64,000 bases of DNA from Bordetella parapertussis (GTDB lineage: Bacteria > Pseudomonadota > Gammaproteobacteria > Burkholderiales > SG8-39). Shown piece by piece: positions 1-64,000 of the stretch (position 1 is the first letter of the stretch; each line of letters starts with the position of its first letter). Location: positions 1-64,000 of the forward strand of contig CAMAXP010000022.1 in NCBI GenBank assembly GCA_945862265.1, read 5' to 3'. The notes beneath the pieces were generated by a model. The model searched no databases, was not told the DNA's origin, and worked only from the letters and a program-made list of their open reading frames with translations. The position numbers and the translations under genes were made by a program.

Positions 1-1
1 G

Positions 2-142
2 GCACGCTACCTCGCCGCGTTCTGCTATCGCTTCAACCGGCGGTTCGACCTGCGCACGCTCCACCAGCGTCTCTTGGTCGCTGCCGCCGCTACAACACCC
101 CAGCCCCTGCACTTGCTTCGGTTGGCTGACGTTCATTGCTAA
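2..142 (+). pseudogene. C-terminal end of an IS1595-family transposase (cut by window start)
   Basis: The reading frame is open from the window edge and ends in TAA at 140-142. The residues include RYLAAFCYRFNRRFDL, which resembles the C-terminus of ISXO2-like (IS1595 family) DDE transposases. The rest of the gene lies outside the window, so it may be intact there. No convincing terminal inverted repeat was found between its stop and position 235. It marks the upstream neighbour of the RuBisCO-like operon as an insertion-sequence site. Family assignment is from recalled motif similarity only. Confidence 0.65.
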
Positions 143-237
143 TCAGGTAGCTTTATGCTGCTGGAAGGCACAAAGTCCTTCTGGATATCGGGGTTTTCGA
201 TGAAAGCGCACTAAGCGAGGGCCTTTTGCTGCAGTAA

Positions 238-314
238 AATGTATTTATACTGGTACACAAACTACCCGGAGAGTAGCTTCTGTGCTTGATGTTGTGAACA
301 TAAAGTTGTTAATT
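238..314 (+). repeat. Dispersed 77-bp repeat, copy A
   Basis: This copy aligns without gaps to 9008-9084 (about 54 of 77 identical by hand count). It opens with an imperfect inverted repeat of the form TGTA-N10-TACA, followed by a GGAGA ribosome-binding-like segment and a GCTTCTGTGCTTGA stretch. It lies between the insertion-sequence remnant and the RuBisCO-like gene, so it could also supply that operon's promoter region. See copies B and C. Confidence 0.6.
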
Positions 315-402
315 GCTTGATTTTTATCACTTGCATCTGCCAACCATCCAGGCGGGTGGAGATTGCCAGCCAGATACCCCCTCAAGCATACTTCCGCCCC
401 TC

Positions 403-1548
403 ATGAATGCACCTGCCTCCACGACCCTGACCAACCGCCGGTTCGAAGTCCGCTATCGCATCCGCGGCGCGACCCAGGCCTTTGCTGAAGAAGCCGCCGC
501 CGCGATCGCGCTGGAGCAAAGTGTCGAGGTGCCGCTGGACGCCATCTTCGACGCAGCCGTGCGCGAGCGTATCGTCGGGCAGGTCCTCGGGGTGGAACAG
601 ACGGGAGAGGGCATCTACGAAGCCCGCGTCGCGCTGGCCGTCGACACCACAGGCGACGATGTCGCGCAGACACTCAACATGCTGTTCGGCAACAGTTCGA
701 TGCACGCGCATGTCGAACTCCTGGATGCCGACCTGCCTGAGTCGCTGGTGAAATCCTGCGGCGGGCCGCGCTTCGGGGTCGAGGGCCTGCGCCGCCTCAC
801 CGGAGCGTACGGTCGTCCCCTGACCTGCACTGCGCTGAAGCCCCAGGGATTGCCGGTCTCTGAGCTCGCGCGCATCTGCCACGTGTTCGCCGCCGCCGGC
901 GTCGATGTCATCAAGGACGACCACGGCATTGCCGACCAGCGCTATTCGCCGTTTGCCGAGCGCGTGGCCGCCTGCCAGAAGGCGATCCGCCGCGCAGCGC
1001 AGGAAACCGGGCGCACCGCGCTGTATGCGCCGAGCCTGGTGGGATCCCCGAAGGCGCTCTATGAACAGGCGAAGATCCTGCGAGAGGAGGGCGTCGGCGC
1101 TGCGCTGGTGGCGCCGGGGCTCGTCGGCATCCCGGTGTTCCAGGAACTGGTCGCCGAGCACCTGAAGGTGCCGGTGCTCGCGCATCCCTCCTATGCAGGG
1201 ACGGTCCGGGTCGCGCCCGCGTTCATCTTCGGAAAACTCTTCAGGCTAGTTGGTGCGGACGCGGTGATCTATGCGCATTACGCCGGGCGCTTTGCCTATT
1301 CCGAGGCGGAGTGCGCCTCGATCGCCGAGGCGGCGCGCCAGCCTTGGCAAGGCGTGCGTCCGTGCCTGCCGGTGCCGGCGGGCGGCATGAGCGTGGAGCG
1401 CGTGGCCGAACTGGTACGCTTCTGTGGCATCGATTCGATGCTGCTCATCGGCGGCTCGCTGTTGCGCGCGGGGGCGGCGTTGCCCGAGCGGACACGGGAT
1501 TTCGTCCGTGCCGTTGCTGCCGCCGCTGCTCCCGGAGCCGCCGCATGA
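403..1548 (+). CDS. RuBisCO-like protein (form IV type)
   Basis: A 381-residue protein of the RuBisCO large-subunit superfamily, shorter than true carboxylases (about 450-480). The ATG at 403 is chosen because homology begins just after it; an upstream in-frame ATG at 313 would add 30 unlikely residues inside the repeat region. Residue K146 in ALKPQG matches the first active-site lysine, and K171-D172-D173 match the metal-binding KDDE motif, but the usual Glu is His174. FGKLFRLVGAD (about 277-287), PAGGMS (about 325) and GGSLL (about 350) match the barrel and phosphate-loop regions. Form IV proteins act as enolases, isomerases or decarboxylases on sugar or thiomethyl phosphates rather than fixing CO2. 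The substrate here is unknown. It overlaps the cupin gene by 4 bases. Confidence 0.85.
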   Translation: MNAPASTTLTNRRFEVRYRIRGATQAFAEEAAAAIALEQSVEVPLDAIFDAAVRERIVGQVLGVEQTGEGIYEARVALAVDTTGDDVAQTLNMLFGNSSMHAHVELLDADLPESLVKSCGGPRFGVEGLRRLTGAYGRPLTCTALKPQGLPVSELARICHVFAAAGVDVIKDDHGIADQRYSPFAERVAACQKAIRRAAQETGRTALYAPSLVGSPKALYEQAKILREEGVGAALVAPGLVGIPVFQELVAEHLKVPVLAHPSYAGTVRVAPAFIFGKLFRLVGADAVIYAHYAGRFAYSEAECASIAEAARQPWQGVRPCLPVPAGGMSVERVAELVRFCGIDSMLLIGGSLLRAGAALPERTRDFVRAVAAAAAPGAAA

Positions 1549-2000
1549 GCACCAGGCCCGTCCGCCCGTTTTCCGCCGGTACCGACTATCGCTGGCAGGA
1601 CGTCGAGTTGCTGCGCTACAAGACCGACGCCGCATCGCCCTTCAAGGACGTGACCCGGCAGGTGCTGTTCGGGGACCCGACGATTGCCGCGGAACTGCGC
1701 TACTTCGAGGTCAGCCCGGGCGGGTATTCCACCCTCGAGCGCCACGAGCACGCGCATGCGGTGCTGATCCTGCGGGGCCGGGGACGGGTTCTGGTCGGCG
1801 GAGAGATTCACGCCATCGAACAGAATGACCTCGTGAGTATTCCTGCCTTGGCTTGGCACCAGTTCCGCCCGGCCGCGGGCGAGTCGCTCGGGTTCCTCTG
1901 CATGGTCAACGCAGCGCGCGACAAGCCGCAGTTGCCGACGGCGGATCAGGTGGCCGACCTGCGGCGCGACCCGAAGGTCGGCGCTTTCCTGGCGCAGTGA
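1545..2000 (+). CDS. Small cupin-domain protein
   Basis: A 151-residue single-domain cupin. The ATGA overlap with the preceding stop fixes the start at 1545 and implies translational coupling to the RuBisCO-like gene. The metal-binding first cupin motif appears as RHEHAHAVLILRGRG (about residues 64-78, with Glu and His ligands). The second motif is the IPALAWHQFRP stretch (about 103-113), with a further His. Small cupins of this kind act as isomerases, epimerases, decarboxylases or binding proteins on sugar-like or keto-acid substrates. Its fixed place between the RuBisCO-like protein and a hydrolase suggests it handles an intermediate of the same pathway, which is an inference. No signal peptide, so cytoplasmic. 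Confidence 0.8.
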   Translation: MSTRPVRPFSAGTDYRWQDVELLRYKTDAASPFKDVTRQVLFGDPTIAAELRYFEVSPGGYSTLERHEHAHAVLILRGRGRVLVGGEIHAIEQNDLVSIPALAWHQFRPAAGESLGFLCMVNAARDKPQLPTADQVADLRRDPKVGAFLAQ

Positions 2001-2893
2001 TCCTTACCGTCCGCACCCCGGTCCTCGAGATCGGCTACCTCGAAAGCGGCCCGGCGAATGGCCCACCGGTCATCTTGTTGCACGGCTGGCCGTCCGACGT
2101 CCACGACTGGGACGAGGTGCTTCCGCCGCTTGCAGAAGCCGGCTACCGCGTGCTCGTGCCCTGGCTGCGCGGTTTCGGCCCGACGCGCTTTCTCGATCCC
2201 GCCACACCGCGTTCCGGTCAGCAGGCGGCGCTCGGCGCGGACCTGCGCGATTTCATGGATGCGCTTGGCATCAATCGTGCGTTGCTTGCCGGGTACGACT
2301 GGGGTGGGCGCGCTGCGTGTGTCGTTGCGGCGCTGTGGCCGGAGCGCGTGCGCGGGCTCGTGACGATCAACGGCTACAACATCCAGAACATCCCGGCGTC
2401 GATCCAACCGGCCGATGCGGCGCAGGAGCACCGCCAGTGGTACCAGTGGTACTTCCACACCGAGCGGGGCCGCAACGGGCTCACAAAAGACCGGAACGGA
2501 ATCGCGCGCCTGTTGTGGCAGTTGTGGTCGCCGAACTGGGCCTTTGATGATGCGACTTTCTCGGCCACGGCCGCGAGTTTCGACAATCCGGATTTCGTTG
2601 CCGTGACGGTGCAGTCGTATCGCCACCGGTACGGGAACGCGCCGGGAGATCCTGCGTACGATGCATTGGAAAAGCAGCTGGAGGCCCAGCCGGTGATCGA
2701 CGTGCCTTCGGTCGTCCTGCACGGGGAATGCGACGGGGTGGGGCCGGCCGTGCATTCGGCCAACGCGGCGCGCAACTTCGGCAAGCGTTATGCACGCCGG
2801 GTGGTGCCCGTGGCGGGGCACTTCCTGCCGCGCGAAGCGCCGCACGAGGTTGTGCAGGCGCTGCTGTCGCTCGCCTCAGAAACCGATCGATGA
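1997..2893 (+). CDS. Alpha/beta hydrolase with Asp nucleophile
   Basis: A 298-residue alpha/beta hydrolase. The start is taken as GTG at 1997, which overlaps the cupin stop (GTGA), since a longer frame from 1853 would lie over the cupin. HGWP (about 29-32) is the oxyanion-hole motif. GYDWGG (about 99-104) places Asp101 at the nucleophile elbow, the pattern of epoxide hydrolases and haloalkane dehalogenases rather than serine esterases. HGECDGV supplies a likely acid and GHFLPREAP the catalytic His. It is the third gene of a fully overlapping operon, so it probably acts on the same pathway. Substrate unknown; C-O or C-halogen hydrolysis through an ester intermediate is the family expectation. 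Confidence 0.8.
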   Translation: MILTVRTPVLEIGYLESGPANGPPVILLHGWPSDVHDWDEVLPPLAEAGYRVLVPWLRGFGPTRFLDPATPRSGQQAALGADLRDFMDALGINRALLAGYDWGGRAACVVAALWPERVRGLVTINGYNIQNIPASIQPADAAQEHRQWYQWYFHTERGRNGLTKDRNGIARLLWQLWSPNWAFDDATFSATAASFDNPDFVAVTVQSYRHRYGNAPGDPAYDALEKQLEAQPVIDVPSVVLHGECDGVGPAVHSANAARNFGKRYARRVVPVAGHFLPREAPHEVVQALLSLASETDR

Positions 2894-2990
2894 CATGGCC
2901 CTCGTAGGCGAGGCCCTTTTCTTCGAGGCACAAGCGTACGCGGCGGGATGCGCTGGAGCGCCAGGCGTGGTGGAGTACGAGCGTGAAATC
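2886..2990 (-). pseudogene. N-terminal fragment of a glutathione S-transferase gene
   Basis: On the minus strand 35 consecutive codons read LVLHHAWRSSASRRVRLCL, followed by EEKGLAYEGHVID. This is the start of a glutathione S-transferase thioredoxin-like domain, including the SSASRRVR glutathione-binding helix. No ATG lies at the expected position, although a GGGAGG purine run remains just upstream. After GHVID the frame runs into the antisense of the hydrolase 3' end, so at least 80 percent of the gene is missing. It is a deletion remnant whose breakpoint coincides with the hydrolase stop. The protein is not functional. Confidence 0.8.
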
Positions 2991-3003
2991 CTCCCTGAAG
3001 AAT

Positions 3004-4422
3004 TCAGGGTTTGGCAGGTGTCTCCGCCGACCATCCGCCGCCCAGCGCTTTCATGAGGTCGACGCTCGCGGAGAGCCTCGCCTGCCGGTTGCGCACGAAA
3101 GCGAGTTCGGAGTCGTTGGCCGTGCGCTGCGCGTCGAGCACCTCGAGGTAACCCGAATAGCCGGCTTCGTAGCGGAGCTTCGCCAGCCGCAGCGTGCGGC
3201 GCGAGGCCTCGACGCGCACTTGGTAGTCGGCCTCCGCCGCGGTGGTCTGCTGTGCGTTGGCCAGCGCGTCGGCCACCTCGCGAAAGCCGGTCTCGATGCT
3301 TTTCTGGTAGCTGGCAAGGGCCTGGCGCTCGCGAGCGCCGGCTGCGTCGGCGCGCGCGTCGAGGCGGCCCCAGTCGAAGATCGGCAGAGACAGCGCGAAC
3401 CCCAGCGACCAGATGCCGGACGTGCCCTGCAAGAGGGAGGACAAAGCCTTGCTCTCCCAGCCGTCGGCCCCGGTGAGCGAAATCGTCGGCAGCATCGCGG
3501 CCTTTGCGACCCCGATCTGGGCGTTGGCGGAAACCAGCGCCTGCTCGGCCTGGCGGATATCCGGGCGGCGTTCGATCAGGGCCGAGGGCAGCCCCGCCGG
3601 GGACAGGGGAGGTACGGGCAACGCGAGCAGGTCACCGCCAGGCACGCTGAGGTCCAAACGACCCGTGAGCGTGGCGAGCTGGTTCTCGGCCAGCGAGCGC
3701 TGCCGCTGCAGGTCCTTCAACTGGACGGCGCTGTCGGCCCGCACGCTTTCGGCCTGCGACAGGTCGAGGTCGGAGGCGATGCCGCCGCGGGCGCGTCGGC
3801 GCACGTAGTCGAGCGCCTCTTCGCGAGTCTTCAGGGTCTGCCGGGTGGCCGCCAACTGCGCGTCCAGCGAGCGCACGGAAAAGTACGCCTGCACGGTCAG
3901 CCCGGCCAGCGACAGCGACACGACGTCTTTGGCGTAGCGCGTGGCGAGCGACTGGGCGCGCACGGACTCCACGCCACGCCGCAGGCGGCCCCAGAAATCG
4001 AGCTCGAACGACGTCGAGGCGGTCAGGCGCACGTTGCTGCGCACCGCCGGGACCGTGCCGGGCAGGGGCGTGGCTTGGGTGGAGCTGATGCGTGAACGCG
4101 TGGGTACCGCGTTCAGGTCGATCTGCGGGAGGAACGTGGCATTGGCTTCGCGCAGGTTGGCGTCGGCTTCCTCAATGCGCGCGACCGCGATGCGGATATC
4201 GCTGTTCCGCTCGAGCGCCAGCGACACCAGTTCGTTGAGCCTGGTATCGCCGTAGAGGGTCCACCAGTCCGCCCGGACCGATGCGCCCGGCGTGGAAGCG
4301 CTGCCGGGAAAGGCCTGCGGCAGCTCATACGAAGGCCGCTGGTAGTCCGGGCCGACCGGCGCGCAGCCGGCCAGCAGGGCGAGGGCGAGGACTTGGGCGA
4401 CGAGGCGGGTGCAATGTTTCAT
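3004..4422 (-). CDS. RND efflux outer-membrane lipoprotein (OprM/NodT family)
   Basis: A 472-residue outer-membrane channel for a tripartite efflux pump. The start at 4422 overlaps the pump stop by 4 bases (ATGA). The N-terminus has a lipoprotein signal with lipobox LLAGC (about residues 17-21), followed by APVGPDYQRP, typical of the NodT subfamily. Two outer-membrane-efflux repeats follow, with NSDIRIAVARIEEAD early and RRPDIRQAEQALVSANAQIG in the second half. It would form the trimeric outer-membrane and periplasmic duct docked to the pump at 4419-7505. It is the last gene of the operon. Confidence 0.92.
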   Translation of the reverse strand: MKHCTRLVAQVLALALLAGCAPVGPDYQRPSYELPQAFPGSASTPGASVRADWWTLYGDTRLNELVSLALERNSDIRIAVARIEEADANLREANATFLPQIDLNAVPTRSRISSTQATPLPGTVPAVRSNVRLTASTSFELDFWGRLRRGVESVRAQSLATRYAKDVVSLSLAGLTVQAYFSVRSLDAQLAATRQTLKTREEALDYVRRRARGGIASDLDLSQAESVRADSAVQLKDLQRQRSLAENQLATLTGRLDLSVPGGDLLALPVPPLSPAGLPSALIERRPDIRQAEQALVSANAQIGVAKAAMLPTISLTGADGWESKALSSLLQGTSGIWSLGFALSLPIFDWGRLDARADAAGARERQALASYQKSIETGFREVADALANAQQTTAAEADYQVRVEASRRTLRLAKLRYEAGYSGYLEVLDAQRTANDSELAFVRNRQARLSASVDLMKALGGGWSAETPAKP

Positions 4423-7400
4423 GGGCGCTTTTTCGCGCGCGACAGCAGCACGAAGAAGAGGGGGATGAAGAGCGTCGCGATGAAGGTCGCGGCGAGCATG
4501 CCGCCGAACACGCCGGTGCCCATCGAGCGGCGCGCAGCGGCGCCCGCGCCGGTGGCGAACACCAGCGGCACGACGCCGAGCACGAACGCGAGCGAGGTCA
4601 TCACGATCGGCCGGAAGCGCAGGCGCGCGGCCTCGACCGCCGCATCGAGCGCGCTCATGCCCTCGGCCTGCTTCTGCGCCGCGAATTCGACGATCAGGAT
4701 CGCGTTCTTGGCGGCCAGGCCTATCAGCGTGACGAGGCCGATCTGGAAGTAGATGTCGTTGCTCATGCCGCGCATCAGCACCGCCACCAGCGCGCCAAGC
4801 ACCGCGAACGGCACGGAGAGCAGCACTGCGAAGGGCAGCGACCAGCGCTCGTACTGCGCGGCGAGGATCAGGAACACCATGATCAGCGCAAACCCGAAGG
4901 CGAACGTCGAAGCCTTGCCCACCCGCCTTTCCTGGAAGGCCTGCCCCGCCCACTCCAGCGCATAGCCGGCAGGCAGCACCCGTGCCGCGGTTTCCTCGAC
5001 GGCGGCAATCGCCTGCCCGGAGCTGACGCCGGGCGCGCCGCTGCCGAGGACTTTTGCCGCCACGAAGCCGTTGAACCGGTCGAGCTGCTCGGCGCCGACG
5101 CTGCTCTTCACGCGCAGCAGGCTCTTCAGCGGCAGCATCTCGCCGCTGGTGGCCGAGCGCACGTACACGGAGCCGAGGTCCTCGGGCTTCAGGCGGTAGA
5201 CGGCCTCGGCCTGGATCTGCACGCGGAACGTCCGGCCGAATCTGTTGAAATCGTTCACGTAGAGCGAGCCCATCGTGCCCTGCAATGCGTCGAAGACCTC
5301 GCTGACCGGGATGCCGAGGGCGATCGCCTTTTCGCGGTCCACTTCGACGAAGAGTTGCGGCACCGTCGGGCGGAAGAAGCTGTTGATCCCGGCCAGTTGC
5401 GGGTTCTTGCGCAGTTCAGCGTTGAAATCCTGGAGCACCACGGCAAGTTTCTTCGGGTCGCCGTCGGCGCGGTTCTGCACGTAGGCCTCGAAGCCCGCCG
5501 CCGTGCCCAAGCCCCGGATCGGGGGTGGGTTGAAGAGCAGGGCCATGCCGTCGCGCAGGGGGGCGGTCTTTTGCCCGCCGTAGGCGATCACGTCGTACGA
5601 GGTGACCGGGCGCTGATCCCAGGGCTTCAGGGTGATGAACATGGTGCCCGCGTTGGTCTTGTTGCCGCCGCCGATCAGGTCGAAGCCGCTGATCGAGAAG
5701 ACGTGCTCCACCGAGGGGTTCTGCATGAGGGCTTCCTGCACGCTGCCGCCGAACCGGCCCGTGCGCCCCAGCGTGGCGCCGTCGGGCAGGATCAGCGCGC
5801 CATAGAGGAACCCCATGTCCTCGGACGGCACGAAGCTGCCGGGGATCGTGCGGACCAGCCACACCGAACTGCCCAGCACGCCGGCGAACAGCAGCAGCGA
5901 CACGATCGCGTGCTTCAGCACCAGGCGCACGCCGCCGATGTAGAAAGCGGTCAACGCGGCGAAGGCACGGTTGAACGGCCGGAAGAGTGCTGATTCCTTG
6001 TGGGTGGGCTTGAGCAGCAGCGCGCAGAGCGCCGGGGTCAGCGTGAGCGCCACCACGCCCGAGATCACCACGGAGATCGCCACGGTCACGGCGAACTGCT
6101 GGTACAGCCGCCCGGCGATGCCGCCGAGGAAGGCCACCGGGATGAATACGGCGCAGAGCACGAGGACAATCGCCACCACGGCGCCGGAGACCTCGCGCAT
6201 CGCCTCGATGGCCGCGTCGAGCGGCGCAAGGTGGCGTTCGGCCATCAGGCGCTCCACGTTCTCGAGCACCACGATGGCGTCGTCGACCACGATGCCGATG
6301 GCGAGCACCATCGCAAACAACGTCAGCGTGTTGACGGAGAACCCGAACGCGTAGAGGCCCGCGAACGCGCCGATCAGGGACACCGGCACGGCGATGATCG
6401 GGATCAGCGTCGCACGCCAGTTCTGCAGGAACAGGAACACCACGAGCAGCACGAGGAACGCCGCGATCAGCAGCGTGTGGATCACCTCGTTGATGGACGC
6501 GATCACGAACCGTGTGGTGTCGAAAGGCACCAGGTAGGTGACCCCCTGCGGGAAGCCCTTCGACATCCCGTCCATGGTCTTGCGCACGGCTTCGGCGACC
6601 TTGAGGGCGTTGGCGCCCGACTGCAGGAAGATCGCCGTGCCGATCGTCGGCTTGCCGTCCACGGTCACGAACTGGTCGTAGGTCTGTGCACCGAGTTCCA
6701 GTCGCGCGACATCCTTGAGGCGCAGCACGCCCGCGGTGCCGTTGGAGCGCAGGATGATGTTGCCGAATTCTTGGGGCTCCGCCATGCGGCCCTGCGCGGT
6801 GACCGTGTAGACCAGCGCCTGGTCGGCGGGGGCGGGTTCGGCGCCGATCTTGCCGGCGGCGTACTGCGCGTTCTGTGCGCGGATCGCGTTGGCCACGTCG
6901 GTGGTGGTGACGCCGAGCTGGGCCATGCGGTCGGGCTTCAGCCAGACCCGCATCGAGTAGTCGCGCGCGCCGAAGATCGTCGCGTCGGCCACGCCCGGCA
7001 CGCGGCGCAGCACGTCCAGCACGTTGACCGTGATGTAGTTGGAGAGGAACAGCGTGTCGTAGCGCGGGTCGGTGGAGCTCACCGCCACGGCCATCAGGAT
7101 GTCGGTGGAGCGCTTCTGCACCACCACGCCGGTGCGGCGCACTTCGTCGGGCAGGCGCGGGAGCGCGATCTGCACGCGGTTGTTGACCTGGATCGTCGCG
7201 TTGTTGACGTCGGTGCCGACTTCAAACGTGCCGGTGATGGTCAGCGTGCCGTTGGAGGCCGAGGACGAGTTGAAGTACAGCAGGCCTTCCACGCCCGAGA
7301 GCTGCTCCTCGATCGGCGCGGCCACGGTGCGCGCAAGCGTTTCGGCGCTGGCGCCGGGGTAGGTCGCAGTGATCGTCACCGTGGGCGGCGCGATCTCCGG

Positions 7401-7505
7401 GTATTGCGCCACCGGCAGCACCTGCGAAGCGATCAGGCCGGCCAGCGTGATCACGATGGAGATGACGGCGGCGAAGATCGGCCGGCTGATGAAGAAGCGG
7501 GACAT
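4419..7505 (-). CDS. RND multidrug efflux pump, AcrB/MexB type (HAE1)
   Basis: A 1028-residue inner-membrane proton-driven exporter, the usual length for the hydrophobe/amphiphile RND family. The start MSRFFISRPIFAAVISIVI is canonical. The proton-relay aspartates are visible in GIVVDDAIVVLEN (around residue 400). GTGVFGGMLAAT and FIPLFFVLLSR mark the last membrane segments. The large periplasmic loops contain the SVEHVFSISGFDL region that varies with substrate. It follows the fusion-protein gene by 9 bases and overlaps the channel gene. Substrates cannot be read from sequence. No regulator gene is adjacent, so control is probably distant or constitutive. Confidence 0.95.
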   Translation of the reverse strand: MSRFFISRPIFAAVISIVITLAGLIASQVLPVAQYPEIAPPTVTITATYPGASAETLARTVAAPIEEQLSGVEGLLYFNSSSASNGTLTITGTFEVGTDVNNATIQVNNRVQIALPRLPDEVRRTGVVVQKRSTDILMAVAVSSTDPRYDTLFLSNYITVNVLDVLRRVPGVADATIFGARDYSMRVWLKPDRMAQLGVTTTDVANAIRAQNAQYAAGKIGAEPAPADQALVYTVTAQGRMAEPQEFGNIILRSNGTAGVLRLKDVARLELGAQTYDQFVTVDGKPTIGTAIFLQSGANALKVAEAVRKTMDGMSKGFPQGVTYLVPFDTTRFVIASINEVIHTLLIAAFLVLLVVFLFLQNWRATLIPIIAVPVSLIGAFAGLYAFGFSVNTLTLFAMVLAIGIVVDDAIVVLENVERLMAERHLAPLDAAIEAMREVSGAVVAIVLVLCAVFIPVAFLGGIAGRLYQQFAVTVAISVVISGVVALTLTPALCALLLKPTHKESALFRPFNRAFAALTAFYIGGVRLVLKHAIVSLLLFAGVLGSSVWLVRTIPGSFVPSEDMGFLYGALILPDGATLGRTGRFGGSVQEALMQNPSVEHVFSISGFDLIGGGNKTNAGTMFITLKPWDQRPVTSYDVIAYGGQKTAPLRDGMALLFNPPPIRGLGTAAGFEAYVQNRADGDPKKLAVVLQDFNAELRKNPQLAGINSFFRPTVPQLFVEVDREKAIALGIPVSEVFDALQGTMGSLYVNDFNRFGRTFRVQIQAEAVYRLKPEDLGSVYVRSATSGEMLPLKSLLRVKSSVGAEQLDRFNGFVAAKVLGSGAPGVSSGQAIAAVEETAARVLPAGYALEWAGQAFQERRVGKASTFAFGFALIMVFLILAAQYERWSLPFAVLLSVPFAVLGALVAVLMRGMSNDIYFQIGLVTLIGLAAKNAILIVEFAAQKQAEGMSALDAAVEAARLRFRPIVMTSLAFVLGVVPLVFATGAGAAARRSMGTGVFGGMLAATFIATLFIPLFFVLLSRAKKRP

Positions 7506-7514
7506 GCGCGGGCG

Positions 7515-8678
7515 CTACTTCTTCGCGGCGGCGTCGGGGGCGGGCGCCGGGGCCGGGGGCTTCGCCGCGGTGACTGCGGTGCCGGGCCGGATCTTCAGCA
7601 GGTTGTCCGCGATCACCCGGTCACCGGCCTTGAGCCCGCCGAGGATCAGCCAGTCCGCGCCCACCCAGTCGCCCAGCTGCACCGGCCGCAGCGCGGCCTT
7701 GCCTTCGCCATCCACCACGAACACGAGCGATCCTTTCTCGGTCTGCAGCACGGCGGGCTGCGGGACCAGGAAGACGTTTTCACGCTCACCCGCGACGAGC
7801 TGCACGCGCACGAACTGGCCCGGCAGCAGTTGCTGCTTCGGATTGTCGAATTCGGCGCGCAGCTGCTGCGTGGCGAGGCGGGGGTCGATCTGCGAGGCGG
7901 TGAAATTCAGCCGTCCCTTGGTCGCATAGGTCGTCCCGTCGGGCAGCCTGAGCGAGAGCTCCGTCCCCGCACCGCGTGCCAGGCGCGCGCCCGGCAGCTT
8001 CGCGAGGTCCGACTCCGACAAGCTGAACCGCACCCAGATCGGGTCGACCTGGTTGATCGTCGTCAGCAGGCTGTCCGTGCCTGCGGAGATCAGGCTGCCT
8101 TCGGAGCGCGCCACGCGGCCGCTGACGCCTGCGACCGGGGCCGTGACCAGCGTGTACGACAGGTTCAGCTCGGCTTGTTTTACGTTGGCCTCGGCCACCT
8201 GCAGTGTCGCGTCGGAGAGCTTCGCGGTCGAGGTGGCGTCGTCGTATTCCCGCTGGCTGATCGCCTTCTCGTCGGCAAGGGCCTTCAGCCGGCCGGCCTC
8301 GCGCTTCGCCTGCTCGTTGCGTGCGCGTTCCTGCGCAAGCTGCGCGCGGGTTTGGGCTAGGGCGATCTCGAATGGCGTGGGATCGATCTGGAAGAGCGGC
8401 TTGCCTGCGCCCACCACCTCGCCCTCGACGTAGAGCCGCTTTTGCAGGATGCCCGACACGCGCGCGCGGACCTCGACTTCCTTGGAGCCTTCGACCTGGC
8501 CGACGAGTTCGAGCCGCACCGGGACGCGCTGCGGCTGAACTTCCACAATGCGCGCCGGGACCGCGGACGGGGGCTTGGGCGCGGTGTCGGCACCCTTGTC
8601 GCAGGCGGCCAGCAGGGCCGCTGCAGCGAGGCAGGCAAAAGTGCGAAGACGATCGCAGGGCTGTGATCGAGCGTTCAT
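7515..8678 (-). CDS. RND efflux periplasmic membrane-fusion protein (AcrA/MexA type)
   Basis: A 387-residue periplasmic adaptor. The start at 8678 (MNARSQPCDRLRTFACL) gives a lipoprotein signal with lipobox LAAC near residue 25; an upstream in-frame ATG at 8717 lacks a signal. The lipoyl halves, an alpha-hairpin (LAQTRAQLAQERARNEQAKR) and the beta-barrel segment follow in the family order. VRFSLSESDLAKLPG and NPKQQLLPGQFVRV are typical HlyD/AcrA strands. It is the first gene of the three-gene efflux operon and would link pump and outer-membrane channel. The C-terminus ends in an Ala/Pro-rich tail. Confidence 0.93.
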   Translation of the reverse strand: MNARSQPCDRLRTFACLAAAALLAACDKGADTAPKPPSAVPARIVEVQPQRVPVRLELVGQVEGSKEVEVRARVSGILQKRLYVEGEVVGAGKPLFQIDPTPFEIALAQTRAQLAQERARNEQAKREAGRLKALADEKAISQREYDDATSTAKLSDATLQVAEANVKQAELNLSYTLVTAPVAGVSGRVARSEGSLISAGTDSLLTTINQVDPIWVRFSLSESDLAKLPGARLARGAGTELSLRLPDGTTYATKGRLNFTASQIDPRLATQQLRAEFDNPKQQLLPGQFVRVQLVAGERENVFLVPQPAVLQTEKGSLVFVVDGEGKAALRPVQLGDWVGADWLILGGLKAGDRVIADNLLKIRPGTAVTAAKPPAPAPAPDAAAKK

Positions 8679-8747
8679 GAGCGGGAATCCGGGCGGACGG
8701 CTGGGGGACGGCTGCAATTGTACTTGGGGTCAATCGCGCCCCGGGCA

Positions 8748-8990
8748 CTAGTCCTGTGCGTAGGGTCGAGTCACGCTGAGTCGCACCGTGAGCCCTGTCT
8801 TCGTGGCGACCCGTACCAGGGCCTCGAGGCTGAAGGCCTGCACCGGGCCGGTCTGCAGCGCGTGCAGCCGGGCTCGCGACAGGCCGAGTTCCTCGGCCAG
8901 CTCGCCCTGCTTCATGTCGTAGAGCTTCAGCCGCGCACGGACTGCGGCGTGGAGTTGCTTGCGCAACACAAGGGCGGGATCCGCGGCCAT
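8748..8990 (-). CDS. Small XRE-family helix-turn-helix regulator
   Basis: An 80-residue protein with one helix-turn-helix: MKQGELAEELGLSRARLHAL (about residues 26-45). The ATG at 8990 is preceded by GAGGAG at good spacing; the longer frame from 9071 would start inside the repeat. Such short XRE proteins are often antitoxins or autoregulators, but no toxin-like partner lies on either side. It sits between the RND operon and the Liv operon, and its upstream region is repeat copy B, whose TGTA-N10-TACA inverted repeat could be its own operator. Regulation of the RND operon is possible but unsupported. Confidence 0.75.
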   Translation of the reverse strand: MAADPALVLRKQLHAAVRARLKLYDMKQGELAEELGLSRARLHALQTGPVQAFSLEALVRVATKTGLTVRLSVTRPYAQD

Positions 8991-9007
8991 GCTGTTCTCC
9001 TCAGGAT

Positions 9008-9084
9008 AATGTACCGGTAACGATACACCAATTGTCCGGAGAATGGCTCCAGTGCTTGAGTTTTTAGACAAAAAGTCGGTAATT
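9008..9084 (+). repeat. Dispersed 77-bp repeat, copy B
   Basis: This copy holds the cleanest inverted repeat, TGTACCGGTAACGATACA at 9010-9027 (its core GTACCGGTAAC is almost self-complementary). Then come CCGGAGA and an ATG at 9043 opening a 21-codon frame that starts MAPVLEFLDKKSVIL and ends at 9108 inside livF. The minus strand of the same segment is the upstream region of the XRE gene. By hand count it matches copy A at 54 of 77 and copy C at 49 of 77 positions without gaps. Confidence 0.65.
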
Positions 9085-9092
9085 TTACGGCC

Positions 9093-9806
9093 CTACACCC
9101 CCAGGTAACGGTGCCAGAGGCCGTGGTCGGCGTCGAGTTCCGCCGAGGTGCCCTGCCAGGCGACCCGGCCGCGTTCGATGATGGTGTGGCGATCAGCCAG
9201 CTGGATCAGCCGCTCCACGTACTTGTCGATCACGAGGATGGTCTGCCCGGCGCGGCGCAACTCGGCGAGGCACGTCCAGATTTCTTCCCGGATGAGCGGG
9301 GCGAGGCCCTCGGTGGCCTCGTCGAGGATCATCAGGTGCGGGTTGGTGACCAGCGCGCGGCCGATGGCGAGCATCTGCTGTTCGCCGCCGGAGAGCTGGT
9401 TGCCCATGTTGCCGGCGCGCTCGGCCAGCCGCGGGAACAGGCGGAACACCTTGTCGACCGTCCACGGTTCGGCGCTGCCGCTGCGGTTGCCGGCAAAGGC
9501 GGCGAGGTTCTCGCGCACCGTGAGGTTGGGGAAGATCTGCCGGCCTTCGGGCACCAGCGCGATCCCGGCGCGGGCGATGCGGTCGGGCGCCTGGCGCTCG
9601 ATGCGCTGCCCGCGGAACTCGATGCCGCCTCCGCGCGCCGGGGTGAGGCCCATGATCGAGCGCACCGTCGTGGTCTTGCCCATGCCGTTGCGGCCCAGCA
9701 GCGTGACGACCTCCCCCGCGCGGATCTCGAGGTCGAGGCCGAACAGCACCTGGCTCTGGCCGTAGGCCGTCTCCAGACCCGTCACCCGCAGCAGGACCTC
9801 GCTCAT
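9093..9806 (-). CDS. livF: Branched-chain-type ABC importer ATPase LivF
   Basis: A 237-residue nucleotide-binding subunit of a branched-chain amino acid type (HAAT) importer. Walker A is GRNGMGKTT (about 37-45), the signature is LSGGEQQM and Walker B is LMILDEATEGLAP. Length and the closing HRYLGV are typical of LivF. It overlaps livG by 4 bases and is the last gene of the livKHMGF operon. The true ligand may be an amino acid, urea, amide or aromatic acid, since these importers have diversified; the ATPase itself does not tell. Confidence 0.93.
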   Translation of the reverse strand: MSEVLLRVTGLETAYGQSQVLFGLDLEIRAGEVVTLLGRNGMGKTTTVRSIMGLTPARGGGIEFRGQRIERQAPDRIARAGIALVPEGRQIFPNLTVRENLAAFAGNRSGSAEPWTVDKVFRLFPRLAERAGNMGNQLSGGEQQMLAIGRALVTNPHLMILDEATEGLAPLIREEIWTCLAELRRAGQTILVIDKYVERLIQLADRHTIIERGRVAWQGTSAELDADHGLWHRYLGV

Positions 9807-10558
9807 GCCGGCACCTCGTCGCCGAGGTAGGCGCGGCGCACTTCGGCGTTGGTGCGGATCTCGTCCGGCGTGCCGGTGGCCACGATGGCGCCGCTCACCA
9901 GCACCGAGATCCGGTCGGCGAGGCGGAACACCGCATCCATGTCGTGCTCCACCAGCAGCACGGTGACCGTTGCGCGCAGGTGCTCGATGAGCTCGACCAT
10001 GCGCTGGGATTCGTCGGGGCCCATGCCGGCCATGGGCTCGTCGAGCAGCAGCAGCTTTGCCCCGGTCGCCAGCGCGAGGCCGACTTCGAGGCAGCGCTGT
10101 TCGGCGTGCGCGAGGCTGCCCGCGGGGGCGTCGAGCCGCGCGCCGAGGCCGACCTGCACGGCAATGCCCTCCGCTTCCTCGGCCAGTTGCGTTTCGGCCG
10201 CCACCGGGCGCCAGAACGACAGGCTCGAACCGCTGCGCGCCTGTACCGCCAGCGCGAGGTTGTCGCGCACGCTGAACTTCCGGAAGATGCTGGTGATCTG
10301 GTAGCTGCGGGCGAGCCCTGCGCGGACACGGTCGTGCTGCGGCATCGCGGTGATGTCGGCGCCGTCGAACACGATTTTCCCCGCATCAGGGGCCAGGCTG
10401 CCGGACAGTTGGGCGATCAATGTGGTCTTGCCGGCGCCGTTCGGGCCGATCAGCGCGTGGATCTCGCCACGCATCACCTCGAGCCGTACGCCGTCGGTGG
10501 CGACGATGCCGCCGAAGCGCTTTTCCAACTCGTCGACGCGAAGCAGGGGCTCAGTCAT
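9803..10558 (-). CDS. livG: Branched-chain-type ABC importer ATPase LivG
   Basis: A 251-residue nucleotide-binding subunit starting MTEPLLRVDELEKRFGG at 10558, within the end of livM (8-base overlap). Walker A is GPNGAGKTT and Walker B is LLLLDEPMAGMG. The signature is LAHAEQRCLEVG, a little unusual because Ala replaces the middle Gly of the LSHGEQR pattern seen in most LivG proteins. The C-terminal REVRRAYLGDE-like end (VRRAYLGDEVPA) is typical. It pairs with LivF to power the LivHM channel. Confidence 0.92.
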   Translation of the reverse strand: MTEPLLRVDELEKRFGGIVATDGVRLEVMRGEIHALIGPNGAGKTTLIAQLSGSLAPDAGKIVFDGADITAMPQHDRVRAGLARSYQITSIFRKFSVRDNLALAVQARSGSSLSFWRPVAAETQLAEEAEGIAVQVGLGARLDAPAGSLAHAEQRCLEVGLALATGAKLLLLDEPMAGMGPDESQRMVELIEHLRATVTVLLVEHDMDAVFRLADRISVLVSGAIVATGTPDEIRTNAEVRRAYLGDEVPA

Positions 10559-11516
10559 GGCGCTTGCGGCTGAAGATCCCTGCGATGCCCTGTGGCGCAT
10601 ACAGCACCACGGCCAGCATCGCGAGGCCGACGCCGAGCAGCGAGTGCTGCTGGTAGTTCGGGTACAGCGCCGCCAGCCACGCGATCTTGTGGTTGGCGAG
10701 CACTTCCTCGAGGCCGAGCAGGCCGACCGCGCCGAACAGGCCGCCATACAGGTGGCCGACGCCGCCGAGGATCACCATGATCATCAGCTTGCCGGACTCG
10801 GTCCAGTGCAGGATGCCCGGGTTCACGTAACTGTTCTGGTTGGCGAGCAGCGCGCCCGCGAGCCCGCCGAGCGCCCCGGCGAGCACGAACGCGATGAGCT
10901 TGTAGCGGAACGCCGGGTACCCGATCGCCTCCATGCGGGCCTCGTTCTCGCGGATCGCCTGCACCACGCGCCCGAACCGCGCGTTGACGAGGCGGGAGAT
11001 GAGGTACAGCGCGCCGACGAGCAGGGTCAGCACGACGTAATAGAAGGTGGCGTCGTCCTTGAGGTCGAACCCGAAGCCGATCGTGGCCCGCTGCGTGAGC
11101 GTCAGGCCCTCGTCGCCGCCGTAGGCCTTCATCGAGACGGTCAGGTAGTAGATCATCTGCGCGAACGCGAGCGTGATCATGATGAAGTACACGCCCCGGG
11201 TGCGCAGCGAGATCGCCCCGATCGCCAGCGCGAGCAGTCCCGAGACGGCCATCGCGATCGGCCAGCCGATCCACGCGCTCGGCATGCCCTCGGTGATCAT
11301 GATCGACGCGGTATAGGCGCCCGCGCCGACAAAGGCGGCATGCCCGAACGAGATCATCCCGCCGTAGCCGAGGAGGAGGTTCAGGCTCGTCGCTGCCAGC
11401 GCGTAGACGAGGATCCGGCTCGCCATGGTCACGTAATACGTCTGGTCGATCGCCTGCATCGCAATGGGGAAAGCCACCGCGAGCAGCAGGACGACGATCG
11501 TGAGCGCGCGTTGCAT
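10551..11516 (-). CDS. livM: Branched-chain-type ABC importer permease LivM
   Basis: A 321-residue integral membrane permease with many hydrophobic segments. LLLGYGGMISFGHAAFVGAG is the characteristic early LivM motif, and ENEARMEAIGYP with RYKLIAFVLAG is the cytoplasmic EAA-like coupling region. It starts 4 bases after livH ends and overlaps livG. With LivH it forms the channel of the importer. Confidence 0.93.
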   Translation of the reverse strand: MQRALTIVVLLLAVAFPIAMQAIDQTYYVTMASRILVYALAATSLNLLLGYGGMISFGHAAFVGAGAYTASIMITEGMPSAWIGWPIAMAVSGLLALAIGAISLRTRGVYFIMITLAFAQMIYYLTVSMKAYGGDEGLTLTQRATIGFGFDLKDDATFYYVVLTLLVGALYLISRLVNARFGRVVQAIRENEARMEAIGYPAFRYKLIAFVLAGALGGLAGALLANQNSYVNPGILHWTESGKLMIMVILGGVGHLYGGLFGAVGLLGLEEVLANHKIAWLAALYPNYQQHSLLGVGLAMLAVVLYAPQGIAGIFSRKRHD

Positions 11517-11520
11517 CGTG

Positions 11521-12438
11521 CTAGCCCCGTGCCGGGAAGAGGCCCTGCGGGCGCCAGAACAGCACGCCGGCCATGATCAGGTAGATCAGGATGGACGCGA
11601 GCGCAGGCCCGATCGCACCGGCAAACGCAGGGGTGAGGAACTCGCGCAGGATCTGGGGAATGAAGGCCCGGCCCAGCGTGTCGACCATGCCCACGAGGAT
11701 GGCGCCGACCAGCGCGCCCCGGATCGAGCCGATCCCGCCGATCACGATCACCACGAAGGCGAGGATCAGGATGTTCTCGCCCATGCCGACCTGTACGGCG
11801 AGGATCGGCCCGAGCATCGCGCCCGCGATCGCGCACAGCGCGGCGCCGAACCCGAAGACCAGCGTGAAGAGGCGCTTGATGTCCACGCCCATGGCCATCG
11901 CCATCTCGCGGTTGGAGGCGCCGGCGCGTACCAGCATGCCGATGCGCGTCTTCGTGACGACGAAGTACAGAAGCACCGCAACCGCGAGGCCCACGCCGAT
12001 GATCAGCAGGCGGTAGGCCGAATAGGGCATGCCGGGCAGCAATTGCACCGGCCCTGCGAGCGCTCCTGGCGCGGAGAGGGACATGTCCGAGCCCCAGATC
12101 ATGCGCACCAGTTCGTTGATGATCAGGATCAGCGCGAACGTGGCGAGCACCTGCGAGAGGTGGTCACGGGCGTAGAGCGTCCGCAGCACGGCGACCTCGA
12201 GCAGCATGCCGACCGCAGCGGTGGCGGGAATCGACAGCAGCACGCCGAGGGTGAACGAGCCGGTGGCCTGTACCAGGGTCGCTGCGAGGAAGGCGCCGAC
12301 CATGTAGAGCGAGCCGTGCGCGAGGTTGATCATGTCCATGATCCCGAAGACGAGCGTGAGCCCGGCGGCGAGCAGGAACAGCATCAGGCCGAACTGCAGT
12401 CCGTTCAGCGACTGCTCGAGGATCAGGATCAGGGACAT
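11521..12438 (-). CDS. livH: Branched-chain-type ABC importer permease LivH
   Basis: A 305-residue membrane permease. LNGLQFGLMLFLLAAGLTL and FGIMDMINLAHGSLYMVGAF are conserved LivH N-terminal segments, and GASNREMAMAMGVDI is the cytoplasmic loop that contacts the ATPase. It is separated from livK by 88 bases that contain a GC-rich stem-loop, which may set a lower expression for the membrane part than for the binding protein. Confidence 0.93.
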   Translation of the reverse strand: MSLILILEQSLNGLQFGLMLFLLAAGLTLVFGIMDMINLAHGSLYMVGAFLAATLVQATGSFTLGVLLSIPATAAVGMLLEVAVLRTLYARDHLSQVLATFALILIINELVRMIWGSDMSLSAPGALAGPVQLLPGMPYSAYRLLIIGVGLAVAVLLYFVVTKTRIGMLVRAGASNREMAMAMGVDIKRLFTLVFGFGAALCAIAGAMLGPILAVQVGMGENILILAFVVIVIGGIGSIRGALVGAILVGMVDTLGRAFIPQILREFLTPAFAGAIGPALASILIYLIMAGVLFWRPQGLFPARG

Positions 12439-12497
12439 GGCTTAAATGAAAAGGGCGAGGCTCGCGCCCCGCCCACGGACTAGCAGGGAGGTCTGAG

Positions 12498-12515
12498 GAG
12501 GGGCGGCAGCCCCTC
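12498..12515 (-). other. GC-rich stem-loop between livK and livH
   Basis: A perfect 7-bp stem (12498-12504 with 12509-12515) and a 4-base loop lie 12 bases after the livK stop. There is no following T-run on the minus strand, so it is not a clean intrinsic terminator. A position just after the binding-protein gene fits a transcript-stabilising or partially terminating hairpin, as seen in other binding-protein operons. That role is an inference. Confidence 0.4.
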
Positions 12516-12526
12516 TTCTCGTCTCG

Positions 12527-13702
12527 TTACTTCATCGGGCAGTCTTGGACATAGGCATCGCCGTGGTCCTTGAAGACGGTGGCGAGGGTCTTGTTCACGA
12601 GGCGCCCCTGCGCATCCTTGCCCACCACCCTGAGGTAGTAGTTCTGGATCGGGTACTGGTTGGTGTTGAGCTTGAACGGGCCATGGGTCGAATCGAACTT
12701 CGCCGACTTGAGCGCCTTGCGCAGGGCCTCCTTGTCCTCAACCTTGCCCTTCAGTCCCTTGACCGCGGTATCGATCATCAATGCCGCGTCGAAGGCCTGG
12801 GCGGCAAACATCGCCGGCAGCCGCTTGTATTCCTTTTCGAACTCGGCGACGAATTTCCTGTTCACCGGGGTGTCCAGGTCGAGCGCCCAGTGCGCGGTGT
12901 CGAACAAGCCCAGCATGGCATCGCCGACCGGGCGGATCACGTCCTGGTCCGAGCCGAACCCGGGCGTCATCAACTGGATGTCCTTGGACAGGCCGGCGCC
13001 GACGAACTGCTTGATGAAGTTGATCCCCATCCCGCCCGGCAGGAAAATGTAGAGCGCGTCCGGCTTGGCCGCCCGGATCTGCGCCAGTTCGGCGGAGTAG
13101 TCCAGTTGCCCCAGTTTGGTGTAGACCTCGTCGGCGATCTTGCCCTTGTAGAAGCGCTTGAAGCCCGCGAGAGAGTCCTTGCCGGCCTGGTAGTTCGGCG
13201 CGATCAGGTAAGTGTTCTTGTAGCCCTTGTCGGAAGCGTTCTTGCCGGCCGCCTCATGGTAGGCATCGTTCGGCCAGGAGGTGACGAAGAACCATGGGTT
13301 GCACTGCTTGCCGGCGAGCGGCGACGGCGCCGCGTTCGGGCTGATGTAGGGCACCTTGGCGTTGAACGCTTCGGGGACCGCCGCCAGCATGATGTTCGAG
13401 AACACCATGCCGGTCAGGAGATCGACCTTGTCCAGCCGGACGTATTTCTCCGCCAGTTGCTTGGCCACCTCGGGTTTGAACTGGTCATCTCCCACCAGCA
13501 AGTCGACCGGCAGGCCGCCCAGCTTTCCACCGTTCAGCTTGATCGCAAGGTTGAAGCCGTCGCGGATGTCGATCCCCAGTGCGGCGCTTGGGCCCGACAG
13601 GGTGCTGATGAAACCGATCTTCAGCTTGTCGGCGGCCGAGGCCGGGAATGCGGCTGCAATGGCTACCGCAACTGCGGCTGCTGTAATGAACTGGCGTTTC
13701 AT
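12527..13702 (-). CDS. livK: Branched-chain-type ABC importer periplasmic binding protein
   Basis: A 391-residue type-I periplasmic binding protein. The start at 13702 gives a standard Sec signal (MKRQFITAAAVAVAIAAAF, cleavage after ASA). Mature DKLKIGFISTLSGPSAALG begins the ligand-binding fold, and VGDDQFKPEVAKQLAEKYV is a conserved lobe segment. YISPNAAPSPLAGKQCNPWF resembles binding proteins for aromatic or short organic acids at least as much as leucine ones, so the symbol denotes family only. It heads livKHMGF; the M48 gene ends 31 bases upstream on the same strand, so read-through is possible. Confidence 0.88.
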   Translation of the reverse strand: MKRQFITAAAVAVAIAAAFPASAADKLKIGFISTLSGPSAALGIDIRDGFNLAIKLNGGKLGGLPVDLLVGDDQFKPEVAKQLAEKYVRLDKVDLLTGMVFSNIMLAAVPEAFNAKVPYISPNAAPSPLAGKQCNPWFFVTSWPNDAYHEAAGKNASDKGYKNTYLIAPNYQAGKDSLAGFKRFYKGKIADEVYTKLGQLDYSAELAQIRAAKPDALYIFLPGGMGINFIKQFVGAGLSKDIQLMTPGFGSDQDVIRPVGDAMLGLFDTAHWALDLDTPVNRKFVAEFEKEYKRLPAMFAAQAFDAALMIDTAVKGLKGKVEDKEALRKALKSAKFDSTHGPFKLNTNQYPIQNYYLRVVGKDAQGRLVNKTLATVFKDHGDAYVQDCPMK

Positions 13703-13733
13703 CGGAACCCCCTGGAACGGAATGGTTTTGATT

Positions 13734-14555
13734 CTACCGGGTTTCCCCGGCGCGGCGGGCCGCCTCATAGAGCGGCATGACCTTGGGCAGGTTGGCCTCG
13801 ATTTCGCGGATCCGGGTGGCGTGCGCCGGGTGGGTAGATAGGAACTGCGGCGGCTGACCTCCTCCAAGCTGCGCCATCTTGCGCCACACGTTGGCTGCGG
13901 CCCGCGGGTCGTACCCGGCGCGCGCCGCCAGCTCCATGCCGACGAGGTCCGCATCGGTCTCGTGCTGGCGCGAGAAGGGCAGCGTGATCGCGAGGTCCGC
14001 AGCCTGTGAGAGCATGGACGCGGACATCTGCCCCAGGTTGAGGAGCGCGGCGGCGACGGTGACGCCGACGTTCTTCAGTGCCTGCTCGGACATTCGTGCA
14101 CGGCCATGTTCGAGCAACGCATGTGCGACCTCGTGTCCCATGATGACCGCGACCTCGTCGTCGGTGAGCTTGAGGGCGGTGATGATTCCGGAGTAGAAGG
14201 CGATTTTCCCGCCTGGCATGCAAAAGGCGTTGACGGTCTTGGCGCTGATGAGGTTCACCTCCCAGCGCCAGCGCTGGGCATCCTGGTTGAAGCGGGCCGC
14301 CGGGGGAATGAGTTTCCTGGCAATCTCGCGCAGCCTCTCCACCTGCTGGCGATCGGTGTTCAACGCGCCCTGCTGTGCGGCGGCGCGCATCATCTGGCCG
14401 TATTGCTGCGCCGATGAGTTTTCGACCGTTGACTTGGGCAGCAGCAGCAGGCGGCTCTTTTTGACGTCCACGCCCTCGTGGGCGGGCGCTTCGGCCGCGA
14501 GCGCCGGGAAGGCGCACGCGAGGGCAAGCAGGGTTGCAGCGAGGAGGGCTTTCAT
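13734..14555 (-). CDS. Periplasmic M48 family metallopeptidase
   Basis: A 273-residue zinc protease with a Sec signal (MKALLAATLLALACAFPALA). The zinc motif is GHEVAHALLEHG (about residues 142-153), and the third ligand lies in ETDADLVGMELAARAGYDP, both typical of the BepA/LoiP-like M48 group. The C-terminal STHPAHATRIREIEANLP is the usual end of these single-domain enzymes. It would act in the periplasm on misfolded or outer-membrane proteins. It overlaps the aldo/keto reductase gene by 4 bases. Confidence 0.88.
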   Translation of the reverse strand: MKALLAATLLALACAFPALAAEAPAHEGVDVKKSRLLLLPKSTVENSSAQQYGQMMRAAAQQGALNTDRQQVERLREIARKLIPPAARFNQDAQRWRWEVNLISAKTVNAFCMPGGKIAFYSGIITALKLTDDEVAVIMGHEVAHALLEHGRARMSEQALKNVGVTVAAALLNLGQMSASMLSQAADLAITLPFSRQHETDADLVGMELAARAGYDPRAAANVWRKMAQLGGGQPPQFLSTHPAHATRIREIEANLPKVMPLYEAARRAGETR

Positions 14556-15469
14556 AGGGCGTCGAAATAAGCGGACATCTTTGCGCGCATCGCAGCGTCG
14601 GGAAGGGCGCCGGTGCCGGCGGCGAGGTTGTCGAGCATGTGCTCGGGTTTGCCCGTGCCCGGGATGGCACAGGTGATCGCAGGGTGCGAAATGATCCACT
14701 TGAGGAAGAACTGCGCCCAGGTGGCGGCCCCGATTTCGCCAGCCCACCCGGGCAGCGCCTTGCCGCGCACGCGGCTGAACAGGGCGCCTTCCCCGAACGG
14801 GCGGTTGGCGATGACCGCGACCTTCTTTTCCTGTGCGAGGGGGAGCAGGCGCTCGGCGGACTCACGCTCGCCCAGGGAATAGTTGATCTGCAGGAAGTCG
14901 TAGTTGCCGGTGCGCAGCCAGCGTTCCACTTCGGCGTAGGCCGAGCTGGTGTAGTGCGTAATGCCGAGGTAGCGGATCCGGCCCCGGGCCTTCCAGTCCT
15001 GCAGGGTCTTCGTATGCACCGCGGTATCCACGAGGTTGTGGACCTGCATCAGGTCCATGCGCTGGACGCGCAGCCGGCTGAAGGAGGTTTCCATCTGGCG
15101 GATGCCTTCGTCGCGCCCGCTGGTCCAGACCTTGGTGGCGAAAAACAAGTTCGGGGCCAGGCCGAGTTCGGCGACCAGGTCGCCGGTGACGGACTCACTG
15201 CTCCCGTACATCGGCGAGCTGTCGACCACGCGTCCTCCCGCCTTCGCGAAAGCGACGAGCACTTCCTTGAGTGCACGGCGTGCCGCCGCGTCCGGCCCCA
15301 CGTCGAACGTCTGCCAGGTCCCGACACCGATGGCGGGCAGCCGCTCCCCGGTCGAAGGAATGGCGCGTTCGATGAGGCCGCCGGCCGTGATTGCGTTCGT
15401 GGAATTCACCAGGGCAAGGGCCGGAACACCGGCCAGAGCTTGCAGCATCGCGCGACGCGTGGGATCCAT
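14552..15469 (-). CDS. Exported aldo/keto reductase
   Basis: A 305-residue aldo/keto reductase. The N-terminus MDPTRRAMLQALAGVPALAL has a twin-arginine-like signal. The catalytic tetrad is visible: Asp in RVVDSSPMYG together with its Tyr, Lys in FFATKVWTSG and His in MQVHNLVD. ITHYTSSAY, LQINYSLGE and AIPGTGKPEHMLDN are later cofactor-barrel motifs. Export of an NADPH-dependent enzyme is odd unless it is folded with cofactor before Tat transport, which fits the signal. It shares a 4-base overlap with the M48 gene. Substrate unknown. Confidence 0.87.
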   Translation of the reverse strand: MDPTRRAMLQALAGVPALALVNSTNAITAGGLIERAIPSTGERLPAIGVGTWQTFDVGPDAAARRALKEVLVAFAKAGGRVVDSSPMYGSSESVTGDLVAELGLAPNLFFATKVWTSGRDEGIRQMETSFSRLRVQRMDLMQVHNLVDTAVHTKTLQDWKARGRIRYLGITHYTSSAYAEVERWLRTGNYDFLQINYSLGERESAERLLPLAQEKKVAVIANRPFGEGALFSRVRGKALPGWAGEIGAATWAQFFLKWIISHPAITCAIPGTGKPEHMLDNLAAGTGALPDAAMRAKMSAYFDAL

Positions 15470-15478
15470 GGGCGCATT

Positions 15479-16615
15479 CTAGCCGCCGCCCGCTTTCAGT
15501 TTTGCGTGCTGCCTGCCAAGGTAAAGGCTTACGGCAGTCCATGCGACGGCCACCGGCACCATCGCGAAAGAGATCGCCGGCAGCGACAGGCCGAGCGTGC
15601 GCAGCCCGCTGAAGACCCACCCGGCCGTGGTGTCGCCGCCGCGGTAGATCACCGTGTCGATGAAGTTCTTGGCCTTGTACTTGTCCTCGCGCGGCACCAC
15701 GGTGAAGAGCGTCTCGCGCACCGGCTTGGAGATGGCGAACTCGCCCGCACGCCGCGCCACGCCGAACACAATCAGCACAGCAAGCATTGGCGCCGCGCCG
15801 AGCACGAGGAAGCCCGCCACCGAAAGGAGCGGCATCAAGGCGAGCAGCCAGGTGACGCCTAGGCCTGCCACCAAGCGCGGGAACAGCAGGACCTGGGTGA
15901 GCAGGGTGAGGCTGTTGACCACCAGGTCGATGGTGGAGAAAAGCCGGGTGCGCTCGGCGGCTTCGGCAATTTCGCGGCCGACGATCTCGATCTGCTGGAA
16001 GTACAGCGTGGTGGAGAGCAGCGTGTAGCACAACAGCCACGCGCATACGCCGAGCAGGTAGGGGGACGCCAGGGCCGTGCGCGCGCCTGCGAGCACCGAG
16101 CCGCCCATGGGCTGTTCTGGATCGGGGTCTGCCGGCCGGGGATGCGCCTTCGCCCAGCGCCCGAGGCTTCCGCCGGCCGCGATGGCGCCATAGAGCCGCT
16201 CGGCTTGCGCACTGAACCACAGGTCCGCCATGAAGCTCCAGAAGACGGATACCACAAACAGGTTGTAGACCCCGACCCACACGAAAAACACCGGCGCGAT
16301 CCGCGCGACGGGGACGCCGGACTGCAGGGCGGCGTAGAAGGCCGCGAGGTTCAGTGCGAAGAATCCGTAGAGCAGCGGGAGGAGGCGCGCCCTCGGCAGC
16401 CGGGCGCAAAGCCAGCCGAACAGGGGCACCAGGACCAGCATCGCGACGAACATGGCAGTAAACAGGGCCGGGAGGTCCCGGCTGCCGATCGCCACGCCCA
16501 TGGTGTCGCGCACCGGCCGCAGGATGTAATAGCCCGCCAGCAGGCAGAAAAAATAGGCAAACGACCCGGCAAGTGCCGGCCATTCGTGACGTTCGGCGGG
16601 GATGGGGCGGATCAA
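15479..16615 (-). CDS. MFS carrier related to ATP/ADP translocases, with an internal deletion
   Basis: A 378-residue membrane protein. YYILRPVRDTMGV near the start and RLYGAIAAGGSLG in the middle are hallmarks of a proteobacterial MFS group annotated as ATP/ADP-translocase-like. I count about 4 membrane segments before GGSLG and 6 after, giving 10 instead of 12. Immediately after GGSLG comes the hydrophilic RWAKAHPRPADPDPEQP linker, where relatives have two more helices, so roughly 45-50 residues appear to be missing in frame. The gene may therefore be non-functional. Substrate unknown. The stop lies 9 bases before the reductase start. Confidence 0.75.
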   Translation of the reverse strand: MIRPIPAERHEWPALAGSFAYFFCLLAGYYILRPVRDTMGVAIGSRDLPALFTAMFVAMLVLVPLFGWLCARLPRARLLPLLYGFFALNLAAFYAALQSGVPVARIAPVFFVWVGVYNLFVVSVFWSFMADLWFSAQAERLYGAIAAGGSLGRWAKAHPRPADPDPEQPMGGSVLAGARTALASPYLLGVCAWLLCYTLLSTTLYFQQIEIVGREIAEAAERTRLFSTIDLVVNSLTLLTQVLLFPRLVAGLGVTWLLALMPLLSVAGFLVLGAAPMLAVLIVFGVARRAGEFAISKPVRETLFTVVPREDKYKAKNFIDTVIYRGGDTTAGWVFSGLRTLGLSLPAISFAMVPVAVAWTAVSLYLGRQHAKLKAGGG

Positions 16616-16687
16616 GGGGGGCAGGACGGCTGGCTAAACCGCGATGGTATATTAGGACGGTAACCCCAACGCGATAAGGGAGTAGCC

Positions 16688-17281
16688 ATGGGCACGGGAG
16701 GCTGGGTATTTCTGGCGGTGGTGATTGGTGTCGTTGTCTGGGCCATTTCGATCTACAACGGCCTGGTGCTGTTGCGCAACCGCTTCAAGAACGCGTTTGC
16801 GCAGATCGACGTGCAATTGAAGCGCCGCTACGACCTGATCCCCAACCTGGTCGAAGTCGCCAAGGGCTACATGGCCCACGAGAAGGGCACGCTCGAGGCG
16901 GTGATCGCCGCGCGCAACGGCGCTTCCACGGCCGCCCAGAAGGCCGCATCGAACCCCGCGGACGGGGAGGCGATCCAGGGGCTGATGGCGGCCGAGGCCG
17001 GCCTTTCCGGCGCGCTCGGGAAATTGTTCGCGCTCGCGGAAGCCTATCCGGACCTCAAGGCCAACCAGAACATGCTGGCCGTGCAGGAAGAACTCACCAG
17101 CACCGAAAACAAGGTCGGATTCGCGCGCCAGGGCTACAACGACTCGGTGACCGAATACAACATCAAGCGCGAGAGCTTCCCGGACACCATCTTCGCCGGC
17201 TTCTTCCAGTTCAAGTCGGCCGAACTCCTGCAGGCGACCGAAAGCGCCGAGGAACGCCAGGCGGTGAAGGTCAAGTTCTAG
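16688..17281 (+). CDS. lemA: LemA family protein
   Basis: A 197-residue protein with one N-terminal membrane segment (GWVFLAVVIGVVVWAISIYN) and an outside helical domain. NGLVLLRNRFKNAFAQIDVQ, LKRRYDLIPNLVEVAKGYM and ENKVGFARQGYNDSVTEYN are textbook LemA motifs. The function of the family is unclear; it often sits beside an M48 protease, as here, 34 bases upstream of one. An AT-rich TATATT at 16648-16653 lies about 35 bases ahead of the start and may be part of its promoter. Confidence 0.93.
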   Translation: MGTGGWVFLAVVIGVVVWAISIYNGLVLLRNRFKNAFAQIDVQLKRRYDLIPNLVEVAKGYMAHEKGTLEAVIAARNGASTAAQKAASNPADGEAIQGLMAAEAGLSGALGKLFALAEAYPDLKANQNMLAVQEELTSTENKVGFARQGYNDSVTEYNIKRESFPDTIFAGFFQFKSAELLQATESAEERQAVKVKF

Positions 17282-17315
17282 CCCGGCCGGAACCCGGCCC
17301 GGATCCGGCGACCCC

Positions 17316-19301
17316 ATGGATTTCTTCCAGCACCAGGACGCGGCGCGCAGGAACACGCGGATCATGGTGGTCCTGTACCTGATTGCGGTGGCCGGTGTCG
17401 TACTTGCCGTGGACTTGGTGCTTGGCATTGCTTACCTCTACGCCGCCGAGCTGCAGTTCCGGCCCGGCACCGGGCCGGTGGGGATGCTGCAGGCCGTGCC
17501 GCGCGGCGTGTATGCCGTCGGGGCGATCGGCACTGTGATCATGATCCTCGCGGTGAGCCTCCACCAGATCCTGCAGCTGCGCGAGGGCGGCAGCGCCGTG
17601 GCCGAGATGGTCGGCGCGCGCGAGGTTTCCCGAAGCACGCCGGACCTCCTTGAAAAGCGCCTGCTGAACGTCGTCGAGGAGATGGCGATCGCCTCGGGCG
17701 TGCGCGTGCCCCGGGTCTACGTGATGGACGGCGAGCAGGGGATCAATGCGTTCGCGGCCGGCTACGACGTCAGCAACGCCGTGATAGCGGTGACGCGGGG
17801 CACGCTCGAGACGCTCAGCCGGGACGAGCTGCAGGGCGTGATCGGCCACGAGTTCAGCCACATCCTGAACGGCGACATGTGGCTGAACATCAAGATGATC
17901 GGCGTGCTGGCGGGCATCGTCTTCGTCGGCGGCGTCGGTTCGTTCATCATGCGCAACGTGCGCTCGAGCGATGACAACAAGGCCGCGGGCGGGTTGTTCC
18001 TCCTGGGGCTCGCGCTGTTCGTGGTCGGCTATGTAGGCATGTTCTTCGCGCGCCTCATCAAGGCGGCGGTGTCACGGCAGCGCGAGTTCCTGGCCGACGC
18101 GTCCTCCGTGCAATTCACGCGCAACCCGGACGGCATCGCGGGGGCGCTCGACCAGATCCGGGCCTCGAGCCGCGGCGCGCTGATCACCAACCGCTATGCG
18201 GAGGACATGAGCCACATGTACTTCGGGCAGGGCATCTCGGTCTGGATGGGGGGGCTCTTCGACACGCACCCGCCGCTCGAGGATCGCATCAAGCGGGTGC
18301 GGCCGGGGTTCCACCCCACCCGCTATCGCCAGGCACGCGACGCCCCGGCCCCGGGGGCATCCGTGCCCGAAGGCCTGGCGGCCGTATCCGGTTTCGCCGG
18401 GACCCCGGCGCCCGACGGGCACCGGGCGGGCGACACCGGGACCGCCTGGGGCCGCTCGGCCGGCGAGAGCGCGAAGCTCGTCGGCACGTTCGACGCCGGC
18501 AAGGTGGACTACGCGGCGCGCCTGCTTGCGCGGCTGCCGCCGGCGCTGCGGGAGGCGATGAACGAAGTGGCGGGGGCGAGCGCGGTGATGGTCGCGTCGC
18601 TGCTTGCGCCCAAGGAAGTAGTGATGGAAGGGCAGGTGGCGGCGGTGCGCGGGATCGGCGAGGCGGCGCTGGCCGATCGCGCCAAGTCGCTGGTGCCGTT
18701 GCTCGCCGGGCTCGGGCGCGCCTTCGATCTCATGGTAATCGACCTCTGCCTGCCGGCCATCAAGGCCGGGACCGACGCGGACAAGCGCCGGCTCATCGCG
18801 GCCCTCGAGACGGTGATCCACGCCGACCGCAGGGTGTCCCTGCACGAGTTCGTCGTGCTTACGCTGGTGAAAACCCAGCTCGCGCCGCGCGCCAAGCCCG
18901 GGGCCGTCAAGACGAAGCCGCTGGTCGCCGTGCGCGCCGAGGTGATCTTCGCGTTGTCGCTGGTCGCGTACGCTGGTCGCAAGCCCGGCCCCGACCCGGA
19001 GCTCGATCGCGCGGTCGAGTCCGCATTCGCCGCGGGCGCGGCGGTGGCCGGGATGGCGGGCGCGCGGCTCATACCGAAGAGTGAGTTTTCGCTCGATGCG
19101 GCCGGGGCGGCGCTTGCCAACCTGATGTCTGTCGCGCCGCTCGCGAAAGCCATCCTGGTCAAGGCTCTCTTCGCGGTCGTTTCCGCCGACGGGACGATCC
19201 GGCTCATGGAGGCGGAACTGATGCGCCTCATCGGTGCGGTGCTCGAATGCCCGTTGCCGCCCCTCATCGAGGCGATCGATCCGGCCACGCTGGCGGCCTG
19301 A
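17316..19301 (+). CDS. Membrane M48 metalloprotease with long C-terminal extension
   Basis: A 661-residue protein. Residues 1-300 form an HtpX-like M48 protease: two N-terminal membrane segments, the zinc motif IGHEFSHILNGD (about 179-190), two more membrane segments, then SRQREFLADASSVQF with the third ligand. Residues 300-350 are a low-complexity linker rich in Pro, Gly and Ala. The remaining 310 residues are helical, with no motif I recognise. This long form accompanies lemA in other proteobacteria. The extension might be a substrate or partner module; this is an inference. The start at 17316 is the first ATG after lemA and places the hydrophobic N-terminus correctly. Confidence 0.85.
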   Translation: MDFFQHQDAARRNTRIMVVLYLIAVAGVVLAVDLVLGIAYLYAAELQFRPGTGPVGMLQAVPRGVYAVGAIGTVIMILAVSLHQILQLREGGSAVAEMVGAREVSRSTPDLLEKRLLNVVEEMAIASGVRVPRVYVMDGEQGINAFAAGYDVSNAVIAVTRGTLETLSRDELQGVIGHEFSHILNGDMWLNIKMIGVLAGIVFVGGVGSFIMRNVRSSDDNKAAGGLFLLGLALFVVGYVGMFFARLIKAAVSRQREFLADASSVQFTRNPDGIAGALDQIRASSRGALITNRYAEDMSHMYFGQGISVWMGGLFDTHPPLEDRIKRVRPGFHPTRYRQARDAPAPGASVPEGLAAVSGFAGTPAPDGHRAGDTGTAWGRSAGESAKLVGTFDAGKVDYAARLLARLPPALREAMNEVAGASAVMVASLLAPKEVVMEGQVAAVRGIGEAALADRAKSLVPLLAGLGRAFDLMVIDLCLPAIKAGTDADKRRLIAALETVIHADRRVSLHEFVVLTLVKTQLAPRAKPGAVKTKPLVAVRAEVIFALSLVAYAGRKPGPDPELDRAVESAFAAGAAVAGMAGARLIPKSEFSLDAAGAALANLMSVAPLAKAILVKALFAVVSADGTIRLMEAELMRLIGAVLECPLPPLIEAIDPATLAA

Positions 19302-19335
19302 GCGGGCAGCTTCATCGGCTAGAATGCGGCACTCC

Positions 19336-22293
19336 ATGAGTGCTGCAACCCAGATCCCTTTCCGTACCGAGCAGGCCGAAGCCCTTGCCGCCGCACTTTC
19401 CGCGGCCATTGCCGGCGAAGTGCGCTTCGACGCCGGCAGCCGCGCGGTCTACAGCGCGGACGCCTCGAACTACCGCCAGATCCCGATCGGCGTGGTGCTC
19501 CCCAGGACGGCGGACGACGTGGTCACCGCCCTGCGCATCTGCCGCGAGCACGGCGCGCCGCTGCTGCCACGCGGCGGCGGCACTTCTCAGTGCGGGCAGT
19601 GCGTGAACGTGGCCGTGGTGCTGGATTTCTCCAAGTACATGGGCAACGTCGTATCGGTTGACCCGGCGGGGCGCACGGCGCTCGTCCAGCCCGGCACGGT
19701 GTGCGATGCGCTGAAGGCGGCTGCCGAAAAGCACGGACTGACCTTCGGGCCGGATCCCGCCACGCACAGTCGCTGCACGCTGGGCGGCATGATCGGCAAC
19801 AACTCGTGCGGAGCGCACTCCGTGATGGCCGGCAAGACGGTGGAAAACATCGAGGCGCTGGAAGTCGTCACGGCGGACGGCGCGCGGTTCTGGGCCGGCC
19901 CCACCACCGATGCGGAACTCGAGGCGATCATTGCCGCGGGCGGCCGGCAGGGTGAAATCTATGCACGGCTCAAGGCGTTGCGCGACAAGTACGCAGAGCT
20001 GATCCGTGCGAAATTCCCGAAGATCAAACGCCGCGTGTCCGGCTATAACCTCGACCAGTTGCTGCCGGAGAACGGGTTCAACGTCGCACGCGCGCTGGTC
20101 GGGTCCGAGGGCACGTGCGCGGTCACGCTGCAGGCGAAGACCCGGCTGGTGAAGAACCCGGCCGCGCGAGTGGTGCTGATCCTCGGGTTCCCGGACATCT
20201 ACGCCGCGGGCGATATCGTCCCGGTCATCCTCAAGGCCGGCCCGATCGCCTGCGAAGGACTCGACGAGAAGATCATCGGCGGCCTGCGCGAGCGCCGCCT
20301 CAAGCTGGACGACATCAGCCTGCTCCCAGAGGGCACTGCGTGGCTGATGATCGAGTTCGGCGGGGACACCAAGGAAGCCGCAGCGGCGCAGGCGCGCGCA
20401 CTCGTCGAGGCGGTCGCCGGACGGAACCCGAAGCCGAGTGCCTGGCTCCTCGAAGACAAGCCGACGATCGAACGCATGTGGACGATCCGCGAAACGGGCG
20501 CATCGGCCACCGCGCTTGCGCTCGATGCGGGCGAAGCCGGGTGGGGTCCCGACCCCGTGGTGGGCTGGGAGGATGCGGCGGTGGATCCGCTGCGCCTTGG
20601 CGACTACCTGCGAGAATTCCAGGCGCTGGTGGATGCCTGCGGCTACAAGACGTCCCTCTACGGCCATTTCGGCGACGGCTGCATCCATGCGCGCATCACG
20701 TTCGACCTGCGCAGCGTGGAAGGCATCGCGCAATGGCGCGGCTTCCTGCAGAAGGCTGCGGACCTCGTGGTCAAGTACGGCGGGTCGCTGTCGGGCGAGC
20801 ACGGCGACGGCCAGGCGAAGGCCGAGTTCCTGCCGGCCATGTACGGCGAGGAACTGATGGGTGCGTTCCGCGAGTTCAAGTCGATCTGGGACCCGGAAAA
20901 CCGCATGAACCCGGGCAAGCTCATCAATGCGCAGGGCCCGGTGAATGCCGCGCACGAGAACCTGCGGCAGGGACCGTCCTATAAGCCGGTGACTTTCGCT
21001 ACGCGATTCGCGTTCAGGAGCGAAGTGGGCGACGGTTTCACGCGCGCGACCGAGCATTGCGTCGGCATGGGCAAGTGCCGCGCGGCCTCCGGCGGGACGA
21101 TGTGCCCGAGCTATCGGGCCACCGGCGAAGAGCGCTACTCGACGCGCGGGCGTGCCCGCCTGCTGTCCGAGATGCTGCAGGGAGAAGTGATCAAGGACGG
21201 CTGGCAGAGCGAGGAGGTCAAGGAAGCGCTCGACTGGTGCCTTGCCTGCAAGGGCTGCAAGAGTGACTGCCCGACGCATACCGACATGGCCACTTACAAG
21301 GCCGAATTCCTGTCGCATTACTACGAGCAGCACCCGCGTCCGCGGCAGGCCTGGTCGATGGGGCGCATCGGGGACTGGGCGCCGATCGCCGCGAAATTCC
21401 CGCGGGTCGCCAACTTCTTCACGCAGACGGCGGGCCTTTCATCGCTGGCAAAGTCGGTGAGCGGGATCGCGCCGGAGCGTTCGCTGCCGGCGTTCGCGAA
21501 GCAGTCGTTCCGCGAGCAGTTCAACCAGATCCACCTGGGGCGCCGCGACCCGGTGCAGGCGCGCTCGGTGCGTCGCGGTGAGCCGGTGATCCTGTGGGCC
21601 GACACTTTCAGCAACTTTTTCCGGCCGGAGACTGCGCTCGCCGCGGTCGAGGTCCTGGAGGCAGCGGGATGCCGCGTGAGCCTGCCGCCTGAACGCTTGT
21701 GCTGCGGACGGCCCTACTACGACTTCGGGCTGCTGGACGCGGCCAAGGATTCGCTCAACCGGATCCTGGAGTCGATGGGGGCGCAGATCCATGGCGGCAT
21801 GCCGGTCGTCGGGCTTGAGCCCAGTTGCGTCGCGGTTTTCCGTGACGAACTCGGCAAGCTGTTCCCGGACGACGAGCGTGCACAACGTCTCGCCAGGCAG
21901 ACCTTCACCCTGGCGGAGTACCTGGAGAAGGTCGGCTGGCAACCGAGGCCGGTGCAGGGCAAGCCGCGAGTGCTCGTTCACGGCCACTGCCACCAGAAGG
22001 CGGTGATGGGGATGCAGCCCGAACTGCGGCTGCTGGCGGCGGCCGGGTACGAAGTCGAGGCGCCGGACTCGGGGTGTTGCGGGATGGCGGGCTCGTTCGG
22101 GTTCAAGCCCGAGCACTACCTGGCCTCGCAGAAGATCGGCGAGAGCGTGCTGCTGCCGAAGGTCCGCGCAGCGGCGGACGACACCCTGATCGTGACCAAC
22201 GGGTTTTCATGCCGCGAGCAGATCGAGCAGTCGGCCGGGCGCAAGACGCTGCACCTTGCGGAGGTGCTGGCCTCGACCCTGGCCGGGGCTTAG
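19336..22293 (+). CDS. Large FAD/Fe-S oxidoreductase (YdiJ / D-2-hydroxyacid dehydrogenase type)
   Basis: A 985-residue fusion. The N-terminal half is an FAD-linked oxidase domain (PRGGGTSQCGQC for the flavin pyrophosphate, GHFGDGCIHARI and GEHGDGQAKAEF near the active site). The C-terminal half has Fe-S ligands in CVGMGKCRAASGGTMCPSYR and CLACKGCKSDCPTHTDMATY, then two CCG domains (LCCGRPYYDFG and DSGCCGMAGSFGFKPEHY). This matches the YdiJ-type family, which oxidises D-2-hydroxyglutarate or D-lactate and passes electrons to a quinone or flavoprotein. The start at 19336 avoids overlap with the protease gene. It stands alone, apart from the glcDEF set. Confidence 0.9.
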   Translation: MSAATQIPFRTEQAEALAAALSAAIAGEVRFDAGSRAVYSADASNYRQIPIGVVLPRTADDVVTALRICREHGAPLLPRGGGTSQCGQCVNVAVVLDFSKYMGNVVSVDPAGRTALVQPGTVCDALKAAAEKHGLTFGPDPATHSRCTLGGMIGNNSCGAHSVMAGKTVENIEALEVVTADGARFWAGPTTDAELEAIIAAGGRQGEIYARLKALRDKYAELIRAKFPKIKRRVSGYNLDQLLPENGFNVARALVGSEGTCAVTLQAKTRLVKNPAARVVLILGFPDIYAAGDIVPVILKAGPIACEGLDEKIIGGLRERRLKLDDISLLPEGTAWLMIEFGGDTKEAAAAQARALVEAVAGRNPKPSAWLLEDKPTIERMWTIRETGASATALALDAGEAGWGPDPVVGWEDAAVDPLRLGDYLREFQALVDACGYKTSLYGHFGDGCIHARITFDLRSVEGIAQWRGFLQKAADLVVKYGGSLSGEHGDGQAKAEFLPAMYGEELMGAFREFKSIWDPENRMNPGKLINAQGPVNAAHENLRQGPSYKPVTFATRFAFRSEVGDGFTRATEHCVGMGKCRAASGGTMCPSYRATGEERYSTRGRARLLSEMLQGEVIKDGWQSEEVKEALDWCLACKGCKSDCPTHTDMATYKAEFLSHYYEQHPRPRQAWSMGRIGDWAPIAAKFPRVANFFTQTAGLSSLAKSVSGIAPERSLPAFAKQSFREQFNQIHLGRRDPVQARSVRRGEPVILWADTFSNFFRPETALAAVEVLEAAGCRVSLPPERLCCGRPYYDFGLLDAAKDSLNRILESMGAQIHGGMPVVGLEPSCVAVFRDELGKLFPDDERAQRLARQTFTLAEYLEKVGWQPRPVQGKPRVLVHGHCHQKAVMGMQPELRLLAAAGYEVEAPDSGCCGMAGSFGFKPEHYLASQKIGESVLLPKVRAAADDTLIVTNGFSCREQIEQSAGRKTLHLAEVLASTLAGA

Positions 22294-22302
22294 GCGGGCG
22301 CG

Positions 22303-23019
22303 ATGCGTATCTTCGCCGCATTCCTGCTGCTCGGACTCGGGTTTACGGTCTGGGCACAGCCCCAGCAGGTTTCCGCAGAGGCGCGGCTCTTTACGGCGAT
22401 AGAGCAGGGCAAGGAACTGGTGGCAGAGGGGATCCTGCTGCAGGGCAAGCCCGACCTCGACGCGCGCAATCCCTCTGGCGAGACCGTCCTGCATTGCGCC
22501 GTCGAAAAAGGGATGAAGGAGCTGGTGCGCGCGATGGTCAAAGCCGGAGCCAGCCTGCGGGCCCGATCGGGCAGCGGCGAAACCGTGCTGCACCTTGCCG
22601 CCATGCACGTCGATCCGGAACTCGTACGCTTCCTCCTGGAGGCGGGCGCCGACCCGAAAGCGCGTAACGACGATGGCGAGTCGCCGCTGCAGTGGGCGGC
22701 CCTGTCGGGCAACGTCGGCGCGGGACGCCTGCTGCTCGAGCGCGGCGCGGACCCGAACCTTGCCGACCTCAAGGGCAACCGGCCCCTGCATGCGGCGGCG
22801 GACTCAGGGAACATGGACATGGTGAGGCTGATCCTTTCGCGCACGACCGACACCAAGGCGAAGAACCGCGAAGGGCTTACGGCAGAGGACGTGGCGAACG
22901 AGCGCAGCCGGCCCGAGATCGCGCAGCTGCTCTCGAAAGCCGTGGCGCAACCGGCTGGCGAAGGGGGCGGCAACGTCCGCACGGTCGATATCGACGACCA
23001 GCCGAAGCAGCTTTTCTAG
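22303..23019 (+). CDS. Exported ankyrin-repeat protein
   Basis: A 238-residue protein with a signal peptide ([19 protein letters not shown]) and about five or six ankyrin repeats, seen as periodic [44 protein letters not shown] and [14 protein letters not shown] units about 33 residues apart. Periplasmic ankyrin proteins usually bind or protect partner enzymes. It starts 9 bases after the large dehydrogenase, which makes that its likely operon partner. Its 3' end overlaps the convergent radC stop by 4 bases. Confidence 0.85.
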
Positions 23020-23690
23020 AGCAGGCCCCGCTCGGCGAAGGACAGCGTGGCGCGGCCGGCCACGATGAAGTGGTCGAGCACCTTGATGTCCACCATTGCA
23101 AGTGACTCCTTCAGCTGGCGCGTAAGCAGTTCATCGGCCTGGCTGGGTTCCGCGACGCCGGAAGGATGGTTGTGCGCGAATATGATCGCCGCGGCATTGG
23201 CCTTGAGGGCGGCCTTTACGATTTCCCGCGGGTAGACGCTGGTCTGCGTGAGCGTGCCGCGGAACAGCTCTTCGGCCGAGATCACGCGGTGCTGGGCGTC
23301 GAGGAAGATCGCAACAAAGACTTCGTGCTCCCTGCCGCCCAGCGACAGCCTCAGGTAGTCGCGCACCGCCTGGGGCGAGGTCAGCGCGCTCCGGGCGCGC
23401 ATCTCCTCGCCGAGCGATCGGCGCGCCATTTCAAGGATCGCAGCCAGCTGGGCCAGCTTCGCGCTGCCCAACCCCTTGACTGCGCGGAGGGCGGCCTGGT
23501 CCGCGGTCAGGAGCCCGCCCAGCCCGCCGAAACGCGCCAGCAGCTCGCGCGCCAGCTCCACCGCGCTCTTGCCGCGAATGCCGGTGCGCAGGAACAACGC
23601 GACCAGCTCCGCGTCGGACAGGACGCCGGCGCCCAGTGCCAGCAACCGTTCGCGCGGCCGCTCGGCGGCCGGCCAGTGTGAAATCGCCAT
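23016..23690 (-). CDS. radC: RadC family JAB-domain protein
   Basis: A 224-residue protein of standard RadC length. An N-terminal UPF0758 helical region contains [12 protein letters not shown] (helix-hairpin-helix-like), and the C-terminal JAMM metalloprotease-type motif is [16 protein letters not shown] with an upstream Glu in [16 protein letters not shown]. Despite the name, a DNA repair role is doubtful; the family is conserved and the biochemical function is unsettled. It is divergent from coaBC with 57 bases between the two starts. Confidence 0.93.
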
Positions 23691-23747
23691 GGCCTATGCT
23701 TTCCCGTAGAATGCCCCTCCCGTTTTAACGTACGCGGCGACGTCAGG

Positions 23748-24962
23748 ATGACAGCGCAGACGACCCAGAAACGCATCCTTCTCGGCCTCACTGGCGGCAT
23801 CGCCGCTTACAAGTCGGCGCTGCTGGTGCGCCTGCTGGTCAAGGCGGGCTATGACGTGCGCGTGGCGATGACCGAAAGTGCCTGCCGCTTCATCACCCCG
23901 GTCACGCTGCAGGCCCTGTCAGGACAGACCGTCTGGACGGATCTCTGGGATCCGCGCATCCCGGACAACATGGGCCACATCGAGTTGTCGCGCGACCGCG
24001 ACCTGATCGTGGTGGCGCCGGCGTCGGCGAATTTCATGGCCAAGGTGGTGCATGGCGCCGCCGACGACCTCCTGTCCACGACCTGCCTTGCGCGCGATTG
24101 CCCGCTGATGCTGGCCCCGGCGATGAACCGCCAGATGTGGGACAACCCGGCCACCCAGCGCAATGCGGCGCAGCTTCGCAAGGACGGGGTGCTCTTCGCG
24201 GGCCCTGGCGCAGGCGAACAGGCCTGCGGCGAGACCGGCCTGGGCCGCATGCTTGAACCCGAAGAGATCTTCGAGGAGATCGAGGCATTTTTCCAGCCCA
24301 AGTCCCTGGCCGGGCGCAGCGTGCTCGTCACCGCAGGCCCGACGATCGAGCCGATCGATCCGGTGCGCGGGATCACGAATGCCAGTTCAGGAAAGATGGG
24401 CTATGCGGTGGCGCGCGCGGCCCGGCAGGCCGGGGCCAGGGTCACGCTGGTCAGCGGTCCCACCGCGCTTGCAGCCCCCGCCGGCGTTACGCGCATCAAT
24501 GTGCAGACTGCGCAGCAGATGTTCGACGCCGTGAAAAAGCAGGTTCCCTCGGTCGACGTTTTTGTCGCCGTGGCCGCAGTGGCCGATTACCGTGTGGCTT
24601 CTCAGGCGCCGCAGAAGATCAAGAAAGGCGCGTCGAAGGGAATGACGCTCGAACTGGTGGAGAACCCCGACATCCTCGGATACGTGGCAAAGCTGCCCAA
24701 GGCGCCCTTCTGCGTCGGGTTCGCCGCGGAAACCGAGAAGCTGGCGGTGCATGCCCGGGAGAAGCGCGCGAAAAAGAAGATCCCTCTGCTCGCCGCGAAC
24801 CTCGCGCAGCACGCACTGGGTGCCGATGACAACGAAATCACCCTTTACGATGACCAGGGCGAGCATTCCCTGGGTCGCGGTTCGAAGCATGAACAGGCAC
24901 GCAAGCTGGTTGCGCACATTGCGACGTTGTTGCCGGGCGCAAAGCGGCGCGGACGAGGCTAG
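23748..24962 (+). CDS. coaBC: Bifunctional phosphopantothenoylcysteine decarboxylase / synthase
   Basis: A 404-residue bifunctional coenzyme A enzyme. The N-terminal CoaC flavodoxin-like half has GGIAAYKS, the catalytic His in GHIELSRD, substrate motif PAMNRQMW and the active-site Cys in [10 protein letters not shown]. The C-terminal CoaB half begins near [18 protein letters not shown] with [11 protein letters not shown] and the nucleotide-binding KIKKG lysines. It couples 4'-phosphopantothenate to cysteine using CTP and then decarboxylates the product. dut follows after 2 bases, the usual betaproteobacterial pair. Confidence 0.95.
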
Positions 24963-24964
24963 GC

Positions 24965-25414
24965 ATGCGCCGGCTCGACGTAAAAATCCTCGATGCGAGG
25001 CTGAAGGACAACCTGCCGGCCTACGGGACGCCCGGTGCGGCGGGCCTCGACCTGCGGGCCTGCCTCGATGCGCCGCTGGTCCTCGAGCCCGGCGCGAGCC
25101 AGCTTGTGCCGGCCGGCATTGCGATCCACATCGGTGATCCCGGCTATGCCGCGATCATCCTTCCACGGTCGGGATTGGGCGCCAAGCACGGCATCGTGCT
25201 CGGTAACCTAACAGGGTTGATCGACTCCGACTATCAGGGCCAGATCTTCGTTTCGCTCTGGAACCGTAGCCAGGCGGCCTTTACCGTCAATCCGATGGAG
25301 CGCATCGCGCAACTCGTCGTCGTGCCGGTCGCGCAGGTTGAGTGGAACGTGGTGGAAGAGTTCACCGCCAGCGCGCGAGGCGCCGGCGGTTTCGGGAGCA
25401 CCGGGAAGAGCTGA
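24965..25414 (+). CDS. dut: Deoxyuridine 5'-triphosphate nucleotidohydrolase
   Basis: A 149-residue trimeric dUTPase that hydrolyses dUTP to dUMP, limiting uracil in DNA. Motifs in order are AGLDLRA (1), [15 protein letters not shown] (2), GLIDSDYQG (3), [11 protein letters not shown] (4) and [10 protein letters not shown] (5). The start ATG at 24965 lies 2 bases after coaBC and gives the standard length. It converges on the sulfide dehydrogenase gene with no gap at all (25414/25415). Confidence 0.96.
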
Positions 25415-26689
25415 TCAGCCCAGCGTGTCGGCCCAGATGTTGCGGGCCCAGGCATCGGCGTAGCCTTTCTCGAGTTCGTTCCGCGCCGACGACAGGCCGC
25501 CGGCCCCTGCGACAGGCAGGAGCGTCTTTTTCTCGGCGTCGTAGCGGTGCACCGAGTTCACGTGCATCGCTTCCTTGTCGCTCACGTAGCTGTAGCAGGT
25601 GTTCGAGATGACCGGCTGCGGGTTGACCTGCTGCCCGGTCAGCCGGGCGACGATGGCGCCGGCGGCGATCTTGCCGTGGTTGTTTGCCATGCTGGCGGAC
25701 TTCGGCATGGCCGCGGCCGCGAGCGTGGCGTCGCCGAGGATGTGGATCCCGGGTGCCGCCTTGGATTCCATCGAGAGCCAGTCCACGTCGCACCACCGGT
25801 TGTTGGTGGTGATCAGCTTTGCCTTGGCCGCGATGTTCCCGGCCCGCTGCGGCGGGATGACGTTGAGGACGTCCGCCTTGAAGGTGTCGAAGTCGGTCTT
25901 CACGCTGGAGGCCTTGGCCAGCACCTCCTTCACCTCATGGTTCGGCTTGTACTCGACGATGCCCTTGTAGAGGTCGTTCCACGCGGCCAGGAACAGGCCT
26001 TTCTTGGAAACGATGTCCTCGTTGCCGTCGAGCACCAGGATCTTGGACCTGGGCTTGGCCTGCTTGAGGTAGAACGCGATCTGCGAGATGCGCTCGTAAG
26101 GCCCGGGCGGGCAGCGGTACGGCGCCTTCGGGATCGACAGCAGCACTACGCCGCCGTCCTTCATCGCCTCGAGCTGCTTCCTGAGCGCCACGGTCTCCGG
26201 GCCGGCTTTCCACGCGTGCAGCACGGTCTTCTGCGCCTCGGCGTCGTAGCCCGCGACCTGGTCGTACATGAAGTCGATGCCGGGCGAGACCACGAGGCGG
26301 TCGTAGTTGAGGTCTGCGATCTTGGTGAGCGACACGCGCTTCTTGTCGGGATCGATCGCGGTGACTTCGTCGTGCAGCACGACGATGCCTTCGTTGCGCA
26401 GCTTCCCGTAGCCCATGGTCAGGTCTTCTATCTTGCGCGAACCGCCCAGCACAAGGTTCGACAGCGGGCAGGAGACGAACTGGGTGTTGCGCTCGATCAG
26501 GAAGACTTCGATGGCGCCCCCACCCCAGGCGCGGATGTAGCGGGCCGCCGTGGCGCCGCCATAGCCGCCACCGATGACGATCACGCGTGCGATCGGCTTT
26601 TTCGCCTCGGGCGTGCTTGCGCACCCGGCGAGGAGGGCGCTCGCGCCGGCGAGCTTGAGGAGGTCGCGCCTGCTGAATTGTGCGTTCAT
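25415..26689 (-). CDS. fccB: Flavocytochrome c sulfide dehydrogenase, flavoprotein subunit
   Basis: A 424-residue flavoprotein that oxidises sulfide to sulfur compounds, passing electrons to the cytochrome subunit. The N-terminus has a twin-arginine motif (SRRDLLKL) with a lipobox-like LLAGC, so it is exported folded. ARVIVIGGGYGGATAA binds FAD. The redox-active cysteines fit CPPGPYER and CYSYVSDKEA, as in FCSD enzymes. HILGDATLAAAAMPKSA is the second flavin motif. It lies 10 bases after the cytochrome gene. Activity on other thiols is possible, but both key cysteines are kept. Confidence 0.88.
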   Translation of the reverse strand: MNAQFSRRDLLKLAGASALLAGCASTPEAKKPIARVIVIGGGYGGATAARYIRAWGGGAIEVFLIERNTQFVSCPLSNLVLGGSRKIEDLTMGYGKLRNEGIVVLHDEVTAIDPDKKRVSLTKIADLNYDRLVVSPGIDFMYDQVAGYDAEAQKTVLHAWKAGPETVALRKQLEAMKDGGVVLLSIPKAPYRCPPGPYERISQIAFYLKQAKPRSKILVLDGNEDIVSKKGLFLAAWNDLYKGIVEYKPNHEVKEVLAKASSVKTDFDTFKADVLNVIPPQRAGNIAAKAKLITTNNRWCDVDWLSMESKAAPGIHILGDATLAAAAMPKSASMANNHGKIAAGAIVARLTGQQVNPQPVISNTCYSYVSDKEAMHVNSVHRYDAEKKTLLPVAGAGGLSSARNELEKGYADAWARNIWADTLG

Positions 26690-26699
26690 GTGTGACCCC

Positions 26700-27005
26700 T
26701 TATTTGGTTTTTTGCGCGGCAAAGAAGGCCGCGAGCGCGTCGATCTGGGGCTCGGTGTAGCCCTTGGAGATCTGGTGCATGATCGTCGCGGGGCGCTTGC
26801 CGTCGCGGAAATCGCGAAGCTGCTTGGCGATGTAGTCGCTCGGCTGGCCCGACAGGTTGGGCAGGCCGCCTGCGTTGGTGCCGTTGGTGCCGTGGCAGAT
26901 GGCGCAGGGCGCGGCCAGGTTGCGCCCGAAATTCGGGTCCGCTTGCTGGGCAGTCGCAGGGGCGCACAGGGCGGCTAGCGCCAGTGCGGTGAGGGTTCGC
27001 TTCAT
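26700..27005 (-). CDS. fccA: Monohaem cytochrome c subunit of sulfide dehydrogenase
   Basis: A 101-residue periplasmic cytochrome with a Sec signal (MKRTLTALALAALCAPATAQ). One haem site, CAICH, is followed by a distal Met in RPATIMHQISKGYTEPQID, the class-I layout. Well-known FCSD cytochrome subunits of purple sulfur bacteria carry two haems; this one has only one, so it is about half their size. It precedes fccB and would accept its electrons. The 160 bases upstream to clpA hold the clpA terminator and presumably the fcc promoter. Confidence 0.87.
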   Translation of the reverse strand: MKRTLTALALAALCAPATAQQADPNFGRNLAAPCAICHGTNGTNAGGLPNLSGQPSDYIAKQLRDFRDGKRPATIMHQISKGYTEPQIDALAAFFAAQKTK

Positions 27006-27116
27006 GTGCGGGTTCTCCGTGAGGACTCCGGGTCGTGCGCCCGGCTGCGCGGAGTTTCCGACGGCGCTGCGCGCATTGTCAAGCGACGCTGCGGCATAAA
27101 CTTATCGTCGCGGCGG

Positions 27117-27145
27117 GCGAAAAAAAACCGCGGCAAGCCGCGGCC
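27117..27145 (-). terminator. Intrinsic terminator of clpA
   Basis: A 7-bp stem (27128-27134 pairs with 27137-27143) is followed, on the minus strand, by a run of eight or more T, seen as the A-run ending at 27127. It lies about 20 bases beyond the clpA stop and in the correct orientation for clpS-clpA transcription. The loop is only two bases, so the real loop probably opens by a pair. Confidence 0.75.
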
Positions 27146-27164
27146 TCTTTTCGCCCGCGTCGGG

Positions 27165-29426
<2,262 letters not shown>

Positions 29427-29732
29427 CTACGTTTCCTCCATTACGCACTGCAGCGGATGCTGGTGTTTTCTTGCGTAGCCCGCAACCTGTTGCACCTTGG
29501 TCGCGGCAATGTCCTTAGGATACACGCCGCAGACCCCGATACCCTCGCGGTGCACGGCGAGCATGACCTGCGTCGCGCGCTCCCTGGTCAGGTCGAAGAA
29601 CTTCTGCAGTACCAGCACCACGAACTCCATTGGAGTGAAATCGTCGTTCAGCAGCATAACCTTGAACATCGGCGGTGGTTTGACCTTCGCCTTCGCTGTC
29701 TTGAGTACTGTGTCGTCCTTGTACTGCGCCAT
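29427..29732 (-). CDS. clpS: ClpS adaptor
   Basis: A 101-residue N-end-rule adaptor that recognises N-terminal bulky hydrophobic residues and hands substrates to Clp[21 protein letters not shown] is the hallmark binding-pocket motif, and [19 protein letters not shown] closes the fold. Its stop abuts the clpA start, so the two are translationally coupled. The 178 bases to the divergent cold-shock gene must hold both promoters. Confidence 0.95.
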
Positions 29733-29910
29733 AGTGCCGTCTGCTCGAATTCCGCGCGGAGATTCATGATGTACGCCAACCGGTTCATCCTAATCAATGT
29801 ATCTGGGCAGCGCAATGTAATATCGGCGCGATTCGGCGCAAAACAAGGCCTGATTTGCATTCTGCGGAAGAGGGTATTCGGTCGCTCCGGCGGGGTTGTG
29901 AAGTTCAGGC

Positions 29911-30171
29911 ATGGCCCGGGCACCTGCCCGGATACACGCAACCAACGCAAAGGAAGCACCGACCAGGGCAACAGGCACCGTTAAGTGGTTCAACGACGCT
30001 AAAGGCTACGGTTTCATCACCCCGGACGATGGCAGCGAGGACCTCTTCACGCACTTCTCGGCAATCAACATGCAAGGCTTCAAGACGTTCAAGGAAGGTC
30101 AGAAAGTGTCCTTCGACGTGGTGCAGGGACCGAAGGGCAAGCAGGCGTCAAACAACCAAAAAGCCGGTTAG
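29911..30171 (+). CDS. Cold-shock domain protein with an uncertain start
   Basis: A CspA-type protein. The RNA-binding motifs [15 protein letters not shown] (RNP1) and DLFTHFSAI (RNP2) are intact. Family members usually begin [10 protein letters not shown], but here the codon before GCA-ACA-GGC is AGG (29971-29973) instead of ATG, one base different, and the Shine-Dalgarno-like AAAGGA at 29949-29954 is spaced for that codon. The only in-frame ATG upstream is 29911, which gives 86 residues with a 19-residue basic extension and a weak ribosome site. The coordinates follow that ATG. A sequencing error or a real start loss is possible. A terminator follows the gene. Confidence 0.75.
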
Positions 30172-30190
30172 ACCCCCCATTCCAATGAAA

Positions 30191-30215
30191 AAGCCGCCCG
30201 AGGGCGGCTTTTTTT
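30191..30215. terminator. Bidirectional intrinsic terminator
   Basis: A 9-bp complementary pair (30191-30199 with 30202-30210) has T-runs on the plus strand (30209-30215) and a matching A-run before it (30188-30192). It lies between the convergent cold-shock gene and the 458-residue gene and can end transcription in both directions. Confidence 0.85.
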
Positions 30216-30239
30216 GTCCTGCTTTCGACCCGTGCCGGG

Positions 30240-31616
30240 TTACTTGCTGCCCCACGGCTTGATCGCGGCCTTCAACTGCTTGTAGCCGTCGAGGTACTTC
30301 GGGCGCTTGCCGCCGTAGACCTTGTCGAAGATTGCGAGCTGGTCGTCGAGCCACTTGGCGAGTTCGGCGTTGCCGGGGTTCGCCGCCTTGTAGGCTTCGT
30401 TGACCAGCACGAAGTGGATGCGCGGGTCGTAGGGCTGCTTGGTGCCGCCCTCAGTCTCATCGCCCGCCAGGAGGCGCAGCAGCATCGCGTCGGCCGAGCC
30501 GAGCGTCTGTTCGTAGATCGGCTCGCCCACCACGCGGTACATGACGCTGGTCATGTCCTTGCCGTTCTTCATGGTGAAGCCCATGTCGGACCAGACCTTG
30601 TTCATGTCCGTGCCGGGCTTCACCTTGTCGAGGACCATCTGGCCCCAGGCGCGCAGCACGTCGGGCGCGTCGGCCATCAGATCCGTCAGGCGGTCGCCGT
30701 CGAGGTCAGTCGCGTACACGATCGCGCCCTTCTGCTGGATCATGTCGTGCAGCAGCAGGCCGAAGTTGGTGTCGGAGATGTGTTCGTAGATCTCCCCGCC
30801 CCAGTTCTCCATGCCGGCCTTGAAGTCCTTCGGGAGCAGCGCGACGATCGCGTCGACTTTCTCCTTCTGTTCCTCGTAGGCGTCGACCGAGTACTTGCGC
30901 TTGAGCTCGAACTTGGTGCCTTTCAGCATCCAGCGCACGATGCCGGCGTTGACGGTGTCTTCCTGCGCCTGCGTGGGCTTGGTCGCAACGCGGCCGATCT
31001 GCTTGGTCTCGTGGACCATCTTCAGGAACAGGCGCACCGCGTAGCACATACGGATGCCCGGGGTGTTCATTTCGGAGTGGATCACGCCGGTGGCGGGGTC
31101 GACACCGAACTTCTTCTTGTCCTGCGAGTAGGGCAGGCCGGGCATGAAGCGGATGCTGGTGATCGTGCCGTACGGGCGCACGTTGCAATAGACGCCCGCG
31201 GCGGTGCGCAGCGGCGCGTTGGCCGACTTGCCTGCGACGACGACCTTCTTGCCGCCTTCGTTGACCATGAAGTCGCCGGCGGTGGACCACTTGAGCGAGG
31301 TGTAGTCGAGCTTGCCGAACCAGTCGAGCGATACGAGCTTCGTGTCGTGGCGGAACTGCGCCATCATCGGGACGCCAAGGAAGGGCAGGCCGAGAACGTC
31401 CAGCGCCATCAGCGTGCCGTTCAGCGCGAACATGTCCGTGAAGGCGTGGGCGACGGGTTTCACGCCGCCGGCGGGGTTGCCGCCTTCCCAGATGATCGCG
31501 TCGGTGTGGCCGCGCGGCTGGGCCTTGGAGCGGGTGTAGATGCCGTCGAGCATCTTGAACAGGTCGCCGTTCTGCTCTTCCTGGGCGATCTTCAGCAAGT
31601 CGAGTGTGGTGGTCAT
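30240..31616 (-). CDS. Unrecognised 458-residue cytoplasmic protein
   Basis: I do not recognise this protein. It has no signal peptide and no clear membrane segment. It is fairly hydrophilic and Lys/Asp/Met-rich, and codon use matches its neighbours. Visible stretches are IIWEGGNPAGGVKPVAHAFT (about 41-60), NVRPYGTITSIRFMPGLPYS, HSEMNTPGIRMCYAVRLFLK, YATDLDGDRLTDLMADAPDV and VYGGKRPKYLDGYKQLK near the end. The DLDGDRLTD segment resembles a metal- or calcium-binding loop, but this is weak. It is a single-gene unit with its own strong-looking promoter (TATAAT at 31661-31666) and a terminator after it, which suggests substantial expression. A metabolic enzyme is the most likely class. Confidence 0.8.
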   Translation of the reverse strand: MTTTLDLLKIAQEEQNGDLFKMLDGIYTRSKAQPRGHTDAIIWEGGNPAGGVKPVAHAFTDMFALNGTLMALDVLGLPFLGVPMMAQFRHDTKLVSLDWFGKLDYTSLKWSTAGDFMVNEGGKKVVVAGKSANAPLRTAAGVYCNVRPYGTITSIRFMPGLPYSQDKKKFGVDPATGVIHSEMNTPGIRMCYAVRLFLKMVHETKQIGRVATKPTQAQEDTVNAGIVRWMLKGTKFELKRKYSVDAYEEQKEKVDAIVALLPKDFKAGMENWGGEIYEHISDTNFGLLLHDMIQQKGAIVYATDLDGDRLTDLMADAPDVLRAWGQMVLDKVKPGTDMNKVWSDMGFTMKNGKDMTSVMYRVVGEPIYEQTLGSADAMLLRLLAGDETEGGTKQPYDPRIHFVLVNEAYKAANPGNAELAKWLDDQLAIFDKVYGGKRPKYLDGYKQLKAAIKPWGSK

Positions 31617-31660
31617 GGGGCGGGAACCTCGGGTACGGTAGGAGGGGAGGGAAAAGATAT

Positions 31661-31666
31661 ATTATA
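31661..31666 (-). promoter_or_regulatory. Probable -10 box for the 458-residue gene
   Basis: On the minus strand the segment reads TTATATAATATATC, containing a consensus TATAAT, in an otherwise GC-rich region. It lies about 45 bases upstream of the ATG at 31616, with a GAGG ribosome site near 31626. A clear -35 box is not seen. It falls just beyond the hupE-like stop at 31690, showing that this gene is independently transcribed. Confidence 0.55.
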
Positions 31667-31689
31667 TAAGAGTTCGCAGCGGGGCCGAC

Positions 31690-32817
31690 TTACACCGGCA
31701 TGAGCTTCAGGACGAATATCCGCTCGGCCATCCATACGGCTGCCACCAGGGCGATCAACACCGATCCGCCCAAGAAAATCATACGCCGGTAGGCCCAGCT
31801 CCGGCGCAGCCCGTAGGCCAGCGGCAGGAAAAGGGCGACGATGGCCAGTTGCCCGGCCTCCACGCCCAGGTTGAAACCCACCAGGGCCAGCACCAGTGCG
31901 TCACGGGGCAGGCCGAGGTCGGCCAGGACGCTCGCGAACCCGAATCCGTGGATCAGGCCGAACCCGAAGGCCACCGCCCAGCGCCGGCCGGCGACGACGG
32001 GCCAGAGGTTGTTCAGCGCGGCGAGCACGACGGATAGCGCAATGGTGGATTCGACCAACCGGGACGGCAGGGCAATGACCGAGAGCGCCGCCAGGCTGAG
32101 GGTGATCGAATGGGCCAGCGTGAATGCGGTCACGATCCGAAGCACGTCCCAGAACACCGGCGCGAAGCGGTCCGCCGGCTCCCAGCCGCGCTTGCCGAGG
32201 AAGAATACCGCCGGCAGCAGCAGGCAGACCAGGAACAGGATGTGGTCGAACCCGATCAGGATGTGCCAGATGCCTTCGCGGCCGTAGTCGAGGAACTGCC
32301 CCAGCCGCGAGGCGGCCGCCAGCGAGAACTTCTGCTTCGGCCGCTCCGGGCCGAGGATTGCTGTCAGGGTGCCTGTGCCGTGCTGGATGCGCAGCAGCCC
32401 GCGATGCGAGGGGTCGAGGTCGAAGAAGAGGTTGTAGTCGACCTCGATCTCGCGGGGGGAAGTGTTCCCATCGCAGTCGACCGAAAAGCGCATGACTTCG
32501 TAGGCGCCGTCGCTGTGTTCGTCGACCAGGTGTTCGGTCGGCGCTAGCCGGCATCGCAGGCCGTCGGCCGAGAGCGACAGCCGCGCCAAGGCATAAGCCG
32601 AGATTTCCGCGTGCTTTGCGCGCAATTCGCCCCAGGTGATCTCGCCGTTCCCGTCGGCGTCCAGGCCGATCGCGAAGTCGAGGTCGCGCAAGGCGATGTC
32701 CCATTGCCCGTGCAACCTGCCCCCCTCCGACATTACGGCCAGGTAGCTGTCGCTCGGCTTGTGCGCATGGGCGAACTGGGCGGCCAAAGCGAGAAGGAGT
32801 GCGACCAGGATCCTCAT
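31690..32817 (-). CDS. HupE/UreJ-like membrane protein with an EF-hand-like loop
   Basis: A 375-residue protein with a Sec signal (MRILVALLLALAAQFAHAH). Residues 20-170 form an extracytoplasmic domain that contains DADGNGEITWGE (about 53-64), a good match to a 12-residue EF-hand calcium loop. The C-terminal half has about seven membrane segments with GFDHILFLVCLLLPAVFF, TAFTLAHSITLSLA and FGFGLIHGFGFASVL, the histidine-containing helices of the HupE/UreJ_2 family. Relatives are linked to nickel or cobalt transport, but no hydrogenase or urease genes are here. It overlaps the TPR gene by 4 bases, so the two products probably act together. Confidence 0.82.
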   Translation of the reverse strand: MRILVALLLALAAQFAHAHKPSDSYLAVMSEGGRLHGQWDIALRDLDFAIGLDADGNGEITWGELRAKHAEISAYALARLSLSADGLRCRLAPTEHLVDEHSDGAYEVMRFSVDCDGNTSPREIEVDYNLFFDLDPSHRGLLRIQHGTGTLTAILGPERPKQKFSLAAASRLGQFLDYGREGIWHILIGFDHILFLVCLLLPAVFFLGKRGWEPADRFAPVFWDVLRIVTAFTLAHSITLSLAALSVIALPSRLVESTIALSVVLAALNNLWPVVAGRRWAVAFGFGLIHGFGFASVLADLGLPRDALVLALVGFNLGVEAGQLAIVALFLPLAYGLRRSWAYRRMIFLGGSVLIALVAAVWMAERIFVLKLMPV

Positions 32818-33998
32818 TTCGGCAGGGCCCTGGCTTTGTCCGCGAGCCGGCGCATGGGGGCGTCCTCGAACCCGGACTGCTCCAGCCAGTCGAGCGCAGG
32901 TTGGGCCCCCGCGCGATCTCCTGCAGCGAGGGCCGCTTCGAGAAGGATCGCGACGTCCCGCGGTTCACGCTGGGATTTCCAGTTCTCCGTGGCCAGTTTG
33001 AGCGCGCCGGCCGCATCCTTCTTGAGGTGCAACCGGAAGCGGGCTTCTTCCTGCAGGTGCAACGGCTCGCCCCGCATCCCTGCCTCGGAAAAGCGGTCAT
33101 CGAGGGCCTGGATGCGCTGGGCGGCGGACGGCCGGTTCAGTGCCTTTTCTGCGTAGGCGAGGCGCAGCAGCAGCGTATCGGAGCGGGCCCAGTCCTTCAG
33201 GAGCACGGCGACCTCCCCGGAGCGGTTCTCGTCGAGCAGGAAGTCCGAGTAGGCCGCCAGCAGGAAGTTATCCGTCACGCCGAGTGCGAGGGCATCACGA
33301 AAGTGTTTTTCGGCGACCTGTGGTTGCCCGAGCCTGCGGGCCATCTCCGCGAGGCGGGTCAGGTTCCATAGCCGCGACTCCGGTGTGGCGTCCGGCCTTC
33401 GCTGAAGTGTGGTGATGAGCCGATCGTAGGCCGCGCGGGTCTTGCCGGTGGTGGCGTCGACATAGGCGAGGCAGCCGGTCGAAAAGAGGTCGCTCGCATG
33501 CGCAGCCATGGCCGTGCATTCCCCCCTGGCCTCGGAGTAGCGGGCCTGCACCATGAAAATCGCAGCCCGCCATGAGTGCGCCTCGACGTTTGCCGGATCT
33601 GCCGCAAGCGCTGCGGCGAGGTCCTCAAGGGCGCCGGAAAAATCGTGCTTGTACTGCCGCAGCAGCGCCCGGATCACGCGCAGGCGCGGTGGAACCGAAG
33701 TGCCCGCCCAGGGGCGCAGCGCAGCTTCGGCATAGCCGACGTATCGGGGGTCGCCCTCCGCCATGGCGAGGTCGAAATAGCGCCGCGCGAGCGCTTCTCC
33801 AGTGGCAGGATCGTCCGGGCGCGCCGCTGCCGCTGCCCTCAGCGTGCGGAGTTCACGCGCGACCGGGTCTCCCGGCTTGAGCGGAAGCCGTTCCAGGACC
33901 TGGTCGCCGGTGGCCGGGACGAAGGGCGCGGCGAGGGCCGTGCCCAGAGCAAGGCAAAGGAGGCCGGCGCAGGCCGGGCGAAGGAGGTGCAGGGGCAT
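32814..33998 (-). CDS. Exported TPR-repeat protein
   Basis: A 394-residue protein with a signal peptide (MPLHLLRPACAGLLCLALG, cleavage near ALA). It is built of tetratricopeptide-like repeats, for example DFSGALEDLAAALAADPANV (about 116-135) and QPQVAEKHFRDALALGVTDN (about 225-244). It overlaps the hupE-like gene (ATGA), and this pair recurs as far as I recall in other proteobacteria. A scaffold role in the periplasm for the HupE-like protein is an inference. Confidence 0.8.
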   Translation of the reverse strand: MPLHLLRPACAGLLCLALGTALAAPFVPATGDQVLERLPLKPGDPVARELRTLRAAAAARPDDPATGEALARRYFDLAMAEGDPRYVGYAEAALRPWAGTSVPPRLRVIRALLRQYKHDFSGALEDLAAALAADPANVEAHSWRAAIFMVQARYSEARGECTAMAAHASDLFSTGCLAYVDATTGKTRAAYDRLITTLQRRPDATPESRLWNLTRLAEMARRLGQPQVAEKHFRDALALGVTDNFLLAAYSDFLLDENRSGEVAVLLKDWARSDTLLLRLAYAEKALNRPSAAQRIQALDDRFSEAGMRGEPLHLQEEARFRLHLKKDAAGALKLATENWKSQREPRDVAILLEAALAAGDRAGAQPALDWLEQSGFEDAPMRRLADKARALPK

Positions 33999-34032
33999 GA
34001 AACCGGACAGTCAAAACAACAGGTTATCACTA

Positions 34033-34062
34033 TTGTGGAATCCAATCCCTCTGTCGTAGAAT
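34033..34062 (+). promoter_or_regulatory. Probable sigma-70 promoter of the first lysine-rich peptide gene
   Basis: TTGTGG at 34033-34038 and TAGAAT at 34057-34062 are separated by 18 bases, a good match to the consensus. The start codon lies about 140 bases further on, leaving a long leader with GC-rich inverted repeats such as GGCCGGCGTACCGGCC (34111 region). A long structured leader before a 54-codon gene is unusual and may regulate it. Confidence 0.5.
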
Positions 34063-34208
34063 GCTCGGGTGGGATTGCCCACAGGGAGGGCAAGACGGGA
34101 CAGAGGCCGGCGTACCGGCCCAGAGCAAGCCGACCGGCCGCTATTCGGGCCCGGGAGGCAGATCAGACTCGTTGCGCCACGCCCACATAAACCAACGAGG
34201 AGATCGCA

Positions 34209-34373
34209 ATGACCAAGTTCCTGTCGTTCGTCATCGCCGCCATGTTCGCCGCCGTGAGCTTCAGCGCCCTGGCAGCCGACGACAAGAAGGGCGAAGTGAA
34301 GTCGAAGGACGGCAAAGCCGTCACGACGAAGGATGGCAAGAAAGTCGAGACCAAAGAAGAAAAGAAGAAGTAA
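34209..34373 (+). CDS. 54-residue exported lysine-rich peptide, paralogue 1
   Basis: A small secreted protein. The first 22 residues are a signal peptide (MTKFLSFVIAAMFAAVSFSA, then LA). The mature part is about 32 residues, nearly all Lys, Asp, Glu, Gly, Thr and Val, with DDKKGEVKSKDGKAV and ending KEEKKK. The start ATG has AGGAG 9-13 bases upstream. A closely similar gene follows at 34576. Base composition is more A-rich than surrounding genes because of the lysine codons. No known family comes to mind. A charged, intrinsically disordered periplasmic peptide is what the sequence shows; function unknown. Confidence 0.75.
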   Translation: MTKFLSFVIAAMFAAVSFSALAADDKKGEVKSKDGKAVTTKDGKKVETKEEKKK

Positions 34374-34575
34374 TTTTCACCTGCTGCGCCCTGACCGGGC
34401 GTGGCGGGCGCACGAAAATAGTGTAAGATGCTGTTATAAATAATAAAAATGCGTACCTGGGATGAAAGTCTGCGTCTGACGCTTGGCTGTCAACCGAGGG
34501 GAGTGAAGCGCGTTATCTGGACTCGGCCGGTTCGCTTGCCGATTTAAACCAACAACCCTGCTTAAGGATTTCAAA

Positions 34576-34734
34576 ATGCAAAAGCTGCTGTCGATCGTTA
34601 TCGCTGCCATGTTCGCCTCGGTCTCCTTCACCGCTATCGCCGCCTCGCACGCCGGCGCGCAGAAGGACGACAAGAAAATGGAAAAGAAGGCTGACGCCAA
34701 GAAAGACGACAAGAAAGAAGAAAAGAAGAAGTAA
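34576..34734 (+). CDS. 52-residue exported lysine-rich peptide, paralogue 2
   Basis: This gene has the same architecture as the one at 34209. MQKLLSIVIAAMFASVSFTA is a signal peptide with strong similarity to the first copy (shared IAAMFA-VSF core), then a mature tail of repeating KKDDKKEEKKK type. The start has AAGGA about 9 bases upstream. A TATAAAT (34434-34440) about 140 bases ahead of the start may belong to its own promoter, so the leader is again long. An intrinsic terminator follows directly. The duplication with conserved signal and diverged charged tail suggests both are expressed and selected. Confidence 0.75.
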   Translation: MQKLLSIVIAAMFASVSFTAIAASHAGAQKDDKKMEKKADAKKDDKKEEKKK

Positions 34735-34752
34735 GCTTTCTTCTCTTTCTGG

Positions 34753-34786
34753 AAAAGGCAGGGTAAGTTCTCCCTGCCTTTTTTAT
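34753..34786 (+). terminator. Intrinsic terminator of the second lysine-rich peptide gene
   Basis: A stem of GGCAGGG (34757-34763) with CCCTGCC (34772-34778), extended by flanking A/T pairs, is followed by six T. It lies 20 bases after the stop at 34734 and before the DUF192 gene. Confidence 0.9.
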
Positions 34787-34802
34787 TTGGAGCGCCGCTT
34801 AC

Positions 34803-35240
34803 ATGCGCATCGCCAGACTCTTCGCCCTCCTCCTTCTGTGCCCGGTCCTTGCAGTTGCCCAGCAGCTCCCGCGGACCGAATTGACGGCAGGCGTCCACCT
34901 GATCCGTGCCGAGGTCGCCGACAACTTCGTCACCCGCATGCAGGGGCTCATGCACCGGACGTCCATGGGCGCGAATGAAGGCATGCTGTTCATCTTCGAC
35001 GAGCCCGGCATCCAGTGCATGTGGATGAAGAACACGCTGATCCCGCTGTCGGTGGCCTATATCGCGGACGACGGGTCGATCGTCAACATCGAAGACATGA
35101 AGCCCCAGACCGAGGATTCGCACTGCACGAAAAAGCCCGTGCGCTTCGCGCTCGAAATGAATCAGGGCTGGTTCGCGTCCAAGGGCCTGCGCCCGGGCGC
35201 AAAATTACGCGGGCTGGAGAAGTACAAGCCCCGCCAGTGA
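34803..35240 (+). CDS. Exported DUF192 family protein
   Basis: A 145-residue protein with a signal peptide (MRIARLFALLLLCPVLAVAQ). The DUF192 core is clear: VEVADNFVTRMQGLMHR-type segment (AEVADNFVTRMQGLMHRTSM), GMLFIFDEPGIQCMWMKNTL, PLSVAYIADDGSI and ALEMNQGWFASKGLRPG. The family is widespread and of unknown biochemical role. It starts shortly after the preceding terminator and is convergent with a decayed transporter gene. Confidence 0.9.
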   Translation: MRIARLFALLLLCPVLAVAQQLPRTELTAGVHLIRAEVADNFVTRMQGLMHRTSMGANEGMLFIFDEPGIQCMWMKNTLIPLSVAYIADDGSIVNIEDMKPQTEDSHCTKKPVRFALEMNQGWFASKGLRPGAKLRGLEKYKPRQ

Positions 35241-35257
35241 CCCCCGCACCGCCCGGC

Positions 35258-35946
35258 TCAGTGCCCGTGGCGGTGGTGGATGTCCGGGAAGTGCGGGTGG
35301 CTGTGCACCACCGGACTATGTAGGTGCGGATGCGTGTGAGGTTCCCTGGCGTCCCATTCGAACTCATGCTCATGCTGATGGTGCTCGTCGTGTGAGTGCC
35401 GGTGGGTGTGGTGCAGCCATACCCCGCCCGACGAATGGCGCCGTCGAGAAATACGCCCCGGTGCGTGCCGTGCCGAGGTCACGCAGTGAAACGACAAACA
35501 GCACGAGGCTCAACCCATAGCCTGCGAACCCGACGCCCATTGTCGCGAGCGATGCGGCTGCCCCAGGCAGGGCCGCCCCCGTTGCGGCGGCCATCGCCAG
35601 GTTTGACGCGCCCGCAACGCAACCCTTGATTGCGGCGATGGAGAGTGCATCGCCCGAGGAGACTTTTCGGGTCAGGTTGTTGTCGATTGCCCATGCAATG
35701 CATGCCGCGGCCACGAGGAGCGTCGCAGCGTCGATGCGCCCGAACGCAGCGGGATCAAACTGCGAGCAGTACGCCGCCCGCGAGCAGCCAGGCGCCGAGC
35801 CCGATCCCGCTGCCTGTGTAGAGCAGCCCGGCCAGCGCAAACGGGCTCATGTCGACCCCCAGCGCCTTGGCTGCCGGCGTGCTCGCCCCGAACAACGCTG
35901 CCGCGGCCAGCGCACCGGCAATCGGCCAACGGCCGTCCCGGCTCAT
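35258..35946 (-). pseudogene. Decayed DMT (EamA) family transporter with His-rich tail
   Basis: Three frames carry parts of one protein. The N-terminus (MSRDGRWPIAGALAAAALFG, 35755-35946), the middle (DAATLLVAAACIAWAIDNNL to TARTGAYFSTAPFVG, about 35430-35790) and the C-terminal tail (GVWLHHTHRHSHDEHHQHEH to HHRHGH, 35258-35440) belong together in intact EamA transporters. About 70 residues are missing between GAWLLA and GGVLLA, with a frame change just after. Roughly 20-25 residues are missing between APFVG and GVWLHH, with another frame change. The product cannot be functional. The His-rich tail suggests the original bound metal ions. Confidence 0.85.
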
Positions 35947-35961
35947 CGCGCGGGTACCGCC

Positions 35962-36453
35962 TCAGCGGCCGAAGAAGAGCGCCGCATGGCCGCCAGCCGC
36001 CATGAAGAAGAGCAGCGGAAACGACAGTGCGAGGTTGGCGCGGGACACCACGAATGCGAGCCGGCGCGCACGGGCCTTTTCCTCGTCCGACGCCGGCACC
36101 AGTCCGAGCGCTTTCTTCTGGCTGGGCCAGATCAGGAACCAGACGTTGAAGAGCATCACCGTCCCGAGCCATGCGCCGATTCCGATCGGCAGGTGCGCCG
36201 GTTGCAGCGTGAATGCCGCGACGAAATTGCGGCCCAGCAATGCTGCGCCTGTGATCCAGGTGAGCACAGCCGCCCAGCGGAACCAGAAGAGGGCGCGCGG
36301 GGCCACGTGCTTCGAGATGCCCGCGGCGGTGCCGTCGGCCTGGGCGTCCTTGAGGGCCTGCGCCTGTACGCAGTTGAAGTAATACAGCAGGCCGACCCAC
36401 AGGATGCCGGTCATCAGGTGCAGCCAGCGCGAAAGGGCGGGGACGTAGTCCAT
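35962..36453 (-). CDS. PuuD-like (DUF989) four-helix membrane protein
   Basis: A 163-residue membrane protein with four hydrophobic segments. WLHLMTGILWVGLLYYFNCV with conserved His, ALFWFRWAAVLTWITGAALL and GAWLGTVMLFNVWFLIWPSQ resemble the membrane domain of urate hydroxylase PuuD, but the cytochrome c domain of PuuD is absent. Such stand-alone proteins are common in betaproteobacteria, function unknown. The conserved histidines could bind haem. It starts one base after a 32-codon gene, with overlapping signals, so the two are coupled. Confidence 0.8.
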   Translation of the reverse strand: MDYVPALSRWLHLMTGILWVGLLYYFNCVQAQALKDAQADGTAAGISKHVAPRALFWFRWAAVLTWITGAALLGRNFVAAFTLQPAHLPIGIGAWLGTVMLFNVWFLIWPSQKKALGLVPASDEEKARARRLAFVVSRANLALSFPLLFFMAAGGHAALFFGR

Positions 36454-36454
36454 C

Positions 36455-36553
36455 TCAGCCTCCCAGCGCCATGCGCGCGATGAAGTACAGAGTAATCGTG
36501 ATCAGGACGCCGCAGATCGCGGTCCCGGTAAGCGAGTCGAGCGGGTTCTTCAT
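36455..36553 (-). CDS. 32-residue single-pass membrane peptide
   Basis: On the minus strand an ATG at 36553 opens a 32-codon frame: MKNPLDSLTGTAICGVLITI followed by TLYFIARMALGG and TGA. One hydrophobic helix fills residues 12-30. A strong Shine-Dalgarno AAGGAG sits 7 bases ahead, and the stop lies one base before the PuuD-like start. Position, ribosome site and hydrophobicity support translation. It follows the sodB terminator, so it needs its own promoter or read-through. It may be a small subunit of the PuuD-like protein; this is an inference. Confidence 0.65.
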   Translation of the reverse strand: MKNPLDSLTGTAICGVLITITLYFIARMALGG

Positions 36554-36570
36554 GGTGCGCTCCTTGAAAC

Positions 36571-36594
36571 AAAAACCCCCGCAAAGTGCGGGGG
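36571..36594 (-). terminator. Intrinsic terminator of sodB
   Basis: An 8-bp stem (36576-36583 with 36587-36594) with a 3-base loop is followed on the minus strand by five T (the A-run 36571-36575). It lies 30 bases past the sodB stop. Confidence 0.85.
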
Positions 36595-36622
36595 TAGGGG
36601 TTGCTGCAGGCTGCCGGACCGC

Positions 36623-37204
36623 TCAGCCGAAATTTTTGGCTGCGAAGTCCCAGTTCACCAGGCTGGCGAGGTAGGTTTCGACGAACTTGGGGCGCGCATT
36701 GCGGAAGTCGATGTAGTAAGCGTGCTCCCAGACGTCGATCGTCAGCAGCGGCTTGTCCGCGCCGGTCAGAGGCGTGGCGGCGTTCGAGGTGTTCACGAGG
36801 TCGACCGAGCCGTCGGCCTTCTTGACCAGCCACGTCCAGCCGGAGCCGAAGTTGCCGACTGCGCTCTTGGTGAAGGCGTCCTTGAACGCGTCGTAGGAGC
36901 CGAACTTCTTGTCGATTGCCGCGGCGAGGGCGCCCGAGGGCGCGCCGCCACCGGCCGGCTTCATGCTGTTCCAGAAGAAGGTGTGGTTCCACACCTGCGC
37001 GGCGTTGTTGAAGATGCCCGCGGACGACTTCTTGATGATGTCCTCCAGGCTGGCGTTCTCGAACTCGCCGCCCTTGATCAGGTTGTTCAGGTTCGTGACG
37101 TAGGCCTGGTGGTGCTTGCCGTAGTGGAACTCGAACGTCTCCTTGGAGATGTGCGGGGCCAGGGCATCCATGGCGTAGGGCAGGGCGGGAAGCTTGTGTT
37201 CCAT
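36623..37204 (-). CDS. sodB: Iron superoxide dismutase
   Basis: A 193-residue cytoplasmic dismutase. Metal ligands are the His in [13 protein letters not shown], the His in [10 protein letters not shown] and Asp and His in [14 protein letters not shown]. The Gln in NNAAQVWNH is the position typical of Fe rather than Mn enzymes. Length matches E. coli SodB. It removes superoxide, relevant next to oxygen-sensitive flavin and Fe-S enzymes in the region. Single-gene unit with terminator. Confidence 0.96.
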
Positions 37205-37308
37205 TCGGGACCTCGGGAGTTTGGGTAACAGGTTGCGGGACAGGGGGAGATTCTAGGGGAACTGGGCGCGCGCTGACAACGCGTTCGGCAATTGAACCGC
37301 AGGGGCCT

Positions 37309-37731
37309 TCAGTGCCCGCCGGACACCAGGCCGGATGCAGCGGCCGCCAGGACCAGCAGCTCGACGGCGGCGATCGCCGCAAATGCCCAGTCGCGGCGGG
37401 TGACGAGGGTCGGCAGGATGCGCAGGTAACAGGCCATGGTGACGCTCGCCAGGAAGGCCACGCCGATGAAGTTCATGTAGTCGCCGCGGCCGGCGAGGCC
37501 CAGCCAGCCCCATCCCACCGGCCCGCCGGTGGCTGCGAGGTACTGCCCGATCGGCAGGCTCCAGTAGCGGGGCAGGTCGGCAAATGCGATCTGCGGTTCG
37601 GCCAATCCCGAGGCGTAGACGCAAAAGGTGGCGATCAGCGCGACGAACCCGAGCCTCGTCCCGGCGTCCAGCCACCGGGCGTACTCGAGCTGCTCTGCGG
37701 GAATCGGCGTTCCCGACGGTTTCAGGTCCAT
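37309..37731 (-). CDS. Four-helix membrane protein paired with the TauE/SafE carrier
   Basis: A 140-residue protein with about four membrane segments, from LGFVALIATFCVYASGLAEP through YMNFIGVAFLASVTMACYL to the C-terminal AAIAAVELLVLAAAASGLV. Its start at 37731 overlaps the carrier gene by 10 bases, implying coupled translation. I do not recognise a named family; small membrane partners beside TauE/SafE carriers are known from other bacteria (DUF1634), but a match is not claimed. Confidence 0.75.
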   Translation of the reverse strand: MDLKPSGTPIPAEQLEYARWLDAGTRLGFVALIATFCVYASGLAEPQIAFADLPRYWSLPIGQYLAATGGPVGWGWLGLAGRGDYMNFIGVAFLASVTMACYLRILPTLVTRRDWAFAAIAAVELLVLAAAASGLVSGGH

Positions 37732-38738
37732 AGTCCGAGTCCTTTCAGCAGGGCGCGCGTGCCGGCGAAGATCAGCAGCCCGAGCACCGTCCTGCGGATC
37801 AGCTTGGTCGGGGCGACACTCAGCAGTCTTGCGCCGATCCGCGCGCCGAGCATCATCCCCACGCAGGAAGGCACCACCAGGATCGGCAGCATCGCGCCGC
37901 GGTTCAGGTAAACCCAGGCGGCGGACGTGTCGATGACCGACAACAGGAAGCTGCTGGTGCCCGCAGCGAGTTTCAACGGGACGCCCATGAGGATATTCAG
38001 GGCAGGTACGTTGGCCCAGCCCGCGCCGAGGCCGAACATGCCCGCAAGCAATCCAATGCCCGCAAAGACGAACAGGCCCGGCACCGTATTGCGCGCGCGC
38101 CACTCGACATCCTTGCCCGCCGCCGGGTCGTGGTAGATGCCATGCAGCCGCAGCGCGGCCGACAAGGCGTCGGGCGTCGCCGCGGGATCGGTATCGCGGC
38201 CTGTGGTTCGCAGCATCAGGACGACGATGGCGAGGATCACCGCGCCGAGCGCCGTTTGCACTACGTTCGCGGGCAGGGCGAGGCCCATCAGCGCACCGAA
38301 AATCGAAGTGATCGAGCCGACCAGGGCCAGCGGCATGCCCAGGCGCAGGCTGGCCATGCCGCTCCTCAGCAGCGAAGGGCCCGCTGCGAGGGCGCCGCAG
38401 AGTGCCAGCAGCAGGCCTGCGCCGCGCACGAAATCCAGGTGAAAGGGAAAGAAGCCGCTGACAATCGGCACGAACAGCACGCCGCCGCCGACGCCGCCCA
38501 GGATCGCCACCACGCCCAGCAGGAAGGTCACCGTGAACAGTGCGATGGGCCACACCCACCAGGCGACGGCTTCTGCGCCGGGCACGTCTGCCGCCCAGGC
38601 TGCTGCGGGCACAGCAAGCGCCAGCGTCGCAATCAGCGCTGCAAGGAACCGCAGGGTGCAGGAGGGGAACGGCTTCAAATCGGGCTGTGGCGGCGTATCG
38701 GCGACCGCATGTTTTTGGGTGCAACCGTATTGTCCCAT
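37722..38738 (-). CDS. TauE/SafE family sulfite/sulfonate exporter-like protein
   Basis: A 338-residue membrane carrier. The start at 38738 is used because upstream codons in the same frame overlap hyi. A signal-like segment (FLAALIATLALAVPAAAWA) precedes eight or so membrane segments. GVVAILGGVGGGVLFVPIV is the first TauE/SafE repeat motif and FGLGAGWANVPALNILMGVP the second. Relatives export sulfite or sulfonates or move organosulfur acids. The presence of a sulfide dehydrogenase elsewhere in the window makes sulfite export plausible, but no direct link is shown. Confidence 0.85.
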   Translation of the reverse strand: MGQYGCTQKHAVADTPPQPDLKPFPSCTLRFLAALIATLALAVPAAAWAADVPGAEAVAWWVWPIALFTVTFLLGVVAILGGVGGGVLFVPIVSGFFPFHLDFVRGAGLLLALCGALAAGPSLLRSGMASLRLGMPLALVGSITSIFGALMGLALPANVVQTALGAVILAIVVLMLRTTGRDTDPAATPDALSAALRLHGIYHDPAAGKDVEWRARNTVPGLFVFAGIGLLAGMFGLGAGWANVPALNILMGVPLKLAAGTSSFLLSVIDTSAAWVYLNRGAMLPILVVPSCVGMMLGARIGARLLSVAPTKLIRRTVLGLLIFAGTRALLKGLGLWT

Positions 38739-38826
38739 GCGTCGCCGGGGAGGGCATTTCGCTGGGCGATTGACGCTCTCCGGCCCGATGCCTATGCTGG
38801 CCGGACCGTCACGGCTACCCCTGCCC

Positions 38827-39609
38827 ATGCCCCGACTTGCCGCGAACCTTTCGACGCTGTTCACCGAATTGCCTTTTCTCGATCGCTTCGCGGCTGCGGC
38901 TGCGGCGGGTTTCCGGGCGGTGGAATACCAGTTCCCGTACGACTTCAAAAAGGAAGCCGTGGCGGAGTGCGCAAACGCTGCGGGCGTGCAGGTCGTGCTG
39001 CATAACATCCCTTCGGGAAACGCCGCAAAAGGCGACCGCGGGATTGCGTGCCTGCCGGAGCGGGTGCAGGAATTCCGCGATGGGGTGGGGCGTGCCGTCG
39101 AGTATGCGCAGGCGGCAGGGTGCCCGCGCCTCAACTGCCTTGCCGGCGTGGTGCCGGAGGGCGCGCCACGGGAGCGCTATCAGCGGACGTTCGTCGACAA
39201 CCTTCGCTTCGCGGCGCAGGCGCTCGGCCAGGCCGGGCTCACGCTGGTGATCGAGCCGATCAATACGCGTACCGTCCCCGGATTTTTCCTCAACGGTTCG
39301 GCGCAGGCTGTGGCGATCCTCGACGAAGTCGGCGCAGGCAATGCCTTCATCCAATACGATCTCTTCCACATGCAGATCATGGAAGGCGACCTTGCCATGA
39401 CCATGGCGCGCCTGCTGCCGCGCATCGGGCATATCCAGATCGCGGACGTGCCGGCGAGGCACGAGCCTGGCACAGGGGAACTCAACTTCGGGTTCCTGCT
39501 CGCGGAAATCGATCGGCTCGGCTATGAGGGCGCGATCGGCTGCGAGTACACTCCAGCCGGGGAGACCCGCGCGGGCCTCGCCTGGGCGGCCCCTTACCTC
39601 AAGGCTTGA
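38827..39609 (+). CDS. hyi: Hydroxypyruvate isomerase
   Basis: A 260-residue TIM-barrel enzyme interconverting hydroxypyruvate and tartronate semialdehyde. PRLAANLSTLFTELPFLDRF is the usual start; earlier in-frame ATGs only add residues in the divergent promoter region. LVIEPINTRTVPGFFL holds a metal-binding Glu, QYDLFHMQIMEGDL the Asp and His, and GCEYTPAGET the final Glu. It abuts glcD with no gap, so it feeds or drains the glycolate/glyoxylate branch. Confidence 0.92.
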   Translation: MPRLAANLSTLFTELPFLDRFAAAAAAGFRAVEYQFPYDFKKEAVAECANAAGVQVVLHNIPSGNAAKGDRGIACLPERVQEFRDGVGRAVEYAQAAGCPRLNCLAGVVPEGAPRERYQRTFVDNLRFAAQALGQAGLTLVIEPINTRTVPGFFLNGSAQAVAILDEVGAGNAFIQYDLFHMQIMEGDLAMTMARLLPRIGHIQIADVPARHEPGTGELNFGFLLAEIDRLGYEGAIGCEYTPAGETRAGLAWAAPYLKA

Positions 39610-41115
39610 ATGGGCGCACAAGACTCCATCGGGATCCCGGGCGCGGCGCAGATCGACGCGGCGCGCCAGCGCGAGGTTGTCGCCGCGTTGCGTGCGTTCA
39701 TGCCGGCGCATGCCGTGCTCTATCGCGAGGAGGAGACCCGCCCCTTCGAGTGCGACGGACTATCGGCCTACCGGCAACTGCCGATGGTGGTGGCCCTGCC
39801 CGAGACCGAAGAACAGGTCGCGCGAGTGCTGCAGACCTGTCACGGGCTGGGTGTGCCGGTCGTGCCGCGGGGCGCGGGCACGGGCCTGTCGGGCGGTGCG
39901 CTGCCGTCGGCGGAAGGCGTGCTGCTCGGCATGGCGAAATTCAACCGGATCCTCTCGATTGACGCGCAAGCGCGCACCGCCCGGGTGCAGCCCGGTGTAC
40001 GCAACGCCGCGATTTCAGAAGCGGCGGCTGCCCACAAGCTCTATTACGCGCCGGATCCGTCCAGCCAGATCGCTTGCAGCATCGGCGGCAATATTGCAGA
40101 GAATTCCGGCGGGCTGCACTGCCTGAAGTACGGCCTTACGGTACACAACGTGCTTCGCGTACGCGGCTATACGGTCGAAGGCGATCCGGTCGAGTTCGGC
40201 CTGGAGGCGCTCGACTCGCCCGGGTTCGACCTGCTTGCGCTCGCGATCGGTTCCGAAGGCATGCTGGCGGTCACCGTCGAGGCTACGGTCAAGCTCGTGC
40301 CCAGGCCCGAAGTGGCTCGAGTAATCATGGCGTCGTTCGCGGAAGTCGAAACGGCCGGCAACGCGGTGGCCGACATGATCGGCGCAGGGATCATTCCCGC
40401 AGGCCTTGAGATGATGGACCGGCCCGCGACGCATGCGGTGGAGGAGTTCGTGCATGCCGGGTATGACCTGGACGCCGCAGCGATCCTGCTGTGCGAGTCG
40501 GACGGCACGCCCGAAGAGGTCGAGGAGGAGATCGGCCGCATGAAGGCGGTGCTGTCGAAATCCGGCGCGACCCAGTTGCGGGTCTCCGACAGCGAAGCGC
40601 AACGCCTGAAATTCTGGGCCGGCAGGAAGGCCGCCTTCCCGGCCGTCGGTCGGATCTCCCCGGATTACTACTGCATGGACGGCACCATCCCCAAGAAGCG
40701 GTTGGGCGAAATGCTCGGCTTCATCGCGCAGATGGAGGCCAAGTACGGCCTGCGCTGCCCGAACGTGTTCCACGCCGGCGACGGCAACCTGCACCCGCTG
40801 ATCCTGTACGACGCCAACGACCCCGGCCAACTGGAGCGCACCGAGGCTTTTGCCGCGGAGGTGCTCGAGAAGTGCGTGGCGGTTGGCGGCACCATCACCG
40901 GCGAGCACGGGGTGGGCATCGAAAAGATCAACCAGATGTGCGTGCAATTCGGCACACGGGAGATCGAGCTGTTCCTGGCGCTGAAGCTCGCCTTCGACGC
41001 GCAGGGCCTGCTCAACCCGGGCAAGAACATCCCGACTTTGCATCGTTGCGCGGAGTACGGTCGCATGCACGTGCGGGGCGGGCAGCTGCCCTTTCCCGAG
41101 CTGCCGCGGTTCTGA
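39610..41115 (+). CDS. glcD: Glycolate oxidase FAD subunit GlcD
   Basis: A 501-residue FAD-linked subunit. PRGAGTGLSGGALPS binds the flavin pyrophosphate, and GGNIAENSGGLHCLKYG and HAGDGNLHPLILYD are conserved GlcD motifs; TGEHGVGIEKINQMC closes the active site. It oxidises glycolate to glyoxylate with electrons passing through GlcF to the respiratory chain. Start directly follows hyi. No glcC-type regulator is seen. Confidence 0.95.
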   Translation: MGAQDSIGIPGAAQIDAARQREVVAALRAFMPAHAVLYREEETRPFECDGLSAYRQLPMVVALPETEEQVARVLQTCHGLGVPVVPRGAGTGLSGGALPSAEGVLLGMAKFNRILSIDAQARTARVQPGVRNAAISEAAAAHKLYYAPDPSSQIACSIGGNIAENSGGLHCLKYGLTVHNVLRVRGYTVEGDPVEFGLEALDSPGFDLLALAIGSEGMLAVTVEATVKLVPRPEVARVIMASFAEVETAGNAVADMIGAGIIPAGLEMMDRPATHAVEEFVHAGYDLDAAAILLCESDGTPEEVEEEIGRMKAVLSKSGATQLRVSDSEAQRLKFWAGRKAAFPAVGRISPDYYCMDGTIPKKRLGEMLGFIAQMEAKYGLRCPNVFHAGDGNLHPLILYDANDPGQLERTEAFAAEVLEKCVAVGGTITGEHGVGIEKINQMCVQFGTREIELFLALKLAFDAQGLLNPGKNIPTLHRCAEYGRMHVRGGQLPFPELPRF

Positions 41116-41116
41116 G

Positions 41117-42190
41117 ATGCAGGCCGCGCTCGAACGCATCGCAGACCGGGTTCGCGGCGCAAGCAGCGGCGCGCCGCTGCGCTTGCGTGGTGGTGGGACC
41201 AAGGATTTCTACGGAGGGCCGTTGCTGGGCGACGTGCTCGATCTGCGCGACTACGCGGGTGTGGTTTCGTATGAACCGACTGAACTGGTGATTACCGCGC
41301 GCTGCGGCACGCCAATTGAGGAACTGGAGGACACCCTGGCCCAGCACGGCCAGATGCTCCCGTTCGAGCCGCCGCATTTCGGTTCTGCGGCGACGATCGG
41401 TGGATGCGTGGCCGCGGGGCTGGCCGGGCCGCGGCGGGCCGCCAATGGCCTGTACTACGGCGCCGTGCGCGACTACGTGCTCGGATGCCGCCTGATGGAT
41501 GGCCGCGGGGAGGTGATGCGCTTCGGCGGGCAGGTGATGAAAAACGTGGCCGGATACGACGTATCGCGACTTGTGGCGGGTTCGATGGGCACGCTCGGCG
41601 CCATTGTCGAAGTGTCGCTCAAGGTGCTTCCCGTTCCGGTCGCCCGCGCGACATTGCGGTTCGAGTTTGGAGAGGCGGAAGCGATAGACAGGCTGAACGC
41701 GTGGGGTGGCCGTCCGATCCCGGTCAGCGCAAGCGCGTGGCAATCGGGAGTGCTCAACGTGCGCCTTGAAGGCGCTCGCGCCGCGGTGGATGCGTCCTGC
41801 GCACTCCTGGGTGGGGTGCGGGTCGCCGAAGAGGATGCACTGCGATTCTGGCAGGGACTACGCGAGCAGTCGGATCCCTTCTTCGCCTTGACCGGGCCGC
41901 TGTGGCGCGTGTCGGTGCCTTCCACCGCGACGCCGATTGCCCTCGAAGGAAGGCAACTGATCGAATGGGGCGGGGCTTTGCGGTGGTGGAAGACCGGCGC
42001 GCAAGCCGCTGCAGTGCGCGCGGTTGCCAAGGCTGCCGGCGGCCATGCGACCCTGTTCCGCGGCGGGGAACGGGGCACCGGCGTGTTCACGCCCCTGGAA
42101 CCCGTGCTTGCCCGCCTGCATCGCAACGTCAAGGCCGTCTTCGACCCCGCCGGGGTGTTCAACCGCGGAAGGTTGTATCCGGAATGGTGA
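41117..42190 (+). CDS. glcE: Glycolate oxidase subunit GlcE
   Basis: A 357-residue second FAD-binding-domain subunit. LRLRGGGTKDFYG and the GSAATIGGCVAAGLAGPRR segment are typical, as are FGGQVMKNVAGYDVSRLVAG and the C-terminal PAGVFNRGRLYPEW. It starts one base after glcD. The 81 bases to glcF contain no other gene. Confidence 0.94.
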   Translation: MQAALERIADRVRGASSGAPLRLRGGGTKDFYGGPLLGDVLDLRDYAGVVSYEPTELVITARCGTPIEELEDTLAQHGQMLPFEPPHFGSAATIGGCVAAGLAGPRRAANGLYYGAVRDYVLGCRLMDGRGEVMRFGGQVMKNVAGYDVSRLVAGSMGTLGAIVEVSLKVLPVPVARATLRFEFGEAEAIDRLNAWGGRPIPVSASAWQSGVLNVRLEGARAAVDASCALLGGVRVAEEDALRFWQGLREQSDPFFALTGPLWRVSVPSTATPIALEGRQLIEWGGALRWWKTGAQAAAVRAVAKAAGGHATLFRGGERGTGVFTPLEPVLARLHRNVKAVFDPAGVFNRGRLYPEW

Positions 42191-42271
42191 CATTCCTGCC
42201 GATCGACTGTCGGGCGCCTTTGCTGTCGGAATAGAACCGTCCCACGGAACGCACACGAGATCCCAGAACGA

Positions 42272-43513
42272 ATGCAGACCAGCCTTGCCGACTTCATCCG
42301 CGACACGCCCGAAGGGCGCGAAGCCGACGCGATCCTGCGCAAATGCGTGCATTGCGGCTTCTGCACGGCGACCTGCCCCACGTACCAGTTGCTTGGCGAC
42401 GAACTGGACAGCCCGCGCGGGCGGATCTACCTGATCAAGCAGGCCCTTGAGGGCGCCGAAGTCACCGGGCAGACGCAGTTGCACCTGGACCGCTGCCTCA
42501 CCTGCCGCTCGTGCGAGACCACCTGCCCTTCAGGGGTCGAGTACGGGCGCCTCGCGGACATCGGGCGCAAGGTGGTTGAGGAGCGCGTGCCGCGCAGCGG
42601 CTGGCAGTCGCTGCAGCGGGCGGCGCTGTCGGCAGTGCTACCCAACGCGGCCGTCTTTGGCGGGTTGCTGGCGCTCGGCCGCGCCGTGCGGCCGCTGCTC
42701 CCGGCGGCGTTGAAGGACAAGGTCCCGCCCGCGGGCGCTGCCGCAGGGGAATGGCCCTCACCGCGCCACGCCCGCAAGATGCTTGTGCTCGCGGGTTGTG
42801 TGCAACCGGCGATTGCCCCGGCGATCAATGCCGCCGCCGCCCGGGTACTCGACCGGCTCGGCATCTCGCTCATCCAGGCTGCAGGGGCCGGTTGCTGCGG
42901 GGCGGTTCGGTTCCACCTGAACCGCCAGGAGGACGGCAAGGACGACATGCGCGCGCTGATCGACGCCTGGTGGCCCCACGTTGAGGCCGGCGTGGAGGCG
43001 ATCGTGATGACGGCCAGCGGGTGCGGGTCGACGGTCAAGGAGTATGGCCACCTGTTGCGCGACGATCCGGCCTACGCAGCAAAGGCGGAGCGTATCTCTT
43101 CGCTCACGTTGGACCTGTCCGAGGTTCTTGCTGCAGAGCTGCCCGCGCTCACGGCGCTTCTTGGCGCATCCCCTGTCGCGCGCCCCAAGGTGGCCTTCCA
43201 TTCGCCCTGCAGCCTGCAGCACGGCCAGCAGGTGCGCGGCAAGGTGGAATCGGTGCTCGAGGCTGCGGGCTGCGAGCTGGTTGCCGTTCCCGATGCGCAC
43301 CTGTGCTGCGGATCGGCCGGCACGTACTCGATCCTGCAACCGGCGCTTTCCCGTAAGCTGCGGGATAACAAGCTGGTCGCGCTCCAAGCCGGGGCGCCCG
43401 AGGCTGTCGCCACCGCGAACATCGGTTGCCTCGCGCATTTGCAATCCGGCACACAGACGCCGGTGTCGCACTGGGTACAGCTTCTCGATGATCGGCTCGG
43501 CGGCATGGGGTAG
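42272..43513 (+). CDS. glcF: Glycolate oxidase Fe-S subunit GlcF
   Basis: A 413-residue Fe-S protein. Two ferredoxin-like clusters are CVHCGFCTATCPTYQ (about 26-40) and CLTCRSCETTCPSGVEYGR (about 75-93), followed by two CCG domains (GAGCCGAVRFH and DAHLCCGSAGTYS). It passes electrons from GlcDE to the quinone pool. It ends the hyi-glcDEF operon; the next gene follows after 12 bases, so co-transcription may continue. Confidence 0.95.
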   Translation: MQTSLADFIRDTPEGREADAILRKCVHCGFCTATCPTYQLLGDELDSPRGRIYLIKQALEGAEVTGQTQLHLDRCLTCRSCETTCPSGVEYGRLADIGRKVVEERVPRSGWQSLQRAALSAVLPNAAVFGGLLALGRAVRPLLPAALKDKVPPAGAAAGEWPSPRHARKMLVLAGCVQPAIAPAINAAAARVLDRLGISLIQAAGAGCCGAVRFHLNRQEDGKDDMRALIDAWWPHVEAGVEAIVMTASGCGSTVKEYGHLLRDDPAYAAKAERISSLTLDLSEVLAAELPALTALLGASPVARPKVAFHSPCSLQHGQQVRGKVESVLEAAGCELVAVPDAHLCCGSAGTYSILQPALSRKLRDNKLVALQAGAPEAVATANIGCLAHLQSGTQTPVSHWVQLLDDRLGGMG

Positions 43514-43525
43514 AGTGCGGGCTCA

Positions 43526-45331
43526 ATGTCCGTGTTCAATGACCGCCTGCCTGACCGTCCGGGCAGCCGCGACTTCTCCCAGTTCCTGCGCCTGGCGCGG
43601 TTCCTCGCTCCCTACCGGTTGCGCATTGCGGCCGCGGTGGTCGCGTTGCTGGTGGCGGCTGCCTGCATTCTCGCGCTCGGGCAGGGCCTTCGCTATGTAA
43701 TCGACGCAGGGTTCGCCGCCGCCAGTCCCGAGGTGCTCGACCGCGCGCTGGCCGCCGCGCTCTGCCTCGCGGTACTCCTCGCGGCATCCACCTACGCCCG
43801 GTTCTTCCTGATGCTCAGTACCGGCGAGCGCGTCATCGCGGACATCCGCCGCGCGGTGTTCGACCATATCCTGTCCTTCTCGCCCGCGTATTTCGAGACC
43901 GTCCGCACCGGTGAGGTGATTTCGCGCCTCACCAACGACACCACGCTCCTGCAGGCGGTGGTGGGATACGGGTTTTCCCTCGCCTTGCGCAATGCGCTGT
44001 TGCTGGCCGGTTCGCTCGGCATGCTGTTGGTGACCAGCCCGCGGCTCACCCTGATCGTGGTCCTGATCGGCCCGCTGATCGTCCTCCCGGTGGTGGTGAT
44101 CGGGCGGCGCGTGCGGCGAGCCTCGCGCGCGAGCCAGGACCGCGTCGCCGATGTCAGCGCGTTCGTCGACGAGGCGCTGCACGAAGTGCGAACCGTACAG
44201 GCGTACGCGCATGAGGCCGCCACGCGGCGCGACTTCGCCGCGCATGTCGAGGCGGCCTATGCGATGGGCGTCAGGCGCATCGGCCAGTCTGCCGCGCTGG
44301 TCGGGCTCATCATGCTCATCGTCTTCGGCGGCGTGGGCGTGATCCTCTGGAAGGGCGGCCATGATGTGCTGGCCGGAACGCTTTCCGCAGGCGACCTGTC
44401 CGCATTCATCTTCTACAGTGCGATCGCGGCCGGGGCTGTCGGGGCGATCTCGGAGGTGTTTTCCGACCTGCAGCGCGCCGCGGGCGCCACCGAGCGACTG
44501 GTGGAACTCCTTGCGACCGAGCCAGGGATTGGCGCGCCGGCGGCGCCTGCCGTTCTGCCGGCAGGGGGCATGGGCGGCGTGGAGTTCGAATCGGTCACCT
44601 TCACCTATCCTGCCCGGCCGCAGCAACCAGCCCTGGAAAACTTCAGCCTTCGGATCGCCCCGGGGGAGCGCGTGGCGCTGGTCGGGCCCTCGGGCGCAGG
44701 GAAGTCCACGGTGTTGTCGCTGCTGCTGCGCTTCTACGATCCGCAGGCCGGCACCCTCCGGGTGGATGGCATCGACATCCGCACGCTCGACCCGCTGGCC
44801 CTGCGCCGGGCGATCGCCGTCGTGCCGCAGGAGCCGGTGATCTTTGCCGCCAGCGTGCTCGACAACGTCTGCTACGGCCGCCCGGGCGCTACGCGGGCGG
44901 ACGCCGAGCGCGCCTGCGAGCAGGCGTTCGCCAGCGAGTTCATCGATCGCCTTCCGCAGGGGCTCGATACGCCGCTCGGCGAACGTGGCGTGACGCTCTC
45001 CGGCGGCCAGCGCCAGCGTTTGTCCATCGCCCGTGCGCTGCTTGCCGACCGGCCGATCCTGTTGCTCGATGAGGCAACGAGTTCGCTTGACGCGGCAAGC
45101 GAGCGCATGGTCCAGGAGGCGCTCGAGGCGCTTGAGCGCGGCCGGACCACGCTGGTGATCGCACACCGCTTTTCGACTGTGCAGCACGCCGACCGCATCA
45201 TCGTGCTGGACCGTGGTGGCATCGTCGCCCAGGGCACGCATGCCGAACTGATGGGCGAAGGCGGCCTGTATGCAAGCCTCGCTGCGCTCCAGTTCATCGG
45301 CCCTGCCGCCTCACGACCGGATGCGACGTGA
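43526..45331 (+). CDS. ABC exporter (fused membrane and ATPase domains, MsbA-like)
   Basis: A 601-residue half-transporter. Residues 20-320 form the six-helix exporter domain (FDHILSFSPAYFETVRTGEV with VRRASRASQDRVADVSAFVD). The ATPase follows: Walker A GPSGAGKST (about 389), signature LSGGQRQR and Walker B ILLLDEATSSLD. Such proteins export lipids or drugs as homodimers. Similar genes occur near cell-envelope clusters. It is 12 bases after glcF and overlaps the next gene by 4 bases. Confidence 0.92.
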   Translation: MSVFNDRLPDRPGSRDFSQFLRLARFLAPYRLRIAAAVVALLVAAACILALGQGLRYVIDAGFAAASPEVLDRALAAALCLAVLLAASTYARFFLMLSTGERVIADIRRAVFDHILSFSPAYFETVRTGEVISRLTNDTTLLQAVVGYGFSLALRNALLLAGSLGMLLVTSPRLTLIVVLIGPLIVLPVVVIGRRVRRASRASQDRVADVSAFVDEALHEVRTVQAYAHEAATRRDFAAHVEAAYAMGVRRIGQSAALVGLIMLIVFGGVGVILWKGGHDVLAGTLSAGDLSAFIFYSAIAAGAVGAISEVFSDLQRAAGATERLVELLATEPGIGAPAAPAVLPAGGMGGVEFESVTFTYPARPQQPALENFSLRIAPGERVALVGPSGAGKSTVLSLLLRFYDPQAGTLRVDGIDIRTLDPLALRRAIAVVPQEPVIFAASVLDNVCYGRPGATRADAERACEQAFASEFIDRLPQGLDTPLGERGVTLSGGQRQRLSIARALLADRPILLLDEATSSLDAASERMVQEALEALERGRTTLVIAHRFSTVQHADRIIVLDRGGIVAQGTHAELMGEGGLYASLAALQFIGPAASRPDAT

Positions 45332-46812
45332 GGATGCGCTGGGCTGCATGGCTGCTGGCTGCGCTTGCGCTCGGCGCTTCGGCTGAGCCTCTCAAGGTCG
45401 GCTCGAAGCGATTCACCGAGTCCTACATCCTCGGCGAGGTGATCGCCCGGCGGGCCGGCGATGCCGAGCACCGGCCGGGCCTCGGCAACACCGGCATCGT
45501 ATTCGCCGCGCTGAAGGCCGGGTCCATCGACCTGTATCCCGAATACACCGGCACGATTGCCAAGGAGATCCTCAAGCTCGACGGCAACCCGGGCATCGAG
45601 AGGATCAACCGCGAGCTTGCTTCGCAGGGCCTCGCCATTGCGGTCCCATTGGGATTCAGCAACGGCTATGCCCTCGCCATGCGGGAGGACAGGGCGCAGG
45701 CCCTCGGGATCGGCAAGCTGTCGGACCTGCTGCGGCATCCGGAGATCCGGTTCGGCCTGTCGCAGGAATTCATCGGTCGCGCGGACGGATGGCCCGGGCT
45801 GAAGGCGGCCTACGGGTTGCCGCACGCGCCGCCGTCCGGGCTGGACCATGGCCTCGCGTACGAGGCCGTCGCCGCCGGGAAGATCGACGTGATGGACATC
45901 TATTCCACCGACGCCAAGATCGCACGGTACAAGCTGCGCGTGCTTGAGGACGACCGCCGCTATTTCCCCGGGTACGAGGCGGTGGTGTTCTACCGGCTCG
46001 ACGTGCCTTCGCGCTTTCCCGCGGCCTGGGCTGCCATCGCCGGCCTCGAAGGGCGCATCGACGCCGCGCAGATGATCCGCATGAACGCGGCGGCCGAACT
46101 CGAGGGCCGCAGCTTTGCGGAGGCAGCGGCGATGATCGGGCAGGCCTCTTCGGTGCAGCGTCCCGGCCGCCGTGAATTCCTTCCGACGTTGTTCGGCCCC
46201 GACCTGTGGCGCCTGACGGTCCAGCACCTGCTGCTGGTGTTTGTGTCGCTTGCCGCGGGCATCCTGGCGGGCGTGCCGCTGGGCATTGCTGCCGCGAAAT
46301 GGCCGCGCAGCGCGCAGTGGATCATCGGCGCGGTGGGCGTGCTCCAGACCATTCCCTCGCTTGCGCTGTTCGCTTTCCTGATCGCGGCGATGGGGACCAT
46401 CGGCACGCTGCCCGCGCTAGTCGCGCTGTTCCTGTATTCGCTGCTGCCCATCGTGCGAAATACCCATTCGGGTCTCGCCGCCGTTGGCCGGGGCATGCGC
46501 GAGGCCGCCCTGGCGCTCGGCCTCAGGCCCCGTGACCGGCTGTGGCTGGTCGAGGTGCCGCTCGCGCTGCCGTCCATCCTTGCCGGCATCAAGACATCCG
46601 CCGTGATCAGCGTAGGTACGGCGACCATAGCGGCGTTCATCGGCGCCGGCGGGTTCGGTGAGCGCATCGCTTCGGGACTGGCGCTGAATGACAGCGTGAT
46701 GCTGCTGGCGGGTGCGATCCCGGCAGCCGTGCTGGCGCTGGCGGTGCAGGGCCTGTTCGAACTGGCCGAGCGCAGGCTCGGGTGGATGGCGAGGGCCGGG
46801 CGCAAGACATAG
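45328..46812 (+). CDS. Osmoprotectant-type importer: fused binding protein and permease
   Basis: A 494-residue fusion. After a signal ([19 protein letters not shown]) residues 20-275 form an OsmF/OpuC-type binding domain ([35 protein letters not shown]). Residues 290-490 form the permease ([20 protein letters not shown], and the EAA loop [20 protein letters not shown]). The start is GTG 45328, overlapping the exporter stop. Fused forms exist in quaternary-amine importers. An ATPase gene is required but none is adjacent; the only ATPase is in the preceding exporter, a different class. Ligand probably betaine, choline or another compatible solute. Confidence 0.87.
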
Positions 46813-46882
46813 TGGTGTGCGCCGGGGAACCCGTACAATCGCGTATCCGCTGTCCAAATCCAGTACCAAGAAAGGGGAAGTC

Positions 46883-48463
46883 ATGCCTCAGGTCATAGGG
46901 GTCCCGAAGGAAGTATTCGCGGGGGAGAAGCGCGTCGCGACCGTGCCTGAAGTCGTCGAGAAGCTCATCAAGCTCGGCTTCAAGGTGGCGGTCGAGTCGG
47001 GTGCGGGCGAGGGTGCCAATTGCAGCGACGACGCCTATCGCACCGTTGGCGCCGAGGTCGTCGAAGGCACCGCGAAACTCTGGACGATGGCGGACATCGT
47101 CTTCAAGGTCGGGGTGCCGACCACTGATGAAGTCGGCCTGATGCACGAGGGGCAGACCCTGATCACGTTCATCTGGCCGGCGCAGAACCCGGAACTGATG
47201 CAGCAGCTCGCAGCGCGCAAGGTCACCGTGCTCGCCATCGACTCGCTGCCGCGCACGCTCTCCCGCGCCCAGAAGATGGACGCCCTGACCTCCCAGGCCG
47301 GCGTTGGCGGCTACCGCGCCGTCATCGAGGCGGCCAATGCCTTCGGCCGCTTCTTCAACGGCCAGATCACTGCTGCGGGCAAGGTCCCGCCGGCCAAGGT
47401 CTTCATTGCTGGTGCCGGTGTGGCCGGCCTGGCGGCGATCGGCACGGCCGCCAGCCTTGGTGCAATCGTGCGCGCCAACGACACGCGCGCCGAAGTGGCC
47501 GACCAGGTGACGTCGCTGGGCGGTGAGTTCGTGAAGGTCGATTACGAGGAAGAAGGGTCCGGCGGCGGCGGCTATGCCAAGGTGATGAGCGAGGGCTTCC
47601 AGAAGGCCCAGCGCGAGATGTACGCCAAGCAGGCGAGGGAAGTCGACATCATCATCACCACTGCGCTGATCCCGGGCAAGCCCGCACCCAAGCTGATCAC
47701 CGCCGAGATGGTGCAGTCGATGAAGCCGGGAAGCGTGATCGTCGACATGGCCGCCGAGCGCGGCGGCAACTGCGAGCTGACCGAGCCGGGCAAGTCGGTG
47801 GTCAGGCACGGCGTGACCATCGTCGGCTATACCGATCTCACGAGCCGGCTGGCGAAGCAGTCGTCGACCCTTTACGCGACCAACCTGTTCCGCCTCGCCG
47901 AGGAACTGTGCAAGACCAAGGACGGCGTCATCAACGTCAACATGGACGACGACGCCATCCGCGGCCTGACCGTGATCAAGGGCGGGGAGGTCACCTGGCC
48001 GCCACCCGCGCCAAAATTGCCGGCTGCGGCGCCGGCTGCTGCGGCAAAGCCCGCGGCTGCCGCTGCGAAATCGCATGGCCACGGCAAGGGCGGCGAGCCC
48101 GCCTCAGCCAGGAGCACCGCGATGGTGTTTGCCGTCGGTGTCGTGCTGTTCTGCCTGATCGGAGTCAACTCGCCGCCTGCCTTCCTCGCGCACCTCACGG
48201 TGTTCGCGCTGGCCTGCTTCGTCGGCTACATGGTGGTGTGGAACGTCACGCCGGCCCTGCACACGCCGCTCATGAGCGTGACCAACGCGATCAGCAGCAT
48301 CATCGCGATCGGCGCGCTGGTGCAGATCGCGCCGCCGGGCGACGGGATCAGCACCGAAGGCTGGATCCGGTGGCTCTCGGTGGCGGCGATCGTGCTGACC
48401 ACCATCAACATGTTCGGCGGCTTCGCCGTCACCCAGCGCATGCTGGCGATGTTCCGCAAGTAA
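46883..48463 (+). CDS. pntA: NAD(P) transhydrogenase alpha subunit PntA
   Basis: A 526-residue subunit. The N-terminal NAD(H)-binding domain starts [20 protein letters not shown] and includes [20 protein letters not shown] and [18 protein letters not shown]. An Ala/Lys-rich linker (about 372-405) leads to a short four-helix membrane region ([17 protein letters not shown] to the end). This is the E. coli-type fused form. With PntB it uses the proton gradient to reduce NADP with NADH. GGGGAA-type ribosome site lies just ahead. Confidence 0.95.
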
Positions 48464-48475
48464 GGGGAGACGAAA

Positions 48476-49894
48476 ATGTCCGAAGGCATGGCAACAGTCT
48501 CCTACATCGGGGCGACGATCCTTTTCATCCTGAGCCTCGGGGGGCTGTCGAACCCCGAGACCTCCCGCCGGGGCAACCTCTACGGCATGATCGGCATGGG
48601 CCTCGCGGTTGTGGCGACAGTATTCGGTCCGCGCGTTTCGCCTGCGGGCATCGGCTGGATCATGGGCGCGATGGCGGTGGGCGGCAGCATCGGCCTGTAC
48701 GCCGCGCGCACGGTGCAGATGACGCAGATGCCCGAACTGGTCGCGCTCATGCACAGCCTGGTCGGCCTCGCGGCGATGCTGGTGGGGTTCGCGAGTTACA
48801 TCGACCCGACTGCTGCGGCGAGCTTCACCGGGGTCGAGAAGACCATCCACGAATCCGAGATCTACATCGGCATCCTCATCGGAGCGGTGACGTTCTCCGG
48901 GTCGGTGATCGCCTTCGGCAAGCTGTCCGGGAAGATCGGCGGCAAGCCGCTCCTGCTGCCGGCGCGGCACTGGATGAACCTCATCGGGCTGCTCGCGGTG
49001 ATCGGGGTGGGCAAGTGGTTCCTTGGCGCCCACACGGTGCCGCAGGGCATGCTGCCGCTCGTCATCATGACCGTCATCGCGCTCCTCTTCGGCATCCACA
49101 TGGTGATGGCGATCGGCGGCGCCGACATGCCGGTCGTGGTGTCGATGCTGAACAGCTACTCCGGCTGGGCGGCGGCGGCCACGGGCTTCATGCTGTCCAA
49201 CGACCTGCTGATCGTGACCGGTGCCCTGGTCGGGTCCTCGGGGGCGATCCTGTCCTACATCATGTGCAAGGCGATGAATCGCCACTTCATCAGCGTGATC
49301 GCGGGCGGGTTCGGCACCGGGGGCGGCACGCCTGCACCGACGGGTGGTGCGGCGCAGCCTGCGGGCGAGGTGGTCGCGGTCAACGGCTTGGAAACCGCCG
49401 AACTCCTTCGCGAAGCCAGGAGCGTGATCATCGTGCCGGGCTACGGCATGGCCGTTGCGCAGGCCCAGCACACCGTGTTCGAGATCGCCAAACTGTTGCG
49501 CGAAAGGGGCGTGAACGTGCGCTTCGGCATCCACCCGGTCGCGGGGCGCATGCCGGGCCACATGAACGTGCTGCTGGCCGAGGCCAGGGTGCCGTACGAC
49601 ATCGTCATGGAAATGGACGAGATCAACGACGACTTCCCGGCCACGGACGTGGCGATGATCATTGGCGCGAACGACATCGTGAACCCGGCCGCGCAGGACG
49701 ACCCTGGCAGCCCGATCGCCGGCATGCCGGTGCTCGAGGTCTGGAAGGCGAAGACCTCGATCGTCATGAAGCGCAGCATGGCCTCCGGCTATGCGGGGGT
49801 CGACAACCCGCTCTTCTACAAGGAGAACAACCGGATGCTGTTCGGAGATGCGAAGAAGATGCTCGACGAGGTGCTCACCGCGCTGAAGTCCTGA
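48476..49894 (+). CDS. pntB: NAD(P) transhydrogenase beta subunit PntB
   Basis: A 472-residue subunit. Around eight membrane helices are followed by the NADP(H)-binding domain with [33 protein letters not shown]-like [20 protein letters not shown] and [20 protein letters not shown]. It starts 12 bases after pntA. The C-terminal [13 protein letters not shown] is standard. Confidence 0.96.
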
Positions 49895-49921
49895 CCCGGG
49901 CGGCCGCCCGACGCAGGAGTC

Positions 49922-50448
49922 TTGTTTGCCCTCACCCTGGCTGGCGTGGCGTTGTTCCACCACCACACCCTCGGCGTCGCGCTGACGGGCCTGGCAGTCA
50001 TCATCCTCTACAAGCTCCGCTTCACCGGGTTCAAGACCGGTACGGGCCTGCCGGGCTGGGGATGCATCTGGTCCACGAGTGGGTGATCCTGAGCAACCTG
50101 CTGCTGCTCGGATTCGCGCTCCTCTCCAACCATTTCGAGGAAAGCCGCATCCCGGCGATCCTGCCGCGATTCCTGCCCGGCGACTGGAAAGGCGGCTTCG
50201 GCGGCTCGATGATCTGGTTCGGCTCTAGCGCCGGCGTTGCGCTTTCCAACATGTATCCGGAGGCCAAGTCGGTGGGCCAGTGGCTGAAGCATGGCTGGTT
50301 CATTGCGGTGGCCTACGTAATAGGCTTCTTCGTCCTGCTGGCGGTGCTGGGCTGGCACCCGAACGAACGGCACAAGGGCCAAGTGCCGGTACCGGCCGTG
50401 TCCGGGACGGCCCCGGCCGGGATTGCGGCAGGCGGTAGCGGGGGTTAG
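49922..50448 (+). pseudogene. Decayed citrate/ion-type transporter
   Basis: A start-like TTG at 49922 opens LFALTLAGVALFHHHTLGVA and reads to a stop near 50080. One missing base near 50050-50055 would join this to LGMHLVHEWVILSNLLLLGF in the next frame. That frame then runs LPRFLPGDWKGGF directly into GGSMIWFGSSAGVALSNMYP and the normal C-terminus. Intact relatives (ArsB/citrate-type, about 430-450 residues as I recall them) have about 250 more residues between those last two stretches. A frameshift and a large internal deletion are thus both present. The gene follows pntB after 28 bases. Confidence 0.8.
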
Positions 50449-50527
50449 AATCGTCCGGCTTTGCATCCGGCCCAGGGGGCGCTTACAGCCCTTCCAGACA
50501 AAAATTTCAGACAGGAGACCCACCATC

Positions 50528-51661
50528 ATGTCCAAGCAAGACAATCCGGTTTCGACGCGCCGCAAGTTCCTGACCGGCGCAGCTGCCGCCACAGCGGGCG
50601 CCGCTACGCTCGGCTTCCCGATGATCGCCAAGTCCCAGTCGCCAATTGTTATCAAGATGCAGGGCGCATGGGGTGCGAAGGACATCTTCAACGAAATGGC
50701 CGAGGAATACGTCAAGCGCGTGAACGAAATGGCCGGCGGGCGCCTGCGCATCGACTATTTGGTCGCGGGCGCGGTGGTGAAGCCGTTCGAGGTCATGGAT
50801 GCGACCAGCAAGGGTGTGCTCGATGCGAGCCACGGGGTCCCGGTGTACTGGTACGGCAAGTCGAAGGTGGCTTCGCTGTTCGGGTCAGGCCCGATCAACG
50901 GCTGCGACGCGCCCCAGACGCTGGCCTGGATCAATCGCGGCGGCGGACAGGCTCTTTACAACGAACTGCTCGCCAAGATCAACCTCGACGTGGTCGGATT
51001 TTTCGTCATGCCGATGCCGACCCAGCCGCTGGGCTGGTTCAAGAAGCCGATCAAGGACGCCAAGGAACTCAAGGGCCTCAAGTACCGCACGGTCGGCCTG
51101 GCAGCGGACCTGTTTCAGCAGATGGGCGCCAAGGTGACCCAGTTGCCCGGCGGCGAAATCATTCCGGCGCTGGAGAAAGGCGTCATCGACGCGTTCGAGT
51201 TCAACAACCCGACGTCTGACATGCGTTTCGGCGCCCAGGACGTGATCAAGAACTACATGATGGGCAGCTACCACCAGGCGATGGAATTCTTCGAGATCGC
51301 CTTCAACAAGAAGAAGTGGGACAGCATTCCGAAAGACCTCCAGGCGATCCTGCAGTACGCCACCGAAGCCGCAAGCTCGTCCAACTGGTGGACCGCGATG
51401 GACAACTACTCGCGCGACCTCGAGGTCCTGAAGGACAAGCACAAGGTCAACGTGATCCGCACACCGAAGTCGGTCATGGTGGAGCAGCTCAAGGCCTGGG
51501 ACATCCTCACCAAGAAACTGTCGGACGAAGATCCTTTCTTCGCCAAGGTGGTCGAATCGCAGCGTGCATGGGCCAAGCGCGTTGCCTACTACATGTTTGT
51601 CAACGAGGCGGACTACAAACTCGGCTACGAGCACATCTTCAAGACCAAGATCCCGGTTTGA
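50528..51661 (+). CDS. dctP: TRAP transporter substrate-binding protein
   Basis: A 377-residue binding protein with a twin-arginine-type leader (STRRKFLTGAAAATAGAATL). DAKELKGLKYRTVGLAADLF contains the conserved Arg that clamps a substrate carboxylate, and GGEIIPALEKGVIDAFEFNN is a TakP-like segment. The subgroup usually binds 2-oxo acids, lactate or related carboxylates. The start at 50528 has GGAGA upstream. It heads an operon of permeases and an amidase, so a carboxylate or amide-derived ligand is plausible. Confidence 0.92.
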   Translation: MSKQDNPVSTRRKFLTGAAAATAGAATLGFPMIAKSQSPIVIKMQGAWGAKDIFNEMAEEYVKRVNEMAGGRLRIDYLVAGAVVKPFEVMDATSKGVLDASHGVPVYWYGKSKVASLFGSGPINGCDAPQTLAWINRGGGQALYNELLAKINLDVVGFFVMPMPTQPLGWFKKPIKDAKELKGLKYRTVGLAADLFQQMGAKVTQLPGGEIIPALEKGVIDAFEFNNPTSDMRFGAQDVIKNYMMGSYHQAMEFFEIAFNKKKWDSIPKDLQAILQYATEAASSSNWWTAMDNYSRDLEVLKDKHKVNVIRTPKSVMVEQLKAWDILTKKLSDEDPFFAKVVESQRAWAKRVAYYMFVNEADYKLGYEHIFKTKIPV

Positions 51662-51746
51662 GCGATCCGGGCGCACGGCAATTCTGACGGCTGGGGTGTC
51701 ACCTGCGGGTGACGCCCCATTTTCTTTCCTCTCCTGGGGCCGAACC

Positions 51747-52337
51747 ATGCAGCGCGTGATTTTCGCGATCGACCGGTTGAACAAGACCATTGGCCATGCG
51801 TTCGCCTGGTGCATCATCATCGTCACCTTCGGCACCTGTTACGAGGTGTTCGTGCGCTACGTGCTGGATGACCCCACCAGTTGGGCGTTCGACCTGAGCT
51901 ACCTGATGTACGCCGGCGTGTTCTACATGGCGGGTGCGTACACCCTGTCGCGCGGCGGCCATGTGCGCGCCGACATGTTCTACCGGCTGTGGTCCGAGCG
52001 GACCCAGGCGAGCGTCGAACTCGTCCTGTACGTGGTGTTCTTCTTTCCGGGCATCCTGGCCCTCGTGTATGCGGGCTGGAGCTACGGAATCGAGTCGCTG
52101 CGGCTGCGCGAAGTGAGCGTCAACAGCCCGGCCGGCGTGCCGATCTGGCCGCTCAAGTTGATGATCCCGATTGGCGCCGGGCTGATGGTGCTGCAGGGTC
52201 TGGCCGAAGTGCTGCGTTGCGCGCAGTGCCTGCGCGACGGCCACTGGACTGCGCGCATGCACGACGTGGAGGAACTCGAAAACCAGATCCTGGCAGAAGC
52301 GGCGCGCAAGCGCGCCGCGGAAGGAGCAGCAGCATGA
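51747..52337 (+). CDS. dctQ: TRAP transporter small permease
   Basis: A 196-residue protein with four membrane helices. TFGTCYEVFVRYVLDDPTSW is the family motif around the second helix, and YTLSRGGHVRADMFYR is the conserved loop. The C-terminal 40 residues are a charged helix. It overlaps the large permease gene by 4 bases (ATGA). Confidence 0.93.
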   Translation: MQRVIFAIDRLNKTIGHAFAWCIIIVTFGTCYEVFVRYVLDDPTSWAFDLSYLMYAGVFYMAGAYTLSRGGHVRADMFYRLWSERTQASVELVLYVVFFFPGILALVYAGWSYGIESLRLREVSVNSPAGVPIWPLKLMIPIGAGLMVLQGLAEVLRCAQCLRDGHWTARMHDVEELENQILAEAARKRAAEGAAA

Positions 52338-53680
52338 GCGATCCAAGTGTAGCGCTCGCAATGCTCGGGATCCTGGTCTTCGTGATCATGATCGGTTTCC
52401 CGGTTGCCTTCACCCTCATGGCGCTGGGCGTAGGGTTCGGCTATTACGCCTACTTCCAGGCGGGGACGGCGTTCTTCGACAGCCGCGTGTTCTACCTGCT
52501 CACGCAAAACACCTTCACGGTGCTGAACAACGATGCGCTGGTGTCGATTCCGCTGTTCCTGTTGATGGGCTACCTGGTCGAACGCGCCAACATCCTCGAC
52601 AGCCTGTTCCGGAGCCTGCAGATCGCGCTGAAGGGGGTTCCCGCTTCGCTCGCCGTGGCGACCCTCGCCACCTGCGCGTTGTTTGCGACGGCCACGGGCA
52701 TCGTCGGCGCGGTAGTGACGCTGATGGGCATGCTCGCGTTTCCCCAGATGATCAAGGCTGGTTACGACACACGCCTGGCTGCCGGCGTGGTTTGCGCGGG
52801 CGGGTGCCTGGGGATCCTGATCCCGCCGTCGATCATGCTGATCGTCTACGGCGCGATGGCCGGCCTTTCGGTGGTCAAGCTGTACGCCGCCGCTATCATT
52901 CCCGGCTTCTTTCTCGCCAGCATGTACATCATCTACGTCATAGGCGTGGGAGTATTCAGGCCGAAGATGGCTCCTCCTCTGCCCAAGGGTGAGGGCGACG
53001 TGCCCCTGGGCACAGTGGTCCTGATGCTTGCGAAGTCGTTCTTCCCGCTTGCGATGCTGATCCTGTCGGTGCTCGGCGCGATCATGTTCGGGCTGGCGAC
53101 GCCGACTGAAGCCGCCGCGGTGGGCGCTCTGGGTGCGATGCTGCTGGCGGCGGGTTACCGCACGTTGACCTGGAAGGCGATGCGCGAATCGGTGTACCTC
53201 ACCGCGCGCACCTCGGCGATGGTCTGCTGGCTGTTCGTCGGATCGGCGACCTTCGCTTCAGTCTTCGCCTACCTCGGCGGGAATGTGATGATCAAGGAGT
53301 TCGTGCTGGCCATGAACCTCACCCCGATCACGTTCCTGCTGTTGTCGCAGGCGATCATCTTCGTGCTCGGTTGGCCGCTGGAATGGACCGAAATCATCAT
53401 CATCTTCGTGCCGATCTTCCTGCCCATGCTTCCGCACTTCGGCATCGACCCGATGCTGTTCGGGATCCTGGTGGCGATCAACCTGCAGACCGCGTTCCTG
53501 TCGCCGCCGATGGCGATGGCGGCCTATTACCTGAAGGGCGTCAGCCCGCCGTCGGTGCTGCTGACGCAGATCTTCAGCGGTTGCATGCCGTTCGTCTACA
53601 TCGTGCTGGTGACTATGGGGATGATCTACGTGTTTCCGCAGATCACGCTCTGGCTGCCGAACGCCCTTTACGGCAATTGA
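52334..53680 (+). CDS. dctM: TRAP transporter large permease
   Basis: A 448-residue DctM-type permease with about 12 membrane helices. MGYLVERANILDSLFRSLQI, TGIVGAVVTLMGMLAFPQM and GGCLGILIPPSIMLIVYGAM are conserved, as is TEAAAVGALGAMLLAAGYR. It performs sodium-coupled uptake with DctQ and the binding protein at 50528. The amidase gene begins 2 bases after its stop. Confidence 0.95.
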   Translation: MSDPSVALAMLGILVFVIMIGFPVAFTLMALGVGFGYYAYFQAGTAFFDSRVFYLLTQNTFTVLNNDALVSIPLFLLMGYLVERANILDSLFRSLQIALKGVPASLAVATLATCALFATATGIVGAVVTLMGMLAFPQMIKAGYDTRLAAGVVCAGGCLGILIPPSIMLIVYGAMAGLSVVKLYAAAIIPGFFLASMYIIYVIGVGVFRPKMAPPLPKGEGDVPLGTVVLMLAKSFFPLAMLILSVLGAIMFGLATPTEAAAVGALGAMLLAAGYRTLTWKAMRESVYLTARTSAMVCWLFVGSATFASVFAYLGGNVMIKEFVLAMNLTPITFLLLSQAIIFVLGWPLEWTEIIIIFVPIFLPMLPHFGIDPMLFGILVAINLQTAFLSPPMAMAAYYLKGVSPPSVLLTQIFSGCMPFVYIVLVTMGMIYVFPQITLWLPNALYGN

Positions 53681-53682
53681 AA

Positions 53683-55017
53683 ATGGACGCGACGGGACTC
53701 GAGTGGAACTCGGCGAGCGACGCGGCGCGTGCGATCGCCGATGGGGCGGTCAGCTCGGAGCAATTGGTGGAGGCGTGCCTCGCGCGCATTCGTGCCGCCG
53801 AGCCGCAGGTGGGGGCCTGGCAATACCTGGACCCCGAGCACGTCCTGGCGCAGGCGCGCGCGCGCGACCTTGACCACAAGGAAGGGCGCCCGGCAGGTCC
53901 GCTGCACGGCGTGCCCGTAGGCATAAAGGACATCATAGACACCGCCGACATGCCGACCGAAGACGGCACGGTCCTGCACGCCGGGCGCACGCCGGACGAC
54001 GATGCGACCGTGGTCGCGATGCTGCGCGCTGCAGGCGCGGTGATCATGGGCAAGACGGTGACCACGGAATGTGCCACGTTTACGCCGGGCAAGACGCGCA
54101 ACCCGCACAACCCTGAACATACGCCCGGAGGTTCGTCTTCGGGCTCGGCTGCGGCAGTTGCAGCCGGGATGATCCCGCTCGCGCTCGGCACGCAGACCAA
54201 CGGGTCGGTGATCCGCCCGGCTGCATTCTGCGGTGTCTACGGATTCAAACCGACGCATGGGCTTATTCCGCGGCAAGGGATCCTCAAACTGTCGCGCTCG
54301 CTCGATCAGGTCGGGGTGTTCGCGCGTACGCTGGAGGACATTGCGTTGCTGGCCGGGCAACTCACCGGATACGACGAACGAGACCCGGACACGCGTCCGC
54401 GCGCACGCATCCCGTTTGCCCAGGTGGCAGCGTCGGAGCCGCCACTTCCGCCCCGTTTCGCTTTCGTCAAGACGCCCCACTGGGACCGTGTCGAAGGCGA
54501 AACGCGCGAAGCATTTGGCGAGCTTGTCGATGTACTGGGCGCGCAATGCGAGGAATTCGAGCTGCCCGAGTCGTTGCGCGAGGCGTGGAATTGGCATCGG
54601 ACCATCATGGAAGCCGAGATGGCCATGAACCTCGACCTCGAGTGGGAGAAGGGGCGTGATCGGCTGTCCGAATCGCTGCAAGCGCAGCTCGCGCGAGGGC
54701 GTGAAGTGCCTGCGCTCGCCTACCAGAAGGCGCTTGCCCGAATCCCGGCACTCAACCAGGGGTTCGACGAGTTGTACTCGCGCTTCGACGCGGTGTTGAC
54801 CCCTTGTGCCCCGGGGACCGCGCCATTGCTCGCCACGACCGGCGACCCGGCGCTTTGCACTCTCTGGACGCTATGCGGGATGCCGGCAATCAGTCTGCCG
54901 CTGATGAGCGGCACGAACGGTCTTCCGCTGGGAGTCCAGCTTGTCGGCCGGCGCGACGATGACGCGCGCTTGCTGCGTACGGCGCGCTGGCTTGTTTCAC
55001 GGGCCCAGGTGGGCTGA
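53683..55017 (+). CDS. Amidase-signature hydrolase
   Basis: A 444-residue amidase. The Ser-Ser-Lys triad is visible: Lys in GVPVGIKDIIDT (about 87), Ser in PGGSSSGSAAAVAAG and the nucleophile Ser in TQTNGSVIRPAAFCGVYG. Length is normal. It follows dctM after 2 bases, so it probably hydrolyses a compound brought in by the TRAP system; relatives act on various amides and, in tRNA-dependent form, Gln, but gatB/gatC are not here. Substrate unknown. Confidence 0.9.
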   Translation: MDATGLEWNSASDAARAIADGAVSSEQLVEACLARIRAAEPQVGAWQYLDPEHVLAQARARDLDHKEGRPAGPLHGVPVGIKDIIDTADMPTEDGTVLHAGRTPDDDATVVAMLRAAGAVIMGKTVTTECATFTPGKTRNPHNPEHTPGGSSSGSAAAVAAGMIPLALGTQTNGSVIRPAAFCGVYGFKPTHGLIPRQGILKLSRSLDQVGVFARTLEDIALLAGQLTGYDERDPDTRPRARIPFAQVAASEPPLPPRFAFVKTPHWDRVEGETREAFGELVDVLGAQCEEFELPESLREAWNWHRTIMEAEMAMNLDLEWEKGRDRLSESLQAQLARGREVPALAYQKALARIPALNQGFDELYSRFDAVLTPCAPGTAPLLATTGDPALCTLWTLCGMPAISLPLMSGTNGLPLGVQLVGRRDDDARLLRTARWLVSRAQVG

Positions 55018-55042
55018 AGGGCTATCAGAGGAGAATCAGAAC

Positions 55043-55210
55043 ATGGGAATCAAGATTTTCGCCGCCATCGTGGCCATCGTGCTCATGATCGCCTTTCTGG
55101 CTCCGATGGTCTTCAAGCTGAAGGACGTCGCGCTGGGTTGCATCATCCTGATCGGCATCGCGATGATGCTCGTCGATCTCTGGCAGTCGCTGCAAGCGAA
55201 AGAGGAATAA
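55043..55210 (+). CDS. 55-residue two-helix membrane peptide
   Basis: MGIKIFAAIVAIVLMIAFLA opens a protein with two hydrophobic helices (about residues 4-24 and 30-46) and a short charged tail. GAGGAG lies about 13 bases upstream, within the 25 bases after the amidase stop. It is in line with the TRAP-amidase operon and could be part of it. No name is known to me. Confidence 0.75.
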   Translation: MGIKIFAAIVAIVLMIAFLAPMVFKLKDVALGCIILIGIAMMLVDLWQSLQAKEE

Positions 55211-55226
55211 CCGCCCGGCCGCGCCA

Positions 55227-56225
55227 TCAAGCCACAGCCAGGCTGTGAGTGCGCACTGCCACGATCGCCTTGGCCTGGTTGAAGTCGTCGGTGTAGCCTG
55301 TCCCGAAGAGGCAGCAGGCGAGCAGGTTGGTGATCGGCGGGGGCAGCGGCTCCCGCCCCGACAACGCGTCGCGGATCCAGAGAGCGGTGCTTTTCGCATC
55401 CGCGTGGGCGGGCAGGTGTGCATTGCGCTGCGCGCTCGAAAACACCGGCACCGGCTCCGCCTCGAACAGCGTCTGGTGCGCTCCGTCGCTGAAGTATTCA
55501 ATGGCTGGCCGCTGGAGCGGGTCCGTGAATGCTTCGCCTTCCGCGCCGCGAAACAGCAGGGCGCAGTCGCCATGGTCGACGAGCACGTTGCCGACCAGAG
55601 CCGACTGCTCCTCGTCCGCGGTCGGGAGGAGCTTGAGCCCTGCGCCGTCGAAGGGATCGATGAGGCTCGCCACCGTATGCGCGCAGGTCTCGAACCCCAG
55701 GCGCGCACGCAGCGCAATCAACTGCATCAGGGCGGGTGCGACGAGGCCGGTCGGCACATAGGCGATGCGGCCTTCCGCCAGTTCCGCCTGCGCGTCCTTG
55801 ATCGTTGCGCACGGCAGTACGCCAAGCTCGCGGAAGATCGACACGCTCGCGATGCGCCCATGCCCTTCTAGCGGGCCATGGACCACGACCGGGATTTCGA
55901 AATGATTCGCAAGCAGCGCGATCAGCGGCATGAGGTTGGGATGGTCGATGGTGCCGCTGTAGCTCGGGATCACCAGGGGGCGCAGCGCCATGCGCGCCGA
56001 CGACGGGGGCGAGAGCCGCAACAGGCGGCAGCGTGCCGCGCGATAGAAACCCGACAGCTCTTCCGCCGTGATGCCTTTTCGGGCAAACGCCGCGAGCAGC
56101 GCCCCCAGCTCAAGTTCAGGGACGCCACCGTCGAGGAGGACGGCAAACAGGTCGCAGGATTCCCCTTCGGAGAGTTCCTCCGGAGCGCTTGCCGTGAGAC
56201 GCTTCAAGAGTTGTGTGATCTTCAT
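55227..56225 (-). CDS. ybiB: YbiB/TrpD2-type DNA-binding protein
   Basis: A 332-residue protein of the anthranilate phosphoribosyltransferase-like fold. VIPSYSGTIDHPNLMPLIAL and GHGRIASVSIFRELGV are typical of the YbiB (TrpD2) group, and the phosphoribosyl-binding glycine loop of true TrpD is altered. YbiB binds nucleic acid non-specifically and is damage-induced in E. coli. It is not in a tryptophan gene context. It is convergent with the small peptide gene. Confidence 0.88.
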   Translation of the reverse strand: MKITQLLKRLTASAPEELSEGESCDLFAVLLDGGVPELELGALLAAFARKGITAEELSGFYRAARCRLLRLSPPSSARMALRPLVIPSYSGTIDHPNLMPLIALLANHFEIPVVVHGPLEGHGRIASVSIFRELGVLPCATIKDAQAELAEGRIAYVPTGLVAPALMQLIALRARLGFETCAHTVASLIDPFDGAGLKLLPTADEEQSALVGNVLVDHGDCALLFRGAEGEAFTDPLQRPAIEYFSDGAHQTLFEAEPVPVFSSAQRNAHLPAHADAKSTALWIRDALSGREPLPPPITNLLACCLFGTGYTDDFNQAKAIVAVRTHSLAVA

Positions 56226-56343
56226 TGGCTGTCAGTTCTGTCAGGCTTTTGTGCTTGTCCCTGCACCCCAATCAGCAACCACCGTGCCAGCCCTGCCTCA
56301 GAGTGTAGTGATGTCCCGGGCCACGCGTTTGCCCATGGCAAAG

Positions 56344-56387
56344 GTGCACGCGTGCACGAATTCGCACCAGCATGGCGCGCCATGCTG
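56344..56387. other. Two perfect palindromes in the ybiB leader
   Basis: GTGCACGCGTGCAC at 56344-56357 (14 bp) and CAGCATGGCGCGCCATGCTG at 56368-56387 (20 bp) are each exactly self-complementary and are separated by 10 bases. They lie between the HD-domain gene stop and the ybiB start on the minus strand. The second can form a hairpin but lacks a T-run. They could be a terminator-like structure, a regulator site or both. Confidence 0.5.
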
Positions 56388-56409
56388 CGCTGCGGCGTAA
56401 ACGGGAGAG

Positions 56410-57357
56410 TTAAGCTGCCCGGCGAACGGGCGAGGACAGGGAGTAGCAGAGCCTGCGCAGGCGGTTGAAGTCCGCGGACTCGAGCATTTCGCGCAGGTGG
56501 CTGAAGTTGCCTTCGATGGCCTGGGTGTAGAGGTTGGGGCCGTCGAAGTGCGCGGCGGCGTAGTTGTCCACGCCGTCGAGCTTGTCGCGGATGCGTGTGC
56601 GCGCGACGTATTCGTAGAAACCTGGCGTCTTGATGATCAGGTCCTCGGGCGAGGAATACCGGACGATTTCGCTCCCGTCCGGCAGCGTCTCGCGCGCAAT
56701 GCGGCCGTACACGAACTCCTGGTAGAGGAAGTCGCGGCATTTCTCCAGGTACAGCCGGTCGGACATCTGGCCGATCAGGTCGGCGGTGCCGACCATGCAG
56801 CCGAGCAGCCTGTCCTTGGGGTCGCGGACGTCAATGTCCTCGATGTTCATTTCGTATCCGGTGAAGTGCACGATGCGCGAGCCGGTGACCGCCTCCTCGG
56901 CGAACCCGATCTTGGGCAGGTAACTGGCGAGGAAGTCCGCGCTGCGCGAGACATGCACCTTGGTGAAGATCGCGCCATTCTCGACGTCGGCTTCCGACGT
57001 GCGCTTCAGGTACCCCGAGTCATGCAGCAGCGCAGTGATGATGGCCAGGGCCGCGCGGCGGCCGCCCAGGCGGTCCTGCGGCGCGCAGATGCGGTCGTGC
57101 CCGTCCACGAGGCGCGCCGTGGCGAGCGTCATGTCGAGCGTGTGCCGGATGTCGTGGTAAAGCGTGTCGCAGGCGAGAAAGCCCGGGTAGCGGCCCTCGA
57201 ACAACGCGCGCACGTCGTCGAATGCGCGGGTGAGCGGCGTGAAGTCCTCGGTAGGGTAGCGGCGCGTATAAATGTCCAGCACAGCGTCGCGGACCTGCGT
57301 CGCATTCTCGACGTTGACCAGGTTGGTCACGTCGTTCTGGTTGAGACGGTGCTGCAT
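56410..57357 (-). CDS. HD-domain protein
   Basis: A 315-residue protein with an HD-type metal site: HDIRHTLDMT (His and Asp, about 73-82) and later ITALLHDSGYL (HD dyad, about 110-120). Such proteins are phosphohydrolases or phosphodiesterases, often on nucleotides; no cyclic-nucleotide-specific motif (HD-GYP) is present. The start is taken as 57357 (MQHRLNQNDVTN); an earlier ATG at 57381 would add eight residues. It lies downstream of rnpB on the same strand. Confidence 0.8.
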   Translation of the reverse strand: MQHRLNQNDVTNLVNVENATQVRDAVLDIYTRRYPTEDFTPLTRAFDDVRALFEGRYPGFLACDTLYHDIRHTLDMTLATARLVDGHDRICAPQDRLGGRRAALAIITALLHDSGYLKRTSEADVENGAIFTKVHVSRSADFLASYLPKIGFAEEAVTGSRIVHFTGYEMNIEDIDVRDPKDRLLGCMVGTADLIGQMSDRLYLEKCRDFLYQEFVYGRIARETLPDGSEIVRYSSPEDLIIKTPGFYEYVARTRIRDKLDGVDNYAAAHFDGPNLYTQAIEGNFSHLREMLESADFNRLRRLCYSLSSPVRRAA

Positions 57358-57478
57358 CTTGGAAAGCCCGGCCGTGGCCACCTGTGCTGGTCAGTGGAAA
57401 ATTATCGTCCCGCCATTCGCGATGCGCAAGCCGGATTTATCACTGCGTCCCGCACGGCGGTAAAGAATGGTAAAGGGA

Positions 57479-57817
57479 GCCGGCCGGTAAGCCGGGTTCT
57501 GTCGGGAAGATACCCGTAAGGGCACCTTCCCGTAACAGCCATTCCTCTGGACTGTGAATTACTTCACAGTTCTAGCCACCTACCCGCAAGCTTGGTCGAG
57601 CCGACCTCAGGCGCTTGCCTATTTGGTGTTGCTCCGGATGGAGGTTGCCGCGTTTCACCCCCGCCCAAGCTTGCGCCTAGACGGGACTCGTCTCTGTGGC
57701 CCTATTCGTCACCTCACGGTGCCCGGCCGTTAGCCGGCATCCTGCTCTGCGGAGCCCGGACTTTCCTCCAGTCGCGGGGTTGCCCCCGTGATCCAGCGGC
57801 TGTCTAGCCGACTCCCG
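57479..57817 (-). ncRNA. rnpB: RNase P RNA
   Basis: Read on the minus strand, the 5' part contains GGAGGAAAGTCCGGGCTCC-like (positions about 57752-57772) and the 3' part ends with CGACAGAACCCGGCTTAC (about 57488-57505), both universally conserved in bacterial type-A RNase P RNA. The 5' end pairs as GGGAGTCGGCTAGACAGC near 57800-57817. It is the catalytic RNA that matures tRNA 5' ends. The ends are estimated to within several bases. Confidence 0.92.
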
Positions 57818-57857
57818 GGGCGGATTCTACGGCATGACCCTTGGTGCGGTTGGTAAT

Positions 57858-58865
57858 TTAAGGGCGCTTGCCCAGGTCGAACGCCTCCGCAAGCCTCTCA
57901 TACGACGCCAGTCGCGATGCGTAATCCCCGGTAATCGTCAGCACCATCAGTTCGTCCGCCGCGTAGCGCTCCGCCAGCGCCACAAGGTCATCCCGGCACT
58001 TCTGCGGTCCGCCGATCACCGCGCGCGGGCGCTGGCTGTCCACGTAAGCCTGCTCCTGGGGCGTGAAGCGGTGCTTCTCGGCCTCCGCCAGCGTAGGCAC
58101 GGGAAAATCAATCCCCTGTGCCATGTGCAGCCTGCGCAGATCGACCGAGCGGGCGAGTTTTTCGGCTTCGGCATCGGTCTTGCCGCAGATCACGAACACG
58201 CAGGTAATGCCGTGCGGCTCCTTCTCGCGCGCCGAAGCCTGGAAGCGCTGCTTGTAGGCGCGCATCACCGCGTCGCCGCCGTGCGCGTTGATGAAATGCG
58301 CGAATGCAAAACGCAATCCCAGTTGTGCCGAAAGCAGCCCGCTGTAGTCCGACGACCCCAGCAGCCAGACTTCCGGCGCTGTGGGGACTTCCGGCATGGC
58401 GCGGACCTTCTTGTGCGGATGGTCGTCGGGTAGCGTGCCGTCAAGGTGCCCGACGAGTTCCCACACCTGCTCCGGGAAGCGCTCCGCATCTGGGAACACC
58501 CCGCCGCCGACCGCGCGCGCGGTGCGACCGTCGCCGCCGGGCGCGCGCCCGATGCCGAGGTCGATGCGCCCGGGATACAGCGCCTCAAGCATGCGGAAGG
58601 TCTCTGCGACCTTGAACGGGCTGTAGTACGGCAGCAGCACGCCCCCGGTGCCAATACGCATGCGCGAGGTTTCCGCGCCGAGCCGCGCGAGCAGGATCTC
58701 GGGACAGGGGTCGGCGAGCGCGCCGATCGCGTGGTGCTCGGCGAGCCAGTAGCGCGAGTACCCAAGCGCCTCGGCCGCGCGTGCAAGCTTGAGGGTTTCC
58801 TCGATCGCTTCGCGCGCCGTGTGGCCGCTGATGATCGGGGACTGGTCGAGGACGGAGAGTTTCAT
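57858..58865 (-). CDS. LLM-class (luciferase-like) flavin oxidoreductase
   Basis: A 335-residue luciferase-like monooxygenase of the YhbW/MsnO8-like group. LSVLDQSPIISGHTAREAIE, YWLAEHHAIGALADPCPEIL and RIGTGGVLLPYYSPFKVAE are characteristic. GIGRAPGGDGRTARAV is the flavin-loop segment. It probably uses reduced FMN from a separate reductase. Substrate unknown. The start at 58865 overlaps the preceding MFS gene by 4 bases. Confidence 0.92.
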   Translation of the reverse strand: MKLSVLDQSPIISGHTAREAIEETLKLARAAEALGYSRYWLAEHHAIGALADPCPEILLARLGAETSRMRIGTGGVLLPYYSPFKVAETFRMLEALYPGRIDLGIGRAPGGDGRTARAVGGGVFPDAERFPEQVWELVGHLDGTLPDDHPHKKVRAMPEVPTAPEVWLLGSSDYSGLLSAQLGLRFAFAHFINAHGGDAVMRAYKQRFQASAREKEPHGITCVFVICGKTDAEAEKLARSVDLRRLHMAQGIDFPVPTLAEAEKHRFTPQEQAYVDSQRPRAVIGGPQKCRDDLVALAERYAADELMVLTITGDYASRLASYERLAEAFDLGKRP

Positions 58866-60025
58866 GGGTGTGATCCTGCAGGCTTGGTGCCCGCAAAAGC
58901 CCAGGGGCGCAGCACCGAGATCATGATGGTCCAGAAGAACGCGAAGATGCTCACGGCATAGAAGCCCGGCACCAGGCCGATGTGGTCGGACAGGAGCCCC
59001 ATCGTAAACGGCGTGCTGAGGTGAGAGAACCCCCACCCAAGGCCGCCGAGCGCCAGGGCCGAGCCGCGTTCCGCAGTGGTGGTGTAGTCGCTCATCGTGA
59101 TCTGGAAGTAGAGCGTCATCAGGGCTGACCCCAGGCCGACCACGAGCATGAGGGCGCCGATCACCCAGGGGTTGTTGATCACCGGGATGAGGCCGGTGGC
59201 GAGCGACACCGATATGCCTGCGATCACCGGCGACAGGCTCTTTGCGCCGGATTTCACGAAGCGCGCGGCGACGAGGCCCGCGCCGATTGCGCCGATCGCG
59301 CGCGCCGCGATGAGTATCCCCGAAGTCTGCGAGTCGTAGCCGTAGTCCTGCAGCAGCAGCGGGTAGAAGGACATGGTCAACGAAAACGGCAGCGCGGAGA
59401 GGTACGCGCAAGCCACCGTGTACCAGATCACCCGGCGGCGAAAGAGCGGTGCGTAGTTCGCGAACACGCTGCGGCCCGGCTCATGCGGCTTGCGGGCCAT
59501 CTGGCGCACGGGCCAGCCGGCGAGCACGGAGAGCAAGCCCATCCCGGCCAGCGTCAGGAACGAAGCCGTGAACCCGGCGAAGGCGAGGATGAACCCGGCC
59601 GACATGGTGCCGGCGATCTGGCCGACGTTGGTGAGTGCGTTCAACCGGCCCATCTGCTGGCTGCGCGGTCCGGGCAATTCGCTCGCCAGCGCCCAGGTGG
59701 CGGGCCAGAAGGCGGCGCGCGAGAGCACGAACAGCACCTGCCCGGCAAAGAGCATCCAGAACCCGCGTGCGACGATGAACTCCAGCGCCCCGAGGGCGAG
59801 CAGCACGCAGGAGGTGAGCATGATCTTGCGGCCGCCGATGCGGTCGGTATACGCGCCGCCGATCAGGTTGAACACGACCTGGGCGATCGTCGGCACCGAA
59901 AACAGCAGGCCGATCTCGACCCCGGAGAGGCCCAGCGAATGGGCGTACAGCGGCACCACGACGTAGGTCATCCCCAGGCCGTAGTTCCAGGTGGTCGAAA
60001 CGAGAAAGAGCGGGAAGGAGGACAC
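58862..60025 (-). CDS. MFS transporter
   Basis: About 387 residues and 12 membrane helices. YTDRIGGRKIMLTS is the loop motif A of the superfamily, and RLNALTNVGQIAGTMSAGFI a conserved later helix. The start is uncertain: the frame is open to 60157, but those codons overlap the divergent DUF1223 gene leader. GTG at 60025 (VSSFPLFLVSTTW) is used since homology-like sequence begins there; it lacks a clear ribosome site. It overlaps the LLM gene by 4 bases, so the two likely share a pathway. Substrate unknown. Confidence 0.8.
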   Translation of the reverse strand: MSSFPLFLVSTTWNYGLGMTYVVVPLYAHSLGLSGVEIGLLFSVPTIAQVVFNLIGGAYTDRIGGRKIMLTSCVLLALGALEFIVARGFWMLFAGQVLFVLSRAAFWPATWALASELPGPRSQQMGRLNALTNVGQIAGTMSAGFILAFAGFTASFLTLAGMGLLSVLAGWPVRQMARKPHEPGRSVFANYAPLFRRRVIWYTVACAYLSALPFSLTMSFYPLLLQDYGYDSQTSGILIAARAIGAIGAGLVAARFVKSGAKSLSPVIAGISVSLATGLIPVINNPWVIGALMLVVGLGSALMTLYFQITMSDYTTTAERGSALALGGLGWGFSHLSTPFTMGLLSDHIGLVPGFYAVSIFAFFWTIMISVLRPWAFAGTKPAGSHP

Positions 60026-60119
60026 GGGAGGGACAGAGTGTAAGGCTTTGCCGGCCTGGGCGACCAAGCGGTGTAGGCTCCGAAACGCAGAGCGAAACGC
60101 CCACCCGAAGGGAATCCCC

Positions 60120-60908
60120 ATGCTTGCCTTCTTTCGCAAACTCACCTTCCTGGCCATCGGAGCGGCCGCCGCGTTGCCGGCCGTCGGGGCGCAGTGCGCC
60201 GCCCGGAGCGGCCCGCGGACCGCGGTGCTGGTCGAGCTCTATACGTCGGAAGGCTGCGACAGCTGCCCGCCGGCCGACCGCTGGCTCTCGGGCCTGCAGG
60301 CCCAGGGCTACACGCCGGACAAGGTGGTGCCGCTGGCGCTGCACGTGGACTACTGGGACTACATCGGCTGGAAGGACCCGTATGCCAAGCGCGAGTTCGC
60401 CACCCGGCAGCGCCGCGCCGCGGAACTGAAGCGGGCCAAGATCATCTACACGCCGCAGGTGCTGCTGCAGGGGCAGGACTTCCGCCGCTGGGACACGCGC
60501 GACTTCGCGGCCGCCGTGGACAAGCTCAACAGCCAGCCGCCGCGCGCGAAGCTCGCGCTGGCGGTCGAATCCATGGGGCGGACCAGCGTGGAGGTCACGT
60601 TGTCGGCCGAGCTGCTGGAGGCCACGGCAAGGAAGGACGCCGCCGTCTACCTCGCGGCGTTCGAGAACAAGCTCACCAGCCAGGTCGCCTCAGGCGAGAA
60701 CAAAGGCCGGACGCTGCCGCACGACTACGTGGTGCGTGAGTGGATCGGGCCGGTCGAGTTCGGTGCCGCGCTCAGGGTCGACGAAAAGCGCACGCTGCCG
60801 CTGCTGCCGAACGCGAACCCGAAGCAGTCGGGCGTGGCCGCGTTCGTGCAGAACCGCTCCACGGGCGAAGTCCTGCAGGCGTTGATGCTGCCGGCCTGCG
60901 CGGGGTAA
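60120..60908 (+). CDS. Exported thioredoxin-fold DUF1223 protein
   Basis: A 262-residue protein with a signal (MLAFFRKLTFLAIGAAAALP). ELYTSEGCDSCPPADRWLSG holds a CxxC active-site pair, and HVDYWDYIGWKDPYA is the family hallmark. Later YTPQVLLQGQDFRRW completes the thioredoxin-like fold. It probably works as a periplasmic thiol-redox protein. AAGGGAAT precedes the ATG. The TAA stop at 60906 is the first three bases of repeat copy C. Confidence 0.9.
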   Translation: MLAFFRKLTFLAIGAAAALPAVGAQCAARSGPRTAVLVELYTSEGCDSCPPADRWLSGLQAQGYTPDKVVPLALHVDYWDYIGWKDPYAKREFATRQRRAAELKRAKIIYTPQVLLQGQDFRRWDTRDFAAAVDKLNSQPPRAKLALAVESMGRTSVEVTLSAELLEATARKDAAVYLAAFENKLTSQVASGENKGRTLPHDYVVREWIGPVEFGAALRVDEKRTLPLLPNANPKQSGVAAFVQNRSTGEVLQALMLPACAG

Positions 60909-60983
60909 TGTACCGGTACTGGTGCATTAACTCCCATGGGAGCGGCTCCAGTCCTTGTGATTGGAAAGTAAATCTTCCAAATT
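60907..60983 (+). repeat. Dispersed 77-bp repeat, copy C
   Basis: Gapless alignment to copy B gives 49 of 77 identical by hand count, with the best match in the first 12 bases and in GGCTCCAGT. The inverted repeat is TGTACCGGTACTGGTGCA (60909-60926 region). Unlike A and B it lies between two convergent gene ends, so it is not a promoter in this place. Its last bases lead to AATTCAGGGGATCAGACC at the CoA-transferase stop. Confidence 0.55.
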
Positions 60984-60990
60984 CAGGGGA

Positions 60991-62193
60991 TCAGACCGCG
61001 CCTTCCTTTGCCAGTGCCGCGATGTCCGCCGGCGCGTAGCCGAGCTCGGCGAGCACGCTTTGCGTGTGCTGGCCGACGCCCGGGATCGGGCCGATGCCAG
61101 GTTCCATGCCGGCGATGTTGAGCGGCGAAATCATCGCCTCGAGCGGGCCGGCCGGCGAATCGACCTCGCGCCAGCGGTTGCGCGCTTCCAGTTGCGGGTG
61201 GTCCCAGAACTCCTGCATGGTGTTGAGGCGCGCGTTGGCGATGCCGGCAGACTCAAGCTTTTCCACCACACCGGCGGCGGTCATGCCGGCAAACACGGAC
61301 TCGATCAGCGCGTTCATTTCGGCGCGGTGCTCGTTCCTGAGGCTGCCCGAGGCATAGCGCGGGTCCTTCGGCAGGTCGGGCTGGCCGAGCACCTGGGCGC
61401 AGAAGCGCGCGAACTCGCGCTCGTTCTGGATGCCGAGGAACACGGTCTTGCCATCGCCCGCCCTGAACGGGCCGTAGGGCACGATGGTCGCGTGGAACGC
61501 ACCGGTGCGCGGCGGCGCGGAGCCGCCGTAGTTGGTGAAGTAGGCCGGGAAGCCCAGCCACTCGCCGAGCGACTCGAACATCGAGATGTCGAGCGTCGCG
61601 CCTTCGTTGCTGTCCTTGCGCCGGAGCAGCGCGGCGAGGATGCCCGAGAACGCGTACATACCCGCGGCGATATCCGCGATCGGGATGCCGGCCTTCGAGG
61701 GCTGCTCGGGAGTGCCGGTCACCGACAGCAAGCCGGTCTCGCACTGCACAAGCAGGTCATAGGCGCGCTTGGCGCTGTAGGGGCCGTTCTCGCCGTAACC
61801 GGAGATCCCGCACCAGACGAGGCGCGGGTCTTTTGCGCGCAGCTCCTCGGCGCCCAGGCCCAGCCGCGCGGCCGCACCGGGCGCGATGTTCTGCACGAAC
61901 ACGTCGGCGCGCGAGACGAGTTTCGCGAGGATCTTTTTCGCCTCCGGGTGCTTGGCGTCGAGGGTCACGCTTTCCTTCGACCGGTTCACCCAGACGAAAT
62001 GCGACGACAGGCCCTTGACCGTGGAGTCGTAGCCGCGCGAGGCGTCGCCGACGCCCGGCCGCTCGATCTTGATCACGCGGGCGCCGAGCTCGGCCAGTTG
62101 GCGCGTGGCGAACGGCGCGGCGATGACCTGCTCCAGCGCCACGACGGTGATGCCCGCGAGGGGAAGCGGTGCCTGGAGCGCAGGCTTATTCAA
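60991..62193 (-). CDS. CaiB/BaiF family class III CoA-transferase
   Basis: A 400-residue CoA-transferase that moves CoA between carboxylic acids. The start is TTG at 62193 with GGAGG five bases upstream, overlapping the hydratase gene by 8 bases; there is no nearby ATG. LAGITVVALEQVIAAPFATR, ELGARVIKIERPGVGDASRG (catalytic Asp follows in the family loop) and YDLLVQCETGLLSVTGTP are typical. GHTQSVL-like GVGQHTQSVLAELGY closes the protein. It pairs with the FAH-fold hydratase gene, so a degradation route for an organic acid is likely. Confidence 0.9.
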   Translation of the reverse strand: MNKPALQAPLPLAGITVVALEQVIAAPFATRQLAELGARVIKIERPGVGDASRGYDSTVKGLSSHFVWVNRSKESVTLDAKHPEAKKILAKLVSRADVFVQNIAPGAAARLGLGAEELRAKDPRLVWCGISGYGENGPYSAKRAYDLLVQCETGLLSVTGTPEQPSKAGIPIADIAAGMYAFSGILAALLRRKDSNEGATLDISMFESLGEWLGFPAYFTNYGGSAPPRTGAFHATIVPYGPFRAGDGKTVFLGIQNEREFARFCAQVLGQPDLPKDPRYASGSLRNEHRAEMNALIESVFAGMTAAGVVEKLESAGIANARLNTMQEFWDHPQLEARNRWREVDSPAGPLEAMISPLNIAGMEPGIGPIPGVGQHTQSVLAELGYAPADIAALAKEGAV

Positions 62194-62929
62194 AGCGCAC
62201 CTCCAGGCCGGGGAACTCTTCGCCGACGAACTCGGTCGCCCAGGTTTCGCCCGGGGCCACCGGTGCGGCATCGGTCATGGTGCCGGTGCTGATGACCTCG
62301 CCGCCGGCAAGCTGCGGAAAATCGGTTTGCTTGACCAGCACTTCCACGAGGTGCGCGAGCGCGAGCAGCGGGCTGTCGAGCACGTTCGAGCCCATGCCGC
62401 GGTCGATCACGGTATCGCCTTTTTTCAGCACCACCTTGAGGTTGGGCAGCTTCGTGGACATGTACTTCAGCTGGCCGGCCGGGATCCTGCGGCCGACGAC
62501 CAGCGCGCCATGCAGGCCGTTGGCCGCGGTGCTGTCCCCGACCTGCATCTGCCAGCCGGGCCATTCGCACTGCACGATCTCGACGGCATGCGCGACCCAT
62601 TCGATGGCGGCGATCATGTCGGCGGGTTCCTTCGAGCGGGGCGGCGAGGCCTTCAGGCCGAAACAGATCTCCGGCTCGATGCGCGGCTGCGCGAGGCCTG
62701 CCAGTTTCACGGTGGCGGTGCCCTCAGGCGCATCGATGAGGGTCCGGTCGTAGACGAAGCCGAAGATCGGCTGGTAGACGCCGTAGCGCGGCCAGATCAT
62801 GCGGTTGGTGAAGCCGATCTTGCGACCCACCGGCTTCCACCCGGCGGCCACGCGATCCGCGTGCAGGCCGAGGGCGATCCGGTACCCGGCCTCGGCGCTT
62901 TCGATGTGTGTTTGTCCCATGGCCTGCAT
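62186..62929 (-). CDS. FAH-fold 2-keto-4-pentenoate hydratase/decarboxylase-like enzyme
   Basis: About 247 residues. KIGFTNRMIWPRYGVYQPIF and RIEPEICFGLK (metal-binding Glu pair) match the MhpD/HpcG hydratase group of the FAH fold; STAANGLHGALVVGRRI and SNVLDSPLLALAHLVEVL are later motifs. These enzymes hydrate 2-hydroxy-dienoates from aromatic ring-cleavage. The start is 62929 or the ATG at 62920; ribosome signals are weak for both. It is coupled to the CoA-transferase. Confidence 0.87.
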   Translation of the reverse strand: MQAMGQTHIESAEAGYRIALGLHADRVAAGWKPVGRKIGFTNRMIWPRYGVYQPIFGFVYDRTLIDAPEGTATVKLAGLAQPRIEPEICFGLKASPPRSKEPADMIAAIEWVAHAVEIVQCEWPGWQMQVGDSTAANGLHGALVVGRRIPAGQLKYMSTKLPNLKVVLKKGDTVIDRGMGSNVLDSPLLALAHLVEVLVKQTDFPQLAGGEVISTGTMTDAAPVAPGETWATEFVGEEFPGLEVRFE

Positions 62930-62994
62930 TTTAACGGGGGAATGCGGGAGCACTGTTGCATCCGGCCCCGGCGCGAGCGAAACTACGCCCCGCC

Positions 62995-63420
62995 ATGCAA
63001 CCCTCCCTCCTCTGGCTCCTGGTCGGCTTCGGCCTCGTCATCGTCGAGCTGCTCACGGGCACGTTCTACCTGCTGATGCTCGGCATTGCCACGTTCTGCG
63101 CGGCCGCAGCGGCGTATTTCGGGCAGGGGTTCGAGGTGCAGGTCATCGTCGCGGTGGCTGCCGCGGCTGCTGGGTGCTACGGGGTGCACCTCCACCACGC
63201 GAGGAACGCCAAGGCCCAGATGCCTTCCGTGGATGCCGGCCAGCCGGCGAACTTCGAGAACTGGATCGACCAGGGCGGCGGCCTTGCCCGGGTCCGCTAT
63301 CGCGGCGCCTCGTGGGACGCGCGCATCGACGGGCAGGGCGACCTCGAGGCGGGGGCGCTGCTCTATGTGACGCATACCGAAGGACATACGCTGAACGTCA
63401 GCAGGCAGCGCCCGGCGTGA
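62995..63420 (+). CDS. NfeD-like membrane protein
   Basis: A 141-residue protein. Two or three N-terminal membrane helices (LLWLLVGFGLVIVELLTGTF and AAAAYFGQGFEVQVIVAVAA) precede a small OB-fold domain (LARVRYRGASWDARIDGQGD). It follows the NfeD/YbbK pattern and is typically paired with an SPFH protein, as here 22 bases downstream. It probably helps organise a membrane complex of that protein. Confidence 0.9.
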   Translation: MQPSLLWLLVGFGLVIVELLTGTFYLLMLGIATFCAAAAAYFGQGFEVQVIVAVAAAAAGCYGVHLHHARNAKAQMPSVDAGQPANFENWIDQGGGLARVRYRGASWDARIDGQGDLEAGALLYVTHTEGHTLNVSRQRPA

Positions 63421-63442
63421 GCCGGTTCACCGAGGAGGCAGC

Positions 63443-64000
63443 ATGTTCGCAAAACTGATCGGCGCCGTCGTCGTCACCGTGATCGCGGCCACGATTCCCG
63501 AAACCCGGTCGTTTGCGGTGTGGATCTTCCTCATCGCAATCATCGTGGTCTTCGTGATCGAGGGCGTGCGCATCGTCCCGCAGCAGCAGGCCTGGGTGGT
63601 GGAGCGCCTTGGCAAGTTCAGCGAGACCCTGCAGCCGGGCCTCAACCTGATCATCCCGTTCTTCGAGCGCGTGGCCTACACGCACAGCCTGAAGGAGGTG
63701 CCGCTCGACGTGCCCGAGCAGGTCTGCATCACGCGCGACAACACGCAGCTCGGCGTCGACGGCGTCATTTATTACCAGGTGATGGACCCGCGCCTCGCGT
63801 CCTACGGCTCGTCCAACTACATCATGGCCATCGTGCAGTTGGCGCAGACCACGTTGCGCAGCGAGATCGGCAAGATGGAACTCGACAAGACCTTCGAATC
63901 GCGCGATGTGATCAACCGCCAGATCGTCGCCGCCCTCGACGAGGCGGGGCGTGCCTGGGGCATCAAGGTCCTGCGCTACGAGATCAAGAGCCTCACGCCG
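63443..64000 (+). CDS. SPFH/stomatin-type membrane protein (QmcA-like), cut by window end
   Basis: 186 codons are present and the frame is open at the edge. An N-terminal membrane segment (VWIFLIAIIVVFVIEGVRIV) is followed by the SPFH domain: PQQQAWVVERLGKFSETLQP, LNLIIPFFERVAYTHSLKE and VDGVIYYQVMDPRLASYGSS. GGAGGCA lies just before the ATG. Related proteins assemble into large rings in the membrane. The C-terminal part lies outside the window. Confidence 0.93.
   Translation, partial: MFAKLIGAVVVTVIAATIPETRSFAVWIFLIAIIVVFVIEGVRIVPQQQAWVVERLGKFSETLQPGLNLIIPFFERVAYTHSLKEVPLDVPEQVCITRDNTQLGVDGVIYYQVMDPRLASYGSSNYIMAIVQLAQTTLRSEIGKMELDKTFESRDVINRQIVAALDEAGRAWGIKVLRYEIKSLTP

Follow-up and report, generated by a model that had tools for sequence, protein, structure and literature searches.

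Two short tandem genes in the 64,000-nucleotide stretch of DNA analysed here (the window) encode highly charged peptides predicted to be exported, and on balance we favour the view that they are outputs of an envelope-stress regulon run by an ECF sigma factor whose gene is followed by those for DUF3619 and DUF3106 proteins. On the same reading the peptides would act as cationic, disordered periplasmic protectants in the manner of Escherichia coli Asr. We also think it rather probable that the Burkholderiales ECF gene holds its cognate promoter within its own coding sequence, where three invariant codons (CGT CAA ... CGT) carry it and from where it would drive the anti-sigma gene; that the same promoter lies upstream in other orders; that its outputs are small, exported, disordered Lys/Ala/Glu-rich proteins; and that the whole constitutes a widespread and hitherto undescribed envelope-stress system. 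The interest lies in the link from the peptides to a sigma factor and in the promoter hidden in the sigma factor gene.

Tandem genes for exported, charged peptides

The tandem 54- and 52-residue open reading frames of an earlier, sequence-only reading are present on the forward strand, gene 1 at 34209-34373 and gene 2 at 34576-34734. The first 22 or so residues of each product form a hydrophobic signal peptide, which closes with an A-x-A motif. That reading called the two signal peptides near-identical, which is slightly strong: they are indeed alike, but 16 of the first 22 residues agree. Its description of the tails as almost only Lys, Asp and Glu is likewise overstated, since these residues make up 62% (gene 1) and 67% (gene 2) of the tail after residue 22, the remainder being mostly Ala, Gly, Ser, Thr, Val, Gln and Met, with one His. 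Each tail bears a net charge of +4; that of gene 1 contains a repeated KDGKxV motif and is kept in orthologs of the genus. Being short, charged and without a hydrophobic core the peptides are likely to be unfolded, their export and disorder both following from sequence only. No Pfam family was matched at E≤0.01 by any of nine peptides tested; the Pfam and NCBIfam matches that did appear were all below cut-off and look like chance matches to signal peptides. Taken alone, the peptides are ordinary low-complexity exported proteins.

Comparison of the genome containing the window (G000) with a congener (G004) gave 4, 2 and 19 differences at codon positions 1, 2 and 3 of gene 1 and 4, 1 and 12 in gene 2, corresponding to dN 0.06 and dS 0.89 for the former and dN 0.06 and dS 0.42 for the latter. 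The ratios are weaker against G002 (dN 0.12 and 0.23, dS 0.78 and 0.53, for genes 1 and 2 respectively), and the comparison of gene 1 between G007 and G032, with 3 differences, is uninformative. Because the substitutions fall at third codon positions and dN is low, both genes are most likely translated and under purifying selection, the tails included.

A protein search of the window's own genome and its relatives found a match at E≤0.1 in 24 of 61 genomes. A DUF192 neighbour is present in 14 of the 18 stretches fetched around the matches, so that, counting the window, 15 genomes are DUF192-linked. The reading frame is kept in 21 members; the signal peptide columns are highly conserved, with tails of 17 to 61 residues. 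In the window, the pair sits between a TPR/HupE operon and the DUF192 gene (34803-35240, forward strand; Pfam PF02643), the latter recognised by its linkage as a conserved downstream neighbour. The divergent TPR gene (32814-33998, reverse strand) and the HupE/UreJ_2 gene that adjoins it (31690-32817, reverse strand) were assigned by Pfam and synteny, and several DUF192-linked loci have in common these divergent genes along with downstream urate-oxidase-N and SOD genes. Conservation in relatives, whose absence the sequence-only reading would have taken as refutation, is thus seen in the 24 genomes, the shared synteny and the purifying selection. The same reading thought duplicate copies unusual, a claim that holds to a modest degree, with a tandem pair in six of the 15 DUF192-linked loci.

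Two other features of the window may be mentioned. The gene beside HupE (30240-31616, reverse strand) encodes a 458-residue protein that is 86-96% identical in three relatives and matches no Pfam family at E≤0.001. An ordinary RNase P class A RNA lies at 57472-57815 on the reverse strand (242.8 bits), the sole Rfam match at gathering threshold in the whole window.

A promoter-like element in the peptide leaders

The leaders of gene 2 and its relatives have in common the sequence GTCAACC-N14/15-GCGTTAT, 84-111 bases 5' of the ATG. A structured, riboswitch-like RNA leader was our first idea, dropped in favour of a promoter because the spacing varies by one base only, an ECF promoter already mapped has identical hexamers and the sites turn up again at a sigma factor operon. 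The mapped promoter is that of the Acinetobacter ECF sigma factor SigAb, for which mutagenesis gave a -35 of GTCAAC and a -10 of CGTT separated by 17 bases, a spacer of 16 being tolerated and one of 18 about three-fold weaker (PMC12153292). In the window, the predicted -35 GTCAAC (34489-34494), equal to the SigAb hexamer, and the predicted -10 CGTTAT, with core CGTT (34511-34516), stand on the forward strand before gene 2 with a spacer of 16, so that SigAb-type hexamers with a spacer of 16 or 17 are found at 34489-34516.

This element was absent from the sequence-only reading, which instead gave each gene a leader of about 140 bases following a probable -10 box. The boxes are there, TAGAAT at 34057-34062 and TATAAAT at 34435-34441, about 146 and 135 bases 5' of the respective ATGs, but gene 2 also has the nearer ECF-type element. 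A promoter scan found no consensus sigma-70 pair at either box. Given GTCAAC-N16-CGTTAT, we predict that transcription of gene 2 starts near 34522-34525 with a 5' UTR of about 51-54 nt and not 135, while a leader of about 140 bases could still exist if transcription also began upstream. For gene 1 the likelier promoter is the sigma-70-like one with TAGAAT at 34057, part of a weak-consensus TTGTGG-N18-TAGAAT read from the sequence at 34033-34062 (forward strand); TAGAAT is common to G000, G004 and G002.

Several predicted folds accompany the two genes on the forward strand. Close to where the gene 2 transcript is predicted to begin is a short hairpin (34523-34542), and a hairpin following the -10 is similarly positioned in many relatives' leaders; covariation is not claimed for it since, among eight leaders picked for a clear stem, one pair changes on both sides and 96 of 500 shuffles equal the paired percentage. 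Just 3' of gene 1 is a strong GC-rich stem-loop without a T run (34380-34408; z -3.99 for a 46-nt stretch). At about 34750-34785 a terminator-like hairpin bearing a T run (fold z -4.9) matches the terminator said earlier to close the pair; a simple terminator scan did not list it. As a separate observation, the hairpin segment after the -10 is tandemly duplicated in the leader of the first peptide gene of G007 (L018/L056), its sister genome G032 having one copy. Upstream of the G001 peptide gene (L012, 809-1165) there is a cspA thermoregulator match of 53.3 bits, below the cut-off of 78.

The element was assessed quantitatively by scoring 21 leaders from the 15 DUF192-linked loci against GTCAAC-N16/17-CGTT, with 300 shuffles each. 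The best match had no mismatch in 14 of the 21 and one mismatch in two, and for each of these 16 leaders none of the 300 shuffles was as good. None of the 15 loci is without the element, each having one or more peptide gene copies preceded by a version with no more than one mismatch. The other five leaders (gene 1 of G000, G004 and G002; copy 2 of G007 and G032) show 3-5 mismatches, no better than shuffles, and the leaders of three homologues unlinked to DUF192 (G015, G022 contig C35 and G011) lack the element.

Across 15 genomes the exact pattern was matched 29 times, as against 8 for a reversed control pattern, and several sites outside the DUF192 loci stand upstream of further small exported proteins, whose tails are of Lys/Ala/Pro type (L049, L052, L057, L068, L073). 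A sequence model built on 20 sites (R1), run on four genomes of the genus, recovered the DUF192-linked sites and also placed a site before a second peptide gene of G000, on contig C2, MTKQKLIIALIASAFSASVFAQ...KKAKKSS, with counterparts in G002 and G001, and another before an exported protein in G002 and G004; its remaining, weaker matches are inside coding sequence or before unrelated genes. Twelve named genomes yielded 26 matches, six of which precede proteins with a signal peptide and a Lys/Ala tail (Trinickia fusca, Paraburkholderia nodosa, Burkholderia multivorans, Ralstonia pickettii and, twice, Herbaspirillum robiniae), with four inside an ECF gene, one before a cytochrome c and most others without a clear target. 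The 30 loci kept from a scan of 150 genomes divide, on our own classification, into eight inside an ECF gene before DUF3619, nine before an exported protein and 13 without a clear target, the exported group including Lys/Ala-tail, Ala/Thr/Pro-rich, cytochrome c, CusF-like and helix-hairpin-helix proteins.

The element was also noted in three genomes before genes resembling class I cytochrome c (L152, L154, L244) and, in G032 and G007, before a lipoprotein-like gene (MKRTIRQTIGLFG...; L066, L067). Similar sites, which could be chance, lie just 5' of related genes in two genera, MRLPNAEKAEI... (L051, G020) and MILPNAAPAHVAKEK... (L093, G002).

The element at a sigma factor operon

Among six Sigma70_r4_2 matches in G000 four are ECF-like genes, one of which (contig C32) is followed in a single cluster by DUF3619 and DUF3106; sigma-70 region 4, DUF3619 and DUF3106 score 58.2, 100.1 and 122.7 bits there, each over its Pfam cut-off. 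A PDB search with the ECF profile returned nothing at the strict threshold of 1e-10. DUF3619 is present in 106 of 150 genomes sampled from the order Burkholderiales, and in all 26 of the 30 DUF3619 loci that could be parsed GTCAAC-N17-CGTTA is found inside the ECF gene; the four unparsed genomes (G055, G134, G199, G091) have the exact element just before DUF3619. All 80 named Burkholderiales loci (the best 80 of 589 relatives) again have it within the ECF gene and ahead of DUF3619, 127-206 nt (median 127) from the next open reading frame, with no further site in these 80 loci.

Three columns, and no others, proved free of synonymous variation in a codon alignment of 78 of these 80 ECF genes (L230 and L240 being left out): an Arg column fixed as CGT, a Gln column as CAA and a second Arg column as CGT, which between them supply the letters of both hexamers. 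Variation is seen in the Arg codon directly 3' of CAA and in the Tyr codon that follows the final CGT. Elsewhere, at most columns, Arg is written mainly as CGC or CGG and Gln as CAG; the loci are related and so do not amount to independent trials.

For comparison, DUF3106 loci were taken from the remaining orders of the class; the best 30 loci, less G000, left 29. In the 19 that could be parsed, 10 having failed, the equivalent codons are free: the first Arg is CGT in 2/19, the Gln CAA in 5/19 and the last Arg CGT in 4/19. The 29 loci have 16 elements in the orientation of the genes, where mononucleotide shuffles predict 0.13, and one in the opposite orientation. Twelve of the 16 are directly upstream of the sigma factor open reading frame, a minimum since the 1500-base flanks fell short of some sigma gene upstream regions; three are downstream of DUF3106 and one is elsewhere. 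Because it lies upstream of the sigma gene in other orders and inside the ECF gene in Burkholderiales, the element is, on this sequence evidence, tied to the ECF family.

Downstream of DUF3106, a second GTCAAC-CGTT site was seen in L272 (near 2952), L288 (near 2765) and L291 (near 2966), in each case ahead of a gene whose product is lipoprotein-like, carries GLTDAEGDF or SLTDAEGDF and is possibly DUF4382.

A proposed regulon and its alternatives

Regulation of the peptide genes is well supported by sequence, and we infer that the motif is recognised by the sigma factor of the DUF3619 cluster. DUF3619, the predicted membrane anti-sigma, would hold the sigma factor at the membrane, with DUF3106 as a predicted periplasmic partner that senses or stabilises there. 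Envelope stress would free the sigma factor (C32), which would then transcribe gene 2, and at least one copy per DUF192-linked relative, from GTCAAC-N16/17-CGTT. In Burkholderiales, the copy of the promoter inside the sigma coding sequence leads us to propose negative feedback, whereby active sigma factor would raise the level of its own anti-sigma. The products, predicted to be small, Sec-exported, Lys-rich polyampholytes, may serve as abundant unfolded protectants or charge buffers like E. coli Asr. Stress protection, one of the roles suggested in the sequence-only reading, thereby gains indirect support from the ECF promoter-like site at the peptide genes; metal buffering and effects on membrane or LPS charge are other possible actions of the peptides.

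Metal binding was another of the suggested roles, and the peptides could be periplasmic buffers for copper or other metals within a metal-stress regulon. SigAb responds to copper (PMC12153292), one site precedes a protein that reads as CusF-like (L157) and a superoxide dismutase gene is nearby. The SigAb signal may, however, not carry over, and the CusF-like case is a single locus. Cys is absent from 20 of 21 tails and His occurs at most once in any of them; the case for metal binding by the peptides is weak, and we consider this explanation unlikely.

The element might instead be the site of some other regulator, or the promoter of a different ECF sigma factor of G000, for example that beside an MsrP-like gene (C51). 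There are indeed four candidates in that genome and the pairing of sigma factor with element rests on sequence, yet the spacing and both hexamers are those of the mapped ECF promoter, the sites are found at the ECF-DUF3619/DUF3106 operons themselves, either ahead of them or within, and a degenerate pattern found no site near the remaining ECF loci of G000. Furthermore, the motif excess tracks DUF3619: the 106 genomes with it hold 184 motif and 76 control matches, compared to 27 and 37 in the 44 genomes without it (Fisher p 3e-5 between the groups), an association that in part counts the intragenic element, many matches being inside the ECF gene. A different regulator or sigma factor accordingly seems distinctly improbable.

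Constraint at the protein or mRNA level, unconnected with any promoter, could also have preserved the element inside the ECF gene, the RQREAFLLRY residues of sigma region 4 being themselves nearly invariant. Synonymous codon choice, however, is invariant solely where it spells the two hexamers, the neighbouring codons being variable, and homologues from other orders with similar residues vary in codon and have the element upstream instead; we judge this explanation very unlikely.

The transcripts might be mainly small RNAs with incidental peptides, the initial assumption for Xanthomonas sX6 and what is reported of the SigAb-dependent SabS. This is suggested by their short length and structured (folded) ends, by the 36-bit match of the Rfam sX6 model to the L004 gene (cut-off 40) and by the putative small RNA that SigAb drives (PMC12153292), but it is most improbable in view of the third-position bias and low dN in the compared pairs, the frames kept in 21 members and the detection by mass spectrometry of a protein encoded by sX6 itself (PMC5559785).

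The regulon favoured here would, for most of the genomes sampled from the order (106 of 150 with DUF3619), name a sigma factor and its promoter, a feedback loop and a class of effectors, all predicted, around DUF3619 and DUF3106, two families of unknown function. It would also be a clean case of intragenic promoter hexamers fixing the codons of the very sigma factor predicted to read them. A further suggestion is that many of the exported low-complexity peptides that now go unannotated act as stress effectors and are not annotation noise. In the open-access papers searched, most subscription journals lying outside them, we found no paper on DUF3619 or DUF3106, nor, among the matches listed, any description of an ECF-DUF3619-DUF3106 regulon.

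Comparison with known systems

The best NCBIfam match of gene 1 is ExtJ (NF040942), spanning the signal peptide and most of the tail at 29.2 bits against a cut-off of 52.5; unlike ExtJ, the peptide genes have no selenite/tellurite operon among their identified neighbours. Near the peptide genes, Rfam at an E-value threshold gave sub-cut-off matches alone, of which Xanthomonas sX6 (RF02225) was the informative one. Like the genes described here, sX6 is the mRNA of a small protein, and its consensus reads as a signal peptide with a charged tail. Its scores, 36 bits in L004 and 17 in the window, are below the family cut-off of 40, as everywhere here; the search matched none of the 61 family genomes at E≤0.001, nor any control genome, and the link to GTCAAC is known for the peptide genes alone.

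The tail of E. coli Asr is Ala/Lys/His-rich, in which respect it resembles the Ala/Lys members of the regulon, and its gene is regulated by two-component systems, unlike the ECF control proposed here. To judge by sequence, the peptides would be analogous to Asr as small, exported, disordered stress proteins, but the tails in the window are rich in Lys, Asp and Glu, with little or no His across the family, and the Pfam search of nine peptides (E≤0.01) assigned none to the Asr family. Asr is described as an intrinsically disordered periplasmic chaperone that at pH 4.4 accounts for about 2% of ribosome footprints (PMC10746267).

Close parallels exist with SigAb (PMC12153292). The hexamers GTCAAC and CGTT with a spacer of 16-17 are alike, as is the operon order of sigma factor, small membrane anti-sigma and periplasmic helical protein, here compared from the paper's text only; there AabA is proposed to hold SigAb at the membrane and AabB to sense or stabilise in the periplasm. 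The SigAb promoter is upstream of its gene, unlike that of the Burkholderiales ECF factor, and its reported direct targets, sigAb, relA and the small RNA SabS, are not exported peptides as in the regulon proposed here. SigAb was termed Acinetobacter-specific; on the sequence evidence presented here, its promoter sequence now appears to recur with the ECF family across the class, beyond Acinetobacter.
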